A DNA stretch of 64,000 nt from Candidatus Gastranaerophilales bacterium. Its GTDB lineage: Bacteria; Cyanobacteriota; Vampirovibrionia; Gastranaerophilales; Gastranaerophilaceae. The first letter of the stretch is position 1; the number at the start of each line of letters is the position of its first letter. The DNA is taken from the NCBI GenBank assembly GCA_944325005.1, contig CALUYO010000001.1, positions 1-64,000 of the forward strand, in the 5' to 3' direction. The notes under the pieces are model-generated. The model was not told where the DNA came from, did not search any database, and was given only the letters and a program-made list of their open reading frames with translations. Shown in pieces: positions 1-64,000 of the stretch. A program made the translations under genes and the position numbers.

Positions 1-86
1 AACTAGATGCCAAGTATCAGGCGCAGGAAAAACGCATCAATGATCTTGAAAAACGAATAGAAGCGCTGGAGGAAAAATTAAAATAA
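1..86 (+). CDS. C-terminal end of a pilin-adhesin paralogue (partial)
   Basis: The window opens inside a gene; the first whole codon is at position 3 and the stop is TAA at 84-86. The 27 visible residues form a coiled-coil tail (LDAKYQAQEKRINDLEKRIE) nearly identical to the end of the adhesin that stops at 6232. The missing part is therefore probably another S74-type chaperone domain on a pilin-anchored adhesin. That is inference; only the tail is visible. Confidence 0.75.
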   Translation, partial: LDAKYQAQEKRINDLEKRIEALEEKLK

Positions 87-112
87 ATTTTAAATTTACA
101 TAATTAAAACAA

Positions 113-140
113 AAAGCCGGTAACAACAGTTACCGGCTTT
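113..140 (-). terminator. Bidirectional hairpin terminator
   Basis: A 12-bp perfect stem (113-124 with 129-140) has a 4-nt loop. The T-rich tail is stronger on the minus strand, so it best serves the small minus-strand gene at 177-311, but it also ends the partial plus-strand adhesin gene. Confidence 0.75.
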
Positions 141-176
141 ACACATCCATAATCATCAACTACGCTTTAGCTGCAT

Positions 177-311
177 TTATTTTGCGACTAAATCTTCTGT
201 TTCTTCTATCTTTTTCATAACTTCATCAATCTGTTCACGTAAATATTCCATGAACATACCAATTTCTTGTTTAAAACTGTACACTCCGGGCCAGCTTATA
301 TAACCATACAT
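177..311 (-). CDS. Small 44-aa protein of unknown function
   Basis: This ORF encodes 44 residues, starting MYGYISWPGVYSF and followed by a charged helical C-terminal half rich in E and K. An AAGGAG Shine-Dalgarno lies 9 nt before the ATG at 311 and directly abuts an alternative ATG at 320, so 311 is the better start. A good hairpin terminator follows at 113-140. There is no signal peptide or membrane segment. The strong ribosome site plus terminator make it more likely real than chance, but I recognise no family. Confidence 0.5.
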   Translation of the reverse strand: MYGYISWPGVYSFKQEIGMFMEYLREQIDEVMKKIEETEDLVAK

Positions 312-388
312 CTTGCACATCTCCTTTTTTTCTAACCTGTCAACAAATTTCTTATCGGTTATTCGAAGGAGAAACTTTAGTAAATTTT

Positions 389-775
389 TTAATTATTTAA
401 TAATTTGTTACAATATTCTTTTATATCATTACATTTATATTTAGGAATATAATCAACCCCATAACTTTCAGCAATATGTTTGATATTGCCGGCTGCAGAA
501 ATTATAATGATTTTTGAGTTTTTGTATTCTTTAAAAAATTTTATCTGTCTGATGAACCATTCACCTGCATATAGCGGTAAGAAATCTGTTTCCATTTGCA
601 TATCCGTCAATATAAAATCGTATGGTTCATCAACGGAAAGCAGCAGTTTTTCGACACCTTCTTTAGCAGAAAAAGCTTTATCAATTTTTATTTCGTTATT
701 GAAAATTTCACGTACCACACTTTCATGGTACATAACCCATTTCCTGGAATCATCTGTTATTAAAACTTTTTTCAT
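389..775 (-). CDS. Stand-alone response regulator receiver domain
   Basis: The 128-aa protein is a single CheY-like receiver with no output domain. The acidic pair D8/D9, phospho-acceptor D58 (ILTDMQ), S93 (ISAAG) and K112 (YIPK) are all present, so phosphorylation should be possible. No kinase is adjacent; the nearest is the HK/RR pair at 1834-3827. No clear Shine-Dalgarno is seen, but a TATTAT box lies 7 nt before the ATG. Its output partner cannot be told from the sequence. Confidence 0.85.
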   Translation of the reverse strand: MKKVLITDDSRKWVMYHESVVREIFNNEIKIDKAFSAKEGVEKLLLSVDEPYDFILTDMQMETDFLPLYAGEWFIRQIKFFKEYKNSKIIIISAAGNIKHIAESYGVDYIPKYKCNDIKEYCNKLLNN

Positions 776-793
776 AACTAAAATAATAACACA

Positions 794-817
794 AAAGCCG
801 CTTTATAGCGGCTTTTA
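794..817 (-). terminator. Hairpin terminator
   Basis: A 10-bp perfect stem (AAAAGCCGCT with AGCGGCTTTT) lies just past the stop of the Hsp20-like gene on the minus strand and separates it from the receiver gene. Confidence 0.8.
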
Positions 818-846
818 CAATTGTTAATTTTAAGATTTAAATCTTT

Positions 847-1416
847 TTAGTCCTCAAAAGGTACTGTGATTATATACCTGTCACCTTCACGAACTTTAGT
901 AATATTAGTTGCATCAATATTTTCTCCGAATGCAAATGCCTGACTGTATTTCATTATTTCATGTTTGCGGCGGGTATTTTTTTCACCTGCTGCATTAATA
1001 ATCACGGTATTACCTTCTGTTCTGACTTCGACATTCTTTTCATTATTGTCGAAAGGTCTTAAGTCAATAATAATTTTGTATGCATCATCGGCTTTTTCAA
1101 CATGAACAAACTGCGCAGCTGTTCTTTCCATTCTCTGTTGCTGTTTGAATGCTTTTCTGTCAATTCTTTCCTGATTGCTTAGGGCCCGTCTTTCCATTTT
1201 ATCAAAACGTTTTTCCTGCTGCATCATAGCTCTATCCATCCTTCTCATTTGAGCTACAGGATCGATCATTCTTTTAAAATGCCAGTCTGAAACTACGTAA
1301 AATGCACAGAATGCCCCAAGAAAGATTAGCAAACCTGTCAATACATATCTTAATGCGGGATGTTTGCACAAAAAGCAATCGTCAAATTCTTCATGTCTGT
1401 AGTTGTTATCTTCCAT
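847..1416 (-). CDS. Membrane-anchored Hsp20/alpha-crystallin-like protein
   Basis: The start at 1416 (MEDNNYRHEEF) is chosen because AAAGGAG lies just upstream; a longer reading to 1455 lacks this. The 189-aa protein has a short cytoplasmic-type N-terminus, one membrane segment at about 22-44, a basic Met/Arg/Gln-rich coiled linker, and a C-terminal beta-rich domain of about 85 residues. That domain's pattern (DAYKIIIDL, NTVIINA, YIITVPF) resembles the alpha-crystallin domain of small heat-shock proteins. A membrane-tethered small chaperone is the likely role. The I-x-I tail typical of soluble Hsp20 is not evident. Confidence 0.6.
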   Translation of the reverse strand: MEDNNYRHEEFDDCFLCKHPALRYVLTGLLIFLGAFCAFYVVSDWHFKRMIDPVAQMRRMDRAMMQQEKRFDKMERRALSNQERIDRKAFKQQQRMERTAAQFVHVEKADDAYKIIIDLRPFDNNEKNVEVRTEGNTVIINAAGEKNTRRKHEIMKYSQAFAFGENIDATNITKVREGDRYIITVPFED

Positions 1417-1648
1417 AGAAAACTCCTTTCTTTCTAATTTATTTAAGTATGTCATTTAGCTCTTATATTTTTACTTTGTATTTTAGTCCGTAAAATTTTA
1501 TGTGCAATCTGATTAACAGATGGAACAATTATTTCCTAAGTATAGAAAATATTTTGTAAATGTACATTACTCTCGTGGTCTAATGCTATTGAAAAAAAGG
1601 ATTAAATATGTTATTATATTATTGAGTGTGAAGTATGGGGTAAATATT

Positions 1649-1837
1649 ATGGCTAAGATTTTAGTTACTATGCCTGATGAGTTTTTGCATAAAATTGATG
1701 GTGTTGCTTTAAATGAGCAGAGAAGCAGGAGTGAGCTTATCCGTGAAGCTTTGAGAACATATATGAGGCGTACAAATATCAGAAATACCCAAAAAGCTGA
1801 TGAAGATGCCAGATTTCTTGAAAATTTGATAGGTTAG
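1649..1837 (+). CDS. Ribbon-helix-helix (CopG-type) DNA-binding protein
   Basis: The 62-aa protein starts MAKILVTMPDEFLHKID and continues RSRSELIREALRTYM, the beta strand plus two helices of a CopG/Arc-type RHH fold, which binds DNA as a dimer. The start at 1649 gives exactly this fold; an upstream in-frame extension to 1520 is not conserved-looking. No toxin gene sits next to it; the downstream neighbour is convergent and overlaps by 4 nt. It could be an orphan antitoxin or a transcription factor. Confidence 0.75.
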   Translation: MAKILVTMPDEFLHKIDGVALNEQRSRSELIREALRTYMRRTNIRNTQKADEDARFLENLIG

Positions 1838-3120
1838 GTGTTTAATAATTTTTCAATCCATTTTATAAGATTTGCAATCTCGTAAGGTTTTGGAATATAT
1901 AAGTCTGCACCGCAATTTAGAATAAGTTCTTTATCATGATATACAGATGTGACAATAATTCTGGTTTTGTCCAAATTGGAGTTATTCCTGATTTGTTTGC
2001 ATATTTCAAGACCTTTAAGATTATCGGCATTGCCGGCATCAATTATCAAAAGTGCGGGAGCAGTTTCAGGTATGTTTCCATAATTATTTATAACAGTAAC
2101 TTCATAGCCCTGAAGATTAAGAATTGTTGTTAAGAGAAGTGTCATGGCTTCATCATTTTCAATAATGAATATTTTGTTGTTGACTTCATTATTTATCGAA
2201 TTTTCGGCAGTGATACGCGGTCTTTCTATCAGATAATTTGATCCGGCCGGAATATCCGCAAGTTTATGTATTTGTATAAGTGCATGCATCAGCTGGGAAG
2301 CATCTTTGTATTGAATAAATTCATTTGTCACAATTCCTATTGTTGTGTGGACAAAGTTTGAACGACGGCCTGCAAATTCATCACCCTGCATGAGCATATA
2401 ACCACGTCTGTTATCCTGCGTGGAGTAGAATTTTGAGGCTACTGAATCAAATGCAAATGTTAAAAAATTCGCAATTTTTTCTGCTTTGAGCCCGTCTGTA
2501 ATAATTAAAAATTCATTTTCCGAAACTGTTCCGAGAAAGTCGTTTTCTGATAAGGCCGAGCGAATTATAGCGCAATAAGTCTGGATTAGTTTATCAGATG
2601 CAAGTTCTGTGTAAGTTTCTTTATAATTGGCGAAATTTTCAATACTTATAAGCATTGCGGCCCAGAAAGTATTTTCTGATAAAATTCTTTTGAGTGCCCG
2701 CGCAGAGTAATTTTTGCCCGGAAGAAAATGTTTAGAGTCCATATTCGATTCAAGTTCACGTCTTAAATGTGCCTTTATACGCATTACAAATTCTTCCGAA
2801 TTGACGGGTTCTGATATAAAGTCATCTGCACCATTTTCAAGAACCGCAAGTTTATCTTGAAGTTCTGCTGATTTAGAAGTTGCAATTATTATCGGACGCA
2901 TATTATATGTAAGAACTCTTATTTTTTTGCAGTATTCTGCCAGGTCGCTGTTAATACTATCAGAAATAATTATTAAATCAGGTTCTTTGTCCTGTATTAA
3001 TTTGATTGCCGAGAGCAGATTTTTTGAAATTATAACTTTATTGCTCTTACTTTCGAGCAATTTTTTATACTTTGTTGAAAGTTCACGTCTTTTGTCGATA
3101 ATTAATGTTACTGACTGCAT
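1834..3120 (-). CDS. Response regulator: receiver - degenerate GGDEF - receiver
   Basis: The 428-aa protein has an N-terminal receiver-like domain (about 1-120), a middle region with GGDEF-like layout but SENEF where GGDEF is expected (about 140-300), and a C-terminal receiver (about 318-428). The last keeps D (LLIIDAG), T/S (VTSVY) and K (YIPKP). The first receiver has lost the conserved lysine (ISEPVNS), so it may not be phosphorylated. The middle domain probably does not make c-di-GMP. The gene overlaps the upstream kinase gene by 13 nt, so the two form one operon. Confidence 0.8.
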   Translation of the reverse strand: MQSVTLIIDKRRELSTKYKKLLESKSNKVIISKNLLSAIKLIQDKEPDLIIISDSINSDLAEYCKKIRVLTYNMRPIIIATSKSAELQDKLAVLENGADDFISEPVNSEEFVMRIKAHLRRELESNMDSKHFLPGKNYSARALKRILSENTFWAAMLISIENFANYKETYTELASDKLIQTYCAIIRSALSENDFLGTVSENEFLIITDGLKAEKIANFLTFAFDSVASKFYSTQDNRRGYMLMQGDEFAGRRSNFVHTTIGIVTNEFIQYKDASQLMHALIQIHKLADIPAGSNYLIERPRITAENSINNEVNNKIFIIENDEAMTLLLTTILNLQGYEVTVINNYGNIPETAPALLIIDAGNADNLKGLEICKQIRNNSNLDKTRIIVTSVYHDKELILNCGADLYIPKPYEIANLIKWIEKLLNT

Positions 3121-3827
3121 TTTTCCCTCGCCTGGCGCTCAATATTTGCGGCCGGTAAAGTGACTTCAAATATTGTTATGTGATTTTCTGATTTTACGGA
3201 AATTTTTCCGGACATTTTTTCTACAAGACTTTTAGTGATATAAAGACCAAGCCCGCTTCCTTGAACTTTTCTTGTCAATGGATTATCAATTCTTGAAAAT
3301 TTTGTGAATATCTTTTCATAATCTTCTTCCGGAATGTCAATTCCGCGGTTTATAACTTTTATTGACACCATATCCTCTTGGATGTTTGCTGTTATTGTAA
3401 TTGTAGAGTTTTCATCTCCGTATTTGGCTGCATTTTCTGTCAAATTTGTTATTATTTGTTGAAATTTATCTTTATCTGCAAGGATTGGCGGAATATATTC
3501 CGGAATTTCGATGTTGAATTTTTTGTCTTTATACTGACTTTTTACGATTGATGTTATCATTTCAATCAGCGGTTTTATTGAAAATTCTTTATAAATTAAA
3601 TCATCTTTCGTATTTTGTAATTTTGTTACGGAAAGCATATTTTCAACAAGATTTATAAGCCTGTTTGATTGATCAACTATGATCTGCAAGAATTTTTTTT
3701 TGCTTTCATCATCAAGTTTATTCCATGAAGAAAGCATTGTTTGCGAAAAACCTCTGATAGATGTCAAAGGTGTTCTTAATTCATGGCTTACTGTTGATAT
3801 AAAATCTTCATAATCTTTATCGTTCAT
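3108..3827 (-). CDS. Soluble sensor-less histidine kinase
   Basis: The 239-aa protein consists of HisKA (H15 in VSHELRTPL) followed by a HATPase_c domain with the N box (LTENAAKYG) and G boxes (GSGLGLYIT). There is no sensor or membrane segment, so it must take its signal from a partner protein or small molecule in the cytoplasm. It likely phosphorylates the overlapping downstream regulator. A TATAAT box ends 6 nt before the ATG and there is no Shine-Dalgarno, suggesting a leaderless mRNA. Confidence 0.85.
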   Translation of the reverse strand: MNDKDYEDFISTVSHELRTPLTSIRGFSQTMLSSWNKLDDESKKKFLQIIVDQSNRLINLVENMLSVTKLQNTKDDLIYKEFSIKPLIEMITSIVKSQYKDKKFNIEIPEYIPPILADKDKFQQIITNLTENAAKYGDENSTITITANIQEDMVSIKVINRGIDIPEEDYEKIFTKFSRIDNPLTRKVQGSGLGLYITKSLVEKMSGKISVKSENHITIFEVTLPAANIERQAREKCSQ

Positions 3828-3974
3828 AATACGATTATAACAAATTTTTTAGAATTTGTTTTAAATATTAATCTAATTATAATATTTTCATCTCATGTGA
3901 TGTTCAGCTCCCTTTGAAAAGCTCTGAATATCGTAAATAATAAAAATATAGCAGAAAAAAAGGAGTGGAAGCAT

Positions 3975-6232
3975 ATGCAAAAAGAAGAAGTTAAGAATAT
4001 CGGGGGGGGGGCAATTTAAGGCTTCCCACGTGTATTTTTTGGGGTTTTACGTTAGCAGAAATGATGGTCGTGATGCTCATAATGAGCATAATTTTAGCGG
4101 CTATGGCGCCAGTAATGACCACTCGTAATAAATCAGAGAGTTTATCTCCTTGGCGTTATACAGACGATGGATCAAATGCTTATTATGGGATAGCATCAAG
4201 CCAGGTTGCCATGATAGGTCAGCGCGATTTATCAGAAGATGGCAGTGATGATGCTGCCCGCTTAATACTGAACTCTTCCGATACAAATCCAATCCATTTA
4301 TCTTTTAAACGTGGAACTGCCACCTTAGGTCGTTTGTATATGAACGATAGTAATATAGTATTAGGTAATACTGATATGAACCTGGGAAGCAATACAGGTG
4401 CAAATAATATAGCTATAGGTATGAGTAATATTTTATCTCATAATACAAGCGGCGGAAGTAATATTGGTATAGGTGACGGCGCATTAGCAAACAATACAAG
4501 CGGCACCAGTAATACTGCTTTAGGTACATCTTTAGGTTCGAATACCACAGGCAATGATAATACCGCATTAGGAGATGACAGTATGGTATCCAATAGCACC
4601 GGCAGCAGTAATGTTGCGGTAGGCGTTGATAGTTTGGCCAATTCCAATGGTAGCTGGAACGTCGCAGTTGGAGCTAATTCCTATCATTCCGGCTTAGGCG
4701 GGAGTAATACCATCGTAGGCGGTAATGCTATGTCTTCTAAAGATGGGACTAACAATGTTGCTTTAGGCACACAGGCATTACAGCAGGGTGGCGGTGACGG
4801 TAATATTGCCATTGGAGCCAATGCAAATAATGTTGATATGGAAGGTTTAAAAAATACAATTTCTGTCGGATTTAATTCTCGTGCAACCGGAGAATCATCA
4901 ATCTCTATTGGTTCACCGCTTACGGGTGGTGCTGAGAGTAATACTGCTGCTCAAGCTAAAGATATTGGTTCAGTTGCTATCGGAGCAGGAGCAGTAGCCG
5001 GAAATGGTACAAATGGTAATTACGGTGTAGCTATAGGTTATGCCTCATCTGCTAACGGTAATCTTTCTACAGCAATAGGTTCCCGTACAAAAGCAGTTTC
5101 TGTAAGTACCGCCCTTGGAGAGAGTGCTCAGGCAACAGAAAGTGGTTCAACAGCTCTTGGTTTTGGAGCTGAGGCATCTGGTATGAGTTCACTTGCTGTA
5201 GGCATGGGCGCAACCGCAAGCGAGGATTCTAGTATAGTAATAGGTACAGGAGAGGCAAGTGGTCAGGGCTCAGTTGCTATCGGTACAGGAGCAATAGCCT
5301 CAGGCTTCTATTCATTGGCTATTGGAGGTTTGGGTGTATATTACGAGGGCGGCTGGCTTCCTACAGATACATATTCTACTGAGGCATCCGGTTCAGAATC
5401 TGTTGCTTTGGGGAGTGGTTCCCTTGCAACCGGCGCAAACTCAACAGCATTAGGTTCCTATGCAATAGCTAAAGGCGCAAATAATATAGCTATAGGTAAA
5501 AATGCCTGTCAAAATGTTACGGGCAGTAATAAGATTTGTATAGGAGCAAATTCCGGTCCATCAAGCAGTTCTTCTTGGGCTACAGATAGTGTCGAGCGAA
5601 TATTTATCGGCAGTAAATCTAAATTTAATAATGGTCCTGCCGTCTTAGAAGTTCATAATACTGGAAAAACAGTTTACGCACATGACGGTAGTGAGTATAA
5701 AGCATCGGATTCAACAGTAGTGGTCAATGGTAACTTAATAGTTAAGGGTATTATTTCGTCATTTATTGTAGACCGATATGGAAATAACGTCTCAGGATAT
5801 CGTACCCTGGAAAGGTTCGGAGAAGATGAAAACAATGCCTCATTACGTTACAGTATCGAAAGCGGTAAGGGTTTTGATGAGTATTTTACCAATGGTGGCA
5901 GGGGCTTTTCGTCCGACCGTCGTTTGAAATATGTTGGTAAAGAATTTACTTCCGGTTTAGACAAAATTCGCGACTTAAAAGTATTTAATTATACTTTTAA
6001 AAAAGATGAAAAGAAAACACCTCATGTTAGTGTAATAGCTCAAGATTTGCAAAAAGTCTTTCCTGATGCGGTCAAAAAAGGAGCAGACGGCTTTTTGACC
6101 ATTCGTTTTGAAGATATGTTCTTTGCAATGATCAATGCGATAAAAGAATTGGATGCTAAGTATCAGGCACAGGAAAAACGCATCAATGATCTTGAAAAGC
6201 GAATAGAAAAACTGGAATCACAGATAAAATAG
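3975..6232 (+). CDS. Prepilin-anchored YadA-head/S74 adhesin, frame broken at a G10 run
   Basis: Translation from ATG 3975 (AAAAGGAGTGG upstream) reads MQKEEVKNIGGG and stops at TAA 4017. The long ORF lies in another frame: a class III prepilin signal (WG then FTLAEMMVVM) near 4050, about 25 head-type repeats of the AVGxxSxASGxxSTALG kind (about 4390-5560), and a C-terminal peptidase_S74 intramolecular chaperone (SDRRLK, Ser-Asp at 5912-5917; VIAQDLQ; coiled-coil tail). With 8 or 11 G in the run at 4002-4011, start codon and pilin join into one ORF. Known: S74 domains trimerise and self-cleave; YadA-like heads adhere. Inferred: a pilin-displayed, phase-variable adhesin. Confidence 0.8.
4002..4011 (+). 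repeat. G10 homopolymer run in prepilin leader (locus 1)
   Basis: Ten consecutive G residues lie nine codons after the ATG at 3975. With 10 G the leader frame meets TAA at 4017; 8 or 11 G opens the pilin frame. Likely slipped-strand phase-variation tract. Confidence 0.85.
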
Positions 6233-6284
6233 ATTTCATACTGAAAAATAGGCGTGTTTTCAGACACGCTTACTTTCATTCCTT

Positions 6285-6316
6285 CTCCCGCCATTTGAGC
6301 GGGAGTTTTCCTTTTT
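6285..6316 (+). terminator. Hairpin terminator after the adhesin
   Basis: CTCCCGC (6285-6291) pairs with GCGGGAG (6299-6305), followed by a T-rich run. A weaker 6-bp hairpin (6252-6257 with 6264-6269) precedes it. Confidence 0.75.
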
Positions 6317-6390
6317 AGATATATTAAATCGCTCTGTTGCCCTATTTGCGTTATTATGCTATACTTCTGATAAGAAGAACGGAGTTAGTT

Positions 6391-7299
6391 ATGAATTTAA
6401 TGCATATATTTACGGATATCCCGATCCTTATTGTAATTTTTACTTTCTTATTTTCAATTATTTATTGTATGAAAAATTATATTTATGTTAGTAAAAATTT
6501 GAAAATTTTTCTTGCATTTATCTCAGGTTTTAAAAAAACAGATTTGAATTTCCGGTTCAAGGAAATAGATGAATGGATGTCCCTTAATCCTTATGTATCT
6601 GCATCCTGGCTGGAATTTAAAAATACTCTTGTCTTTTCCGAATCGATTGCCCTTAAAGGTAAAAATAACGATTTAACGTATAAAGAGGTATCTTCAACTG
6701 TTCAGAATATTCAAACTACTGTTGATCCTATGTATTTCTTTAATGAAGAAACTCTTATAACATCAAAGTTTAATAATAAATTTTTACAAACGGTTCCTAC
6801 AATTCTTACTGGTTTCGGCCCGTTGTTCACATTTTTAAATATTGCAATTGCTTTCGGTAAAATTGACTTTTCATCTCAGGAAAAAACGATTGCATCTGTT
6901 GCCGGCTTGATGTCAAGCATGCAGACTGCTGCACTTGTATCAGTTATTGCTGTAGGTTCATCCCTTTTATTTTTAATGTTTGAAAGAATTAGTTTTCAGC
7001 TTCTTTGTAAAAATCCGCTGTCAAAGTGTGAGGATTTGCTTGGAAAACTATTTGATAATATTTCATCAGAAAAATTCCTTCTTGAACTTTTGAAGGAAAC
7101 TAAGATTCAGAACAATTCCATATCAAATTTGATTACTGCAATGCCTCAGCAGTTTAAAGTGGCTTTAAATTCGGGAATTGCAAGCAACCTTGTTCCTTAT
7201 CTTGAAAATTTAATTTTCGGGATAAATCAGATGAACAAAAATATTAAAGAATTTGCAAAACACGGAGGAAAATCCGACGATGTCGATGACCTATTTTAA
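6391..7299 (+). CDS. MotA/TolQ/ExbB-like proton-channel subunit
   Basis: The start at 6391 (MNLMHIF) has GGAG 7 nt upstream; an upstream in-frame ATG lacks one. The 302-aa protein has an N-terminal membrane helix (about 10-30), a cytoplasmic stretch, and two further helices (VPTILTGFGPLFTFLNIAIAF about 130-155; QTAALVSVIAVGSSLLF about 180-205). It ends in a helical tail. This is the MotA/ExbB arrangement of stator proteins. The next gene, 18 nt on, is a MotB/OmpA-type protein, so they likely form a proton-driven inner-membrane complex. No flagellar, TonB or Zorya C/D/E genes are nearby. Confidence 0.7.
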   Translation: MNLMHIFTDIPILIVIFTFLFSIIYCMKNYIYVSKNLKIFLAFISGFKKTDLNFRFKEIDEWMSLNPYVSASWLEFKNTLVFSESIALKGKNNDLTYKEVSSTVQNIQTTVDPMYFFNEETLITSKFNNKFLQTVPTILTGFGPLFTFLNIAIAFGKIDFSSQEKTIASVAGLMSSMQTAALVSVIAVGSSLLFLMFERISFQLLCKNPLSKCEDLLGKLFDNISSEKFLLELLKETKIQNNSISNLITAMPQQFKVALNSGIASNLVPYLENLIFGINQMNKNIKEFAKHGGKSDDVDDLF

Positions 7300-7317
7300 T
7301 CGTGGAGGAAGCTCCTT

Positions 7318-8019
7318 ATGTCAATAATGATGAGAAAACAGAATAGCAAAGAAGGTGATAATAATATCTTCTGGACAACAATGGCTGACTTGCTTTTAGG
7401 GCTGGCTATTATTTTTATGACGTTGTTTGTTCTTGCCATGACAGGTTTTACACAGCAAAGTCTGGAGCAGAAAAAGCAGCAGATTGAGGTTAATAAAGAA
7501 CTTATTGAAAACCTTAAAAAAGCAAATATTGAAGCTCAGGTTGATCCTATGACAGGAGATATTAAAATTTCTGATCTGGAGCTTTTTGAATTAAACAGCT
7601 TTAATCTCTCTGAAAAAGGAAAAGCTTATCTGGATAAACTTGTTCCGATCTATATAAATACAATTTTTTCCAAAAAAGAGCTTGTAGGCGAAATAGAAAA
7701 TATAATTATTCAGGGGCACACTGACAGTCAGTCTTTTGCCGGTATTAAAAATCCTGACGAACAGTATATGAAAAATATGTCATTGAGTTTGCAGCGTGCA
7801 AATTCTGTTGCGGATTATATTTTTCATACAAATTTCGATAAGCAGTACAGTGACAGGTTGAAAAAAATCCTTGTTGTTGAAGGAAAAAGCTTTTCAGAGC
7901 CAATCCTTGTTAACGGTAAGGAAGATTATAATAAAAGCAGACGTGTTGAAATGCGTTTAAAGGTTAAAAAACTTGATATTACTGAAGTTCTTGTTCATGG
8001 AGTTCAATTTTTAAAATGA
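7318..8019 (+). CDS. MotB/OmpA-type stator protein
   Basis: The 233-aa protein has an N-terminal membrane helix holding the conserved aspartate ([17 protein letters not shown], about 22-42), a short coiled coil, and an OmpA-like peptidoglycan-binding domain ([32 protein letters not shown]). It should bridge the inner membrane and peptidoglycan and work with the MotA-like protein upstream. Shine-Dalgarno GGAGG is near 7304. Its stop overlaps the next start (ATGA), so UPF0210 is translationally coupled. Confidence 0.8.
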
Positions 8020-9377
8020 TAAGAGAAGATTTGATATTAGAAACTATAAATATGATTAAGCTGTATAATCTGGATATAAGAACGGTTACTATGGCTATAA
8101 GTTTACGTGACTGCTGTGACGGTGATGTTGATGTTGTCTGCCGGAATATTTATAAGAAAATTACGCATTATGCCAAAAATCTTGTTGAATACGCAAATGA
8201 ATTTGAGAACGATTATTCTATACCTATTGTAAATAAAAGAATTTCAGTAACACCTGTGTCTCTTGTAGGTGAAGCCTGCAAAAATCCTGATTATGTAAAA
8301 ATTGCCAAAACTCTTGATAAAGCTGCAAAAGATGTCGGGGTTAATTTTATCGGCGGTTTTTCGGCTCTGGTTGAGAAAGGAATGACAAAAGGTGACAAAC
8401 TTTTGATAGATAGCATTCCGGAAGCTCTTTCTCAAACAGAAAGACTTTGTTCTTCAATAAATGTAGCTTCTTCAAAAGCCGGAATTAACATGGATGCTGT
8501 TTTGAAAATGGCTGAAATAATTAAAAAATCTGCAGAACTTACAAAAGATGCAGACGGTATCGGGGCTGCAAAACTTGTTGTATTCTGTAATTCCCCCGGT
8601 GACAATCCTTTTATGGCCGGAGCTTTTTGCGGAATAGGCGAGCCGGAATGTGCTTTAAATGTTGGTGTATCGGGCCCCGGTGTTGTAAGGGCGGCTATTG
8701 AAGCGCTTGATACAAATGCGGATTTAGGAGAACTTTCTAATAAAATTAAACAAATTGCTTATAAAATAACTACTACAGGTGAATTGGTCGGCCGTAAACT
8801 TGCTGATAAACTTGGTATTCCATTTGGTGTGATTGATTTATCTCTCGCCCCTACGCCTGCTATAGGTGACAGTGTTGCGGGAATTTTTCAGGCAATGGGA
8901 CTTGAACATGCAGGAGCTCATGGAACCACTGCAGCGCTTGCAATGCTTAATGATGCCGTTAAAAAAGGCGGTATAATGGCAAGCTCTCATGTTGGCGGAC
9001 TTTCAGGTGCATTTATTCCGGTTTCTGAGGATGCAGGCATGATTGAAGCTGCATCTAAAGGTTATTTAACATTTGATAAATTGGAAGCTATGACATCTGT
9101 ATGTTCTGTCGGGCTGGATATGATTGCAATCCCCGGAAATACTCCTGTAGATACAATTGCCGGTATTATTGCCGATGAGATGGCAATCGGTATGATTAAC
9201 AAAAAGACAACTGCTGTTAGAATTATTCCCGTTCTGGGAAAGAATATAGGAGATGAAGTTATATATGGAGGATTGTTAGGCAAGGCGCCGATAATGTCTG
9301 TAAATTCTTTATCGTCAGCAGGATTTGTACGCAGAGGCGGCAGAATACCGGCACCGGTTCACAGTTTAAATAACTAA
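8016..9377 (+). CDS. UPF0210/DUF711 family protein
   Basis: The 453-aa product matches the UPF0210 (PFL) family in length and motifs ([15 protein letters not shown] near the N-terminus; [30 protein letters not shown]). The biochemical role of the family is not established. It is usually paired with a small ACT-domain protein; none is seen here. The ATG overlaps the stop of the MotB-like gene by 4 nt, which places it in that operon, though a functional link is not obvious. Confidence 0.85.
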
Positions 9378-9418
9378 TAAAAGATGAAAGAAAGTATAAA
9401 AAATACGGGGTTGATGCA

Positions 9419-9919
9419 ATGGCTGAGTCAATTAGAGTTTTTGAAAACAGCTTAAGAGAATATTTAATAAATGTTCAGTCTGATTCTTACAATACACAGG
9501 GTAAAATTCAGCAGAAATACAATAACTTGAAGGTTTATATGGAACCTAAAAAACGGTCGGTTCCTCATTTTTGGGTATCTGTGAATATATCTGCTGTTTG
9601 CTATCAGATTGATCCTCTCGAAAAATTAGACGGCAGTATGGGTTCTGACGAGAGGTTTGTTCTTATGTGGGCGGGTCGTCCTAATATTAACGGTGAATTG
9701 AAAAAACACTGGGTTTATCTGACCAAATCTACAGAAGTTCTTAATCAACAGGTTAGAAACGAAAAGAAAACAAAAGAAAATATGGAAATTTCAAAAGCAG
9801 AGATTAAGGAGGCTGCTGAATCTGTCACAGGTACAGGCCTTAGAAGAAAATTAAGAGCTTTTGAATCAAGGTTAAGGAAGAACAGATATGGCAAAATCTC
9901 TCAACGAGCTCGCGGGTGA
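9419..9919 (+). CDS. Unknown protein, first of two overlapping paralogues
   Basis: The 166-aa protein shares a block with the next gene: (V/L)QSD, YNNLK, MEP, PH, and a GSDERF/GPDERY motif followed by W and an aromatic-rich end. It then adds a basic C-terminal tail of about 60 residues. No signal peptide or membrane helix is present. The initiating ATG has only a weak GGGG-type ribosome site. It lies 42 nt after UPF0210 and may be read through from it. I recognise no family. Confidence 0.7.
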   Translation: MAESIRVFENSLREYLINVQSDSYNTQGKIQQKYNNLKVYMEPKKRSVPHFWVSVNISAVCYQIDPLEKLDGSMGSDERFVLMWAGRPNINGELKKHWVYLTKSTEVLNQQVRNEKKTKENMEISKAEIKEAAESVTGTGLRRKLRAFESRLRKNRYGKISQRARG

Positions 9920-10226
9920 GCTTAAAGCATTTATCATAGAATTACAGTCTGATGCTCATAATAAAACTAATTTAAGAGTTGAACGATATAACAATTTAAA
10001 ACTATTAATGGAACCTGAGAGGAGCAGCACTCCTCATGTTGTTATTAATTTATCTATGTCAGATGCAGAATTTGATATAAAAACCGGTTTAAAATTAAAT
10101 GGCGGTCTTGGCCCTGACGAACGTTATGCTTTAAGGTGGTTTAACAAAACAGGAACACTCACTTCGTTGCAGGAAACCTGGGAGGTTATAAAGAAGAATG
10201 GCGGAAAAGAAAAAAAAGAAAAATAA
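9888..10226 (+). CDS. Unknown protein, second of two overlapping paralogues
   Basis: The 112-aa protein is a shorter relative of the preceding one; the shared core covers most of its length. It starts inside the end of its neighbour (32-nt overlap in another frame), with AAGGA about 9 nt before its ATG, so translation is probably coupled. The C-terminus is a lysine/glutamate run. It converges on uvrC with only 3 nt between stops. Function unknown. Confidence 0.7.
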   Translation: MAKSLNELAGELKAFIIELQSDAHNKTNLRVERYNNLKLLMEPERSSTPHVVINLSMSDAEFDIKTGLKLNGGLGPDERYALRWFNKTGTLTSLQETWEVIKKNGGKEKKEK

Positions 10227-10229
10227 TAT

Positions 10230-11894
10230 TTATTTTTTCTTTTCAACCATAGATTTTGAACGTAATTTTCTGTGATATGTTATCGCAAACCTGTGAGCTT
10301 CATCTCTTATCCTCTGAAATAAGAAAAGCGCACTGGAATTGCGCGGTAGTATAACAGGTTTTGATTGTTTTGGCAGGAATACTTCTTCATGTTTTTTTGC
10401 AAGGCTCACTACATCAATCCCTGTTATTCCTAATTCTTCTATGATTTCCATAACGCTTGAAAGCTGGCCTTTACCTCCGTCTATAATCATTAAATCCGGT
10501 TTTGCCCATTTTTCTTCTCCGAGGTGCGACAGTCTGCGGGTTAGAACTTCTTTCATTGAAAGAAAGTCATCAGGTTTTCCTTCTGTGATTTTTACTTTAA
10601 ACTTTCTGTATTCTGATTTTTTAGGTACTCCGTTTATGAATGTGACCATTGAGGCAACAGTGTTTGTTCCTTGAATATGCGAAATATCATAGCATTCCAT
10701 ACGATACGGAAAATTTTTAAGCTGTAGTTTTTCTGCAAGGTATGAGCCGATTTCATTGAAGTCATCTCTGATTTTTGACATTTTGGAAATCTTTGCGTTA
10801 TCAAGAACGACTTTTGCATTTTTATCTGCAAGCATCTGAAGTTCTTTGCCCTGAGCAGATTTACCATAGCTTATTTTAATCTTTTTACCGGCAAGAATTT
10901 CCAGCCATTCCTCGTAAAGTGCTTTTTCGCAGACTGCTTCAAGTTCATTGGATACAATTTTATCAGGGAATTCAAGTTTGAGCGTACTGTAATATTCTTT
11001 AAAGAATGTCGCAAAAAACTCTGTTCTGTCATCTTCTTCAACTTCATAAACAAAATCTTTTTTATCTATAAGCCGTCCTTCGCGTATCATAAGAATTACT
11101 ATCGCAAAAATTCCGTCATCTGCCATTAAAGAGATTACATCTTCATTAAGTTTTGTATTTTCATATACAACTTTTTGTTTTTCAAGAGTTTTTGCAAGGT
11201 CGTTGTAGCTGTCGCGGAGTTTTGCCGCTTTTTCAAATTGGAGGGAATCAGAATATTTTTGCATTTGTTCTTTAATCTGCTGCATTAATTCCGACTGCTT
11301 GCCTGAAAGAAACAATTCGGCCTGTTTTACCAGTGTCTTGTATTCGTCAGGCGTAACCATATTCTGGCAAGGCGCCATACATCTTCCTATGTGGTAATAA
11401 AGACAGGGGCGGTCTTTAAATTTCGGTGATTTGCATTGTTTCAGCGGAAAAATTTTTTTAAGGAAATCCAGAGTTGCATGCATTGCTCTAATATCTGTGT
11501 AGGGTCCGTAATAACGACCTTTTTCGGGGTTCATGTTTTTTTTGCGTACTATGGTAATTCTCGGAAAATCTTCGTCGGTTATTAAAAAATATGGATATTT
11601 TTTATCATCTTTAAGAAGGACATTATACCTTGGTTTGTATTTTTTAATTAAATGGCTTTCCAGGATAAGGGCTTCAACTTCTGTGTTTGTAATAATATAT
11701 TCAAGACGTTCAATCTGGGGTACAAGAACGTTAAGTTTTACGCTGTCATGTTTTCTGTTGAAATAGCTTAACACGCGTCTTTTTAAAATTTTTGCTTTGC
11801 CGACATAGATGACTTCTCCGTCTTTGTTATAATAAATATAACATCCGGGAAGTGATGGCAAAAGTTTTAAAGTTTGTTTTAATCCATCGTTCAT
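10230..11894 (-). CDS. uvrC: Excinuclease UvrC lacking the C-terminal HhH domain
   Basis: UvrC makes the two incisions in nucleotide excision repair. The 554-aa protein has the GIY-YIG nuclease (GCYIYYNKDGEVIYVGKA near the N-terminus), a UVR motif that contacts UvrB (LQFEKAAKLRD), and the RNase H-like nuclease with DISH and IDGGKGQL. It ends shortly after RDEAHRFAITYHRKLRSKS, where most UvrC proteins continue into a tandem helix-hairpin-helix domain. Only 3 nt separate its stop from the convergent gene, so the domain is absent rather than frame-shifted nearby. TATAAT lies 7 nt before the ATG (leaderless). Confidence 0.93.
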   Translation of the reverse strand: MNDGLKQTLKLLPSLPGCYIYYNKDGEVIYVGKAKILKRRVLSYFNRKHDSVKLNVLVPQIERLEYIITNTEVEALILESHLIKKYKPRYNVLLKDDKKYPYFLITDEDFPRITIVRKKNMNPEKGRYYGPYTDIRAMHATLDFLKKIFPLKQCKSPKFKDRPCLYYHIGRCMAPCQNMVTPDEYKTLVKQAELFLSGKQSELMQQIKEQMQKYSDSLQFEKAAKLRDSYNDLAKTLEKQKVVYENTKLNEDVISLMADDGIFAIVILMIREGRLIDKKDFVYEVEEDDRTEFFATFFKEYYSTLKLEFPDKIVSNELEAVCEKALYEEWLEILAGKKIKISYGKSAQGKELQMLADKNAKVVLDNAKISKMSKIRDDFNEIGSYLAEKLQLKNFPYRMECYDISHIQGTNTVASMVTFINGVPKKSEYRKFKVKITEGKPDDFLSMKEVLTRRLSHLGEEKWAKPDLMIIDGGKGQLSSVMEIIEELGITGIDVVSLAKKHEEVFLPKQSKPVILPRNSSALFLFQRIRDEAHRFAITYHRKLRSKSMVEKKK

Positions 11895-11964
11895 TAATCT
11901 TATTATATCATATATAATTTGTACAGGATTGAAAAAAATGGCTGTCTAATTTATAATAACAAGT

Positions 11965-12378
11965 ATGAAGGCTAGATTAAGAAAATTTATATTGACAATA
12001 GAGGTTTTACTTCTTTTTTGTCCATATACAAATGCGCAAAATTTTCGTCCGATGTGGAAAGATTTTTGTCCTAAGGGTTTAGAAAATGCTGAATATAAAG
12101 AAATTCAGTGGTTTTGGCCGGAAAGCACAAAAGCTACGCAGTCTATATATAATTACTGGGCAGCGCGCAGGGAGGAGTTTGAAAAAGGGCTTGCGGAATG
12201 CGACACAATGCAGGAAGATTTTAACGGTATCTGCTATGATGAGTTGAAAAAACGCCAAATTTTTGTTACCGAACAATATAATAAAGATATTCGGCAAAAA
12301 CAAATAAGCAATCAGATTTGGCGTGATATCCATGACAAAGGCTCAAGCCCTATTATGATTAATATTTTTCAGCGCTAA
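11965..12378 (+). CDS. Small secreted protein of unknown function
   Basis: The 137-aa product has a signal peptide (basic start MKARLRK, hydrophobic core, likely cleavage after TNA near residue 24). The mature part is polar, with three cysteines and several tryptophans. TATAAT ends 7 nt before the ATG with no Shine-Dalgarno, another leaderless candidate. It converges on the skp-like gene 10 nt away. No family recognised. Confidence 0.65.
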   Translation: MKARLRKFILTIEVLLLFCPYTNAQNFRPMWKDFCPKGLENAEYKEIQWFWPESTKATQSIYNYWAARREEFEKGLAECDTMQEDFNGICYDELKKRQIFVTEQYNKDIRQKQISNQIWRDIHDKGSSPIMINIFQR

Positions 12379-12388
12379 TCTCCTGCTC

Positions 12389-12856
12389 TTATTTTAAAAT
12401 TGTAGCGACCTGATCTGTAATATCATCACCGCCGAACAGTACGGTATTTTTTGGCAATACCATATTGTAATTCATTGAACGCGCTTTTTCTACAACGGCT
12501 GTTTTAATTTTGCTGTCAATTGCAGTTAATTTATCATTATAAGATTTATCCAGCGCTAATTTTTCTTTGTTAATTTCGTTTCTGTATTTTTCTTCTAACT
12601 GTGAAATTTTTGCTGGATCTTTTTCTTTTGAAATTTCTGTTCTTGCCTTTTCAATTGTTGCCTGCATATTTTGCATTTGTTTTTGCTGGTCAAGCTTTAA
12701 AGCTGTGATTTCTTTGGAATTTGCAACAATTTGCTGAATATCAACAACAGCAATCCTGTATTCCGGATTTGTATTGGAAACAGCAATACTGTTGATTGAA
12801 TATCCTGCAACAAATGAACCTATTACGATAAGTGTGGCTAATATTTTTTTCTTCAT
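12389..12856 (-). CDS. OmpH/Skp-family periplasmic chaperone
   Basis: The 155-aa protein has an N-terminal signal/anchor segment (about 5-26), then IAVVDIQQIVANSKE typical of OmpH/Skp, a long charged coiled coil (about 50-125) and a short beta-rich end. Members hold outer-membrane proteins in the periplasm, so this supports a diderm cell. AAAGGA lies upstream of the ATG. It is transcribed divergently from pgk. Confidence 0.8.
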   Translation of the reverse strand: MKKKILATLIVIGSFVAGYSINSIAVSNTNPEYRIAVVDIQQIVANSKEITALKLDQQKQMQNMQATIEKARTEISKEKDPAKISQLEEKYRNEINKEKLALDKSYNDKLTAIDSKIKTAVVEKARSMNYNMVLPKNTVLFGGDDITDQVATILK

Positions 12857-12990
12857 AAGTAAATCCTTTCATTTCTTTTTAAGATTAAATTGAATTATAA
12901 AATTTTTAATTGGTTACTTGGATTAATTTTATGTTTTTTGTATGATTAATGTGCGAGAGATTTTATCTTAAAAGAAGGAGATGAATTTTT

Positions 12991-14193
12991 ATGAAAAAAT
13001 CAATTAACGATTTAGGTGACGTAAAAGGTAAACGTGCTCTTGTAAGAGTTGATGTCAACGTACCTTTAGATGAAAACCACAATGTAACAGATGACACAAG
13101 AATTCAGGCAATTGTTCCGACAATCAGAGCTTTGCAGGAAAAGGGAGCTAAAATTATTCTTATGGCTCACCTTGGCAGACCGAAAGGCGAATGGAAAACA
13201 GAATTCACACTTGAACCTGTTGCAAAATATATGTCAAAAGTTCTCGGCGAAGATGTTTTATTTGTTAAATCACCTGTAGGTGAAGGCGCAGATAAAGAAT
13301 TAGAAGCTTTGAAAGACGGTCAGGTTGCTTTATTGGAAAATATACGTTTCTATAAAGCAGAAGAAGCAAAAGACGATGATATGACTTTTGCGGAAGAACT
13401 TGCAAAATTAGGTGATTTCTACGTAAACGACGCATTCGGCGCTGCTCACAGAAAACACACTTCAACTGCTAAAGTAGCTCATATTTTAAAACCGGCTGTC
13501 GCAGGTTTGTTGATGGAGAAAGAAATCAGATGCTTATCTCAGGCTCTTGATAATCCCACAAGACCGTTTACTGCAGTTGTAGGCGGAGCTAAAGTTTCTT
13601 CAAAAATCGGCGTTTTGGAAAACTTGATTGACAAAGTTGACAACATGATTATCGGCGGCGGTATGGCTTACACATTCGTAAAAGCTAACGGCGGTAAAAT
13701 CGGTAATTCAATCTGTGAAGACGATCAGCTTGAAGTTGCAAAAGCTATTGAGAAAAAAGCTGCTGATAAGGGTGTTAAAATTGTTATGGCAACAGATGTT
13801 CTTGCTTCTGACGATTTCTCAGGAAACGGTACAAACAAAGTTGTTCCTATCAATGAAATTCCTGACGGATTTGAAGGTGTAGATGCAGGCCCTGAAAGCC
13901 AGAAAGCTTTTGCTGAAGTAATCAAAAATTCAAAAACAATTTTGATGAACGGTCCGGTAGGCGCATTTGAAAACCCGAAATTTGCAGAAGGTACAAAAGC
14001 TGTATTGCAGGCAATTGTTGATGCAACTAAAAACGGTGCGGTTTCTGTAATTGGCGGCGGTGATTCTGTTTCTGCCGCTAAAAAATACTTTAAAGCAGAA
14101 GATTTCACTCATGTTTCAACAGGCGGCGGTGCTTCTCTTGAATTTATCGAAGGTAAAGTATTGCCGGGTGTTGCTGCTTTAGACGAAAAATAA
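12991..14193 (+). CDS. pgk: Phosphoglycerate kinase
   Basis: The 400-aa protein has the normal length for bacterial PGK, which makes ATP and 3-phosphoglycerate in lower glycolysis. Family motifs include ALVRVDVNVPLD (start), LMAHLGRPKG, NDAFGAAHR, GGAKVSSKIG, NGPVGAFE and the C-terminal IGGGDSVSAA nucleotide loop with STGGGASLE. AAGGAG lies 12 nt before the ATG. A strong terminator follows. Confidence 0.97.
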   Translation: MKKSINDLGDVKGKRALVRVDVNVPLDENHNVTDDTRIQAIVPTIRALQEKGAKIILMAHLGRPKGEWKTEFTLEPVAKYMSKVLGEDVLFVKSPVGEGADKELEALKDGQVALLENIRFYKAEEAKDDDMTFAEELAKLGDFYVNDAFGAAHRKHTSTAKVAHILKPAVAGLLMEKEIRCLSQALDNPTRPFTAVVGGAKVSSKIGVLENLIDKVDNMIIGGGMAYTFVKANGGKIGNSICEDDQLEVAKAIEKKAADKGVKIVMATDVLASDDFSGNGTNKVVPINEIPDGFEGVDAGPESQKAFAEVIKNSKTILMNGPVGAFENPKFAEGTKAVLQAIVDATKNGAVSVIGGGDSVSAAKKYFKAEDFTHVSTGGGASLEFIEGKVLPGVAALDEK

Positions 14194-14210
14194 GCTAAAA
14201 AACATATAAA

Positions 14211-14240
14211 AAGCTCTCTGTTTATCAGGGAGCTTTTTTT
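14211..14240 (+). terminator. pgk terminator
   Basis: A near-perfect 10-bp stem (14211-14220 with 14227-14236, one G-T wobble) is followed by a run of T. Confidence 0.85.
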
Positions 14241-14271
14241 TATGTTAAAATAAACACAAGCGAGGAACATT

Positions 14272-15201
14272 ATGAAAAATATTCTTGTAACGGGCGGAGC
14301 AGGCTTTATAGGTTCACATTTGTGCGAAAAGCTTCTTCAGGAAGGTAATCACGTAATATGTCTTGACAATTTTTTTACGGGTTCAAGAAAAAATGTTGAA
14401 CATTTAATGGAAAATAAAGAGTTTGAGCTTATCAGACATGATATTATAGAACCTATTATTCTTGAAGTTGACCGGATTTATAATTTGGCCTGTCCAGCAA
14501 GCCCTATTCATTATCAGTATAATGCTATAAAAACTATAAAAACTAATGTTCTCGGTGTTACAAATATGCTTGACCTTGCAGATGAAACGCATGCTAGAAT
14601 TTTACAGGCATCGACAAGTGAAGTTTACGGCGACCCGACTGTTCATCCGCAAAAAGAGGATTACTGGGGAAATGTTAATCCTATAGGGTTAAGAAGCTGT
14701 TATGACGAAGGTAAGCGTGTTGCAGAAGCTTTGATGATGGATTATCACAGGCAGCATAATGTTGATATAAGAATTATCAGAATATTTAATACATACGGCC
14801 CGCGTATGGCTCAAAATGACGGGCGTGTTGTTTCTAACTTCATTATACAGGCTCTGAAAAATGAAGATATAACAATTTACGGCGACGGTTCCCAGACACG
14901 TTCTTTCTGCTATGTGGATGATTTGGTGCGTGGTATGATTACGTTGATGAATACCGAAAACTTTATGGGACCTGTTAATGTCGGCAATGACGGTGAGTAT
15001 ACTATTTTAGAACTTGCAAAAATGATTATAGAACTTTCAAATTCAAGTTCGAAAATTGTGTTTAAACCTCTGCCTTCAGATGATCCTGCCCAGCGCCGTC
15101 CGGATTTAACCCTTGCAAAAGAAAAACTCGGCTACGAACCGACCGTTCATGTTCGTGACGGGCTGCTGAAAACAATCGAATATTTCAAAACAGTTCTCTG
15201 A
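14272..15201 (+). CDS. NAD-dependent epimerase, UDP-glucuronate decarboxylase-like (UXS)
   Basis: The 309-aa extended short-chain dehydrogenase has the NAD motif [12 protein letters not shown] at the N-terminus. The UXS-like signature [10 protein letters not shown] and the catalytic Y-x3-K in RSCYDEGKR follow, with NTYGPRM and [14 protein letters not shown] after. UXS converts UDP-glucuronate to UDP-xylose. This fits surface polysaccharide synthesis, though a closely related dTDP-glucose dehydratase is not excluded. GAGGA lies before the ATG. It stops with TGA, which shows TGA is a stop here. Confidence 0.85.
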
Positions 15202-15247
15202 TTTTGTTAATATAATTATTTTTGAGTTTAAAAAAGTTAAAGGTTGA

Positions 15248-15268
15248 CCCTCTCCCGTTTGGAGAGGG
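15248..15268. repeat. Palindromic hairpin, REP-like
   Basis: CCCTCTCC pairs perfectly with GGAGAGGG around a 5-nt loop. No T-run follows, so it is not an obvious terminator. It resembles the palindrome at 63259-63284 inside a permease gene. Confidence 0.5.
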
Positions 15269-15285
15269 AATAATGCTAATGGCAC

Positions 15286-15313
15286 TTGAAATTTGGAAAA
15301 AATAGGTTATAAT
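15286..15313 (+). promoter_or_regulatory. Promoter for antisense RNA, toxin element copy 1
   Basis: TTGAAA (15286-15291), 16-nt spacer, TATAAT (15308-15313). It points into the 3' end of the small peptide gene at 15360-15425 on the opposite strand. The same boxes occur in copy 2. Confidence 0.75.
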
Positions 15314-15319
15314 ATAAGA

Positions 15320-15412
15320 AAAGGGCGGGACAAGTTCCAGCTTGTCCCATTAAAAGCCCCTATTTGGTTGTTAGAACTAGCAGTATTAAAAAAATTATTG
15401 CTAGTTCTTCTG
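15320..15412 (+). ncRNA. Putative antisense (antitoxin) RNA, copy 1
   Basis: An RNA from the promoter at 15286-15313 would start near 15320. It would run through the toxin mRNA terminator region and about two thirds of the toxin coding sequence, fully complementary to both. It could end at the perfect 10-bp hairpin AGAACTAGCA/TGCTAGTTCT (15373-15382 with 15399-15408), followed by a modest T-rich stretch. Length about 90 nt. Inferred from promoter and hairpin only. Confidence 0.6.
15327..15348 (-). terminator. Hairpin terminating the toxin mRNA, copy 1
   Basis: GGGACAAG pairs perfectly with CTTGTCCC around 6 nt. On the minus strand it is followed by GCCCTTTTCTT. The antisense RNA also contains it. 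Confidence 0.7.
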
Positions 15413-15425
15413 TATTCACAACCAT
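15360..15425 (-). CDS. 21-aa hydrophobic peptide, candidate type I toxin (copy 1)
   Basis: The ATG at 15425 lies 7 nt behind GGAGG, in a GGAGGTGAT that matches the full anti-Shine-Dalgarno. The peptide is short, with an acidic start (MVVNTEEL) and a continuous hydrophobic stretch (LAIIFLILLVL) ending TTK. The leader, peptide, terminator and opposing promoter are all shared with the copy at 30932. The leader includes a hairpin at 15498-15509 and a conserved ACTTCAAATTTGTTAAACCG block near 15451-15475. The likely role is a membrane-active toxin silenced by antisense RNA; no known family is recognised. A small membrane-subunit role is the alternative. Confidence 0.6.
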   Translation of the reverse strand: MVVNTEELAIIFLILLVLTTK

Positions 15426-15630
15426 GTTATCACCTCCCTTCTTTTTCCGGTTTAACAAATTTGAAGTCTGCGCCGTAAAAGTATGGATATGATAATTAGG
15501 GCTTGCCCTTTTTATTTAATAATACATCATTTTTTTAGGAAGAAATCATTTATAATACGTATTTGTTCCTACTTGCAATTGCTCTTTTCATAACTTATAA
15601 TGTGATTGAGTTAAGAAAGGAGAGTTTATT

Positions 15631-16839
15631 ATGTGGGAAAAGGATATTAACATTAACGAAGTTAAAGAGATTCGCACAAGAACAACTGTTTATTTTGGTG
15701 TCGGCGCTATCAAGAAAATTGATGATATCGCTAAAGTTTTGAAAGATAAAGGAATTGATAAAGTTATTGTAATGTCAGGCAGAAACGCTTATAAAGCAAC
15801 CGGTGCATGGGATTACGTTGAAAAAGCTTTGAAAGACCATGGTATCGGCTACGTAAATTATGCAGAAGTAACGCCTAACCCGAATACACATCATGTTAAT
15901 GATGCAACAAAACTTGCTAAGGATTTCGGTGCAAAAGCTGTTATTGCAATCGGCGGAGGTTCTCCGACTGATGCAGGGAAATCTGTTGCAATTTTACTTG
16001 AGTATCCTGAAAAAACTGCTGAAGAATTGTATGACTTTGCATTCACTCCTGAAAAAGCAGTTCCTATTGTTTCAATTAATTTGACACACGGTACAGGTAC
16101 AGAAACAAACAGGTTTGCGGTTGTAACTAACCTTGAAAAGAATTTTAAACCTGCAATTGCTTATGATTGTATTTATCCTATGTTTGCGATTGATGACCCG
16201 CAGTTAATGACAAAATTGTCACCGAAACAGACAAGATATGTTTCAATTGATGCTGTTAATCACGTTGTGGAAGCCGCAACATCAGCTGTTGCTTCACCTT
16301 ATTCAATTTCGCTTGCAAAACAGGTAATTGAGCTTGTTGCAAAATATTTGCCGAAGGCTATTGCAAATCCTGAAGATTTAGAAGCTCGTTATTATCTGGC
16401 TTATGCGGCTATGATGGGCGGTGTAAGTTTTGATAACGGATTATTGCACTATACACATGCGCTTGAACATCCTTTGAGTGCTGTAAAACCTGAACTTGCA
16501 CACGGTTTGGGGTTAGCAATTTTACTGCCGGCTGTTATTAAAACAATTTACAAAGACAGACCGCATGTATTGGCTGATATTCTTGCACCGATTGCTCCGG
16601 GGCTTAAGCCTGAAGCATCTGATGCTGACAGGGCTGCAAAATTGGTTCAGGATTGGTTATTCTCTGTCGATGTTAAAGAAAAGTTAGAAGATGAAGGATT
16701 TACCGATGCTGATGTTGAAAAACTGACGGATCTTGTTTACACAACTCCGTCACTTGGCGGGCTTATTGACATAGGACCTTCCGGAAACGGCAGAGATGTT
16801 GTTGAAACTATTTACAAAAATTCTGTTAGACCTCTGTAA
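15631..16839 (+). CDS. Iron-containing alcohol dehydrogenase
   Basis: The 402-aa protein belongs to the group III (Fe-ADH) family. It shows the GGGSPTDAGK nucleotide loop and metal ligands in IDAVNHVVEA (D, H), THALEHPLS and ELAHGLGLAI (H). It would interconvert an aldehyde or ketone with its alcohol using NAD(P)H, for example to balance redox in fermentation; substrate cannot be set. AGGAG lies upstream of the ATG. It is monocistronic with its own terminator. Confidence 0.92.
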   Translation: MWEKDININEVKEIRTRTTVYFGVGAIKKIDDIAKVLKDKGIDKVIVMSGRNAYKATGAWDYVEKALKDHGIGYVNYAEVTPNPNTHHVNDATKLAKDFGAKAVIAIGGGSPTDAGKSVAILLEYPEKTAEELYDFAFTPEKAVPIVSINLTHGTGTETNRFAVVTNLEKNFKPAIAYDCIYPMFAIDDPQLMTKLSPKQTRYVSIDAVNHVVEAATSAVASPYSISLAKQVIELVAKYLPKAIANPEDLEARYYLAYAAMMGGVSFDNGLLHYTHALEHPLSAVKPELAHGLGLAILLPAVIKTIYKDRPHVLADILAPIAPGLKPEASDADRAAKLVQDWLFSVDVKEKLEDEGFTDADVEKLTDLVYTTPSLGGLIDIGPSGNGRDVVETIYKNSVRPL

Positions 16840-16860
16840 GTTTTTCACAAAAATACTTTA

Positions 16861-16894
16861 AAAATACCGGTATTTCTATGCCGGTATTTTTTTG
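16861..16894 (+). terminator. Fe-ADH terminator
   Basis: A 10-bp perfect stem AAAATACCGG/CCGGTATTTT is followed by a T run. Confidence 0.85.
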
Positions 16895-16957
16895 TTGACT
16901 TTTAAAAAAATTTTATTAAAATTTCAACATAAAAAATTTACACGAGGAATTATATAT

Positions 16958-17425
16958 ATGGAAAATAAAATAAGTTTTATTAAAAGTCTGACATTTCAGT
17001 TAGATATAACATCACGCGTATTTTATAATTATGCAAAACAACTCTTTGAAGAAAATGCCGGAAGTAAATTAACTCTGGAAGAATTTACGGTTCTTGAAAC
17101 TCTGGTTTATTACCCCCATTTGAATGAAGATGCAATTGCAAAAATCTTTGCAAGACCTGTTGGGTCTGTTGAAAAGGTGATTTCAAAACTTTTGAAGAAA
17201 AAGATGATAACCTGCGCAAAAAAGAATGAAAACTCCGATATTCAGGTAAAGTATTATGAGTTAACCTCTTTGGGTGACAGAATGTATTTGCAAAATAAAC
17301 CTATGCAGGATACAACGGTTGTTATGCTTTCAAAATTTATATCGGAAAATGAGCTTGTTGCATTCACAAAAACTATGCTGAAAATTAGGAATATTCTTAT
17401 ATCACTCGGGTATGTAGATGTATAA
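16958..17425 (+). CDS. MarR-type winged-helix regulator
   Basis: The 155-aa protein (start MENKISF, with CGAGGA upstream) has helices flanking a winged helix at about 45-110 (TLEEFTVLETL, NEDAIAKIFARPVGSVEKVISKLLKKKMI). It then has a wing with YYELTSLG and a C-terminal dimer helix, as in MarR regulators. A TTGACT (16895-16900) and TAAAAT (16917-16922) promoter sits upstream, right at the previous terminator. The targets are unknown; the Fe-ADH next door is a possibility only. Confidence 0.75.
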   Translation: MENKISFIKSLTFQLDITSRVFYNYAKQLFEENAGSKLTLEEFTVLETLVYYPHLNEDAIAKIFARPVGSVEKVISKLLKKKMITCAKKNENSDIQVKYYELTSLGDRMYLQNKPMQDTTVVMLSKFISENELVAFTKTMLKIRNILISLGYVDV

Positions 17426-17719
17426 TTATTTTTTTGCACTTGTCTTAAAATAAGTAAAAATACCTGCCCCTGCTGCAATAACTCCGTTTGCTATAATTGA
17501 TGTTGTCAGCGGTTTTGTTTTGAGGAATTTTCCTGCAAAAGTTACAACTCTGTCAAGTACTACGCCGAACCCAAACCATATCGCAGTTGTATTCAAACCG
17601 GCTTTTATTGGACTGATTTTTGGAACAGGTTTGGCTTTCAGACCTTCCATAGTATTTTGGTCTTTTTTTGCAGTGAAAATATTTGAGGTATTTGCTTTAA
17701 ATGTTATCGGGGATATCAT
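17426..17719 (-). CDS. Small membrane protein of unknown function
   Basis: The 97-aa protein (start MISPITFKAN at 17719) has a polar N-terminal 45 residues and two hydrophobic segments (about 50-68 and 80-93), so it is probably a two-helix membrane protein. No strong Shine-Dalgarno is present, and a longer start at 17752 is possible. It converges with the MarR gene, its stop directly abutting that gene's stop. No family recognised. Confidence 0.55.
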   Translation of the reverse strand: MISPITFKANTSNIFTAKKDQNTMEGLKAKPVPKISPIKAGLNTTAIWFGFGVVLDRVVTFAGKFLKTKPLTTSIIANGVIAAGAGIFTYFKTSAKK

Positions 17720-17804
17720 TTTTGTTTCTCTTATCTGGTAAAAAATTGTCACAGTAAAGATTATACTACAAGAAAAATTTTTGGTTTGTATTATAATAAA
17801 TTTT

Positions 17805-19547
17805 ATGAAAAAAGTTGAACTTTTAGCACCTGCAAAGGATAAAAAGACTGCGATATCTGCAATAAATTCAGGTTGTGATGCTGTTTATATCGGCGCACAA
17901 AATTTCGGCGCACGAAAGAAAGTTCCGAATTCTCTTGAAGATATAAAAGAAATTGTAGATTATGCGCACAAGTTTTATGTAAAAGTTCACGTAACAGTAA
18001 ATACGATTTTAACAGATGATGAGCTTGTTGAAGCTCAAAAATTAATCCAAAATCTCTATGATATCGGAGTTGATGCAATAATTGTTCAGGATGCGGGGAT
18101 TTTTAAACTTGCGTTAGACGGTAAATTACCGCCCATAGTGATTCACGCAAGCACCCAGTGTGATAACAGAACTCTTGAAAAGGTTAGATTTTTTAATGAA
18201 ATTGGGGTTTCTCGTGTGATTCTTGCTAGAGAGCTATCATTAGAACAGATTAAAGAGATTTGCAAACTTTCAAAGGCCGAGATTGAAACATTTGTACATG
18301 GTGCATTATGTGTTTCATACAGCGGTCAATGTTATTTCAGCCACTATATAGGCGGACGCTCCGCAAACAGAGGTGAATGTGCCCAAGCATGCCGTAAAAA
18401 ATATACGCTTGTTGATGATAGTGGAAATGTAATTGCTAAAGACAAGTATCTTTTGAGTTTGAAAGATTTTAACGCTTCAAAACATCTTAAAGAGCTTATA
18501 GAGGCGGGTGTTAAATCTTTTAAAATTGAAGGACGGCTTAAAGATGAAAATTATGTGAAAAATGTTGTTGCATATTATAGATGTGAAATTGATAAATTTG
18601 CACAAAAAACATCTTCAGGAAAAATCTTTTTGGACTTTGAACCGGATGTAAAAAAGAGTTTTAACAGAGGTTTTACTGACTACTTTTTAGACGGCCGCAA
18701 AAGATGTTTTAATTTTGACACCCCGAAATCCATAGGTGAAAAATTAGGTCGAATTACGCGTGTAGGCAAAGATTATTTTGAGCTTGATGCAGATGTTTCC
18801 AAACAGGACGGGCTTTATTTCAACGGTTATGGCTGTCTTGTAAATAAAGTTGATGGAAATAAAATTTATCCTAACAAAATGGATGGTATCTCTGCTGGTT
18901 TGGAAGTTTACAGAAATTTTGACAGCAGATTTGAAAAACAGCTTGAAACTTCCAGAGTAAAACGTCAAATCGGGGTTAAATTTATTTATTCGGACGGAAT
19001 TTTAAATGCAGAGGACGAGGACGGAAATGCAGTAAAAATTTCTTTACCGGCAGGTGAAATCCCTAAAAATCCCGAAAAAATGAAAGATACTTTTATAAAT
19101 CAGCTTAAAAAAACAGGCGAAAGCGATTTTTATGTTGATAGTATTGAGCTGAGCGGTGAATTGACTTTTATGCCTGTTTCAAAAATTAATGAGCTTCGCC
19201 GTAATATCCTTGATATGTTAATGGCTGAACGTTTAAAAAATTACAAACGTGAAATTCAAAATCCTTTAAAATATGCAAAATTTCCTCTGCATAAAGTTGA
19301 TTACAGAGCAAATGTTCACAACATGCAGGCAAAATCTTTTTATGAAGATTGCGGGTGCACGGTTTGCGAGATGTCTGCCGAGAGCGGGTCTTTCCCAAAA
19401 GAGCTGATGCGGACTAAACACTGTTTGAAATTTGCATTCAATATGTGTAAATCTCCTAAAAAACTTTTTCTCATTGATGAGAAAGGGAAAAAATATCCTC
19501 TCAAGTTTGATTGTGCAAATTGCGAGATGGTAATTTTAGCCGATTAA
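17805..19547 (+). CDS. Peptidase U32 family protein
   Basis: The 580-aa protein starts MKKVELLAPAKD and shows U32 signatures (GCDAVYIGAQNFGAR; HASTQC; ETFVHGALCVSYSGQCY with GGRSANRGECAQACR). These hold four cysteines proposed to bind Fe-S. Known members such as RlhA and TrhP hydroxylate rRNA or tRNA. The long C-terminal half resembles the RlhA-type accessory domain. TATAAT ends 7 nt before this ATG; an upstream start at 17781 would lie in the promoter. Which RNA is modified cannot be told. Confidence 0.85.
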   Translation: MKKVELLAPAKDKKTAISAINSGCDAVYIGAQNFGARKKVPNSLEDIKEIVDYAHKFYVKVHVTVNTILTDDELVEAQKLIQNLYDIGVDAIIVQDAGIFKLALDGKLPPIVIHASTQCDNRTLEKVRFFNEIGVSRVILARELSLEQIKEICKLSKAEIETFVHGALCVSYSGQCYFSHYIGGRSANRGECAQACRKKYTLVDDSGNVIAKDKYLLSLKDFNASKHLKELIEAGVKSFKIEGRLKDENYVKNVVAYYRCEIDKFAQKTSSGKIFLDFEPDVKKSFNRGFTDYFLDGRKRCFNFDTPKSIGEKLGRITRVGKDYFELDADVSKQDGLYFNGYGCLVNKVDGNKIYPNKMDGISAGLEVYRNFDSRFEKQLETSRVKRQIGVKFIYSDGILNAEDEDGNAVKISLPAGEIPKNPEKMKDTFINQLKKTGESDFYVDSIELSGELTFMPVSKINELRRNILDMLMAERLKNYKREIQNPLKYAKFPLHKVDYRANVHNMQAKSFYEDCGCTVCEMSAESGSFPKELMRTKHCLKFAFNMCKSPKKLFLIDEKGKKYPLKFDCANCEMVILAD

Positions 19548-19551
19548 AAAA

Positions 19552-20307
19552 TTATACTTCCTCTCTTCCGTGAGAAGGGTTGTGGAGCGGCTGCAACCAG
19601 TTAACGCATACATCCATGAATTTTTCAGGTTCATCGAGATATAAATCTTCTGCATGAATGCTGCCAAACAATTCAAATCGTTTTTCACATACTGCTTCTT
19701 TATAAAGTTTTTCAGTGTGCCACGGGTGTACAGTCGGGTCTTTTTTCCCTGCAATAAAAAGTATTGGGGCTTTTACATATTTTATAATGTCAACCGGTTT
19801 AATTTTTGAGCGCAGCATTAAAGAGATAAATGACGGACGTATAGAACACCAGCGCTTGGGCTCGCATTTTTTCAGAGTCGGAAGCCAGGCTTCTTTTTTC
19901 CACATTTGATTTTCAATTTTATCAAAATCACACGGCGCCGAAACTGCAATTATTTTATTTACGTCATTATAAAGTGCAGCGTGAATAAGAACGAGAGCGC
20001 CTCCGAGAGAAAATCCGGCAAGATAAATTGTTTCGTACTGTTTTTTTGCATAATCAACAACAGCCTTTAAATCAATCGGTTCTTTATTTGTGAACGTGTA
20101 AAATCCTGAACTTTTTCCGTGTCCTCTGCAATCAAAAGATATTACGTCATAATATTTTGAAAAGTCAGCGGAAAGATTTGAAAAAGCTTTGCTGTCTTTT
20201 GTCATAAACCAGCCATGAACAATAATTACAACTTCTTTGTGATTAGTTTTGTAATGATTTAGTGCAAGTTTTATCCCATCTGATGTCTTTAAAAAAATTC
20301 TCTCCAT
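19552..20307 (-). CDS. Alpha/beta hydrolase
   Basis: The 251-aa protein has the HG oxyanion motif (IIVHGWF), nucleophile elbow GFSLGG, acid in AGKKDPTVHP and catalytic His in GSIHAEDLY. No signal peptide, so cytoplasmic. It is probably a serine esterase or lipase-like hydrolase with unknown substrate. A TATTAT box ends 6 nt before the ATG and no Shine-Dalgarno is seen. It converges on the U32 gene with 4 nt between. Confidence 0.82.
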   Translation of the reverse strand: MERIFLKTSDGIKLALNHYKTNHKEVVIIVHGWFMTKDSKAFSNLSADFSKYYDVISFDCRGHGKSSGFYTFTNKEPIDLKAVVDYAKKQYETIYLAGFSLGGALVLIHAALYNDVNKIIAVSAPCDFDKIENQMWKKEAWLPTLKKCEPKRWCSIRPSFISLMLRSKIKPVDIIKYVKAPILFIAGKKDPTVHPWHTEKLYKEAVCEKRFELFGSIHAEDLYLDEPEKFMDVCVNWLQPLHNPSHGREEV

Positions 20308-20434
20308 ACAAATATAATACCATGTTTTGACTTTATAGTAAAAAACCTTAAATAAAAAGTGTAGATATCATACGAAAGTATGAGCAAGGAAAGCAGGTTT
20401 TGGTATATATTTATATGTACCAGAGGGTAGATTT

Positions 20435-21964
20435 GTGTTAAACGGTATATTTCAACGTCCTTATTTGAATAAAGATGCAAGAAATCTTGTTAAAAAGAAA
20501 CAGGATGAAGAACAAAACGCGTCTTCTGCCCAGCGTGAACAACAGGCTGATCAGAATTCCAGAAGCAAAGGACTTCAATATGTTGAGCAGAAAAAGCCTG
20601 CCTATACTCCTGCTTATCAACAAACTTCCGGTGAGCAGGTAGATTGGCGGCAGATGCGTTCGCAAATTCAAAGCCAGGCTCAGTCAAGAAATTTTCATAC
20701 CACCACACAAAACAATTTTCAAACACAGGAAATTACCCCGACCAAAACACTCTCCGGCAGAAGTACTGTTATTAATATTGCACAAATTCTCAAAGATTTT
20801 AGAAATACAGCTGCGGCCATCGGTACTCCTGATGATTTGAAAGAAGAAGTAAACGGTTATCTTTCTCTTGTTGAAGCTCAAGTCAAGAAAGATAATCCAA
20901 ATACTAAACTTGTTAAATCAAACTTGAAAAATGCATCATCAATTCTTGACGGCTATATTTCCCAAACCCTTAATAAAGATTCCAAAGTTGTTGAAAATTG
21001 GGTTGATGCTCTGTTTTTACAGCAAATTGATTTTAAATATAACGAAAATGACATAAATCCTCAATTTCTTGTAAAATTTCCTGAAGGCAGTACACAGCAG
21101 GAAGAAAAAGCAGAAAATAAAACTTCTGTTCATGATACAGTTCCAGAACCTGTACAGCAGGAAATAGAAACAGATGCTAAAGTTGTTTCTTTAATCCCTC
21201 AGGACAAAGAACTTAAGTCACTGTTTATTCAGTCTAAAAAACTGGTTTATGCAAACGAACCGAAAAAAGCAATAGAAACTTTCCAAAAAGCATTATTGAG
21301 GGCTGATGAGGTCGGTGATACAGAAACAAAGTCAAAAATTTATTATGAAGTCGGCAGAATTTATGATGATCATGATTATTATGCACAGGCTTTAACAAGT
21401 TATAATCAGTCATTACAGAATACTACGGATAATAATGTAAAAACAAAGGCACATTATTCAATGGCACAGATTTATGATGACGTAAACCAGATTGAACCGG
21501 CACTTGACCATTACTTTAATTCAATATCTTATGCCGGTGAGGCGGAAAATCTCGCTGCACAATCAACTTCCTTAACCAAAATGGGAAATATTTTTACAGA
21601 TATGTATGAAGATGTAGCAATGGATTATTATTCTGTTGCGGATGATCTTGCATCTCAAACTGATAATCCACGTGTAAAAGGGTTTGTGGCATCAAGTACG
21701 GGAAATGCCTATGAAAAATTTGATGAACCGCAGCAGGCTTTAAAATCATATTCCAAAGCAGTTAAGCATTATTCTGATGCTGAAGCACCGCTGAAAGTCG
21801 CACAGAATTATTCTAAAGCGGCTGATATTATGGTTGAATTCAGCAATGTTTCAAAAGCAAAAAGTCTTTTATCAAAAGCACAAAGCTATGCAAGACAGAC
21901 AGATGACGTTAACTTGATGAATGAAATAAGAGAAAAACTTAGTAATCTTGAATTACTAGGTTAA
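20435..21964 (+). CDS. TPR-repeat protein
   Basis: The 509-aa protein starts at GTG 20435 behind GAGGG. The first 120 residues are Gln/Lys-rich and look disordered. From about residue 255 it is built of tandem tetratricopeptide repeats (AxxxYxxAxxxY pattern; SKIYYEVGRIYDDHDYYAQA, KAHYSMAQIYDDVNQIEPA). These repeats bind other proteins. A GNRA-loop hairpin (20369-20382) lies upstream. No signal peptide, so probably a cytoplasmic scaffold. Confidence 0.75.
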   Translation: MLNGIFQRPYLNKDARNLVKKKQDEEQNASSAQREQQADQNSRSKGLQYVEQKKPAYTPAYQQTSGEQVDWRQMRSQIQSQAQSRNFHTTTQNNFQTQEITPTKTLSGRSTVINIAQILKDFRNTAAAIGTPDDLKEEVNGYLSLVEAQVKKDNPNTKLVKSNLKNASSILDGYISQTLNKDSKVVENWVDALFLQQIDFKYNENDINPQFLVKFPEGSTQQEEKAENKTSVHDTVPEPVQQEIETDAKVVSLIPQDKELKSLFIQSKKLVYANEPKKAIETFQKALLRADEVGDTETKSKIYYEVGRIYDDHDYYAQALTSYNQSLQNTTDNNVKTKAHYSMAQIYDDVNQIEPALDHYFNSISYAGEAENLAAQSTSLTKMGNIFTDMYEDVAMDYYSVADDLASQTDNPRVKGFVASSTGNAYEKFDEPQQALKSYSKAVKHYSDAEAPLKVAQNYSKAADIMVEFSNVSKAKSLLSKAQSYARQTDDVNLMNEIREKLSNLELLG

Positions 21965-22011
21965 ATGTGTTAAAATCATAAATGTATATAAATTAAGAGG
22001 AGCAACAGAGT

Positions 22012-22850
22012 ATGAAAAATGTAAATGCAGTTATACCCTACAATATCGGGGGGGGGGCGTTCTAGGCTTCTCACATCAAATTTTTAGAAATTTTAAATTC
22101 GGTTATAAATATATACAGGACGGATTTACATTGGCGGAAGTTTTGATAACTCTCGGCATAATCGGGATTATCGCGGCGTTAACAATGCCTTCCTTAATAT
22201 CCGGCTATCAGGAAAAAGTTCTTATTTCACAGGCAAAAAGGTCTTTGTCAGTTGTTATGAATGCTATTTCTGCCGCAAGGGCAAAAGAGGGAGTTGAAAA
22301 TAACGGTGAAATTTTTATGTCTTCAAATACTTCAGAGCAAACGGCTGATGCTATTTTTGAAAATATGAAGATAGTCAAGAGATGCAGAGTAAATGATACT
22401 AATTGTTTAAAAGATTACAAAATTAAATATGATAAACCAAAAAATGATGGGTTTGGTAACTATGCAAAACCTTATGATTTTGCATGGATGCCTAGAGCTG
22501 TACTTTCTGACGGTTCAGTAGTTGGAATAGAGCAGATAAATTATTCGGAAGGTAATTGCCTGAATTATTATACGACCTGGGATAAGGATTCGGATGGCAA
22601 TTTTATATTGGATTCTTCCGGTAATAAGGTTAATGAACGTCTGGTAGCTGAAACTGACTGCGGGCATGTTTTATTTGATGTTAACGGCTTGAAAGGCCCT
22701 AATCAATTTGGTGCTGATGCTTATTTGATTTATATTACACCATACAGCTATGTCCAAAGTATCGGCAGTATTAATGATGTTATAAGGACAAATAAACTCA
22801 CTGCGCAAAAATTTGATCAGAATGGAAGCTTTAAAAAAACAGGGGATTAG
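22012..22850 (+). CDS. Prepilin-type protein, frame broken at a G10 run
   Basis: ATG 22012 follows AGAGGAG but reads MKNVNAVIPYNIGGGAF and stops at TAG 22063. The pilin frame opens with G-FTLAEVLITLGIIGIIAALTM near 22122 and runs to 22850. It encodes a minor-pilin/pseudopilin-like ectodomain with paired cysteines (CRVNDTNC) and no recognised adhesive fold. With 8 or 11 G in 22048-22057 the two halves fuse and the leader is 37 residues. A TTG at 22131 could be mistaken for the start, but it lies inside the prepilin helix. Confidence 0.8.
22048..22057 (+). repeat. G10 homopolymer run in prepilin leader (locus 2)
   Basis: Ten G residues lie after AATATC, 12 codons into the leader. The current length leads to TAG at 22063; 8 or 11 G would be in frame. 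Confidence 0.85.
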
Positions 22851-22866
22851 ACCCCTGTTTTTTATT
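22836..22866. terminator. Bidirectional terminator overlapping a stop codon
   Basis: AAACAGGGG pairs with CCCCTGTTT. The pilin stop TAG lies in the loop, and the VOC gene converges from the other side. Confidence 0.8.
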
Positions 22867-23239
22867 CATTTGCCATAATTTCAATTTCGTTTCCGTCAGG
22901 ATCTTTTAGGAATGCTATATACATATTTACTTCCGGCATAAAATACGGTTCGTAAATATATTTGTAACCGCATTTTTGCATTTTTTCTGTAAATTCTTTC
23001 ATTGATTTTGCTTCAAATGCAAAGTGACCAAAAGCATTACCATTCTTGTAACCGTCTTTTGGAGTTTCGTGATTATATGTAAGCTCAATTTGTGTTTGAC
23101 CATCTTCATCGCTGAGATAGTATAAAGTGCAGTCATCAAGTTTAACCTCTCCGGTTCTGTTTAAGTCCATAAGTTCAGTGTAGAATTTCATAGATTCATC
23201 AATATTTTTTACCCTGATCATTGCATGTAAAAATTTCAT
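22862..23239 (-). CDS. Glyoxalase I/VOC-family protein
   Basis: The 125-aa protein starts MKFLHAMIRVKNIDESMKFY and ends FLKDPDGNEIEIMA, the two halves of a glyoxalase I-like fold. Candidate metal ligands are H5 (LHAMIRV), a Glu in TQIELTY, a His in FGHFAFE and a Glu in NEIEIM. Lactoylglutathione lyase activity on methylglyoxal is plausible but other VOC reactions are possible. Shine-Dalgarno AGGAGG is present just before the ATG. Confidence 0.85.
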   Translation of the reverse strand: MKFLHAMIRVKNIDESMKFYTELMDLNRTGEVKLDDCTLYYLSDEDGQTQIELTYNHETPKDGYKNGNAFGHFAFEAKSMKEFTEKMQKCGYKYIYEPYFMPEVNMYIAFLKDPDGNEIEIMANE

Positions 23240-23274
23240 TTTTCTTATCCTCCTGACTAATTAATCCCTTAAAC

Positions 23275-24387
23275 TTAATCTATATGTGATAATACACCTA
23301 TTGAGGTATTTTTGTCAATTTCTATAACATGTCTTATTATTGTATGGGACATTAAGAGCAGATAAGGATTTATTTCATTTGTGCTGCCCATATTGATTTT
23401 TGCCTGTGGTTTTTCCTGTCCCTCATTTACTGTCGTTTGCAAACTCGTTTCAAAAGATACAACAGAATTCATTGAATAGTGTTTTTCATCGCCTTCAATA
23501 CGCATCAAAAGCTCGTCTTTAGGAAATTCCTTAACACATTCAATATTTACATGAACGGAGTTTGAACTTTCAAGGATTAATGTTGCAGTTACATTACCGT
23601 AGTTTAATGTTGTGATGGTAATTACAAGAATACTGTCCGAACCATCAGAATTTTCTCCGGTTTCTATATCAAGGTCAAAGCCGACGCCTTCCTGAAGCGG
23701 CAGCCACGGGAGATACAAAAGCATTAGAAGCTTCATAGTCTGCGCAGAATCGTTCTGGGAAGCTGCTGCAATACTTGCGTTTATAAGTTTTGCTGTTTCT
23801 TTAAGTTGTGTTAAGTCAGTAATCCCCAGTTTGGCAGAATTTGCCATAGCAGTGATAAGTTTTGCGATTGCTTCTTTTCCGTTTGCCTGTATCATTGATG
23901 CAATCTGGGAAAGATTTATGAGACCGTTTGAGGATATTGCAAGGTTTCTTATAGAGTTTTGCAGCTGGTTTAAAACAGCTTTATTGCCTGTGAGAAGCAT
24001 GTTCTGGGCTTCTGTAAGCGACAACCCCTGAAGCTGAGCAAGAATTTGAGCCTGCGTCTGGGAAAGAGCATTTCTTTGCATCGCAATTTGTCGTGCAAAC
24101 TGCTGGTTGAACTGTGCAAGGGTAATATTTTTTTGCAAAATGTACAGAAGTTCATTTAGGTTTTTGGGGAGGTTCATCATCTCTTTTACATAAACAGACT
24201 GGTCTGCTCCTGCCATATTAGCCATTTGTGCAGCTGGCATGGATGTTTGTGGCGGAAGGCTTGACTGTTGCGGGACTGGAGAAAATGATGTTTGTGGGGT
24301 TTTGTTCAAAGATGCCTGTCGGTGGGCATTAATTGCCTGATAATTAACAAATTTTGAAATTAAATTACCTAAATTCAAATCCGACAT
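23275..24387 (-). CDS. Gln/Ala-rich protein with possible hook-length-control-like C-terminus
   Basis: The 370-aa protein has a Pro/Gln-rich N-terminus (about 25-65) and a long amphipathic helical region rich in A, Q, N and L (about 80-230). The beta-rich C-terminal domain (WLPLQEGVGFDLDIE, TLNYGNVTATLILE) loosely recalls the C-terminal domain of FliK-type proteins. No flagellar gene is nearby, so the resemblance may be only structural. TATAAT lies 7 nt before the ATG. Function unknown. Confidence 0.6.
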   Translation of the reverse strand: MSDLNLGNLISKFVNYQAINAHRQASLNKTPQTSFSPVPQQSSLPPQTSMPAAQMANMAGADQSVYVKEMMNLPKNLNELLYILQKNITLAQFNQQFARQIAMQRNALSQTQAQILAQLQGLSLTEAQNMLLTGNKAVLNQLQNSIRNLAISSNGLINLSQIASMIQANGKEAIAKLITAMANSAKLGITDLTQLKETAKLINASIAAASQNDSAQTMKLLMLLYLPWLPLQEGVGFDLDIETGENSDGSDSILVITITTLNYGNVTATLILESSNSVHVNIECVKEFPKDELLMRIEGDEKHYSMNSVVSFETSLQTTVNEGQEKPQAKINMGSTNEINPYLLLMSHTIIRHVIEIDKNTSIGVLSHID

Positions 24388-24444
24388 AAATCTAATTATA
24401 ATGATTTTTTATATCTTGTCCAGTCTGGATTATTTTGTATTAAC

Positions 24445-24473
24445 TTGAAAAAAAATAAAATATCACTTATAAT
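24445..24473 (+). promoter_or_regulatory. Sigma70-type promoter of prepilin locus 3
   Basis: TTGAAA (24445-24450), 17-nt spacer, TATAAT (24468-24473), about 30 nt before the ATG at 24508. Confidence 0.65.
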
Positions 24474-24507
24474 ATATATCGTGGTATAATTATGGAGCAT
24501 TAAAAAT

Positions 24508-26961
24508 ATGAAGAAGATTGATTCCCTTGAATATCGGGGGGGGGGCAGTTTTAAGCCCTGTTTCCGCACGTTTTTGTCCTATACACTTGCGGAAATTGTA
24601 GTAGTAATGTTGATTATCGCTGTTGTTGTAGCAGTGAGTATCGGTATAACAAAAGCGAAATTAGATAATATCATCTCCTATACGTATTATTCAGCGTATT
24701 CGTCCTTACGACAGATATCCACCGAGATGTTAATCAACTGGGATCCGACCGATCCTGAGTATAAGCAGGCTTTAAATGCCTCAGAACATCATTTTGCATT
24801 TAATTTCCCAAATGATCACAGATTTTTTTCAACACTAATCTCTCATACATCCTTTGCGATAAAATTACCTTTTAATAATAAGGTTAAAGCCGGTAGTACC
24901 GTAACAGCATACGGCTGTCCTCAGGCCCAAAGCGGATTTGATGATTTTATGTGGTCTACAGAGTATTATATCGGGGCTAATGGGTGTTATACTGCTATGC
25001 ATAACAGTTATATGAGAGGAGAGACATATGCTGACCTAAAAAAATGTGGTGGAAAGTATCATGGAGCTACAACTTATACTGCGAGTCAGTCTGGTGGAAA
25101 TAGTGGCTGTACATATGACTGTAGTACCGGTCATGTAAATACTAATCTTTGTGGGGCTGGTAGTTCTACTTGTTGCGGAAATTATGTTCTTGATCATTCC
25201 CACGATTGTACTAGTGATCCGGTAATTTTTGACGGTACTATATTAAGTGAGGGGGATAATTATTTAGAGCACTTATATGATGTTGAACTCAAAAATGGTA
25301 AAGTTATAAGTAGTACATTAATGTCCAATAATGTATGTAAGATGCAAATACAATGTGACGATGGATATTATTGGGAAACAGAAGATTCTGTTGCAGGCTT
25401 CCCTATCGGAAGTTGTAAAAAGTGTTATAAAACATGTAAAGATAATTTTACTCTTGACAGTTCAACCTGCAGCTGTGTATGCGAAAAGAAATGTGGTACA
25501 GGTTATAAATTAAATTCATCCACGTGTACTTGTGTCTCTGATGGCGGTTCAAGTTGTACCAAGACCTGTGGCGACGGTTATACGTTAGATAAAAAGAGTT
25601 GCAGTTGTAAATGTACCCGCAGTTGTTCAAGCGGTTACAGTTTAGATAGCAGCAGTTGTACCTGTAAAAAAGATGCCTGTACCAATAAGCCAAGTACTAT
25701 CCCCTGCGGTCAGAGCTGGGACGAGGAGAATTGTAAGTTAACTGGCACAAAAAAGACCTGTGACGATGGTTATAGCCTAGACAGCAGTTGTAATTGTAAG
25801 TGTACCCGTAGTTGTTCCAGCGGTTACAGTTTGGATACAAGCAGCTGTACTTGTAAAAAGGATGAATGTACCAATAAGCCCAGCACTATACCTTGCGGTC
25901 AGAGCTGGGATGCTGACACCTGCAGTTTAACCGGTACTGCAAAGACTTGTGAAGATGGTTATAGTTTAGATAGCGATTGTAATTGTAAGTGTACTCGGAC
26001 CTGTGGCGATGGTTATACTTTAAACAGTAGTACTTGTACCTGTGAGGAAGATGGTTGTCCAGCTCCGGATTATATACCCTGCGGCCAGAGCTGGGACGAG
26101 TCAACCTGTAGTTTAACCGGTACTGCAAAGACTTGTCCTTCGGGTCAACATTTAAACAGCAGCTGTAACTGTGTAAATGATTGTCCGACAGACTTAACCC
26201 CCTGTCAGATCTGCAGTTATAATACCGGTATTGTATCTCAAAACCCATTAATTAATCGTACCTGCAGTGATGAGACATATGAATGGAGTGAAGACCAGTG
26301 TAAATGTATCATCTCACCACGCACGTTACCTCGCAAGGGTATGAACTTCTGTAAGTTGTTTGAGCGTTATGCAAACATCAAAGGCGGCAGTCCTGTATGC
26401 AGCGGCAGTGCAATCTCGACCAACACGACTAATTTCAGCAGTAAAGAACCTGATTTAGTGTTACGTAACGGTTTACTGTTGTACAATATGCATAATGATG
26501 CGATAGAAATTCCTCAGTTGCAGAATAACACTCAGGGTGGCACATATGACGGGGTTCCCAACACTAATACCATGGGTTATATCGTCTATGTAGATATTGA
26601 CGGTGTAAATGGTTCTTCGCAACTCTGGGATGATGTCTATCCATTCTACATCACTTTGTCGGGTAAGATCATTCCCGGCTATGACTTAAACGCAAACCCG
26701 GATGGCAGCGGGGGCGACAGTTCACATCATTTGGCTGTAAGTGTAGAGAATGAGACCTATAACAGCGGCAAGCGCAAGATCAACTGGTTAGCCAAGAGTG
26801 TAAGCTTTAAGGAGGGAGCTTGCTTATCCGGGTATGTAGGAAGTTCAACTCCCTATTGTCGAAGTGGCAGTGCAATCAGTCAATCCGCATCTTGTGACAT
26901 CAACATGCGCGATTCTCTATGTCGCTTGAAGCGTATAAAACCAGTTAGATTTTTCTTCTAA
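24508..26961 (+). CDS. Prepilin-type protein with cysteine-rich repeats, in frame through a G10 run
   Basis: The 817-aa product reads through its ten G residues as RGGG, giving MKKIDSLEYRGGG and then the prepilin helix S-YTLAEIVVVMLIIAVVVAV. Position -1 is Ser, not the usual Gly. From about residue 290 to 575 it has tandem Cys-rich units, (C)xxxCxxGYSLDSSxCxCxC alternating with NKPSTIPCGQSWD blocks. The C-terminal 200 residues are a pilin-like domain shared with gut minor pilins. Secretion through a type IV pilus or T2SS-like machine is expected; function of the repeats (adhesion or stalk) is inferred. Confidence 0.8.
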   Translation: MKKIDSLEYRGGGSFKPCFRTFLSYTLAEIVVVMLIIAVVVAVSIGITKAKLDNIISYTYYSAYSSLRQISTEMLINWDPTDPEYKQALNASEHHFAFNFPNDHRFFSTLISHTSFAIKLPFNNKVKAGSTVTAYGCPQAQSGFDDFMWSTEYYIGANGCYTAMHNSYMRGETYADLKKCGGKYHGATTYTASQSGGNSGCTYDCSTGHVNTNLCGAGSSTCCGNYVLDHSHDCTSDPVIFDGTILSEGDNYLEHLYDVELKNGKVISSTLMSNNVCKMQIQCDDGYYWETEDSVAGFPIGSCKKCYKTCKDNFTLDSSTCSCVCEKKCGTGYKLNSSTCTCVSDGGSSCTKTCGDGYTLDKKSCSCKCTRSCSSGYSLDSSSCTCKKDACTNKPSTIPCGQSWDEENCKLTGTKKTCDDGYSLDSSCNCKCTRSCSSGYSLDTSSCTCKKDECTNKPSTIPCGQSWDADTCSLTGTAKTCEDGYSLDSDCNCKCTRTCGDGYTLNSSTCTCEEDGCPAPDYIPCGQSWDESTCSLTGTAKTCPSGQHLNSSCNCVNDCPTDLTPCQICSYNTGIVSQNPLINRTCSDETYEWSEDQCKCIISPRTLPRKGMNFCKLFERYANIKGGSPVCSGSAISTNTTNFSSKEPDLVLRNGLLLYNMHNDAIEIPQLQNNTQGGTYDGVPNTNTMGYIVYVDIDGVNGSSQLWDDVYPFYITLSGKIIPGYDLNANPDGSGGDSSHHLAVSVENETYNSGKRKINWLAKSVSFKEGACLSGYVGSSTPYCRSGSAISQSASCDINMRDSLCRLKRIKPVRFFF
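24536..24545 (+). repeat. G10 homopolymer run in prepilin leader (locus 3, in frame)
   Basis: Ten G residues follow AATATC as in loci 1 and 2, but the codon phase differs by one base, so here 10 G is the open length. Confidence 0.85.
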
Positions 26962-27003
26962 CTCATATTGCTATAGTATTACAAATAAATAATGAGTTAG
27001 ATT

Positions 27004-27039
27004 AAAGGCGCCGTTTTTTTCGGCGCCTTTCTCTTTTTT
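27004..27039. terminator. Bidirectional terminator
   Basis: AAAGGCGCCG pairs with CGGCGCCTTT, followed by a T-rich tail; the acetyltransferase gene converges. Confidence 0.85.
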
Positions 27040-27043
27040 ATAT

Positions 27044-28063
27044 TCAACTTTTAGCAGGCAGATAAGATTGAGGGTAGTTGTAATCTTCTTTAAAGCCAAG
27101 ATGTCTGTACATCTTTAATGCCTGAAAATTATTTGTTTCTGTAGTTGTATTAACTTCCGTAATAGGTTTTTCGCCGTTATCAGCCATTTGGATAAGCTTT
27201 TCAACCGATTTTTTCAACATATGTTTTGAAAGTCCTTTGCCCTGATGTTCTTTTCTTATTGCAACAATCGGAATATTTGCAATTCTTCCGCCTGTCAAAT
27301 TCATAAAGCAAAAACCTACTGGGATGTTATTATAAAGCATTACGGTTGTCGCTTCAGGCAGAAATTCCGCATATATATTTTGAACTATTTTATCTATAAT
27401 ATCTCTTGTCCCTTCAATTGTTTTAAATCTCGGGTCAAAAAGTGCATCAGCAGAGGTTTCAAAACCTTCCTGAACAACTTCTACGGCATCTTCAAAATAC
27501 TTATCCTGCCAGTCAACAAGTTTATAATCTTTATCAAGTTCGGAAAGTTGTGTAATTTTAAGGATTTCTCTGGAATTAGTTCCTGCCATCATAAATCTTA
27601 AAACAGCTATTCCGACAAATTTAAAACCATATCTCGCAATATCTCCGATAAGATTTTTTTGTTCGCCTAACATCGGATAACAAACAACTTTATCATATCT
27701 TTCGGATTTTGTAAGTTCAAGAAACTTTTTAATTAAATACATTCCGCGCTCAACCATGTTTTCCATTTTGAATGAGTGTATGATATTTAATTCTATGGCT
27801 TCAGAAATTGCTGTTGTATAAACCAGAAATGCTACAGGAATTGTATTTTCAAATAAAACAAGACATTCAATCAAATTTTTTTCAACCACGTCTGCAAAAT
27901 CTTCAAACCCGAGAGGTTCCAGTTCAAACATGTACTCATCGATTGCCCTGTCACGAAAATCATTATATATGGTTGCAAAGCCTTTATAATCATCAGGCGT
28001 AAGCAATCTTGCCTCAAAATTAGGTTCATTTTGTTGTTCTTCCGTGTGTCTGTAGGGCTGCAT
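27044..28063 (-). CDS. GNAT-family N-acetyltransferase (two tandem domains)
   Basis: The 339-aa protein appears to have two GNAT folds. The first (about 15-150) lacks a clear acetyl-CoA loop. The second (about 180-330) has RKEHQGKGLSKHML, the R/Q-x-x-G-x-G/A loop, and a C-terminal NNFQALKMYRHLGF typical of GNATs. AAGGAATT precedes the ATG. The acetyl acceptor is unknown. Confidence 0.82.
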   Translation of the reverse strand: MQPYRHTEEQQNEPNFEARLLTPDDYKGFATIYNDFRDRAIDEYMFELEPLGFEDFADVVEKNLIECLVLFENTIPVAFLVYTTAISEAIELNIIHSFKMENMVERGMYLIKKFLELTKSERYDKVVCYPMLGEQKNLIGDIARYGFKFVGIAVLRFMMAGTNSREILKITQLSELDKDYKLVDWQDKYFEDAVEVVQEGFETSADALFDPRFKTIEGTRDIIDKIVQNIYAEFLPEATTVMLYNNIPVGFCFMNLTGGRIANIPIVAIRKEHQGKGLSKHMLKKSVEKLIQMADNGEKPITEVNTTTETNNFQALKMYRHLGFKEDYNYPQSYLPAKS

Positions 28064-28084
28064 TTTCTCAATTCCTTGTATATT

Positions 28085-29293
28085 TTATATCATATGATGC
28101 ATTTTATCTTTTTTTGTTTCCATATAGTGTTTATTATATTTATTTATATACGGAGGTATTTTAACTATATCATGAACAGTCAGCCCGTAACCCTTCAAAC
28201 CGATGATTTTTTTAGGATTATTAGTTATGAGATTAAAATTATTGAAGCCTAAATCTCTTATAATTTGTGCACCCATGCCATAATCTCTCAGGTCTGCTTT
28301 AAATCCTAAAGACAGGTTTGCCTCAACAGTATCCTGACCGCATTCCTGTAATTTATATGCTTTAATCTTATTTATTATACCTATTCCGCGTCCTTCATGC
28401 CCTTTCATGTAAATAAGAGCACCCTTGCCGTATTCGTTAATCATCTCTAACGCGCTGTGAAGCTGATAATTGCAGTCGCATTTAAGGCTGTGGAAAATAT
28501 CGCCGGTAAGGCACTCACTGTGAACACGTATAAGAGGTATTTTGCCAGATCCGTCATCTTTTACTAAAGCAACACTTTCCTGTCCGGTAATATGATTTAC
28601 ATAACCGTAAATTTCAAATTCGCCGAATTGTGTAGGCAGATGTGCTTCTGCTTCTCTTGTTACAATTTTTTCGGATTTAAGGCGGTAAGCAATTAGTTCA
28701 GCAACAGAGATAAATTTTATCCCATGTTTTTTTGCAAATTCATAAAGTTCATCGCGTTTTGCCATATGACCGTCTTTGCCCATAATTTCACACATCGGAC
28801 CTGCAGGAATGTGACCGCATAACCTTGCTAAATCAACAACTGCTTCTGTATGCCCCGTACGGGTAAGAACTCCGCCTTTTCTTGCAACGCAAGGGAATAA
28901 ATGCCCCGGACGTCTTAAATCGGATGGCTGTGCATCAGGTGCAAGACAAACCTCAATTGTTTTGGCTCTGTCAAACGCCGAAATCCCTGTTGTAACGCCG
29001 TATTTCTCTGCAGCATCAATACTTACCGTAAAAGCTGTTTTCATGCTTTCATTATTTTGTTCAACCATCTGTGGGAGCTGCATTTTCTCCGCAATTTCAT
29101 TAGAAATTGCAAGGCATATAAGTCCTTTAGCATTTTCTGCCATGAATTTTATAATTTCAGGAGTAACCATTTGCCCCGAACAGATTAAATCTCCTTCGTT
29201 TTCTCTGTCCTCGTCATCGGCAACGATTATCATTTTTCCGTTTTTAAAATCTTCTAATGCGTCTTCTATTGAATCAAATTTAAAGTTTTCCAT
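28085..29293 (-). CDS. ribBA: RibBA: DHBP synthase / GTP cyclohydrolase II
   Basis: The 402-aa fusion makes both riboflavin precursors. The N-terminal half (about 1-200) is 3,4-dihydroxy-2-butanone 4-phosphate synthase (DDEDRENEGDL; RTGHTEAVVDLARL). The C-terminal half is GTP cyclohydrolase II with zinc ligands in HSECLTGDIFHSLKCDC and the GHEGRGIG loop. The start lies one base after the ribE stop, so both are one operon. No ribD or ribH is seen nearby. Confidence 0.95.
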   Translation of the reverse strand: MENFKFDSIEDALEDFKNGKMIIVADDEDRENEGDLICSGQMVTPEIIKFMAENAKGLICLAISNEIAEKMQLPQMVEQNNESMKTAFTVSIDAAEKYGVTTGISAFDRAKTIEVCLAPDAQPSDLRRPGHLFPCVARKGGVLTRTGHTEAVVDLARLCGHIPAGPMCEIMGKDGHMAKRDELYEFAKKHGIKFISVAELIAYRLKSEKIVTREAEAHLPTQFGEFEIYGYVNHITGQESVALVKDDGSGKIPLIRVHSECLTGDIFHSLKCDCNYQLHSALEMINEYGKGALIYMKGHEGRGIGIINKIKAYKLQECGQDTVEANLSLGFKADLRDYGMGAQIIRDLGFNNFNLITNNPKKIIGLKGYGLTVHDIVKIPPYINKYNKHYMETKKDKMHHMI

Positions 29294-29294
29294 T

Positions 29295-29888
29295 TTACAT
29301 AAACCCGTTTTCTTTCAAAAAGCTTTCTGTAATATTATTATTTTTCGTTGATAAAAATTTTTCAACATACCTGCCTAAAATATCTGTTTCAATATTTACA
29401 AGGTCGCCTGCTTTGAGGTCTTTAAGGTTTGTATTTTCAAATGTATGCGGGATTATTGCAACCCTGAAAGTGTTATTTTGATTTTTAGAAACCGTCAGAC
29501 TTACTCCGTTCACTGTAATAGAACCCTTGTAGACAATGTACCTGTCGAGTTCTGTTGAAACGGCAAATGTCATATCTCCTAAATATTTTGCTGTTCCGTC
29601 AACATGTCCCTGAACAATATGACCGCCCATTCTTGTTTGTGGTGTCAGGGCACGTTCAAGGTTTACGCGTTTACCTGCTTTAAAGCCTTTTGTAATTCTC
29701 AGGGTTTCTGTACTGACATCAGTTTGAAAAGAATTTGGCGTCATAAGAGTAACTGTCTGACAGCACCCGTCAATTGCAATACTGTCGCCTATTTGCGTGT
29801 TTTCAAGCACTTTTGCACACTCAATAACAAGTTTTTTACCGTCAAAGCTTTTTATAAATCCTGTTTCTTCTACAATCCCTGTAAACAT
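29295..29888 (-). CDS. ribE: Riboflavin synthase alpha subunit
   Basis: The 197-aa protein starts MFTGIVEETGFI and repeats the lumazine-binding fold twice (GDSIAIDGCCQTV near 40; GSITVNGVSLTV near 130), with MGGHIVQGHVDG. It dismutates two 6,7-dimethyl-8-ribityllumazine molecules to riboflavin. TACAAT ends 6 nt before the ATG; no leader and no FMN riboswitch can fit before it, so control must be by other means. Confidence 0.95.
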   Translation of the reverse strand: MFTGIVEETGFIKSFDGKKLVIECAKVLENTQIGDSIAIDGCCQTVTLMTPNSFQTDVSTETLRITKGFKAGKRVNLERALTPQTRMGGHIVQGHVDGTAKYLGDMTFAVSTELDRYIVYKGSITVNGVSLTVSKNQNNTFRVAIIPHTFENTNLKDLKAGDLVNIETDILGRYVEKFLSTKNNNITESFLKENGFM

Positions 29889-29909
29889 AAGTTCATTGTA
29901 GCATGAAAA

Positions 29910-30212
29910 TTATTGCATTGTATCTTTTAATAAATCCTCTACTCGAACATTAAGTACTTTCGCAATTTTAAACAAAGTTTTTAAACTGGGTGTTTTTTCA
30001 GCTCTTTCCACACATCCTATATAATTTCTCGCAGATTCAAAGCCAAAGGCAAGCTGTTCCTGTGAAAGCTTTGCTGACTCTCGAACATTACGGACATTTT
30101 GACCTAACAAAATCAAGAAATTTTGATATTCCTTTTCATCAAAATTTTTGTGCATAGTTTCATTGTGAAGCATATCACTAAATGCTTCTACCACCACACA
30201 GGTTGTATTCAT
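29910..30212 (-). CDS. XRE-family HTH regulator (paralogue A)
   Basis: The 100-aa protein has one HTH_3 domain at about 32-95 (LGQNVRNVRESAKLSQEQLA; YIGCVERAEKTPSLKTLFKIAKVL). The N-terminal 30 residues are extra relative to paralogue B. TATAAT lies 8 nt before the ATG. A site matching the dyads at 30455-30508 lies within its first codons, suggesting autoregulation. Confidence 0.82.
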   Translation of the reverse strand: MNTTCVVVEAFSDMLHNETMHKNFDEKEYQNFLILLGQNVRNVRESAKLSQEQLAFGFESARNYIGCVERAEKTPSLKTLFKIAKVLNVRVEDLLKDTMQ

Positions 30213-30221
30213 TATTAAAAA

Positions 30222-30455
30222 TTATAAACTATGTACTAAATCTTCAACTTTTACATTTAACACCTTTGATATTTTATGTAACATCTTTAGACTTACTGAT
30301 TTTTCAGCTCTTTCAATACACCCTACATAATTACGAGCAGAGTTAATACTAAATGCAAGTGCTTCCTGAGAAAGTCTCATGTTCTTTCGCGCCTTGCATA
30401 TATTTTTACCAACATTTTTAAGAAAATATTCATAGTCATCAAAGGCTTGACACAT
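30222..30455 (-). CDS. XRE-family HTH regulator (paralogue B)
   Basis: The 77-aa protein is nearly all HTH_3 (VGKNICKARKNMRLSQEALA; NYVGCIERAEKSVSLKMLHKI). It is about half identical to paralogue A, 10 nt downstream, indicating tandem duplication. It diverges from the gene at 30518; the shared 62-nt gap contains two related dyad sites. Confidence 0.82.
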   Translation of the reverse strand: MCQAFDDYEYFLKNVGKNICKARKNMRLSQEALAFSINSARNYVGCIERAEKSVSLKMLHKISKVLNVKVEDLVHSL

Positions 30456-30509
30456 ACCACCTATTATGGTACATTCGTATTGACTTATCTACCACCTGTA
30501 TGGTTGTAT
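30455..30509. promoter_or_regulatory. Divergent control region with repeated dyad sites
   Basis: Two related sites, TACCACCTATTATGGTA (30455-30471) and TACCACCTGTATGGTTGTA (30490-30508), sit between divergent genes; a third lies at 30189-30207. The second falls between TTGACT (30480-30485) and a TTGTAT box (30504-30509). Probably operators for the XRE proteins. Confidence 0.55.
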
Positions 30510-30517
30510 TAAAAACT

Positions 30518-30796
30518 ATGGATAACGAAGAAACAAACCCATTTAAGGAAAAATTCCAAAATATAAAAAACAATATTAACAGTATTGATACCCTTGTTAA
30601 TATGCTGTTAATTGCTCTTAATAACGAATTTGAGCATCCTGAAAATGCTGATATCTATGACTATATATTTATAATTAAAGACTATCTGAATGATCATAAA
30701 AAATTACTTGACGATTTTATCCGCGAATTAAACCTCCCTGATGGAAAAGCTAAGCTGATGCTTTTAAGAACAAGTCATTTTGACAAAAAAGATTAG
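30518..30796 (+). CDS. Small helical protein divergent from XRE genes
   Basis: The 92-aa protein (start MDNEETNPFKEKF) is acidic and predicted helical, with no signal or membrane segment. ATG 30518 is 8 nt behind the -10-like TTGTAT, so it is probably leaderless; an upstream ATG at 30500 lies inside the promoter. Its control region carries the XRE-type dyads. It lies immediately upstream of the second toxin/antisense element. Function unknown. Confidence 0.6.
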   Translation: MDNEETNPFKEKFQNIKNNINSIDTLVNMLLIALNNEFEHPENADIYDYIFIIKDYLNDHKKLLDDFIRELNLPDGKAKLMLLRTSHFDKKD

Positions 30797-30812
30797 CAAT
30801 ATTTTAATAATA

Positions 30813-30841
30813 TTGACTTTTTTATGGTGCAGCTATACAAT
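30813..30841 (+). promoter_or_regulatory. Promoter of toxin mRNA, copy 2
   Basis: TTGACT (30813-30818), 17-nt spacer, TACAAT (30836-30841). It predicts an mRNA start near 30848 and an 84-nt leader beginning with the GGGTAAGCCC hairpin. Confidence 0.75.
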
Positions 30842-30931
30842 AATATACGGGTAAGCCCTTGAAATCATTAACTTGCCTCTGCGGCGCAAACTTCAAATTT
30901 GTTAAACCGATAGAGGAAAGGAGGTGATATA

Positions 30932-31000
30932 GTGGATTTCAGCATAACTGAAAAAGCACTAGTGCTTATCTTGTTGATAATACTAGTGCTAAAACACTAA
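30932..31000 (+). CDS. 22-aa hydrophobic peptide, candidate type I toxin (copy 2)
   Basis: GTG at 30932 lies 7 nt behind GGAGG within AAGGAGGTGAT. The peptide (M/V)DFSITEKALVLILLIILV, ending LKH, has a polar start and one hydrophobic run, aligning with copy 1 (TE, then an L/I/V-rich core, K near the end). The leader block (GCGCAAACTTCAAATTTGTT), Shine-Dalgarno, downstream GGCTTTTAATGGG and terminator are shared with copy 1. The codons for ALVLI and ILVL form an inverted repeat that doubles as the antisense terminator. Confidence 0.62.
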   Translation: MDFSITEKALVLILLIILVLKH

Positions 31001-31044
31001 CAGAGGGCTTTTAATGGGGGCAAGCTGCAACTTGTCCCGCCCTT
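30951..31044 (-). ncRNA. Putative antisense (antitoxin) RNA, copy 2
   Basis: It would start near 31044 from the promoter at 31051-31079, cross the toxin terminator and run into the toxin coding sequence. It could end at a hairpin with 9 bp (30955-30963 with 30982-30990) plus 5 inner bp, followed on this strand by a run of five T. Predicted size about 90 nt. It does not cover the Shine-Dalgarno, so control would be by 3'-end duplex and decay. Confidence 0.65.
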
Positions 31045-31050
31045 TTCTTT
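31016..31050 (+). terminator. Toxin mRNA terminator, copy 2
   Basis: GGGGCAAG pairs with CTTGTCCC (one G-T wobble), followed by GCCCTTTTCTTT. Same structure as in copy 1. Confidence 0.72.
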
Positions 31051-31079
31051 ATTATAAATCATGTTTTTGCAAATTTCAA
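31051..31079 (-). promoter_or_regulatory. Promoter for antisense RNA, copy 2
   Basis: On the minus strand TTGAAA (31074-31079), 17-nt spacer, TATAAT (31051-31056). Same boxes as in copy 1, pointing back over the toxin gene. Confidence 0.78.
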
Positions 31080-31095
31080 GTCTGTTTCTGTCCGA

Positions 31096-31123
31096 TTGCA
31101 ATAAAATTTTTTCCTCATATAAT
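31096..31123 (+). promoter_or_regulatory. tpiA promoter and leader
   Basis: TTGCAA (31096-31101), 16-nt spacer, TATAAT (31118-31123). The roughly 90-nt leader carries a GAGGC/GCCTC hairpin with a GCAA tetraloop at 31150-31163. Confidence 0.6.
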
Positions 31124-31219
31124 ATTAATGTAATTTGGCATTAAAAACGGAGGCGCAAGCCTCGGACAAAGATTAAGTAACAGGATTATTTATAAAAAGG
31201 GTAAAAAAGGAGAGTTACT

Positions 31220-32020
31220 ATGACAAGAAAACCTATTATTGCAGGAAACTGGAAAATGAACTTATGCCGCTCAGAAGCTAAAGAAGTTTTTGAAGGTGTT
31301 AAAAATTTCGTAAAAGATTATACAGCAGTTCAATTACCGACAATTGTTATCGCTCCTGTATTCACATCAATTTCTGCTGTTGAAGCAGTTAGATGCGACT
31401 GCGGATGCGGCGGCAATAAAATTTCTATTGCCGGACAAAACTGCCACTGGGAAAAATCAGGTGCTTATACAGGTGAAATTTCTGTTGAAATGTTGAAAGA
31501 TGCAGGATGTGATTACGTAATCATCGGTCACTCTGAAAGAAGACAGTATTTCTCAGAAACAGATGAAATGATTAACAAAAAAGCAAAAGCAATTCTTGCA
31601 GGCGGTTTAATTCCTATTATCTGCTGCGGCGAAACTCTTGAACAAAGAGAAGCCGGTGTTACAGACAGCTGGATTGCAGGACAAATTAAAGCTGCATTAG
31701 ACGGTATTTCTTCAGAAGATGTTGCAAAATCAGTTATCGCTTACGAACCTATCTGGGCTATCGGAACTGGTAAAACTTGCGACGCTGATGAAGCTAACAG
31801 AGTAATTGCTATGATTAGAAGCGTTGTTAAAGAAGTTGCAGGCGCTGAAGCTGCTGATGCTATCAGAATTCTTTACGGCGGCTCTGTTAAACCTTCAACA
31901 ATTGAAGAACAAATGTCAAAATCAGATATTGACGGTGCTTTAATCGGCGGTGCTTCTTTAAAAGCTGAAAGCTTAAACGAAATTATTGAAAAAACAATGA
32001 AACTTTCATTGGTTCATTAA
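31220..32020 (+). CDS. tpiA: Triosephosphate isomerase
   Basis: The 266-aa protein carries the TIM signatures AGNWKMN (N-terminal Lys), the catalytic His in IIGHSERR, catalytic Glu in AYEPIWAIGTG and the phosphate loop LYGGSV. It interconverts dihydroxyacetone phosphate and glyceraldehyde 3-phosphate. A small Cys-rich insertion (CDCGCGGNK near 57) is unusual. AAGGAG lies before the ATG. Together with pgk it covers lower glycolysis, though they are not linked here. Confidence 0.97.
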   Translation: MTRKPIIAGNWKMNLCRSEAKEVFEGVKNFVKDYTAVQLPTIVIAPVFTSISAVEAVRCDCGCGGNKISIAGQNCHWEKSGAYTGEISVEMLKDAGCDYVIIGHSERRQYFSETDEMINKKAKAILAGGLIPIICCGETLEQREAGVTDSWIAGQIKAALDGISSEDVAKSVIAYEPIWAIGTGKTCDADEANRVIAMIRSVVKEVAGAEAADAIRILYGGSVKPSTIEEQMSKSDIDGALIGGASLKAESLNEIIEKTMKLSLVH

Positions 32021-32043
32021 TTTTAAAAAAAAGAAAATATTTC

Positions 32044-32084
32044 AAAAAAGGCTGTTTTTTAATTAAAATCAGCCTTTTTTAATT
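32044..32084 (+). terminator. tpiA terminator
   Basis: AAAAAAGGCTG pairs with CAGCCTTTTTT, with a T tail. Confidence 0.85.
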
Positions 32085-32153
32085 AATGAAATTGACAATA
32101 CTTCTGCTTTTATTTTATAATTTTTATACTCGGATAATAGAAGGAGTGTGAAA

Positions 32154-32405
32154 ATGGCACAGCAATTTAATGCACAAAATATCAAAAAAAGAATTTCAGT
32201 ATTAGTTTTTTTGAAGGGTTCAACAGCACCTTTAGTTCTGTATGTAGAAAAGCCTGAAGAACTTTATGCAGAACTTCAGCAGTCAATTAAAAGCACTGCT
32301 GCAACTTTAATTGAAAAAGAAACATTAGGACCGTTGAAAAAAGTCTGCTTTATATCAAATCAGATTGCGGCTCTTGCTATTCAGGAAGAACAATACGTAG
32401 GATAA
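32154..32405 (+). CDS. Small conserved-looking protein ahead of yceD-rpmF
   Basis: The 83-aa protein (MAQQFNAQNIKKRISV; AAGGAG 8 nt before the ATG) is short, with a beta-alpha-beta look (ISVLVFLKGS; LVLYVEKPEELYAEL; KKVCFISNQIAALAI). It lies one base before the YceD gene and so is in the same operon, running into rpmF and the fab genes. I recognise no family. Confidence 0.65.
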   Translation: MAQQFNAQNIKKRISVLVFLKGSTAPLVLYVEKPEELYAELQQSIKSTAATLIEKETLGPLKKVCFISNQIAALAIQEEQYVG

Positions 32406-32406
32406 C

Positions 32407-32895
32407 ATGAATTACAAAATATCTATTGATGAATTGGAAAATACACCTTCTAAAACTCTTGATTATCACTTTGAAGATAAAATTGAGGGTGTAAACTGCG
32501 TTACGCCTGTAACTTCTGATTTAGAAATAAAATCACTCGGCGAATTTATTGAAATCACAGGTCATGTTAAGGGAATTGTAAAACTTGAGTGTGATTTGTG
32601 TTTGAAAGAATTTGAGTATAATCTGGATTTTGATATAGATGAAATGTTTGCGAAGAACTCGCTTATGGATGAGTACGGACAGGAGTTTGAACTTAAAGAC
32701 GGACAGTTCGTAACAGATCTTGAAGGCGCTGATGAAATTGATATTTATGACTTATTGTATCAATCTGTAATATTAAATTTACCAAATAAGAAAGTTTGTG
32801 GTATAAATTGTAATGGAGATAAATTTCTTAAAGAAGAAAATTTATCCGATCCGAGATTAGATGTATTCAAAAACATCAAAATTGAAGGAAACTAA
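32407..32895 (+). CDS. YceD/DUF177 family protein
   Basis: The 162-aa protein shows the DUF177 layout: beta-rich N-terminus, LECDLCLKEFEY with the paired cysteines, then an acidic helix and DIYDLLYQSVILNLPNKKVC. In bacteria this family sits next to rpmF and is needed for 23S rRNA accumulation. The neighbouring L32 gene fits that arrangement. A second Cys pair (CGINCNGD) may help bind metal. Confidence 0.82.
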   Translation: MNYKISIDELENTPSKTLDYHFEDKIEGVNCVTPVTSDLEIKSLGEFIEITGHVKGIVKLECDLCLKEFEYNLDFDIDEMFAKNSLMDEYGQEFELKDGQFVTDLEGADEIDIYDLLYQSVILNLPNKKVCGINCNGDKFLKEENLSDPRLDVFKNIKIEGN

Positions 32896-32936
32896 GAAAT
32901 ATAAGTAGTATAAGTAAATAAAAAGGAAAAAGAAAA

Positions 32937-33275
32937 ATGGCAGTACCTAAGAAAAGAACAGGACACTCAGCACAAGGACACAGAAGAAGTAACTGGAAAG
33001 CTACAAAACCGGAAACTACAAAGTGCCCTAACTGCGGTGAAACAGTATTAACACACACAGTGTGCACAGCTTGCGGAACTTATAAAGGAAAACCTGTAAG
33101 CATAAAAGACAGAGTTGAAGAAACTCCGGTTAAAGAAGAAAAGAAACCGGCTAAAAAATCAACTAAAAAAGCTGAAAAAGCAGAAGAACCTAAAGTTGAA
33201 GAAGTAAAAGCCGAAGCAGAAGAAGTTAAAGAAGAAGCTCCTGCTGAAGAAACTTCTGAAACTGAAGAAAAATAA
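32937..33275 (+). CDS. rpmF: Ribosomal protein L32 with long charged C-terminal extension
   Basis: The first 57 residues are normal L32 (MAVPKKRTGHSAQGHRRSNW) with a zinc ribbon of four cysteines (CPNC and CTAC). It then continues for about 55 residues of Lys/Ala/Glu repeats (KKPAKKSTKKAEKAEEPKVE), very acidic at the end. Typical L32 is 55-65 aa. AAAAGGAAAAAG lies before the ATG. The extension looks disordered; its role is unknown. Confidence 0.92.
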   Translation: MAVPKKRTGHSAQGHRRSNWKATKPETTKCPNCGETVLTHTVCTACGTYKGKPVSIKDRVEETPVKEEKKPAKKSTKKAEKAEEPKVEEVKAEAEEVKEEAPAEETSETEEK

Positions 33276-33359
33276 AAACTGATGGTGAATGGCTTGGAGG
33301 ATTCAACCTTTTAAACCATTCACCCTTTCAACCGTTAAACTAGATTTGAGAGGGATAAG

Positions 33360-34418
33360 ATGACAAGAATAGCAATTGATGCAATGGGCGGTGACCATGC
33401 TCCTCACGAAATTGTAGCAGGAGCAGTATGGGCAGCAAAAGAATACGGGGTTGCAATTGAGCTTGTTGGAAAACAGGATAGAATTGAGCAAGAACTCGAT
33501 AAAATTACCCATGAAGGTTTCATGACTGACTATGGTAAAGGCGGCCCTGCTAAGTACCGGATGAAGATTGATACATCAAAACTTGATATAAAAATTACCC
33601 ATGCTTCTGAGGTTATTGAAATGGGTGAAGCTCCCGGACAGGCTATTCGCAAAAAGAAAAAGTCATCTATTGTGCTCGCTGTTGATGCTGTTGCACAAGG
33701 CAGTTCGGATGCTGTTGTTGCAGCAGGTTCTACAGGTGCAGCTATGGCATCAAGTTTGTTCGGGCTTGGCAGAATTCCAGGTATTGATAGACCTGCAATT
33801 GCGGTTACTTTGCCCACAATTAAAAAGCCTATTGTTGTTATTGATGGCGGTGCAAACAGTAATTGTACTCCTGAAATGCTTCACCAATTTGCAATTATGG
33901 GAGCAACATTTTCTAAAAACGTACTGGGTATTGAACACCCGAGAGTAGGCGTGTTGAATATCGGTGAAGAAGCAGGAAAGGGTAATGAACTTGCTCAGGC
34001 AACATATAAGTTGTTGGAAGAGCAGCAGGATAAATTAAACTTTGTCGGAAACATTGAAGGTAAAGAAATATTCCTGAGTGTCTGTGATGTAGTTGTCTGC
34101 GACGGTTTTGTAGGAAACGTTGCTTTGAAAGTTACCGAAGGAACATCTCAGATGCTTTTCAGAATGTTGAAACAGGAATTTAAAGCTGATATTCTTGGTA
34201 AAATTATCGGCCTGCTCGCTAAACCTTTCATGAAAAGAATTTATACAAAAATTAACTATGAAGAATTCGGTGGTGCCTTGCTTCTCGGGGTTAAAGGGAT
34301 TACCGTAATTTCTCACGGAAGAAGCAAGGCATATGCAATTAAGAATGCCGTGAGAGTCGCAAAATACGCTGTTGAAACAAACGTAAACGAAAAAATAGCT
34401 AAGTTTTATGAGGAATAA
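33360..34418 (+). CDS. plsX: Phosphate acyltransferase PlsX
   Basis: The 352-aa protein starts RIAIDAMGGDHAPHEIV and has VAAGSTGAAMA, the family motifs of PlsX, which makes acyl-phosphate from acyl-ACP for phospholipid synthesis. Start context GAGAGGG. It begins the fatty acid cluster plsX-fabH-fabD-fabG-acpP-fabF, 84 nt after rpmF. A long inverted repeat (GGTGAATGG/CCATTCACC, 33285-33325) lies in that gap without a T-run. Confidence 0.95.
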   Translation: MTRIAIDAMGGDHAPHEIVAGAVWAAKEYGVAIELVGKQDRIEQELDKITHEGFMTDYGKGGPAKYRMKIDTSKLDIKITHASEVIEMGEAPGQAIRKKKKSSIVLAVDAVAQGSSDAVVAAGSTGAAMASSLFGLGRIPGIDRPAIAVTLPTIKKPIVVIDGGANSNCTPEMLHQFAIMGATFSKNVLGIEHPRVGVLNIGEEAGKGNELAQATYKLLEEQQDKLNFVGNIEGKEIFLSVCDVVVCDGFVGNVALKVTEGTSQMLFRMLKQEFKADILGKIIGLLAKPFMKRIYTKINYEEFGGALLLGVKGITVISHGRSKAYAIKNAVRVAKYAVETNVNEKIAKFYEE

Positions 34419-34424
34419 GAATAT

Positions 34425-35435
34425 ATGACAGATAAATTAATTCCGTTGAGAATTGCAGGGGTTGGATACAGTTTACCCGAAACAGTTATTACAAACGATG
34501 ATTTGACACAGTTATATGAAACATCTGACGAATGGATTTATACACGTACCGGAATTAAGGAAAGACGTGTTGTATCAGGTGAACAAAATGCTATTGATTT
34601 AGGTTTTGAGGCAGCTCAAAAAGCTCTTGAAAAAGCTAAGATGAACCCTGATGATATTGATTTAATTGTAGCGGCATCATCTGCTCCGCCTGATTTGTAT
34701 CCTGCGATTGCATGCCATATTCATCAGAGATTGGGAATAAAAGCTCAAATTCCTGCATTTGATATAACTGCTGCATGCTCCGGATTAATTTACGGTTTGA
34801 GTATTGCAAAAGCTTATATAGCTTCCGGAATGTATAAAAATATTCTTATTGTTGCAACAGACAATAATTCACGTCTTGTAAACTGGGAAGATAGAAGCAC
34901 ATCCATTCTTTTTGGCGACGGTGCCGGTGCAATGGTTGTTACCCAAGCGGAAGATGGCATTGATGATGTTATTGCAATTGATATTAAAGCTGACGGAAAT
35001 TACGGAAACCTAATTGAGCTTTCTTTTGACGGTAAAAATTGTCCGCTTGTTGAGCAATATGAAGAAAAACCAAAAGGTATTAGAATGAATGGCCGTGGTG
35101 TTTATACATTTGTTGCAAAAGTTTTGCCGCATTACGTTGAAAATCTGATATCTGATGCCGGCCTAAAACCTGAAGATATTGACTACCTAATACCTCATCA
35201 AGCAAATATCAGAATTATTCAGGCTGTTCAGGAAAGACTCGGATATCCTGATGAAAAAGTTGTAACAAATATCAAATACTATGGTAACACATCTGCCGCA
35301 TCAATTCCTATAGCTTTGGCTGAAAGCGTTGAGAAAGGTAATGTAAAACTTGGAACAACAGCTGTACTGTGCGGTTTTGGTGCCGGCATGACCTGGGGCG
35401 GAGCAATTATCAGGCTTCGTGAAGGTATTTGCTAA
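34425..35435 (+). CDS. fabH: Beta-ketoacyl-ACP synthase III
   Basis: The 336-aa protein condenses acetyl-CoA with malonyl-ACP to start fatty acid synthesis. It carries the catalytic Cys in ITAACSGLIYG, His in PHQANIRI and Asn in GNTSAASIP. It lies 6 nt after plsX, so translation is probably coupled. Confidence 0.96.
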   Translation: MTDKLIPLRIAGVGYSLPETVITNDDLTQLYETSDEWIYTRTGIKERRVVSGEQNAIDLGFEAAQKALEKAKMNPDDIDLIVAASSAPPDLYPAIACHIHQRLGIKAQIPAFDITAACSGLIYGLSIAKAYIASGMYKNILIVATDNNSRLVNWEDRSTSILFGDGAGAMVVTQAEDGIDDVIAIDIKADGNYGNLIELSFDGKNCPLVEQYEEKPKGIRMNGRGVYTFVAKVLPHYVENLISDAGLKPEDIDYLIPHQANIRIIQAVQERLGYPDEKVVTNIKYYGNTSAASIPIALAESVEKGNVKLGTTAVLCGFGAGMTWGGAIIRLREGIC

Positions 35436-35461
35436 AATTTAATTTTTAAGGAGTATAATTT

Positions 35462-36412
35462 ATGACAAAAAAAATTGCGTTTCTATTTCCCGGGCAGGGT
35501 TCTCAGGCTGTCGGCATGGGAAAAGATTTGTATGATAGTTTTGAAAGTTCAAAAAATGTATTTGATACAGCAGATAAAGTTTTAGGTAAAAGCGTTACTA
35601 CACTATGTTTTGAAGGCCCTGAAGATGCTTTAAAACAGACTGTGAATACTCAGCCTTGTATTGTTACAATGTCAATTGCAGCGCTTGAGGCTTTGAAATC
35701 TCAATTGGATATTAAACCTGACTATGTTGCTGGGCATTCACTGGGTGAATATTGTGCAATGTATGAAGCGGGCGTTATGTCGTTGGAAACGACTTTGAAA
35801 GCTATTCAAAAACGTGCAGATTTGATGAATGCTTCCGCAAACGGCGGTGCTATGGCGGCTGTTTTGAATGCAAGCGAAGAACAGCTAAAGGCTGGATTAG
35901 AAGAAGGTTCAAAAATTGGTTATGTTGATGTAGCAAACTACAACTCTCCCGCTCAGGTTGTTATTACCGGTGATGAAAATGCGGTAAGGGCTGCATCGGA
36001 TTATATGCTTGCAAACGGTGTAAGACGTGTTGTTCCTCTTGCAGTATCAGGAGCTTTCCATTCAAAATTTATGGAAAATGCAGGAAAAGAATTTGAAGGT
36101 TTTGTAAATACTCTTGATTTAGCTAATGCTTCAATTCCTGTTGTTACAAATGTTGATGCGTCTGCAACTTCAGAAAGTGCTGATTTCAGAGTAAAAATGC
36201 CTAAACAAATTTATTCATCAGTTCACTGGACGCAAACTATAGAAAAAATGGTTTCAGACGGCGTTGAAATCTTTGTAGAAATAGGTCCGGGCAAAGTTCT
36301 TGCAGGCTTAAATAAAAAGATTGTACCAGATGCTAAAGTATTTAATATTTATGATAAAGCATCTTTAGATGCTGCGATTGCTTCTTTAAAAGAAGAATTA
36401 ATGTGTGTATAA
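35462..36412 (+). CDS. fabD: Malonyl-CoA:ACP transacylase
   Basis: The 316-aa protein has the N-terminal FLFPGQGSQAVGMG, catalytic Ser in AGHSLGEY, Arg in IQKRADLM, and His in SGAFHSKFM. It loads malonyl onto ACP. AAGGAG precedes the ATG; it is 26 nt after fabH. Confidence 0.96.
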   Translation: MTKKIAFLFPGQGSQAVGMGKDLYDSFESSKNVFDTADKVLGKSVTTLCFEGPEDALKQTVNTQPCIVTMSIAALEALKSQLDIKPDYVAGHSLGEYCAMYEAGVMSLETTLKAIQKRADLMNASANGGAMAAVLNASEEQLKAGLEEGSKIGYVDVANYNSPAQVVITGDENAVRAASDYMLANGVRRVVPLAVSGAFHSKFMENAGKEFEGFVNTLDLANASIPVVTNVDASATSESADFRVKMPKQIYSSVHWTQTIEKMVSDGVEIFVEIGPGKVLAGLNKKIVPDAKVFNIYDKASLDAAIASLKEELMCV

Positions 36413-36430
36413 AAATAAGGAGAAAGATTA

Positions 36431-37162
36431 ATGACTGAAAGAAAAATTGCATTGATTACAGGCGGTTCCCGCGGTATCGGTTTAGCTTGCGCGTTGGAAC
36501 TTGCAAAAGCAGGATGCGACATTATTATTAACGACATTTGTGAAGCTGAAAAAGCTCAGCCCGCTCTTGATGAAATTAAGGCATGCGGTGTGAATGCTTA
36601 TTTTTACAGATTCGATGTTTCAAATGATGAAGAAGTTCAGGCAAATGTTGATAAAATGATTGCTGAACACGGTAAAATTGATGTCTTGCTTAACAATGCA
36701 GGTATTACAAAAGACGGTCTGTTCATCAGAATGGATATGGAACAGTGGGAAAGGGTTATTAAAATTAACCTCACAAGTGCATATTGTGTAACCCATGCCG
36801 TTATCAAACACATGATGAAAGCACGTCAAGGGTCAATTATCAATATGTCAAGCGTTGTAGGTTTGCACGGAAACCCGGGACAGGCAAACTATTCAGCTTC
36901 TAAAGCCGGTTTGGTAGGTTTGACTAAAACCCTTGCAAAAGAATTCGGTTCAAGAAATATTAGAGTTAACGCAGTATGTCCTGGATTTATCCAAACAGCT
37001 ATGACTGCAAATCTTCCAAATATTGAAGAATACTTAAAAGCTATTCCTATGAAGAGATTAGGAACTCCTGAAGATATTGCAAAAACAGTAAAATTCCTTG
37101 CTCTTGATGCAGATTACGTTTCTGGTCAGGCAATTGAAGTTGCAGGAGCTTTGATAATATAA
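36431..37162 (+). CDS. fabG: 3-oxoacyl-ACP reductase
   Basis: The 243-aa short-chain dehydrogenase has the NADPH loop TGGSRGIG, NNAG, and catalytic S-Y-K in NMSSVVG and YSASKAG. It performs the first reduction of the elongation cycle. Start behind AAGGAG, 18 nt after fabD. Confidence 0.95.
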   Translation: MTERKIALITGGSRGIGLACALELAKAGCDIIINDICEAEKAQPALDEIKACGVNAYFYRFDVSNDEEVQANVDKMIAEHGKIDVLLNNAGITKDGLFIRMDMEQWERVIKINLTSAYCVTHAVIKHMMKARQGSIINMSSVVGLHGNPGQANYSASKAGLVGLTKTLAKEFGSRNIRVNAVCPGFIQTAMTANLPNIEEYLKAIPMKRLGTPEDIAKTVKFLALDADYVSGQAIEVAGALII

Positions 37163-37325
37163 GAGTGAACGGCTAAACGTGAAGCGTTCATGTAACTTTT
37201 AAAAAAGTAAAGATTTTTAACAATATGAACGCTGGATTGTAAATTCCTTGCAAAAAAATCTTGCTCTAAGTATAATATTAGAGAATAAATAGTATAGTAA
37301 TACAATAATTATGAGGAAATTAGAA

Positions 37326-37559
37326 ATGAGTACATTTGAAAAAGTAAAAAAAGTTGTAGTAGATCAGTTAAGCGTTGATGAAGCTTTAGTTACTCCTGAA
37401 GCCAGCTTCACAGCTGATTTGGGTGCTGATTCTTTAGATACTGTTGAATTGGTTATGGCTTTTGAAGAAGAATTCGGTTGTGAAATTCCTGATGAAGAAG
37501 CTGAAAAAATTCAAACAGTTCAAGACGCTGTTAACTACATTGATGCTCACAGCAAATAA
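37326..37559 (+). CDS. acpP: Acyl carrier protein
   Basis: The 77-aa acidic protein starts MSTFEKVKK, chosen because GAGGA lies upstream; an in-frame ATG at 37311 precedes it. The phosphopantetheine Ser is in [12 protein letters not shown]. It carries the growing acyl chain. It has a 160-nt gap after fabG with its own TATAAT-like box (37275-37280), so extra transcription is likely. Confidence 0.95.
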
Positions 37560-37673
37560 GTAACAAATAGCGTTTAATTTGGCGCTGGCTGAATAATTTT
37601 ATGCGGGGGCGAAAATTTAATATTAATTTTCCCCTCGTATACTTATTAAAAGTAGTTTTAAAAAGGTAAAGAG

Positions 37674-38927
37674 ATGACAAAAAGAAGAGTAGTTATCACA
37701 GGACTTGGTGCAGTTACACCGTTTGGTGTCGGCGTTGATAAATTTTGGAATAGTCTTGTTGAAGGGAAAAGCGGAATAAGCACCTCTGAGCTTATTGATA
37801 TAAGTAAACATGTTGTTAAAATTTCAGGCGAGGTTAAAAATTTTAACCCTGAAGAATATCTGGATCCTAAAGAATCTAAAAAAATGGACAGATATATTCA
37901 GTTTGCAATGATTGCTGCTGATGAAGCCGTTAAAGATGCAAAACTTGAAGAAGTCACAGATGTAGATCCTTATAAAATTGGTGTTATGGTAAGCTCAGCG
38001 GCTGGCGGGTTTAGAACATTTGAAGAAAATCATGTAAGAATTCTTGAAAAAGGGCCTAATAAATGTTCTCCGTTTACAATTCCTATGATGATTGTGAATA
38101 TGGCATCCGGTCGAATTTCAATGAAATACGGATTTAAAGGTTTGAATAAAGTTGTAGTATCTGCATGTGCGACGGGTACTCACACAATAGGTGATGCGTT
38201 TAGATCAATTCAGTGCGGAGATGCTGATATAGTAGTTGCAGGCGGTGCTGAGGCTACAATTTGTGATGTAGGTATCGGTGCTTTCTCAAGTGCAAGAACT
38301 TTATCTAAACGTAATGATGAGCCAACTAAGGCTTCTCGCCCGTGGGATATTGACAGAGACGGCTTTGTAATGTCTGAAGGTGCCGGTGTTCTTATTTTGG
38401 AAGAATACGAGCATGCAAAAAAACGCGGTGCAAAAATTTATGCAGAAATTGTTGGATACGGTCAGACAGCTGATGCTTATGATGTTGTTGCTCCGGACCC
38501 TGAAGGCAAAGGTGCTACTAAATCAATGCAGTTTGCTCTTGAAGATGCAGAATTGAAACCTGCAGATGTTGACTATATCAACGCTCACGGAACAAGCACC
38601 GGACTCGGCGATGTTGCTGAATCCAAAGCTATTGAGGGCTTGTTCGGAAGCAAGGATGACAATAAAAAGCTTCTTGTAAGTTCAACAAAATCAATGCACG
38701 GACACTTGCTTGGCGCTACGGGTGCTGTTGAGTGTATTGCCTGTGTAAAAGCAATTAATGAACATCTTGTTCCTCCGACTATTAACCTTGATAATCAGGA
38801 TGAAAAGGTCGGCAACCTTGATTATGTTCCTCATAAAGCAAGAAAAGCTGATATTCATGTTGCATTGTCAAATTCATTTGGTTTTGGCGGACAGAATGCT
38901 TCTATTGTTATAAGAGATGCAAAATAA
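37674..38927 (+). CDS. fabF: Beta-ketoacyl-ACP synthase II
   Basis: The 417-aa condensing enzyme has the catalytic Cys in SACATGTHT and the two His in NAHGTST and SMHGHLLGA. It elongates acyl-ACP. AAGGTAAAGAG lies before the ATG. The cluster ends here with a strong terminator. Confidence 0.96.
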
Positions 38928-38945
38928 TTTAATAAAAATAATTAT

Positions 38946-38976
38946 AAAAAAGCCCTCAATTATGAGGGCTTTTTTA
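38946..38976. terminator. Bidirectional terminator after fabF
   Basis: A 13-bp stem AAAAAAGCCCTCA/TGAGGGCTTTTTT; lemA converges. Confidence 0.88.
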
Positions 38977-38980
38977 TTGT

Positions 38981-39556
38981 TTAAAATTCAACTTTCGGAG
39001 TTTGTTTTTCCTCCTCTGTTATTTCAAAATAATCTCTTGACTTAATTCCCGACATAACTGCTACAATTGATGCGGGGAATGTTCTGATTATTGTATTTAT
39101 TGCTTTCACGCTTTCATTATAATCACGTCTTGCGACTGCAAGCCTGTTTTCAGTTCCGGCAAGTTCATCCTGTAGACTGATAAATATTTTGTCTGCTTTA
39201 AGGTTTGGATAGTTTTCTACTACAAGCAGAAGTCTTGATAATGCGCTATTTAATTCATTGGTACTTTTTTGTACAGCTTTTACATCATTTGAATTCATCG
39301 CCCCTGAAAGCTTTGAGCGTGCGTTTGCTATATTTGTAAAAATTTCATTTTCATGTTTCGCATAGCCTTTTACGGTGTTTACCAGATTTGGTATTAAATC
39401 ATTCCTTCGTTTAAGCTGATTTTCTACCTGTGCCCAGTTTGCGGTAACTGTTTCATCCATTACCTGTAATTTGTTGTAAGTTCCGATGAAAAATCCTGCA
39501 ATTGCTATTACTGCAAGTATCAGAACTCCTAAAATAATTAATCCGATGTTTTTCAT
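38981..39556 (-). CDS. LemA family membrane protein
   Basis: The 191-aa protein (start MKNIGLII with AAAGGAGATATC upstream; a longer reading to 39706 overlaps the neighbour and is wrong) has one N-terminal membrane helix (5-25). The LemA core follows (VTANWAQVENQLKRRNDLIPNL, FTNIANARSKL, ARRDYNESVKAIN). Role of LemA is not settled. It follows the TPM-domain gene in a common lemA-TPM pairing, transcribed after it. Confidence 0.9.
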   Translation of the reverse strand: MKNIGLIILGVLILAVIAIAGFFIGTYNKLQVMDETVTANWAQVENQLKRRNDLIPNLVNTVKGYAKHENEIFTNIANARSKLSGAMNSNDVKAVQKSTNELNSALSRLLLVVENYPNLKADKIFISLQDELAGTENRLAVARRDYNESVKAINTIIRTFPASIVAVMSGIKSRDYFEITEEEKQTPKVEF

Positions 39557-39584
39557 GATATCTCCTTTATTTATTATATTATAT

Positions 39585-40304
39585 TTACCAGCCTCTTGTA
39601 GCTCCGCCTCCCCCGAAGCCTCCCCCGCCGCCAAAACCGCCGAAACCTCTGCTGCCTCCGCCGAATGCACCGCTGCTAAAATAAATGCTTCTTCTGCCAC
39701 CGCCATTTTTGGTTATTGAAAAGTATATTGAAAGCCAGATTATTAAAAATAATAAGACAGCTAAGCCGGAATCATCATTATCTGAGGGCTGAATTGGTTT
39801 TGATGCGGAAATCTGTACTCCGTAAAATTCGGCAATATCAACTGCTAAAGCAGTTGTTCCGTCAATAATACCTTTTTCATAATTATTTTGTCTGAAATAT
39901 GGTATCATATAGTCATCCAATATTCTTCCTGCATGAGCATCTGTTATTGCTTCTTCAAGTCCATAACCGGTTTCAATTCTTGCCTTTTTGTCATCCGTTG
40001 CAACGAGGATTACTGCTCCATTATTTAGCTTTTTATTACCGATTTTGTATTTTCTTCCTATTGAAAGTGCGGCGTTTTCTATAGGTTCTCCGTGAAGTGT
40101 TTTTAAAGTTATAACTGCGATATCCGCTTTTGTTTTTTGTTGAAGATCATAAATAAGTGCGTTTAATGAGGTTTCATTAGCGGAAGATATAATTCCGGCT
40201 TCGTCTGCAATAAAGCCATTGAATTTTAACTGTATATCTGAGGCAGGTACGGGAAGGTTAACAACAAAACAAGTTACGATAACTAATAAAATTCGTTTAA
40301 ACAT
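39585..40304 (-). CDS. TPM-domain (YgcG-like) secreted membrane protein
   Basis: The 239-aa protein has a signal peptide (about 1-22), a TPM domain (about 28-160: DEAGIIS, LQQKTKADIAVITL, NNGAVILVATDDKKARIETGYGLE), one membrane helix (about 180-197) and a Gly-rich tail ending GGGGATRGW. TATAAT lies 6 nt before the ATG (leaderless). It is the upstream partner of lemA. The family is linked to photosystem repair in plants, but not in this setting. Confidence 0.85.
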   Translation of the reverse strand: MFKRILLVIVTCFVVNLPVPASDIQLKFNGFIADEAGIISSANETSLNALIYDLQQKTKADIAVITLKTLHGEPIENAALSIGRKYKIGNKKLNNGAVILVATDDKKARIETGYGLEEAITDAHAGRILDDYMIPYFRQNNYEKGIIDGTTALAVDIAEFYGVQISASKPIQPSDNDDSGLAVLLFLIIWLSIYFSITKNGGGRRSIYFSSGAFGGGSRGFGGFGGGGGFGGGGATRGW

Positions 40305-40366
40305 AAAGGTATTATATGAAAATTTAGTTGTTATGTAAATACTTTTTACGGCTAATTAAATTATAA

Positions 40367-40395
40367 TTGAATTTAAATAAAATATAATGTATAAT
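40367..40395 (+). promoter_or_regulatory. Sigma70-type promoter of prepilin locus 4
   Basis: TTGAAT (40367-40372), 17-nt spacer, TATAAT (40390-40395), 33 nt before the ATG at 40429. Confidence 0.65.
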
Positions 40396-40428
40396 AAAAT
40401 TATAATTATGTTATGAAAGAGGCTTTTT

Positions 40429-41126
40429 ATGAACAATAGAAATATTTTTAAAAATCTCGGGGGGGGGGCGGACTAGAAGCTCCCAGTAATGCATTTACGC
40501 TTGCTGAAGTTTTAATTACTCTGGGTATAATTGCTGTTGTTGCCGCACTTACTATGCCGGCTTTAATTGCAAATCATCAGAAAAATGTGACTTTAACCCA
40601 ATTAAAAAAGGTATATTCTGTTTTAAATCAGGCTTATAAATTATCCGAAAATGATAACGGCGAGTTTATATACTGGGAAAAGAAGGATGATATAGGGGCT
40701 ACTCCATTTTTTGAAAAATACTGGAAACCGTATTTAACCGGAGCAAACGTGTGTTTGTCATATCAGGAATGTGGTTATTCGGAAGAAAAACCCTGGAAAA
40801 CCCGTAAAGGTGAGCGTAATACTGTTGCAGTTGTTGATGATGCAAATGATACTCGGATTAGTTTCTTTCTTAATGATGGAACATTTGTGTCCTTATCAAG
40901 TCATGTTTATGTAGATTTAAATGGTCCTAAAAAACCTAATTTATGGGGAAGAGATTTTTTTCAATTTACTTATGACGAACGTGGAGTTATGCCGTCATAT
41001 TATACTCTTACTGAAGAATGGGTTAAGCAGCGTTGCAGTAAAAAGAATAACTATGATGCGACTACTTGCTCTGCACGAATAATTATTTATGATAACTGGC
41101 AGATGACAGAAGATTATCCGTGGTAA
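40429..41126 (+). CDS. Prepilin-type protein, frame broken at a G10 run
   Basis: ATG 40429 (GAAAGAGG upstream) reads MNNRNIFKNLGGGAD and stops at TAG 40474. The pilin frame starts with NA-FTLAEVLITLGIIAVVAALTM at about 40488 and runs to 41126, giving a small ectodomain with several cysteines (NVCLSYQECG; RCSKKNNYDATTC). Fusion with 8 or 11 G gives a 21-residue leader. Position -1 is Ala rather than Gly. Same fold class as locus 2, and shorter. Confidence 0.8.
40459..40468 (+). repeat. G10 homopolymer run in prepilin leader (locus 4)
   Basis: Ten G residues after AATCTC. Current length closes the frame at TAG 40474; 8 or 11 G opens it. Confidence 0.85.
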
Positions 41127-41306
41127 AATGGTTTTACTCTATAGAGATATGAATTACATTAGGCAGTATCTGTATTGTTTCCTTAATGTCTCAGCAGGAG
41201 AATAGTGACTCTACAGAGCGGGATTGTGTAATTATAATTATAAAATTCTATATGTGCCTGTAACTTTACTTGAAAGTAGTGTTCGTTTTGGAGGCTCTGT
41301 TTTTAT

Positions 41307-44300
41307 TTAATTTTCAATCAAAACTCTGTCTAAGCAGGCTTTTGGAGAATAGTGCCATTCGCGGAAGGTGATGCGTTTGACTTTGAAGCCTGAACGTTCA
41401 ATTATTGCCTGTTTTTTCATATTTGAGATTTTGTCGCCGTTTTTGTCTTCAAGCCCGTCTATTTCAAGTACAAACTTGTCATCTACAAGCAAATCCGCGC
41501 TCAAGCCGGCAATTTCAGCTCCTGCTATGACTTTATGCCCGAGTTCTCTGATTTTTTCTGCAACTTCACGTTCAAGCGGATTTTTATAGATATTTTCGTC
41601 TATTTCACCTGAAAGCATTGCCTGTTTGCGGTCTTGATATAACTGCATATATGATACGTAATTTCTGAAATGACCTTCAGGGAGTTCGCGCGGGTTGCGT
41701 GATATGAAGTTGATAACTTTATTTCTTCCGCGTGTAATTGCTACGTTAAACAGGTTTGGTTTTTGCATAAACATAAGGCTTTGTGTATAGCTGTTATCTG
41801 CGATAGCCCATGAAATCATCATGATATCGCGTTCATCTCCCTGGAATGTGTGTGCGGTACCGATTTCTATCTGGTGTTTCTTTATCATATAGTCTGAAAG
41901 AACTTTTGAAACAGAAATTTTCAACTGTTCAACCTGAGCTCTGAAAGGTGATATTATGCCGACAGAAACAGGGTTATCCGGGTTTTGTCTTTCGTCTTCT
42001 ATAATTATTTCGTGTAATCTTTTTACAAGTGCTTCAATTTCAGGAAGATTTCTTGTCGCGTCAAAGTCAACTTTTCCGTCAAGAACTTCGACAAGCTCAA
42101 GAACTTTTTCATCTGTTTTGTCTTTTCTCATAATACGAATTCTGTCATTGTAAAATTCGTGATTTGAGAAGTTGATTATTGGCGGAAGGCTCCTGAAATG
42201 TTCATCAAGCATAACGGAATTCATAGAATAATAATCTGCTAAATCAAACATTGAATTTGTTCTGAAACGCCAGATTAGCTGGTATTTGTCAGGAATTCCA
42301 TACTGGCTTAAGAAAGACTGTTCTTTAGCTTTTTCAAGGAAGGATAAATGAGGAAGCTGTTTGTCATCTCCTACGATTACGGCGCGTTTTGCTCTGAATA
42401 ATATCGGGAAACAGCTTGCGATATCGCATTGTGAAGCTTCGTCAATAATTGCAACATCAAACATCCCCGGTTTTAACGGCAATGAATCAGATACTGCATA
42501 AGTTGTGACGCACCAACAGGGGAAGGCTTCCAACAATGGTTTAAAATCTTCTTCTTCCAGAATATTGGTTTGCAGGCGTTTTCTGTTTGTAACAAGGGAT
42601 TTTGCATGAACTTTTAATCTTCTGCGTTTGTTCTCATCGCGTAAAAGTCCTTTCAAAGCTTCGCGGCGTTTGTTTTTCAAAATATTCGTTGCAAGAGTTT
42701 TTTGCTTGCGTTTCATTGTTCTTATTTGTTCCGAAAGCATGTGCAGATTGCCTGTTTTTTGAATATCTGCTTCGATTTTTCTCAAAGACCATTCTATATT
42801 GGCAAAATCCAGCTCCTGTTTTAACCTTCCAAGATTTTCGTAATTTACTTCAAAATCTTTGAGGTTAAGTATTTTTTTGAGCTGGCCGAGGCTTGTAAAG
42901 TTTGCAATTTTAGATATAAAGCCCGCTTTTTCCATATTGTGTTCAAGAACTTTTATTATCCCTGAAACAATCTCAATTTCACCTTTTTTAAGACTTTTTT
43001 TGATAAATTCTTTTTTCCCGAGAACTTTTTCCTGTTCTTCAACCTCAAGCAATTTGTCGTGCCAGTCTTTTTCCAGTTTAATTATGGTTTCTGACTTAAC
43101 TTCCATGCTTTTAAGCATGTCAAGGTGGTCTTTCATGTCTTTTGTGTCAACAAGAAGAATATCTTCGACACCTTCATCCAGGTCGCTGTTTTGGGAAAGA
43201 AGGTTGTTTAATTCTTCGCTGAGCTGTCTTTGATAATTCAAGCGTCCCGCACGGAGTGCCATATGAGATGCTCCTAAATCGTTTAAGCGTTCTGCAACAA
43301 CATCAACTGCCTTATCCATACGTGAAGCAACAAGAACTGTCTTGCCGTTTGCAACAAGGTGGGCGACGAGGTTTACTATTGTCTGAGATTTACCTGTTCC
43401 CGGAGGTCCCTGAACTGCGACAAATTTGTTGTTGTCAATATTTTTGATAACCTGAAGCTGGCTGTCACTCAATGAAAGCGGGGTTATGGGGTAAAAATCC
43501 GTAATTTTATTCATATCTTTAAGCGGTACGGATTTTTCTTTACTTTGCGCGTATTCTTCGTTGATTATGCTTAAAGCTGTTTCTCTGTAAATCCCTGACG
43601 GCTTTTCCGCAATTTGTGTTAATTCATGCAAAACACCGGCTGTTACAGAGGGGCGTTTGGTTAAGATAATTGCACTTTGATAAGTTACGGCAATTTTTTC
43701 TAATTTAACTTTTTGTTTTTCCTGTTCTGTTTCTTCTTCAATGATTTCGTCCAGATTTTCGCCGTCAATTTTTTCTTTGTAAAAATCTTTTGCCTTTGTT
43801 ATATTGTCATCTTCTTTGTAATCTCCGAGATTTTCTGCAATTTCAATTTCAGGCACAAGGGATTTCAAAGTTGTCAGAAAAATGTTTAATTTGTCCTGAG
43901 TAATCGGCAAGTCCGGAACAACATCAAGTATTCCTTCAAGAAGCAGATCAACTTCATCCTCGTCATCATTTTTTCGCATTAAAGCTGCAAGCGCACCTGT
44001 ATTAAGCGACAAAACTTCATCAAGAGGAAGGCAGTTTATATTTACCCCGTTGCGCTCAAGTTTACAGGGCATATATAAAAGCGGGGTCAGGAATTCATTA
44101 TGTTTTTTTGATTTTGAGCTTTTGCCGACTAAAAAAAGGTAGCCGTAGATAAGGTATTTGTCTTTTTGCCCCAAATCACTCTGTATCATTAATTCAGTAA
44201 GCTTCGGGTCGCTTCCGTCAAGTGAAATATATTCAGCGCCTGTAGAAAACAGCTGTTCATCCCCTTTAAGGAAAATCCATTTGTTATCTTTATCGCCTTT

Positions 44301-44423
44301 CAGGTTTCTGAAAGTTGAGCTTTTAACTTCTTCTCTGACACAGTCGTGCAGATACTGGCTTAATTTTTTTATAAAACTGTTATTAAATGCTGAATTTATT
44401 GCTCGTGAAGCTTCCTGTAGCAT
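41307..44423 (-). CDS. SF1 helicase (COG1112-like) with C-terminal nuclease-like domain
   Basis: The 1038-aa protein has an N-terminal region of unknown fold, a UPF1/COG1112-type helicase with Walker A (VQGPPGTGKSQT), DEASQ box (AIIDEASQCD), motif III (VGDDKQLPH) and C-terminal motifs (GTAHTFQGDERD; VAITRGRNKV). A PD-(D/E)xK-like end follows (SADLLVDDKFVLEIDG, KKQAIIERSG). It probably unwinds and cuts nucleic acid. It stands alone between a prepilin and the CCA gene, so a defence role is possible but not shown. Confidence 0.8.
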   Translation of the reverse strand: MLQEASRAINSAFNNSFIKKLSQYLHDCVREEVKSSTFRNLKGDKDNKWIFLKGDEQLFSTGAEYISLDGSDPKLTELMIQSDLGQKDKYLIYGYLFLVGKSSKSKKHNEFLTPLLYMPCKLERNGVNINCLPLDEVLSLNTGALAALMRKNDDEDEVDLLLEGILDVVPDLPITQDKLNIFLTTLKSLVPEIEIAENLGDYKEDDNITKAKDFYKEKIDGENLDEIIEEETEQEKQKVKLEKIAVTYQSAIILTKRPSVTAGVLHELTQIAEKPSGIYRETALSIINEEYAQSKEKSVPLKDMNKITDFYPITPLSLSDSQLQVIKNIDNNKFVAVQGPPGTGKSQTIVNLVAHLVANGKTVLVASRMDKAVDVVAERLNDLGASHMALRAGRLNYQRQLSEELNNLLSQNSDLDEGVEDILLVDTKDMKDHLDMLKSMEVKSETIIKLEKDWHDKLLEVEEQEKVLGKKEFIKKSLKKGEIEIVSGIIKVLEHNMEKAGFISKIANFTSLGQLKKILNLKDFEVNYENLGRLKQELDFANIEWSLRKIEADIQKTGNLHMLSEQIRTMKRKQKTLATNILKNKRREALKGLLRDENKRRRLKVHAKSLVTNRKRLQTNILEEEDFKPLLEAFPCWCVTTYAVSDSLPLKPGMFDVAIIDEASQCDIASCFPILFRAKRAVIVGDDKQLPHLSFLEKAKEQSFLSQYGIPDKYQLIWRFRTNSMFDLADYYSMNSVMLDEHFRSLPPIINFSNHEFYNDRIRIMRKDKTDEKVLELVEVLDGKVDFDATRNLPEIEALVKRLHEIIIEDERQNPDNPVSVGIISPFRAQVEQLKISVSKVLSDYMIKKHQIEIGTAHTFQGDERDIMMISWAIADNSYTQSLMFMQKPNLFNVAITRGRNKVINFISRNPRELPEGHFRNYVSYMQLYQDRKQAMLSGEIDENIYKNPLEREVAEKIRELGHKVIAGAEIAGLSADLLVDDKFVLEIDGLEDKNGDKISNMKKQAIIERSGFKVKRITFREWHYSPKACLDRVLIEN

Positions 44424-44474
44424 GTGTTATTACTCCTGTTCCATTTTCTATCATTTTACGCTAAAATAGCTGTT

Positions 44475-45560
44475 ATGGAAATCATCAATATAAAGGATAC
44501 TTCAAACAAATTGTTTTATATTGGCGGGGTTGTTCGTGATGAACTTCTCGGGAGGAAATCTTTTGATATTGATATAACGTATGTCGGCGACGCTATTGCA
44601 TACTGCGGGCGTTTCGGAGAAGTTATTCAGGAAAATCTGGATTTTGGCACTGTAAGGGTTAATGTTGGCGGACGTGAGGTTGATTTTGCTTCGACCCGCT
44701 CGGAAAGTTATCCGCGCAAAGGGCATCTGCCTGTTGTGGATAAAATAGGATGTTCTTTAAGGGAAGATGTTATGCGTCGCGATTTTACAATAAATGCGCT
44801 TGCAAAATCCGTTACAACCGGAGAAATTATTGATTACACAGGCGGACTTGAGGATTTGAAAAATAAAAAACTCCGCGTTTTGCATGACGAAAGTTTTATT
44901 GACGATCCGACAAGAATTATAAGAGGTTTGAAATTTTCTGTTCGTTTCGGTTTTGACTTAGATGAGCATACCAGAAAACTTCAGGAAGATTACCTTGAAA
45001 ATATTAATTATGATATGAGTTACAAAAGGGTTAAAAAAGAACTCATTGAAACTTTTAACCTTAATTCGCAAATTGTCTTTGAAAAATTTATTAATGAAAA
45101 AATTTATAAACTTGTAACCCCAAATGCGGTTGAAATCCCTTCTGTTAATATTGAACAACTTGTTAATGACTATAGACCTGAAAATGTTTGGTTAATTTAT
45201 GTCGGTGTGCTTGGAGATTTATCCAGACTTCCTATTACCAGAATTGAACAAAAAATTCTTGATGATCTGCCTAAAGAAAAAATAAACAACGATTTTGAAT
45301 TATATAAAGCTTTTGAAAATGTACGTCTTGAATCGGTTTTACTTTACGGAGTTTTAAAAGATGAACAGGGTGCAAGGCATTATCTTGATGATTTGAAAGA
45401 AATAAAAGTCGCGGTAAACGGTGATGATTTGCAAAAACTCGGCATAAAGCCGTCGCCGAAATATCAGCAGATTTTTGATGAAATACTGAAGCGAAAACTC
45501 CAAAATCCTGATATGACAAAAGATGACGAAATTTCAATTATAAATCATCTATATGTTTAA
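44475..45560 (+). CDS. CCA-adding enzyme / poly(A) polymerase family nucleotidyltransferase
   Basis: The 361-aa protein starts MEIINIKDTSNKL (TAAAAT 7 nt upstream, leaderless). It has the class II nucleotidyltransferase GGVVRDELLGRKSFDIDITYVG with DxD, then RRDFTINALA and the RIIRGLKFSVRFGF RNA-binding neck. It adds C and A to tRNA 3' ends, or only A in some species. No HD domain. The tRNA-Glu here does not encode CCA, so the cell needs such an enzyme. Confidence 0.9.
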   Translation: MEIINIKDTSNKLFYIGGVVRDELLGRKSFDIDITYVGDAIAYCGRFGEVIQENLDFGTVRVNVGGREVDFASTRSESYPRKGHLPVVDKIGCSLREDVMRRDFTINALAKSVTTGEIIDYTGGLEDLKNKKLRVLHDESFIDDPTRIIRGLKFSVRFGFDLDEHTRKLQEDYLENINYDMSYKRVKKELIETFNLNSQIVFEKFINEKIYKLVTPNAVEIPSVNIEQLVNDYRPENVWLIYVGVLGDLSRLPITRIEQKILDDLPKEKINNDFELYKAFENVRLESVLLYGVLKDEQGARHYLDDLKEIKVAVNGDDLQKLGIKPSPKYQQIFDEILKRKLQNPDMTKDDEISIINHLYV

Positions 45561-46098
45561 CGGTTTCTTTTATATACTGTTTAACTGCCGTAGTGATTAA
45601 AAGATCCGGCTCAGACATTGCAAATTCATCCAGAGTTATTATACTGCGTTTTAAGTTGCCGTTTTCGGCATACAAAAGTCCCAGCATTACTTTATTTAAA
45701 GCATTATCACCGGTGCTGTACTCCTTAATTTTGGTGTTAACAAGCCCGAGGGCTTTATAACATTTTGCTAAATCCTGATAATACTGGAAATTAAGGCTGT
45801 ATTGTTTAACCGCGTCTTCGTATGGTTGACGTGCCATGTCAGGATATCCTATTGCCATATATGCATCCCCGAGGTTATTGTAATATACGGCTGTGGCCTG
45901 TGTATTCGGGTTCAGGCTTATTGCTATTTTGAATTCCTGAATTGCTGCGTAATAACAGCGTTCGTTCATGTAACGGAGTCCCATATTATTATGCAGGTAT
46001 GCATTTTTGGTTGCATCAATTACATACACATCAGGCTTTCTATAGCCTGATGTGCTAAAGCTTAAAAATAATAAAAGTATTATTAAAACCTGTTTCAT
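45538..46098 (-). CDS. Secreted TPR-type protein
   Basis: The 186-aa protein has a signal peptide (MKQVLIILLLFLSFSTSG) and at least three tetratricopeptide-like units (MGLRYMNERCYYAAIQEFK; YYNNLGDAYMAIGYPDMA; MLGLLYAENGNLKRSI). It converges with the CCA gene, overlapping it by 23 nt. Likely periplasmic; partner unknown. A TTATAA box is close to the ATG. Confidence 0.7.
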   Translation of the reverse strand: MKQVLIILLLFLSFSTSGYRKPDVYVIDATKNAYLHNNMGLRYMNERCYYAAIQEFKIAISLNPNTQATAVYYNNLGDAYMAIGYPDMARQPYEDAVKQYSLNFQYYQDLAKCYKALGLVNTKIKEYSTGDNALNKVMLGLLYAENGNLKRSIITLDEFAMSEPDLLITTAVKQYIKETVKHIDDL

Positions 46099-46119
46099 AC
46101 TTATAAGTTTAATTATAAT

Positions 46120-47046
46120 TTACATCAGGTCAATTTCAAGACCTTCATAAGCAAGTATAATATCATCCTGTTTATATTGTTCTTTGATTGCATTTAATTT
46201 GTTATCATCATAGCCGGGATCAAAGTGGAAGAATACAAGTTTTTCAGCACCTGATTGATTTTTAGCATCAACAGCCATATCAAATGTAGAGTGTCCGTAA
46301 CCCTGTTTGGGAACAAATGAATCAAGATAATCTTCATTTGTATATTGTGCATCATGTATTAAAAGATTACAGCCTCTTGCAAAGTTTACAAGTTTTTTGT
46401 CCCCGCCTGCATAACTTTCTTTATCTGTCGCATAAACAAGAACTTTATCTTTATACGAAATTTTATAAATCAAGACACCTTCCTGAGGATGTGCATAAGA
46501 GCGATAGCATGTTATAAGAACATCATCACCTTCAACACGAGCATCGTTTTCTGTTTCAATTCTTTTGATTATAGGCGGTTCACCATGACGCAGAATAATT
46601 CCTTCGGTTTCGTTTAAGTCTTTAATATTCAAATTTCCGGCAATATCGCCCAAATCCAGCGGGAAAGATTTCCCAAAAAGAAGTTCAGACATTTCATCTG
46701 CAAGGGTTTCATTATAATTTACGTTCCCGAAAACATTAATTACGGATGAAGCAATATGCAGAGGTCTGAAAAAAGTGAAGCCCTGTAAATGATCCTGATG
46801 AATATGTGAAATAAGAACAGTAGCTTTAATGGGAGTTCTTTCAGATGTGTTTACTCCGGATGCAATATATTTCCCGAGAAGTTCATTTCCGATGTTTATT
46901 AAACCTGTTCCTGCATCAAGGATTATTAAATGTCCGTTGACATTTACTTCTACACATGAGGTGTTGCCTCCGTATTGCAAAAAATCTTTGTCTGCTATCG
47001 GGTAACTTCCTCTTACACCTCTAAATTTTACTTTAAATTCGCTCAT
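46120..47046 (-). CDS. MBL-fold metallo-hydrolase
   Basis: The 308-aa protein (start MSEFKVKFRGVRGSYP with AAGGATA upstream) has GGNTSCVEV, the metal motif SHIHQDHLQG, a later Asp in HDAQYTNED and a C-terminal His in FFHFDP. The layout matches the cyclic-nucleotide phosphodiesterase/PhnP-like branch of the fold. No signal peptide, so cytoplasmic. Substrate unknown. Confidence 0.85.
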   Translation of the reverse strand: MSEFKVKFRGVRGSYPIADKDFLQYGGNTSCVEVNVNGHLIILDAGTGLINIGNELLGKYIASGVNTSERTPIKATVLISHIHQDHLQGFTFFRPLHIASSVINVFGNVNYNETLADEMSELLFGKSFPLDLGDIAGNLNIKDLNETEGIILRHGEPPIIKRIETENDARVEGDDVLITCYRSYAHPQEGVLIYKISYKDKVLVYATDKESYAGGDKKLVNFARGCNLLIHDAQYTNEDYLDSFVPKQGYGHSTFDMAVDAKNQSGAEKLVFFHFDPGYDDNKLNAIKEQYKQDDIILAYEGLEIDLM

Positions 47047-47124
47047 GTTTTTATCCTTCTTAAGTTTGGTTAGACTATACAATTTTTTATGCAAAGCCTA
47101 AGTTATATGTGGAGCGGGATGCCC

Positions 47125-48114
47125 CTATTTTTTTATCGTAATCGAAGCATTCTGGTCGTTTGCCTCTCCTGTGTAAACTGTAGTTCCGAATACAAGTATT
47201 TTAGCAAGTTTTTGGATATTTGTTAATCTTGTTTCTTTATTTTCAATATTAAAAACAACTTTATTTCTGTAGTTTGAAACAGTAATCATCCTGAAGGCAT
47301 TAGGATATGACACCAGAGAAGGACAGCTTACGTAAAGAATATTTCCTTTCCGGGTAATTTTAGCGCCGTGATAGTGACCTTGAAATACGCCTATTGGATT
47401 TTTGTACTTGCTAAGAATTTCTTCCATTTTATCAGCATCTAAAAGCCTGTGATTCGGACTGTTGTAAGGTTCGATAACAGGAACATGCATAAAAATTAAA
47501 ACAATATCTTTTTTTGAGTTTTCAAGTTCTTTATCAAGCCATGTAAGCTGCTGCTCGCCGATTCTTCCGTTTGAAGTCAGCCTGTCGCGGATAATTGTAT
47601 CTAAAACAATAACTTTATATCCTTTTTGCGGAACAAATGAATAATATGATTTTTCAAATTTATAGTTTTTGTTGTATTTGTTCACAAGCTCCATATAAAC
47701 TTTAGTGGTTAAATATCCTCCATACATTGTGTCGTGGTTGCCGAATGCAAAATACCATGGCGGGGTAATTTTTTCTGTATGCGGTAAGAATGCACTTAGT
47801 TCTTTTTCAAAAGGTTTGTCTATCAAATCACCGGTAAACATGACAAAAGAAACATTCGGAATTGAATTTATCTGGTCAATTGCATCATCCAGAAGTTTTG
47901 AAGATTCTGCAATCATCTTGTAAGTGGTATTATTTTGTCCTGTATAAAAGTGGACATCACTTACCTGTGCAAATTTTAAACTGGAGGTACTGCTGTAGCA
48001 TTGAAGCCCGAAAAGCATTACACCGGCGAGAAGTATAGATATCGACCAGTTTTTAACTCTTGTCATTATGGTTTCTTTTTTTGCAGCCTTTCTTTTTTTA
48101 TGTTGTCCTGTCAT
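47125..48114 (-). CDS. Calcineurin-like metallophosphoesterase, membrane-anchored
   Basis: The 329-aa protein has a lysine-rich N-terminus, a membrane/signal segment (about 25-42) and the full metal set QVSDVHF, FTGDLID, FGNHD, MHVPV and GHYHG. It should hydrolyse a phosphoester on the outer face of the inner membrane. The start at 48114 overlaps the TPR gene stop (ATGA), supporting it over the internal ATG at 48066. Substrate unknown. Confidence 0.85.
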   Translation of the reverse strand: MTGQHKKRKAAKKETIMTRVKNWSISILLAGVMLFGLQCYSSTSSLKFAQVSDVHFYTGQNNTTYKMIAESSKLLDDAIDQINSIPNVSFVMFTGDLIDKPFEKELSAFLPHTEKITPPWYFAFGNHDTMYGGYLTTKVYMELVNKYNKNYKFEKSYYSFVPQKGYKVIVLDTIIRDRLTSNGRIGEQQLTWLDKELENSKKDIVLIFMHVPVIEPYNSPNHRLLDADKMEEILSKYKNPIGVFQGHYHGAKITRKGNILYVSCPSLVSYPNAFRMITVSNYRNKVVFNIENKETRLTNIQKLAKILVFGTTVYTGEANDQNASITIKK

Positions 48115-48998
48115 TTCTGGTTATCCAATGCTGATTTTATCTCATTATATTTTATATCTAATGTTTTGTCCTCATCAGACAATATGATTGCTTTGTCAAT
48201 GTTTAATAGAGCAGACGTATAGTTGCTTAATGCATAATCGCATAAACCAAGATATTTGTAAACTTCTGAGGTTTGTATGTTTGCTGAAAGTATTTTTAAC
48301 TTTTCTTCTGCAGTATCATAATCCCCCTTTAAATAGAAGATTTTTGCTTCTATAAGAAGATAAGATAAATTTTCATCAATATCAATAGCTTTTTTTATGT
48401 CATTTTCTGCATCATTAATATTATTTAAATTTATATTTATCTGTGCACGTAATGCGTAAGCAATATCAGCATTTTTATTGTAAGTCAGATATTTGTTTAT
48501 TGCATTCAATGCATTCGGGTAGTCTTTACACGAATAATATGCCTGTGCAAGGCCAAGATAACATTGCGGATAGTCAGGTTTGAGGGCTGAAGCTTTTTGG
48601 TATGTGTAAATTGCGTTTTTATAATCTTTTAAGGTTCTATAGTATTCCGCAAGAGAATATATGGCCCAGAAATCACTGTTATCACTATTTAGAGCAGAAA
48701 TTATTTTTGAAGTATTACCCTGCTTTTTATAAGTTCCGGCTTCTTTTATATTTTTATTTTTAGTTGTTAGGTATGATTTTGCATCCGGTTTTTGAATTCT
48801 GAGTAGTGTATTTTTTAGCTCTTTCACATCATTATTCGCAGGTTCAAGCTGAATAATTTTATCAAGATAATTAACTGCTTCATTATAATTTCCGAATGTA
48901 CTGTAATTTGTTGCTATATCAAGATAATCCTCTGTTATTTCACTAGAAAATACAGCTATACAGGGAAATATTAAGCATAACAGAAAAAGCTTTTTCAT
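48111..48998 (-). CDS. Secreted TPR-repeat protein
   Basis: The 295-aa protein has a signal peptide (MKKLFLLCLIFPCIAVFSS) and about six tetratricopeptide repeats (YNEAVNYLDKIIQLEPAN; KNAIYTYQKASALKPDYPQ; YPNALNAINKYL). It is translationally coupled to the metallophosphoesterase, which it may hold or guide. TATAAT lies 6 nt before the ATG, with no Shine-Dalgarno. Confidence 0.8.
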   Translation of the reverse strand: MKKLFLLCLIFPCIAVFSSEITEDYLDIATNYSTFGNYNEAVNYLDKIIQLEPANNDVKELKNTLLRIQKPDAKSYLTTKNKNIKEAGTYKKQGNTSKIISALNSDNSDFWAIYSLAEYYRTLKDYKNAIYTYQKASALKPDYPQCYLGLAQAYYSCKDYPNALNAINKYLTYNKNADIAYALRAQININLNNINDAENDIKKAIDIDENLSYLLIEAKIFYLKGDYDTAEEKLKILSANIQTSEVYKYLGLCDYALSNYTSALLNIDKAIILSDEDKTLDIKYNEIKSALDNQK

Positions 48999-49077
48999 AC
49001 CAGAATTATATCATAATTTAATACAAATGTACGATAAAATTAAAGTTATAAAAGTTTGTGCCGATAGTGCAAATATC

Positions 49078-49605
49078 ATGTCAAAAAATTTTTTTGTAAA
49101 CCCTTTTGAAAAAAAAGTGAATAAAGACCCTATGGCGCCTTCATATATCAAACCTGACGGTACACAGGTCATTGAAAAACAGGCTCCTTCAGGGCTTACG
49201 GTTTATGAAAAATGTCCTGACGGGGCTTTAATTTTCAGAAGTTATAATAAAAAAAATCAACTGATTCTGGACTTTGCACGTGACAGAAATTTTGAAATAG
49301 GAAACCAGTATGATGATGCAGGTAATGTTATTTATAAATATGAATCTGTTTACGATGAAAATAACAAACTTGCTATTAAAAAAGAATTTGATATAGAGTA
49401 TTATGATAATAACGTAAAAAAAACTGAAATCATTACAGTTTTTCCTGAAGAAACAACAACTTATATTCAGTATAATGAGAAGGGAAAAAGGACTGAGAAA
49501 ATTGTAGAGCGCGGAACTGTTAAAACTTGGTATGATGAAAATGATAAACCAGTGAAACGTGAAATTGACAGAGGTTCCGGTGGTATTATTACTGAGAATT
49601 TATAA
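49078..49605 (+). CDS. Unknown protein with YD-like beta repeats
   Basis: The 175-aa protein (start MSKNFFVNPFEKK; an upstream in-frame ATG at 49027 is possible) is beta-rich, with motifs like YDDAGNVIYKYESVYDENNK and YNEKGKRTEK that resemble MORN/YD-type repeats. No signal peptide or membrane helix. No Shine-Dalgarno is evident. Divergent from the TPR operon. No family assigned. Confidence 0.55.
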   Translation: MSKNFFVNPFEKKVNKDPMAPSYIKPDGTQVIEKQAPSGLTVYEKCPDGALIFRSYNKKNQLILDFARDRNFEIGNQYDDAGNVIYKYESVYDENNKLAIKKEFDIEYYDNNVKKTEIITVFPEETTTYIQYNEKGKRTEKIVERGTVKTWYDENDKPVKREIDRGSGGIITENL

Positions 49606-49724
49606 TATTAAGAAATGTAAATTTCATGCATTTAATTCTTAAAGTTTTCTTTTTGTTATTCCGTCTATATAACTACGGGAAACAAAATCAATGATGAAAA
49701 AAGGGAAAAAAGAAAGTTCATGAC

Positions 49725-49759
49725 AGACTGCACAATATAATTTGCAGTCTTTTTTATTT
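49725..49759. terminator. Bidirectional terminator
   Basis: AGACTGCA (49725-49732) pairs with TGCAGTCT (49743-49750), followed by T-rich sequence up to the thrC stop. About 120 nt of featureless AT-rich sequence lies between it and 49605. Confidence 0.75.
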
Positions 49760-50809
49760 TTAAATTTTCATTGCTTTCAAAATTTCTGTCATATCGGCAG
49801 ATGTCTTTTTTACATCGGCATTTGAATATTTAATGGCATTATCAGGATCTTTTAATCCATTACCTGTTAATATACAAACTATTTTTGTTCCTTCTTTGAT
49901 TTTATCTTTAACTTTTATCAAACCTGCAACTGATGCGGCACTTGCCGGTTCTGCAAGGATGCCTTCGGTTGAAGCTATCATTTTGTACGCTTTTATAATT
50001 TCATCATCAGTTACAAAATTAATCATGCCGTTACTTTCATCTCTTGCAGCTTCTGCGAACTTCCAGCTTGCAGGATTTCCTATACGAATTGCTGTTGCCA
50101 GGGTTTCAGGGTGTAAAATTCTTTCTCCCTTAACAATTGCAGCAGCGCCTTCTGCTTCAAACCCCATCATTTTAGGAAGATTTCGGATTTTGCCTGCTTT
50201 GTGCCATTCTTTGTAACCTTTCCAGTAAGCTGTAATATTACCGGCATTTCCAACAGGTATGAAATGATAATCAGGGGCCTGTCCAAGTGCGTTGCAAATT
50301 TCAAAAGCTCCTGTTTTCTGCCCTTCAATTCTGTACGGGTTAACTGAATTTACAAGAGTTATCAGGTAATTATCGGAAATTTTTCGAACCATTTCAAGTG
50401 CTTCGTCAAAATTTCCCTGAATAGCAATAATTTCAGCTCCGTACATCATTGCCTGAGAAAGTTTTCCAAGGGCTATGTAGCCGTCAGGAATTAATACAAA
50501 GGTTCTCATCCCTGCTTTTGCACCGTATGCTGCCGCTGATGCTGATGTGTTGCCTGTTGAGGCGCATATAATTGCTCCCGCTCCAGCCTCTTTTGCTTTT
50601 GAAACAGCCATTGTCATTCCGCGGTCTTTGAAGCTTCCTGTCGGATTGCTGCCTTCAAATTTTAAATAAATTTCAGCTTCAACTCCGATTTTTTTAGCCA
50701 GATTTTCAGCTTTAATTAAAGGAGTGTTTCCTTCATTAAGTGTTACAACCGGAGTGTTTTCTGTTACCGGCAGATATTCTCTGAATGTGTTGATTAAACC
50801 TGTGTACAT
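49760..50809 (-). CDS. thrC: Threonine synthase
   Basis: The 349-aa PLP enzyme converts O-phosphohomoserine to threonine. Start [15 protein letters not shown] follows GGGGAAAAC; upstream in-frame codons are not needed. It has [13 protein letters not shown], the PLP lysine in [10 protein letters not shown], and the phosphate loop [13 protein letters not shown]. hom lies 2 kb away on the same strand but is not co-transcribed. Confidence 0.95.
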
Positions 50810-50865
50810 GTTTTCCCCTTTTATATGTGAATTATGAATTAATAATATCACAGAAAGCAAATTTT

Positions 50866-51090
50866 TTAAAATGAAAAATCAAATAAATCTTTAAGTTCAA
50901 TATCAAGTGCATTTGCAAGAACACGCATGGTTTTAATAGTGACGTTAGCTTCTCCACGCTCGATTTGGCCTATATAATTAAAGTTCATGTCTACAATTTC
51001 TGCCAGTTTCATTTGTGACAGTTTTTTGGATTTTCTGATGTAAGCAAGTTTAGCCCCAAATCGTTTTTCAACATCAAAATTTTTATTCAT
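50866..51090 (-). CDS. XRE-family HTH regulator
   Basis: The 74-aa protein is nearly all HTH_3 ([45 protein letters not shown]). TATAAT (51098-51103 on this strand) lies 7 nt before the ATG and overlaps an exact operator-like site, so it probably represses itself. It diverges from the gene pair at 51289-52189. Confidence 0.85.
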
Positions 51091-51250
51091 AATAACTATT
51101 ATAAATTTTGCATTAACAGATTTCTAATGTTTGTTGATGTATATTTAATAGTTATTAACTGTTAAAATTTGTAAATTTTTTTTTAATAAAAAGCAATTCT
51201 CTTTATAAAATACCGTTTATTAACATGTAAATAATGTTTAATAACTATTA
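51090..51250. promoter_or_regulatory. Three copies of a 12-bp site, likely XRE operators
   Basis: TAATAACTATTA occurs exactly at 51090-51101 and 51239-51250, and inverted at 51146-51157. The first overlaps the XRE promoter and start codon; the last sits before the divergent operon. The rest of this 198-nt gap is AT-rich with no other feature seen. Confidence 0.65.
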
Positions 51251-51288
51251 TTTAAGTACAAACATGAAGATATGAAAGGAGAAGTACT

Positions 51289-51729
51289 ATGGCACTTGAA
51301 GGTATTGATGCTGCAAAACAAATTACTACAATTAACACTGCAAAAAATGCAGGAACCTCTTCCGTCAAAGAAGAAAAACTCAATTCTGCTTTCGGAGATG
51401 AAATTAAGACTAAAAACGAGATGGAAGGAGAAATTTCTTATTTGCCCAAAGATCCGGTATCTGCAGATGTGGAAAAGCAAGATAAGATGTCACGAAAAGA
51501 AGCAAAAGAATGGCTAAAACAATATAGGGAAGAAAACGGATGCTCAAAAAAAGAAGCAAAAGCTGCGTTTGAAGCAGAATTTGGGTATAAATTTCCAATG
51601 AATAAATTCGCAAAAGGTATGGCTATGATAGGGCTGCAATTAGTTATGGTACCGGGTGCGATTTTGGATCTTTGTACAGGCGGAAAACTGGGTTATACTG
51701 ATACTTTACGCGATGTTGCGAAATCGTAG
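51289..51729 (+). CDS. Unknown protein under XRE operator control
   Basis: The 146-aa protein starts behind GAAAGGAG. It has a polar, low-complexity first half, a charged helical middle (SRKEAKEWLKQYREENG, KKEAKAAFEAEFGY) and one hydrophobic stretch (GMAMIGLQLVMVPGAILDL, about 110-128). First gene of a two-gene operon whose promoter region holds the repeated XRE sites. No family recognised. Confidence 0.65.
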   Translation: MALEGIDAAKQITTINTAKNAGTSSVKEEKLNSAFGDEIKTKNEMEGEISYLPKDPVSADVEKQDKMSRKEAKEWLKQYREENGCSKKEAKAAFEAEFGYKFPMNKFAKGMAMIGLQLVMVPGAILDLCTGGKLGYTDTLRDVAKS

Positions 51730-51748
51730 CTAAATAGGAGATATTATT

Positions 51749-52189
51749 ATGACTGAAAAACTTAGTATAGGCAATGTTTCCTTCAGAGAAAAAGATGTAA
51801 AATCTTATGCAGTGAAATTTGAAGGTGGCAAAAAAATTAATACTGTATTTTTGAAAAACGGTACGAAATTGACTTTCAAAGATCAGGAAGGTACTGGTCG
51901 CAAAATGGTGTTAACTCATATACGTCATTTTAACAGTGAAACATATAAAGCGTCATGTTTTTTCGGGATACAGGGACTTGAGGTTGAGGGTTCTGAGCAT
52001 CAAGACTTTTATGCTTTATATAACTGTGATAGTTATAATGTAGATACACGCGGGGGTGACAAGGATAGGATAATACTTGGTAACTCTTATTCAGGGCAAA
52101 TTCGTACTGATGAAAACGATGTTGTTGAAAGTTTTTCAAATGAGATATCAAATGAAGAGCCAGAACTTATTATGAAACAGATGGAGTAA
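51749..52189 (+). CDS. Unknown beta-rich protein, second in XRE-controlled operon
   Basis: The 146-aa protein (GGAG upstream of ATG) is predicted beta-rich (VSFREKDVKSYAVKFEGGKK; TVFLKNGTKLTFKDQ; DRIILGNSYSGQI). No signal peptide. It is 19 nt after its partner and ends at a strong terminator. No family recognised. Confidence 0.65.
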   Translation: MTEKLSIGNVSFREKDVKSYAVKFEGGKKINTVFLKNGTKLTFKDQEGTGRKMVLTHIRHFNSETYKASCFFGIQGLEVEGSEHQDFYALYNCDSYNVDTRGGDKDRIILGNSYSGQIRTDENDVVESFSNEISNEEPELIMKQME

Positions 52190-52200
52190 GCATAAAATTA

Positions 52201-52232
52201 AGAAAGCCGATTGCAATCGGCTTTCTTTTTTA
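52201..52232 (+). terminator. Strong hairpin terminator
   Basis: AGAAAGCCGATT pairs with AATCGGCTTTCT across GC, followed by a T run. Confidence 0.9.
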
Positions 52233-52234
52233 TA

Positions 52235-52316
52235 ACTGAGCTCTAATTAAACTCTAGACTTTATTTCCGTCTTGTTCAATCAGCTTTATTGCGTTTTTGC
52301 ATATTTTTTCTTTAAC
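52235..52316 (-). pseudogene. Duplicated 3'-end fragment of hom
   Basis: This stretch matches the 3' end of hom (52775-52856) at a constant offset of 540 bp, including a 35-nt block with no difference and a few changes elsewhere. It is in the same orientation and lacks the rest of the gene, so it is a remnant of a duplication or insertion. Confidence 0.8.
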
Positions 52317-52372
52317 TTTTAATACAAAAATTGTATTAACGCAATTTTCTAAAGATTGATGGTATATTGGTA

Positions 52373-52753
52373 TTAATAACTAATGTTTATATTTTGTGCA
52401 TTTTTATTTTTGGCAATTATAACATACTGGTTATTTCTATGAGCATCTTCAAATCGTCTTTCTGCAGTTGCATATCTTTTGTTAAATCGTGTATACGCTC
52501 TATACCAGTCATAATCATTTTTATAATCAAAATTCTCTATTTCGGAAAAATTAATCTTTTTTGTTTTAAATGTTATGCCAATCCTATTTTTATTTTGTAT
52601 TTCACAATTACCATTATTACATATTAATTGAGATTGCGTGGTTCTGAAACCGAAAAAATAAACGCCTAGGATTATCAACAATGGGATTGTGAATTTTTTA
52701 TGTGAAAATATTTCTGAAATTATTGATAATATAATACGTTCTTTATTTCTCAT
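52373..52753 (-). CDS. Small membrane protein between hom duplicate ends
   Basis: The 126-aa protein has one membrane helix (about 21-36: FTIPLLIILGVYFFG) and a polar C-terminal domain with two close cysteines (ICNNGNCEI) and many aromatic and basic residues. It lies wholly inside the 540-bp unit bounded by the two hom ends, so it was probably inserted with it. Very AT-rich. No family recognised. Confidence 0.6.
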   Translation of the reverse strand: MRNKERIILSIISEIFSHKKFTIPLLIILGVYFFGFRTTQSQLICNNGNCEIQNKNRIGITFKTKKINFSEIENFDYKNDYDWYRAYTRFNKRYATAERRFEDAHRNNQYVIIAKNKNAQNINISY

Positions 52754-52769
52754 GAAATTTCTCTTTTAT

Positions 52770-54044
52770 TTATACCTGAACTCTTATTAAGCTCTGGACT
52801 TTATTTCCGTCTTGTTCAATCAGCTTTATTGCGTTCTGCATATTTTTTTCTTTAACAAGTTCTGTGATTACCGTAATATCTGCGGTATTGTCATCTGAAA
52901 CACAGCGCTGAACAATACTTGCAAGACTTATATCATTATCTGCGCAGATTGTTCCGATTTTTCCGATAACCCCTTTATTATTTTTAGCATTAATAGATAT
53001 ATAATATTTGTTTGTGGTATCAGAAATATTAATCATTTTGGCATCTTCTGAGTGTCTGCATCTCATCATAGGCAGAATATATTCGGATTTCCCTAATTCT
53101 GCAGCTATTGCCAAAATATCACCGACAACCGAGCTTGCAGTCGGGAATTCTCCTGCGCCCGGACCTGATAAAGTGATGCTTCCGACCGGATGTCCGCTGA
53201 GTGAAACAGCATTTGTAACGTAATCTATATGTGCAAGAGTTGATTTTTTTGAAACAAGCATTGGATGAACTCTTACATCGGCATTACCGTCTTCATCCAT
53301 ATGGGCTGATGCTATGAGTTTAATTTTGTAGCCTAAATCATTGGCTGCTTTCATATCTTCAGCGCGAATTTTTGTAATTCCTTCGCGGTATACGTTTTCA
53401 ATTTTAATACGTTTGTTAAAAGTTATTGAAGCGAGTGTCGCAATTTTATATGCAGCGTCGAATCCTTCAACATCACCTGTAGGATCAGCCTCCGCATAAC
53501 CGAGCTTTTGTGCTTCTTTTAAAACAGCTGAATACTGTGCGCCTTCAACATCCATTTTTGTCAGGATATAATTTGTTGTACCATTGACTATTGCTTCAAT
53601 GTGATTAATTTTATTGCCGGCAAGAATTGTTTTTACAGGCATAATAATCGGTATACCGCCGGCTATAGCTGCTTCATAAAGAATAACCCTGTTGTATTTT
53701 TCAGCTAATGTGAAAAGTTCTTCCCCTCGTTTTGCAAGTAATTCTTTATTAGCGGTAACAATATGTTTGCCGTTTTTAATGGCTTCTGCAATCAAGTCAA
53801 AAGCAGGTTCGAGCCCGCCTACAAGTTCAGCCACAATATCAATTTCCGGATCGTTAACTATTTTATGAGCGTCATCAGTAATGATGGAGCTATCCAATCC
53901 TTCAATATCGCGCTTTTTGTTAATATTGCGTACGGCAATACTTTTTACTTCAACATTGTCAAAATTCCGTAAAGTTTTAAAAACCCCTGAACCGACTGTT
54001 CCCAGTCCGATTAATCCAATTTTAATTTTATTATTATTCTCCAT
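52770..54044 (-). CDS. hom: Homoserine dehydrogenase
   Basis: The 424-aa protein has the NAD(P) loop IGLIGLGTVGSGV at the N-terminus, VTANKELLAKRG, GTTNYILTKM and EAQKLGYAEADPTGDVEG in the catalytic domain. A C-terminal ACT domain (about 345-424) usually gives threonine feedback. It makes homoserine for threonine and methionine. TACAAT lies 6 nt before the ATG (leaderless). Confidence 0.95.
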   Translation of the reverse strand: MENNNKIKIGLIGLGTVGSGVFKTLRNFDNVEVKSIAVRNINKKRDIEGLDSSIITDDAHKIVNDPEIDIVAELVGGLEPAFDLIAEAIKNGKHIVTANKELLAKRGEELFTLAEKYNRVILYEAAIAGGIPIIMPVKTILAGNKINHIEAIVNGTTNYILTKMDVEGAQYSAVLKEAQKLGYAEADPTGDVEGFDAAYKIATLASITFNKRIKIENVYREGITKIRAEDMKAANDLGYKIKLIASAHMDEDGNADVRVHPMLVSKKSTLAHIDYVTNAVSLSGHPVGSITLSGPGAGEFPTASSVVGDILAIAAELGKSEYILPMMRCRHSEDAKMINISDTTNKYYISINAKNNKGVIGKIGTICADNDISLASIVQRCVSDDNTADITVITELVKEKNMQNAIKLIEQDGNKVQSLIRVQV

Positions 54045-54073
54045 ATTGAGATTGTATCATAAATAAAAAATTT

Positions 54074-54925
54074 TTAATTATTTATAGCGAACTTTATTTG
54101 ATTTAATAGGATAAATTCTTTTTTATGCTTGTAATATTTAGTTTTTACCAGTGTAAGTCCGAAAAGTTTGAATTTTTTTACGTCTGTAAAGTAATGGTCG
54201 AGGTTAACATTTTTTTCTTTTAGAAAGTGCATCATTTTTTCTTTTGTATATTTGGAATCCTTAGTTTTCTTTTCGGATTTTGTTTTGACTATGGAATGCG
54301 GATTTGTCCAGTAGTTATAATATACGTTCGGAACAGTAACAAGACTTTTCATACACACAAGTGCCTGAGCGGTGAACTGTCTATCTTCAAAATATACATC
54401 GGGTTCAAAATCTATATTATATTCTCTCAGGGCTTGTAGCCTATAAATTTTGTTCCATACATAGCATTTATCGGGTACATCACAGAGAACAAATTTTTTG
54501 TTTGTATCTGTTGTATATTCCTCTTTTTCAATTTTGAGATGATACTTCCATTTGTATGTCCTTAATCGTTTAATTCCGCAAACGGCAATATCTGCGTTGT
54601 ATTTTTCAGCAGTATTATAAAGTTTTTCGAAGAAATCTAAATCTACCCAGTCGTCGGCATCTATAAAACCTGCATACTTCCCTGAGGCGATGGCTAATCC
54701 TTTATTTCTGGAGCGTGAAAGTCCGGAATTTAATTGGGTAATTATTTTTATTCTTTTGTCTTTTCCTGCAAAATGGTTTAATATCTCCGGACTCCGGTCT
54801 GTAGAACCGTCGTTGACACATATTATCTCCAAATCTTTAAAAGTCTGGTTAATTATGCTGTTTAAACATTTGTCAAGAAATTTTTCAGCGTTGTATACCG
54901 GAACAATAACACTTATTTTTGCCAT
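54074..54925 (-). CDS. Glycosyltransferase family 2
   Basis: The 283-aa protein has the GT-A start ISVIVPVYNAEKFLDKCLNSI, NDGSTDRS and the metal motif FIDADDW, then VYFEDRQFTA. The C-terminus is Lys-rich. It would add a sugar to a surface glycan; donor and acceptor are unknown. AAGGATTAG lies before the ATG. No other glycan genes are next to it. Confidence 0.87.
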   Translation of the reverse strand: MAKISVIVPVYNAEKFLDKCLNSIINQTFKDLEIICVNDGSTDRSPEILNHFAGKDKRIKIITQLNSGLSRSRNKGLAIASGKYAGFIDADDWVDLDFFEKLYNTAEKYNADIAVCGIKRLRTYKWKYHLKIEKEEYTTDTNKKFVLCDVPDKCYVWNKIYRLQALREYNIDFEPDVYFEDRQFTAQALVCMKSLVTVPNVYYNYWTNPHSIVKTKSEKKTKDSKYTKEKMMHFLKEKNVNLDHYFTDVKKFKLFGLTLVKTKYYKHKKEFILLNQIKFAINN

Positions 54926-54988
54926 TTAACTAATCCTTATATTGAAAATGTATGTTAAATTTCTAAATTATAATATGAAATTCTATAT

Positions 54989-55051
54989 ATTAATTAGATA
55001 AATGTCAATATAATTCATTAAATTAATTAGTAATAAATCTTGAATTAATTA
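54989..55051. promoter_or_regulatory. Repeated ATTAATTA sites before XRE gene
   Basis: ATTAATTA occurs at 54989, 55022 and 55044, spaced 33 and 22 nt (whole helical turns). It may be an autoregulatory operator, but the sequence is simple and AT-rich. Confidence 0.4.
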
Positions 55052-55073
55052 ATAAACTGTATATAAGTGGAAT

Positions 55074-55385
55074 ATGTTTAAACAAAAATTTGCAGATAAC
55101 TTGAGAAATTTAAGAAAAGCCCGAAAGCTCACGCAGGAGCAACTTGCGGAACTTGTCGGGGTTGATTTCCGCTATATTTCTTTTATGGAAAATGCCAGAA
55201 GCTTTCCTTCATGCGAATTGATAGAGAAACTTGCAAATGCCTTGAATGTTAGTTATTCTGAGATGTTTTCATTTGATGAAATATTAACAAGACGACAATA
55301 CGAAGAACAGATTTGTGAAATTATAAAACTGTTGGATGATAAAAATTTGCAAATTCTTTTTAAAGTTGCAAAAGGCTTAATCTAA
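55074..55385 (+). CDS. XRE-family HTH regulator
   Basis: The 103-aa protein has an HTH_3 at about 6-66 (LRNLRKARKLTQEQLAELV; YISFMENARSFPSCELIEKLANAL) and a short helical tail. TATAAG ends 6 nt before the ATG. Together with the genes near 30 kb and 51 kb it makes four small XRE proteins in this window. Confidence 0.85.
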   Translation: MFKQKFADNLRNLRKARKLTQEQLAELVGVDFRYISFMENARSFPSCELIEKLANALNVSYSEMFSFDEILTRRQYEEQICEIIKLLDDKNLQILFKVAKGLI

Positions 55386-55386
55386 C

Positions 55387-55668
55387 TTATTTTTGTCCGA
55401 AGAATTTTTTTAATGTCATTATAATTTGTTCAATTAATTTTGAAAGATAAGGTTTTTCTTCAGGCATTTCAGGCTCTTTGTCAAATGTAAAGATATCGCC
55501 TTCATCTTTTTTCATAAAGATACTTTCGTCAAGATATCTTCTTTCCTTTTTTTCTTCCTTTTCCCCTTGAGCCATATAACCGAGATTGCCGGCACCACCG
55601 TCATTTTGCATGGATGCTGCTGCCTTGATTACCGGTTTTGTGCTCAAAACATTTACATCGAAACTCAT
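55387..55668 (-). CDS. Small protein of unknown function
   Basis: The 93-aa protein is polar, with a Lys/Glu-rich middle (GEKEEKKERRYLDE) and a C-terminal amphipathic helix (YLSKLIEQIIMTLKKFFGQK). No signal peptide. AAAGGGTAAAAGTC lies upstream of the ATG. It converges on the XRE gene with one base between. No family recognised. Confidence 0.55.
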   Translation of the reverse strand: MSFDVNVLSTKPVIKAAASMQNDGGAGNLGYMAQGEKEEKKERRYLDESIFMKKDEGDIFTFDKEPEMPEEKPYLSKLIEQIIMTLKKFFGQK

Positions 55669-55724
55669 GACTTTTACCCTTTATATTTTTCCCTTATATA
55701 TATAAAGTGTTTTTCATGAAGAAA

Positions 55725-55751
55725 TGTTACAAAAATGCAAAAATTGTAACA
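55725..55751. promoter_or_regulatory. Inverted repeat TGTTACA...TGTAACA
   Basis: A perfect 7-bp inverted repeat with a 13-nt spacer lies upstream of the minus-strand gene at 55387-55668. It could be a regulator site; nothing else supports it. Confidence 0.35.
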
Positions 55752-55767
55752 AAAAATTTACAATATG

Positions 55768-56355
55768 TTAATCACTGAATTTTAAAACACTCTGGCATTT
55801 GAAACCTATTTCAAATAAGTCTCGTTTTCTGATTGCTGCAGAAATATCCGGTTTATAAAGCGGATTTTCGCCGGTTAAAATAAGTTCGGCTATTTTATTC
55901 TTTTTATCATAATTAATTTTTATTTTTTCTATAAGATTAAAGTCGCCCTTGCCTAATCCGTCAGCGAGCTTTAATATCCCGCCGAGACGTTTTACTGTTT
56001 TACGGTCTTTTTTCTCAAATGTGCTATAAACTTCATGTTCATTTTTATCCGGAAGTCCTCCTCTGTGATAACGACATATACAGCCTATAATCTTTGTGTC
56101 TCTGTCGTCAAATCCTTCAAGACCATTTTCAATTATCATTTTCATACTGTGTTTATTATGACTTTTTTCTTCTATAAAATACCCGATATCATGCAAGAGA
56201 GATGCTGCTGATAAGTATTGGCGCTCTTTAGAACTCATATCATGTAGTTTTTGATCTGCTTCATCAAAAATCATCATTGCAATTCTTTTTACCTCAAATG
56301 CATGTGAGGTATTTTTTGAAAATTTATTAAGCATTTCTTCAGCAGACAATTTCAT
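55768..56355 (-). CDS. HD-domain phosphohydrolase
   Basis: The 195-aa protein (start MKLSAEEML; a longer start at 56376 is possible) has an HD fold with H near the N-terminus (TSHAFEVKRIA), HD in LLHDIGY, and CRYHRGGLPD, KLADGLGKGD as in the C-terminal domain of Ppx/GppA-type proteins. It may act on a nucleotide or polyphosphate. It diverges from a diguanylate cyclase, which hints at nucleotide signalling. Confidence 0.8.
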   Translation of the reverse strand: MKLSAEEMLNKFSKNTSHAFEVKRIAMMIFDEADQKLHDMSSKERQYLSAASLLHDIGYFIEEKSHNKHSMKMIIENGLEGFDDRDTKIIGCICRYHRGGLPDKNEHEVYSTFEKKDRKTVKRLGGILKLADGLGKGDFNLIEKIKINYDKKNKIAELILTGENPLYKPDISAAIRKRDLFEIGFKCQSVLKFSD

Positions 56356-56414
56356 AATTCCAGTTAATTTTATCAAAAAAATGGATTACCGGCAATTTTT
56401 TTGATATTATAAAT

Positions 56415-57080
56415 ATGGTTATGGAAAATATTAATATTAATAATGCGGATTTTGAAATCCCCTCTGATGTATTAGATAAAATTCAGCAGAATATACAGGA
56501 TATTATTGAGAGTTTTGATATTCCTGACAGTAATAAAATGGAAGTTATAAAAAAAATTAACTTCATGTATACACAGACAAAGCAAATGTCTGTTACGGAT
56601 CCTTTGACCGGACTTTATAACCGGCGACATTTTGAAACAAGCCTTGAACGTGAATATATGAGGGCCCGGAGATATAACAGCGCTTTAAGTCTTGCTGTTG
56701 TTGATATTGATTTTTTTAAAAAAGTGAATGATGTTTATGGTCATTCTTGCGGGGATTATGTTTTGAAAGAAGCGGCTTATCACATGATTAATACTTTCAG
56801 AAAAACTGATATGATATTCAGATATGGCGGAGAAGAGTTTGTAATAATTCTTACGGAAACTTCTGCGAATAATGCTTTAATTCCTCTGGAAAGGCTCCGC
56901 AAATCAATTGAGGATTATAGCTTCAGATACCATGGAGAAAAACTTAAAATTACAATAAGCATCGGATGCAGTTCAAATACACAGTTTGAAACACCGTGGG
57001 AAATGTTTGATGATGCTGATAAAGCATTATATAATGCAAAAAACAGCGGTCGTAATTGTATTAAGCCGGCTGTACAATAG
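56415..57080 (+). CDS. Diguanylate cyclase (GGDEF)
   Basis: The 221-aa protein has a short helical N-terminus (about 1-55) and a full GGDEF domain (DPLTGLYNRRHF; DIDFFKKVND; FRYGGEEF; SIGCS). An RxxD inhibitory site (RKTD) lies 5 residues before GGEEF. It should make c-di-GMP from GTP. No sensor domain. Either the ATG at 56415 or 56421 may be used; a TATAAA box lies just before. Confidence 0.9.
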   Translation: MVMENININNADFEIPSDVLDKIQQNIQDIIESFDIPDSNKMEVIKKINFMYTQTKQMSVTDPLTGLYNRRHFETSLEREYMRARRYNSALSLAVVDIDFFKKVNDVYGHSCGDYVLKEAAYHMINTFRKTDMIFRYGGEEFVIILTETSANNALIPLERLRKSIEDYSFRYHGEKLKITISIGCSSNTQFETPWEMFDDADKALYNAKNSGRNCIKPAVQ

Positions 57081-57112
57081 AAATAAGTCAATATTAAAGA
57101 TAGGATGTAATT

Positions 57113-57460
57113 ATGGTTAGAAAAATTTGTAAACTTTTTATTATGATGTTTCTGTTAACAGGTGTTGTTTCTGCCGAAGAATTTACACAGGTCCATGCAG
57201 AGCATATACTTGTGAAAACTGCTGCTGAAGCCCAGCAGATTAAAAAAGATATAGATAACGGAGGAGATTTTGAATCTTATGCCAGGATGTATTCTATTTG
57301 CCCTTCCGGACGAAATGGCGGTGATTTAGGATATTTCGGGCAGGGACAGATGGTTAAGGAATTTGAAAAGGCCGCTTTTAATACTCCGGTAGGAGAAGTT
57401 TCAAATCCTGTTTATACACAGTTTGGATGGCATTTAATTAAGGTATTGGATAAAAAATAG
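57113..57460 (+). CDS. Periplasmic parvulin-type peptidyl-prolyl isomerase
   Basis: The 115-aa protein has a signal peptide (about 1-20, ending VVSA) and a single rotamase domain (VHAEHILVKT; FESYARMYSICPSGRNGGDLGYFG; VGEVSNPVYTQFGWHLIKV). It would help fold exported proteins, working with the Skp-like chaperone. Weak GATAGG ribosome site. It lies 32 nt after the GGDEF gene. Confidence 0.9.
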   Translation: MVRKICKLFIMMFLLTGVVSAEEFTQVHAEHILVKTAAEAQQIKKDIDNGGDFESYARMYSICPSGRNGGDLGYFGQGQMVKEFEKAAFNTPVGEVSNPVYTQFGWHLIKVLDKK

Positions 57461-57492
57461 AAAAAAAGAAGCTTTTAAAAGCTTCTTTTTTT
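57461..57492. terminator. Bidirectional terminator
   Basis: AAAAAAAGAAGCTTTT pairs with AAAAGCTTCTTTTTTT, a 16-bp stem with no loop bases between arms. Confidence 0.85.
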
Positions 57493-57879
57493 CTATCCAC
57501 CTATTCTTATATATTTCCCATCACCTTGCTGTGGGGGCTTTTGTTCCTGATTTTGTTTTGTTTTTTCTAATTCTTGTTGTAACTTTTCCTGTTTTTTGAT
57601 AAGTTTTTGCATTTTTTTCATAGCTTTAACTTCTCCGGCAGGTTTGTTAAATGTTTCAGGATTTAGAGTAACCATTTTTTCCCAGCATCCGGGAACATTT
57701 GATTTTTCTCCGCAAATACAATTTCTCCATGTTTCACCTGTTTTTTTATCAACAAGAATAGTCAGCATATTGCTTCCTGTTACAACATCATATCTGTTTT
57801 TAGAGTTATTGTTTGTAATCTGAAACCACATTGTTGCAAGAATTAAAACTGCAAGTGCGATTAGAATATTTTCTTTCAT
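57493..57879 (-). CDS. Small membrane-anchored protein of unknown function
   Basis: The 128-aa protein (start MKENILIALAVLILA behind GGAGAG; reading to 57954 is not supported) has one N-terminal membrane helix. A beta-like part with three cysteines follows (TWRNCICGEKSNVPGCWEKM), then a Lys/Gln coiled coil and a Pro/Gln tail. Likely faces the periplasm. No family recognised. Confidence 0.6.
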   Translation of the reverse strand: MKENILIALAVLILATMWFQITNNNSKNRYDVVTGSNMLTILVDKKTGETWRNCICGEKSNVPGCWEKMVTLNPETFNKPAGEVKAMKKMQKLIKKQEKLQQELEKTKQNQEQKPPQQGDGKYIRIGG

Positions 57880-58011
57880 AAAATCTCTCCTTTTTCTTAC
57901 TGTGTTTATTATACATATAAAGTTTAGTATTATCAAGTGATATATTATACTCAAGGGTAATGAAAATCTGCAGGCTGCAATTTAAAATGTTTATGTAGAA
58001 AGGAAAATATT

Positions 58012-58359
58012 ATGGTTTTACTTTTACGTTGGATACTGTTTGCATTGGCGATAATTTTTGTAGCCTGGCTTGTACCTGGAATAGAAGTAAGTAACTTTCA
58101 GAGTGCTATGCTTGTAACCGTTATTATAGCTCTTATAAATATATTTATAAGACCGCTTATAGTATTTATCACGCTACCGATTAATATTCTGACTCTCGGT
58201 CTTTTTACTCTGATTGTAAATGCTTTACTTTTTATGCTTGCGGGTTATATTGCTCCAGGTGTAGAAGTTGACGGCTTTTTAAGCGCATTTCTGGGCTCGG
58301 TTGTTCTTGCATTTCTCGGTCTTATCATTAATATGGTTACACTCAATAATGCAGACTAA
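58012..58359 (+). CDS. Phage holin IV-like (DUF360) membrane protein
   Basis: The 115-aa protein has four hydrophobic segments and the pattern of the Phage_holin_4_2/YvlD-like family (LVPGIEVSNFQSAMLV; NIFIRPLIVFITLPINILTLGLF; APGVEVDGFLSAFLGS). Despite the name, members are common chromosomal membrane proteins. No phage genes are near. AAAGGAAA precedes the ATG. Confidence 0.82.
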   Translation: MVLLLRWILFALAIIFVAWLVPGIEVSNFQSAMLVTVIIALINIFIRPLIVFITLPINILTLGLFTLIVNALLFMLAGYIAPGVEVDGFLSAFLGSVVLAFLGLIINMVTLNNAD

Positions 58360-58388
58360 AAAAGCTCCGTTTTAACGGAGCTTTTTTA
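58358..58388 (+). terminator. Hairpin terminator
   Basis: AAAAAGCTCCGTT pairs with AACGGAGCTTTTTT. Confidence 0.88.
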
Positions 58389-58403
58389 TGATAAACTTTT
58401 TTT

Positions 58404-59426
58404 ATGAAAGCTTTAATCTGTAAAAATGGGAAAATTGAGATGGTCGAAAAACCTTTGCCGGTTATTCAACGACATACAGATGCTGTTATAAAAGTTACTT
58501 TGTCTTCAATTTGTACAAGCGATTTGCATATAATTCACGGTTGTGTACCTGCTGCAAAAGACGGAGTTGTACTCGGGCATGAATTTGTCGGGGAAGTTGT
58601 TGAAGCTGGTAGTGCTGTCAAAAATTTTAAAAAAGGTGACAGGGTATCGGTTAATTGTGAGACTTTTTGCGGGGAATGTTTTTTTTGTAAACGTGGGTTT
58701 ATAAATAACTGTATTGACGGAGGCTGGGAGCTTGGTTGTAAAATTGACGGCTGTCAGGCTGAGTATGTGAGAGTGCCTTTCGCGGATAACGGACTAACAA
58801 AATTACCGGATAGTGTAAGTTATGAAAATGCGTTATTTGTTGGAGATATTTTATCAAGCGGTTACTGGGGTGCTGAGCTTTGTGAAATAAAAAGAGGTGA
58901 CACTATTGCAGTAATCGGAGCCGGACCTGTCGGACTTTGTGCTATGCAATGCGCAAAACTTTCGGGTGCTGGAAAAATTATTGCAATTGATATTAATGAG
59001 CAAAGGCTTGAGCTTGCAAAAAATCTTGGTTTTGCAGACTTTATATTCAAACCTGAAAATTGCGAAGAAAAGATTAGAACAATTACAAAATACGGCGTAG
59101 ATGCTGTAATTGAGGCTGCAGGCGGAGAAAATACATTTGAAATTGCGTATAAAATTGCGCGTCCTAATGCGGTTGTTGCTCTTGTTGCTATGTATGAAAA
59201 AAATCAAATTCTTCCCTTGCCGGAAATGTATGGAAAGAATTTGATTTTTAAAACCGGCGGTGTTGACGCTGTTCACTCTAAGGATCTTGTTAATTTGATT
59301 TGCGAAGGTAAAATAACAACTGATTTTTTAATTACACACAGATTTTCTTTTGACAGTATAAAAGATGCTTATAGACTTTTTGAGGAAAAATCTGAAAATT
59401 GTCTAAAAATCGCGCTTCAATATTAA
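58404..59426 (+). CDS. Zinc-dependent alcohol dehydrogenase
   Basis: The 340-aa MDR protein has catalytic zinc ligands (ICTSDLH, GHEFVGEV), a structural-zinc loop with four cysteines (CGECFFCKRGFINNC plus CETF), and the NAD loop VIGAGPVGLCAM. It may oxidise a polyol or secondary alcohol. A TATGAT box lies near the ATG and no Shine-Dalgarno is visible. The stop overlaps the broken esterase by 4 nt. Confidence 0.9.
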   Translation: MKALICKNGKIEMVEKPLPVIQRHTDAVIKVTLSSICTSDLHIIHGCVPAAKDGVVLGHEFVGEVVEAGSAVKNFKKGDRVSVNCETFCGECFFCKRGFINNCIDGGWELGCKIDGCQAEYVRVPFADNGLTKLPDSVSYENALFVGDILSSGYWGAELCEIKRGDTIAVIGAGPVGLCAMQCAKLSGAGKIIAIDINEQRLELAKNLGFADFIFKPENCEEKIRTITKYGVDAVIEAAGGENTFEIAYKIARPNAVVALVAMYEKNQILPLPEMYGKNLIFKTGGVDAVHSKDLVNLICEGKITTDFLITHRFSFDSIKDAYRLFEEKSENCLKIALQY

Positions 59427-60382
59427 TTGTGTAAGGCTCGTTTGAGGAATTTACACAGGAGTTTATAGGCTGCTTTTGTTGCTTTACTGTCCCGAAGAGC
59501 ATTCAAAAGAATAAAATCATGACATGTGTTGTTAATTCTTACACAGGCCGTATCTACTCCTGCTTCAATAAGTTTACGGGCATATGCTTCTCATTCATCT
59601 CTCAATACGTCATTTTCCGCAGTTATTATTAATGCCGGCGGAAGCCCTTTTAAATCATCAATTTCTGCCTTCAGAGGAGATACATAAATATCTTTGCGCT
59701 GTTCTTTTTCCGGTGTATAACAATTCCAGAAATATTCCATTGCTTTTTTGGTCAGCCACGGCCCGTCTTTGAATTCTTTATATGATTGTGAGTTCATTCC
59801 TGCATCTGTAACAGGATAAATTAGAGCCTGAAATAATAATTTAGGGCCGCCTTCTTTTTTTATCTTAATTGCGGCGGCAGCTGCCATATTCCCCCCGGCA
59901 CTGTCGCCCGCTATTGCTATACGCTGTGTATCAATATTATTTTCGCTTCCGTTTTCTTCAAAGTATTTAATTGCCGCATAAATTTGATTTAATGCATCAG
60001 GATATTGAAATTCAGGAGAACGCGGGTAATTTATAAATGCTACAACTGATTTTGTATGATTTGCAATCGTTTTTATAGTCATATCATACGCGTCTGCATC
60101 TCCCATTACCCATCCGCCGCCATGGCAGTAAATTATTACAGGCAGTTTTTCTTCATTATGATTTTGCGGACGTACGAGCCTGATACTTATATCACCTGCA
60201 ATTGTGCTAAAAATTGTTATGTCCTCTGTGTATGCTTCTATTGGAGTATAAAATTCTTTTTGCAGATCACATAAAAATTCTCTTGCGTCCTCCGGCGAAA
60301 TTTCATAAAGCGGTTTTCCGCCTCTTGATTTTATATCATCCGTAAAAACTTGTGTTATCTGATCCAAATGTACTTCTGTCAT
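59423..60382 (-). pseudogene. Alpha/beta esterase (HSL family) with premature TGA
   Basis: Start at 60382 (MTEVHLDQITQ, AAGGAGGG upstream). The reading frame has HGGGW, GDSAGGN (nucleophile) and ENDVLRDE, the expected end of the acid motif. TGA (59591-59593) then falls where relatives have Gly (RDEGEAYARKL). After it the frame stays open for 55 codons, EAYARKLIEAGVD onward, including the His motif CHDF, to TAA at 59423. The truncated form (263 aa) lacks the catalytic His. Probably a recent nonsense mutation. Confidence 0.85.
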
Positions 60383-60518
60383 AATCCCTCCTTTTTTTCT
60401 AAGCATTTGATAAAAGATTACTTTTTGGCATTACCTGTAAGTATATTTTTTTTGAAATTTATTTTTGTTAAGCCGGCTAATATAGTTTTGTAAATAATTG
60501 TTTAATTATGTTATAGCT

Positions 60519-61232
60519 ATGAAAAAAGTAATAATCTTATTTCTTATTCTATTTGTTGGAATATCTGTTTGGGCACAGGATTGTCAATGTGAAGAACAGG
60601 TTCTTGCGCGTGAACATATGTTTTGTGAAAAAGGTGCTTTAAGTAACAATGTTACTATTACAAATTTGCGTAATATAATTTGTAAAGGAAATGTTTTTAA
60701 AGTCGCATTTGATTGTAAATTCTGGTCAGAATGTGCAAAGGCGGGTGAAAGAGTTAATTTTTCTGTTCCTGGAGCAATTTATACTCAGGAAGGAACTTTG
60801 CTAATTCCGGCCTGTTCAAAAGTTGTAGGAACTGTTATAAGAATAGAAAAACAAAGAATGCCAAATAAAAATGCACGTGTTTACTTAAATTTTGAATGCT
60901 TAATTCTTCCTGACGGCACAGCAGTTGAAATGTCTGCAAAACCTTTGACAAAAGATTCTTCTCTAAAGGAAGGTCCTTGGCATACTGCAGGAAAACTCTT
61001 TAGTTATACTCTCGGGCTTGGTATTGTAGGTGCAGGTGCCGGTACGGGTTTTGCTTTTATTCCAAACCCGGCAAAGCTTGGTGTCGGTTATGCAATTGGG
61101 ATTCCGGTTGGTACAACTGTCGGTTTAATTACTGGGTTGATAACCCCCGGACTTAAATATCATGCAAAAGCTGGAGAAGAAATTCCTATTATATTATGTG
61201 AAGATTTATGTATAAATAAACAGTGCCAATGA
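60519..61232 (+). CDS. Secreted protein of unknown function with Gly-rich hydrophobic end
   Basis: The 237-aa protein (start MKKVIILFLILFVG; an upstream ATG at 60498 is less likely) has a signal peptide ending VWAQ, a Cys-containing mature part (DCQCEEQ; ISKVVGTVIRIEKQRMP-like beta segment), and two glycine-rich hydrophobic stretches (about 160-205) that look membrane-inserting. The last residues are Cys-rich (CEDLCINKQC). No family recognised. Confidence 0.62.
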   Translation: MKKVIILFLILFVGISVWAQDCQCEEQVLAREHMFCEKGALSNNVTITNLRNIICKGNVFKVAFDCKFWSECAKAGERVNFSVPGAIYTQEGTLLIPACSKVVGTVIRIEKQRMPNKNARVYLNFECLILPDGTAVEMSAKPLTKDSSLKEGPWHTAGKLFSYTLGLGIVGAGAGTGFAFIPNPAKLGVGYAIGIPVGTTVGLITGLITPGLKYHAKAGEEIPIILCEDLCINKQCQ

Positions 61233-61274
61233 TTATTTTTGTAGTAAAATTATGTTGTAAATTTTATAAACCAT

Positions 61275-61346
61275 AGCGGCATCGTCTAGAGGTTAGGATA
61301 GCAGATTCTCATTCTGTTGACACGGGTTCAATTCCCGTTGCCGCCG
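61275..61346 (+). tRNA. tRNA-Glu (CTC)
   Basis: Anticodon stem GCAGA/TCTGT encloses loop TTCTCAT with anticodon CTC. D arm TAGAGGTTAGGATA and T arm ACGGG-TTCAATT-CCCGT are normal. The acceptor stem pairs GCGGCA with TGCCGC, but the first base is A opposite C, a mismatch where G is usual. CCA is not encoded. A terminator follows directly. Confidence 0.9.
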
Positions 61347-61376
61347 AAAAAACAGGCTTATTAGCCTGTTTTTTTA
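61347..61376 (+). terminator. tRNA-Glu terminator
   Basis: AAAACAGGCT pairs with AGCCTGTTTT, with a T run. Confidence 0.88.
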
Positions 61377-61505
61377 ATTTGAGAGAATTAGATAATAATT
61401 AGGCAGGATCAGGTCTTTATAAAATTCAAAAATACTTAATAATACTATTATAAGATTTTATATAGTGTTATAACAGCGTTTATTACGCAAGAAAGGGTAC
61501 TGTTT

Positions 61506-62528
61506 ATGAACATGAAAAAGATTTTTACAATAGGAATTGCTGCTATTGCTTGTGTAACTCTTGGAGCTTTTAAAGCTTTTGCATCTGCACCGCCTTCTCA
61601 TAGTGATAAAGTAACGGTAAAAAAAGTTAAGTTTAAAAACAGAATAGACATAACTGTTGTTGGAAATTTGTATACCCCTAAAGATATTGATAAAAATAAA
61701 AAATATCCTGCAGTAATTGTAGGACACCCGTTTGGCGGGGTGAAAGAACAAACTGCCGGACTGTATGCACAAAAACTTGCAGAAAGAGGTTATATAACTC
61801 TTGCTTTTGATGCTTCTTTTTACGGTGAAAGCGGCGGGACTCCAAGAAAAATAGAGGTTCCTGAAATCCGCGTTGAAGATTACAGCGCTGCCGTTGACTT
61901 TATGAGCAATTATCCTCTTGTTGACGGGGATAAAATCGGAGTAATCGGGATTTGCGGCGGCGGCGGATATTCGGTCAGCGCGGCACAAATTGACCATCGT
62001 ATAAAAGCTGTTGCAACTGTAAGCATGTATGATATGGGCAGAGCCAGAAGACAGGGTGTCGGCGATACCGTATCTTATGAAGACAGAATGAAAACTCTTG
62101 ATGAAATAGGAAGACAAAGAACACTTGAATTTAGAGGCGGAAAGAGAAAAGATATAAGAGCTTTGCCTGTAAAAGTAGATGAAAATACTCCGCAATATGC
62201 AAGAGAATTTATTGCTTATTATGAAAATCCTGAACGCGGTTATCACCCGAACTCTGACGGCTGGTATTCATATACAAGTCTTGCTCCTATGATGAACTTT
62301 TTCCCGTTTGCGCAAATTGAAACAATTTCACCGCGTCCTGTATTGTTTATAGTTGGAGAAAATGCCGTATCAAAATATTTTAGCGATGATGCTTACTCAA
62401 AAGCAGCTGAACCGAAGGAGCTTTTTGTTATTAAAGATGCGACACATGTTGATTTATATGACGTCCCGCAATATATGGGGCAGGCTCTTGATAAGTTGGA
62501 TTCTTACTTTAAACAATATTTAAAATAG
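61506..62528 (+). CDS. Secreted dienelactone-hydrolase-like alpha/beta hydrolase
   Basis: The 340-aa protein has a signal peptide (about 1-27) and the alpha/beta hydrolase set VGHPFGGVKEQ, GICGGGGYS (nucleophile Cys as in dienelactone hydrolases) and KDATHVDLYD (His). The Asp of the triad is probably in the FIVGENAVSKYFSDD region. Exported, substrate unknown. AAGAAAGGG lies before the ATG. Confidence 0.85.
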   Translation: MNMKKIFTIGIAAIACVTLGAFKAFASAPPSHSDKVTVKKVKFKNRIDITVVGNLYTPKDIDKNKKYPAVIVGHPFGGVKEQTAGLYAQKLAERGYITLAFDASFYGESGGTPRKIEVPEIRVEDYSAAVDFMSNYPLVDGDKIGVIGICGGGGYSVSAAQIDHRIKAVATVSMYDMGRARRQGVGDTVSYEDRMKTLDEIGRQRTLEFRGGKRKDIRALPVKVDENTPQYAREFIAYYENPERGYHPNSDGWYSYTSLAPMMNFFPFAQIETISPRPVLFIVGENAVSKYFSDDAYSKAAEPKELFVIKDATHVDLYDVPQYMGQALDKLDSYFKQYLK

Positions 62529-62552
62529 ATAACTGTCACTGCTCTCTATTAT

Positions 62553-62604
62553 AAAAACTAACAATTTTCGTATATAAAATTTTTACGATTATTGTTAGTT
62601 TTTT
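62553..62604. terminator. Long bidirectional hairpin terminator
   Basis: AAAAACTAACAAT (62553-62565) pairs with ATTGTTAGTTTTT (62590-62602), loop of 24 nt, T-rich on both sides. Confidence 0.7.
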
Positions 62605-63752
62605 TATCCGAGCTTTCTCTTGAATGTTCGCCCCGCAAGGGTTAAAGTTATTGAAGCAATTATAATCAGCGGGATTAGATTTGTGAAAACATCTGCAAAC
62701 CCCATTCCTTTCAAGAATATTCCTCGGGTTAAAACCATAAAAAATCGGACAGGATTAAGCCAGGTCAAATATTGCAGAGCAACAGGCATATCTTCTATCG
62801 GAGAAATAAAGCCGGATAAAAGCACGGCCGGCATCATAAATGTCATCGCGGATAGAATTGCCTGCTGCTGGGTGTTACAGATTGCAGAAATATAAAGTCC
62901 GACACCGACTATTGCAAGAAGAGAAATAAAAATTGAAATCATAAATAAAAGGAATGAGCCGGCAAACGGGATATGGAAAAATATGATTACAATTCCCGTC
63001 ATAATCATAGTTAATGCCATTGCAATAATAAGAGGCGGGATTGATTTGCCCAGCAGAATTTCAAAAGAGGAAAGAGGGCTTACGATAAGCTGGTCAAAAG
63101 TCCCGAGTTCTCTTTCGCGTGCAATGGAAAGCGAGGTTAAGATTAAAGTCGTTACAAGCGAGAGCATTGCAACAATTACTGTTAAAATATACCATTTATA
63201 TTCAAGGTTTGGATTAAACCAGTTACGGACAGATATATTTATATTTGCACTGCTCATAACTCCCTCGCCCCGTGGGAGAGAAGGTCTTGTTGATGAAGAA
63301 ACTTCCGCACCGTAGCCTGTGATTATCTGTGATGCATAACCTGATGCAATTGACGCTGAATTTGTTTGCCTGCCGTCTGAAATTACCTGAACAGTTGCTG
63401 TTTTTCCCGATTTGATATTTCGTGAAAAATCATTATTTATCATTAATCCAATCTGTACTTTTTGTGCGTCAAGTTTCTTTTTAAAATCGGCTTCATTATC
63501 CACATAGTAAAAATTTCTGAATCTTGGCGAATTTTCAAACCTTGATAACAATTCTCTTGATTCGACACTTTGAGAACGGTCAAAAACAGCCGTATCAATA
63601 TTTTGTACTTCCATTGTAGCTGCGTTTGAAAAAATCAAGAGCTGTACTATCGGAAGCCCGATAATTATTCCTTTTGTTTTCGGGTCATTCCAGATTGTTA
63701 TAAATTCTTTTTTCATCAGCGCAAGAACTCTACGGAAAAAATCTCTAATCAT
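62604..63752 (-). CDS. ABC-2 type transporter permease
   Basis: The 382-aa protein has an N-terminal helix (LPIVQLLIF), a large extracytoplasmic part (about 45-175) and five C-terminal helices with ERELGTFDQLIVSPLS, the signature of YhhJ/YbhR-type exporters. A palindromic insert encodes PSLPRGEGV near residue 160. The ATG overlaps the upstream permease stop (ATGA), so the two permeases are one operon; the ATPase lies outside the window. Confidence 0.9.
   Translation of the reverse strand: MIRDFFRRVLALMKKEFITIWNDPKTKGIIIGLPIVQLLIFSNAATMEVQNIDTAVFDRSQSVESRELLSRFENSPRFRNFYYVDNEADFKKKLDAQKVQIGLMINNDFSRNIKSGKTATVQVISDGRQTNSASIASGYASQIITGYGAEVSSSTRPSLPRGEGVMSSANINISVRNWFNPNLEYKWYILTVIVAMLSLVTTLILTSLSIARERELGTFDQLIVSPLSSFEILLGKSIPPLIIAMALTMIMTGIVIIFFHIPFAGSFLLFMISIFISLLAIVGVGLYISAICNTQQQAILSAMTFMMPAVLLSGFISPIEDMPVALQYLTWLNPVRFFMVLTRGIFLKGMGFADVFTNLIPLIIIASITLTLAGRTFKRKLG
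63259..63284. repeat. Palindromic mini-repeat inside the permease gene
   Basis: CTCCCTCGCCCCGTGGGAGAG is an imperfect palindrome in frame with the gene. It resembles the hairpin at 15248-15268 and REP-like elements. Confidence 0.4.
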
Positions 63753-64000
63753 TGTTGTTTCTGCCTTTCGATATTGGGGCGGGAAGGAACTTTTTCCAGT
63801 CTCATAGAAGTATTTTTATAAACAGCGGCAAATAAAATCAAGCCGAGTATTGTTAAATATATTGCATTGGCAGTAACAATTTCGGGTACTGTTCCCGCCA
63901 TAAACTCGCTTTCTATAAACGAAACATAATATCTTGGCGGTAAAATTCTTGTCAGATGCTGGAAAAATACCGGCATGGAATTTATCGGGAACATTAAGCC
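63749..64000 (-). CDS. ABC-2 type permease, C-terminal end (partial)
   Basis: The frame is open to the window edge (GLMFPINSMPVFFQHLTRILPP, then YYV), the standard ABC-2 permease end: a loop, one membrane helix (ANAIYLTILGLILFAAVY) and a basic tail. It is coupled to the next permease by a 4-nt overlap. The 5' part lies beyond 64000. Confidence 0.88.
   Translation of the reverse strand, partial: GLMFPINSMPVFFQHLTRILPPRYYVSFIESEFMAGTVPEIVTANAIYLTILGLILFAAVYKNTSMRLEKVPSRPNIERQKQQ

Follow-up and report, generated by a model that had tools for sequence, protein, structure and literature searches.

We identified a gene for a chimeric adhesin in a 64,000-nucleotide stretch of DNA from Candidatus Gastranaerophilales (the window) that is probably a contingency locus. 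It belongs to a group of about 90 pilin-type genes whose resting state is OFF and of which a few would be tried out at any one time. A run of ten guanines (G10, 4002-4011) sits between its start codon, ATG 3975, and the prepilin cleavage site, and this long homopolymer in the 5' coding region sets the start and the body of the gene in different frames, an arrangement typical of slipped-strand contingency loci. A sequence-only reading of this DNA had run the open reading frame from 3975 and overlooked the main feature of the locus, namely its poly-G out-of-frame state and its membership of a genome-wide set. At G10, ATG 3975 is out of frame and its product ends at TAA 4017-4019 as a peptide of 14 residues. 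When lengths from 6 to 15 were tested, only 8, 11, or 14 G opened the gene from 3975, giving 751 to 753 amino acids, and the ORF called mechanically starts at ATG 4061, inside the helix and without the cleavage site. Matches to G8 number 12 in the 64-kb window, compared with 0.25 expected. The features of the chimera gene and of the other tract-bearing genes are collected in Table 1.

Table 1. Positions in the window of the chimera gene, its parts, and the other tract-bearing prepilin genes.
Feature	Position	Strand	Basis
Shine-Dalgarno AGGAG of the out-of-frame start	3961-3965	+	sequence
Reading frame at G10, ATG to TAA, OFF product MQKEEVKNIGGGAI	3975-4019	+	frame analysis
Chimeric adhesin open frame, P0001, 744 aa	3998-6232	+	ORF translation
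G10 homopolymer tract, proposed phase switch, ON at 8, 11 or 14	4002-4011	+	frame test
Predicted prepilin peptidase site G^F, E at +5	4043-4048	+	TIGR02532, N_methyl
Hydrophobic prepilin helix, mature residues 1-25	4046-4120	+	AF2 helix 4-25
Low-confidence linker, mature residues 21-62, without pilin core	4106-4231	+	pLDDT <50
YadA-like beta-roll head, about 23 turns, mature residues 122-500	4409-5545	+	Pfam, AF2, Foldseek, phmmer
Peptidase_S74, predicted intramolecular chaperone, S639/K644 in SDRRLK	5912-6076	+	Pfam; invariant Ser/Lys
C-terminal coiled coil	6107-6226	+	AF2 helix 688-727
Second tract-bearing prepilin gene, G10 22048-22057 OFF, body from 22125	22012-22850	+	
Third tract-bearing prepilin-like gene, Cys-rich repeats, G10 24536-24545 in frame (ON)	24508-26961	+	
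Fourth tract-bearing prepilin gene, G10 40459-40468 OFF, body from 40494	40429-41126	+	

The single frame at 3998-6232 carries FTLAEMMVVMLIMSIILAAMAP, YadA-head repeats, Peptidase_S74, and a C-terminal coiled coil. The joining of a prepilin anchor, a YadA-like head, and S74 in a single protein, as first read from the letters, is real: profile searches confirm it and the predicted fold confirms the head. The search of the three regions that had been proposed with that reading placed TIGR02532, YadA_head, and Peptidase_S74 above their cut-offs and N_methyl just below in hmmscan. The prepilin-type signal, WG^FTLAEMMVVMLIM, scored 19.7 bits against NCBIfam TIGR02532 (cut-off 16.3) and, with hmmscan, 20.6 bits against Pfam N_methyl, just under the cut-off of 21.2; in the genome search, its N_methyl score was 24.8 bits, above the cut-off. 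Pfam YadA_head matches the chimera in seven stretches (1.3e-16), and Peptidase_S74 matches residues 639-693 (1.5e-14, 54.5 bits against a curated cut-off of 22). An alignment of 25 full-length members from Gastranaerophilales, including two of the window's genome, retains the prepilin signal and SDxRLK throughout. The S74 serine and the lysine five residues on (mature S623 and K628), which correspond to the dyad of MYRF, are invariant in it.

The structure of the chimera was predicted with AF2 as a monomer. The model has 23 short strands at even spacing, in line with the roughly 25 repeats counted by eye, and pLDDT exceeds 90 across most of mature residues 270-500 of the beta-roll. Foldseek related this roll to the heads of the trimeric autotransporter adhesins BpaC and YadA (7o23, 8e-9, and 3s6l), and phmmer searches with the head agreed. 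The helix at 688-727 bears out the coiled-coil tail of the sequence-only reading, and the S74 domain, modeled as a monomer, was poorly predicted. That reading had also tied its proposal to head repeats that match YadA-like models and to a pilin-like core behind the N-terminal helix; the repeats do match, and the core was not found. In the AF2 model, the pilin alpha/beta core after a long alpha1 helix is absent, and a short helix (4-25) is followed by a linker and the beta-roll. An ordinary paralog at 22125-22847 is unlike the chimera in this respect, its model having a 53-residue helix and a beta domain, for which Foldseek returned no PDB match. No anchor family corresponding to a C-terminal YadA membrane anchor barrel appeared in the Pfam scan of the chimera.

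The missing pilin core, together with the poor fit of a three-helix trimer to an ordinary pilus shaft, is consistent with a chimera that is not displayed and stays anchored in the inner membrane, the switch mattering for another reason. We regard this as unlikely, although it is the most serious of the alternatives, given that the prepilin signal has E at +5, that type IV pilus ATPases (PilB/PilT-type) are present in the genome, and that a large head of the trimeric autotransporter adhesin (TAA) type is typical of surface adhesins. With these ATPases present, a pilus or T2SS-like machine might assemble the chimera. The genes pilB, pilC, pilT, and pilD have been reported for a termite-gut relative (PMC5877343).

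We favor slipped-strand phase variation as the explanation for the state of this gene. Slippage of the leader G10 would shift the run between 10 (OFF, the 14-residue peptide) and 11 (ON), and ON cells would make a 752-residue preprotein that is inserted via its prepilin signal. Prepilin peptidase would then remove the leader, including the tract-encoded glycines, leaving a mature protein that bears the YadA-like head and is probably trimeric, while the C-terminal S74 domain would aid folding and then cut itself off. As the tract-coded Gly or Pro lies in a removable leader, every ON length would give the same mature protein. With about 90 tract-bearing pilin-type genes resting OFF, a few would be sampled at a time. 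The architecture, the tract, the frames, the genome-wide set, and the strand polarity are read directly from the sequence. That tracts slip in living cells, that the leader is removed, that the type IV pilus machine brings the chimera to the surface, and that it mediates adhesion are inferred, as are the self-cleavage of S74 and the trimerization of the chimera.

Relatives of the chimera were sought by scanning GTDB genomes with an alignment of three paralogs, and 84 were found, the full-length matches falling nearly all in Candidatus Gastranaerophilales records. Tract-type chimeras in other species occur in both states, with 10 or 11 G. The window's genome holds two more copies, one cut by a contig end and one at C3:33438-35612 that is in frame and has no tract; given this tract-free paralog, the switch may tune dosage rather than presence. 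A promoter-like TTGACTATTAATGC..TATAATATAA lies upstream of tract-free chimeras (L174, L179, L181, L185, L186, L191, and the C3 copy) and is not seen in tract-bearing copies. Constitutive and switched versions of the chimera apparently coexist.

The chimera gene belongs to a large set. The window's genome has 100 runs of at least 10 G. A run of this kind separates the start codon from the motif in 89 of its 119 prepilin-motif matches and is missing from the other 30. Among the 99 tracts read, 90 are 10 long, seven are 11, one is 12, and one is 14, all being consensus lengths of assemblies. Run counts fall to zero at 7 and rise again at 10: in 718 kb of strand-assigned sequence, G runs of 3, 4, 5, 6, and 7 number 2796, 568, 87, 10, and 0, and runs of 10 number 60. 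Prepilin genes with an assignable start are OFF in 79 of 85 cases, although frames are partly inherited by duplication and the excess does not represent 85 independent events; the uniformity of the OFF frame could itself reflect such inheritance. Four of the five prepilin genes with length 11 are ON, and leaders that are the same around the tract carry 11 G at C3:193122 and 10 G at C3:210053. Consensus lengths are pinned at 10, more narrowly than in Campylobacter, where tract lengths spread from 7 to 15 (PMC6321876), a point that weighs against phase variation.

Such tracts are also found elsewhere in the order. In the window's genus, tracts occur in 31 of 33 genomes, with up to 176 in one, and in the sample of the order, they occur in 210 of 286. 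The number of prepilins tracks the number of tracts: genomes with 1, 0, 0, 10, 0, and 0 tracts have 9, 17, 23, 25, 17, and 11 prepilins, and those with 176, 88, and 56 tracts have at least 149, 90, and 108. The frame pattern of the window's genome is repeated in two further species. In G060, which belongs to a different genus, all 24 prepilins with length 10 are OFF and six of seven with length 11 are ON. Three genomes of the same genus (G002, G003, and G004) have almost no tracts, and some of those they have are at contig ends; this near-absence may be assembly breakage, not biology.

Additional observations concern other genes in the window and genome. L143 and L147, relatives of the gene at 24508-26961, are OFF at G10 because their leader is 2 nt longer. 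Directly 3' of the chimera (6337-8019, plus strand) lies a pair resembling ZorA, which is short at 320 aa, and ZorB (model match 5e-53), with no ZorC, ZorD, or ZorE adjoining. An SF1 helicase whose C-terminal part is a nuclease region of MTES_1575 type (41307-44423, minus strand) resembles helicases of the anti-phage systems ProA, Hhe, and Mokosh. G10 tracts also occur outside prepilins, at L051 (C2:7612), L052 (C2:17035), and L121 (C5:42578), some near the C-terminus, in genes that read as an epimerase, a polysaccharide pyruvyl transferase-like protein, and a glycosyltransferase-like protein, which suggests phase-variable glycans.

The G runs lie on the same strand along whole contigs. Neighboring tracts are alike in 79 of 81 pairs in the window's genome, in 67 of 68 in G001, and in 63 of 66 in G060, compared with 28 of 56 in genus g20. 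Fifty-eight of the tract-bearing prepilin genes read G10 and 31 read C10, and on contig C5, with eight minus-strand and five plus-strand prepilin genes, all 13 tracts are nonetheless on the plus strand. The G strand follows replication, not gene direction. When GC skew was regressed on coding balance and tract polarity in 42 chunks of at most 20 kb, the polarity term was 0.036 ± 0.003, which puts the G run on the G-rich strand; "leading" is assigned by GC skew, the G-rich strand being leading by convention. None of 40 chunks of 20 kb holds both orientations. A tree of 80 pilin bodies needs at least five changes between G and C reading, most simply 20, and related pilins on opposite strands carry opposite leaders, as in L045 (C11) and L148 (G10), whose bodies are 63% identical. 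In genus g20 (G138), prepilin leaders carry G10 or G11 and ten of ten read G; as these tracts are gene-oriented without polarity, polarity belongs to certain genera rather than to poly-G tracts generally. In G061 (genus g8), neighboring C-flanked tracts are alike in 14 of 15 cases and A/T-flanked tracts in three of seven, so that the latter seem not to be strand-polar.

Candidates for the cause of the polarity are orientation-dependent slippage at the fork or a KOPS-like constraint. We tentatively propose, with a little less than even confidence, that the tracts are replication-oriented elements whose G run would have to lie exposed on one replication strand, where the fork or a dedicated factor would hold the length at 10 (OFF) and occasionally produce 11 (ON), that a few of the roughly 90 pilin-type proteins would be sampled per cell, and that genes that swap strands would exchange their leader for one with the complementary run. 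One could also suppose that the DNA is not switched at all and that programmed -1 ribosomal frameshifting or transcriptional slippage on G10 or C10 yields a basal level of full-length protein from every gene, a function that would keep the length at 10. G runs may act as -1 slippery sites, and the length and the needed shift are almost always the same. We nevertheless consider this improbable: length and offset do not differ between mRNAs with G10 and those with C10 (31 genes have C10), and an RNA mechanism would not favor both equally; the restriction of G runs to one replication strand points to DNA; and both G000 and G060 contain in-frame versions of length 11.

Alternatively, the polarity might be imposed by a DNA translocase such as FtsK that is oriented by G runs, only one orientation being tolerated. 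KOPS are themselves rich in G and, on the leading strand, face from the origin toward the terminus, and the tracts share this orientation and switch it at terminus-like points. Such a constraint has a low probability in our view, as the tracts are found almost only in pilin leaders rather than scattered as genome marks, and genus g20 tolerates both orientations. It is very unlikely that the polarity reflects just the chromosome's general GC skew or its gene-strand bias. Leading strands are G-rich, and runs of 3-6 are mildly skewed (1.15 to about 3), but runs of at least 8 are divided 74:0 between the strands, prepilin genes occur on both strands within single contigs (C5), and g20 has tracts without polarity. 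The idea that the tract is an assembly or sequencing artefact, with a true length of 11 and genes in frame, draws on the error-prone nature of homopolymers and on data that are consensus assemblies, and it is largely refuted and scarcely credible, since a single assembly contains both 10 and 11 behind the same leader, assemblies made independently in different projects also show 10, and an artefact would not be strand-polar.

Several further ideas about the tracts were not retained. Templating by a reverse transcriptase does not fit G060, which is polar yet has no RVT_1 match, and an origin at dnaA fails because the polarity does not switch at that gene (C4:144.5 kb). A 28-bp conserved DNA element surrounding the tract was not adopted, as genus g7 lacks the AGCT enrichment and the downstream motif is partly the OFF-frame stop codon. 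A hairpin between the Shine-Dalgarno sequence and CTCCT 3' of the tract is possible in some G-reading genes and lacking in C-reading genes. In the window's genus (L036-L167, L270-L289), AGCT is overrepresented about 10 nt 3' of the G run, in both gene orientations and also in non-pilin genes, and is absent in G060.

Gastranaerophilales are common gut bacteria and mostly uncultured. About 90 OFF-resting pilin-type genes would make a phasome of large size, exceeding the 5-81 genes per strain reported for Campylobacter (PMC6321876). Such a repertoire would also account for the diverse surface maintained by a small genome. The presence of polarity in two genera and its absence in a third with tract-bearing pilins makes any dependence of slippage on the leading or lagging strand directly testable on natural loci. 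No paper describing this system was found in a literature search that covered journals outside subscription. Like the poly-G contingency loci of Campylobacter and Neisseria, the tracts are coding homopolymers whose frame sets ON or OFF, with surface targets that include glycan genes; unlike them, they involve about 90 pilin-type targets in 2 Mb, with the length pinned at 10, OFF as the resting state, and a G strand that follows replication, such that 31 of 89 genes read poly-C. The chimera shares the left-handed beta-roll head repeats of trimeric autotransporter adhesins such as YadA, BpaC, and BoaA, but no YadA anchor beta-barrel was found in it, and its N-terminus has a prepilin signal and its C-terminus S74. 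Similarly, phage endosialidase tail spikes and MYRF carry a C-terminal S74 with SDxRxK and a coiled coil, whereas here S74 is on a prepilin-anchored bacterial adhesin rather than a phage spike or a transcription factor. Antigenic variation of pilE in Neisseria gonorrhoeae also provides stochastic variation of a pilus subunit from a large repertoire; the gonococcus relies on gene conversion into a single expression locus that has a guanine quartet element, whereas each gene here has its own start, ribosome site, and tract.
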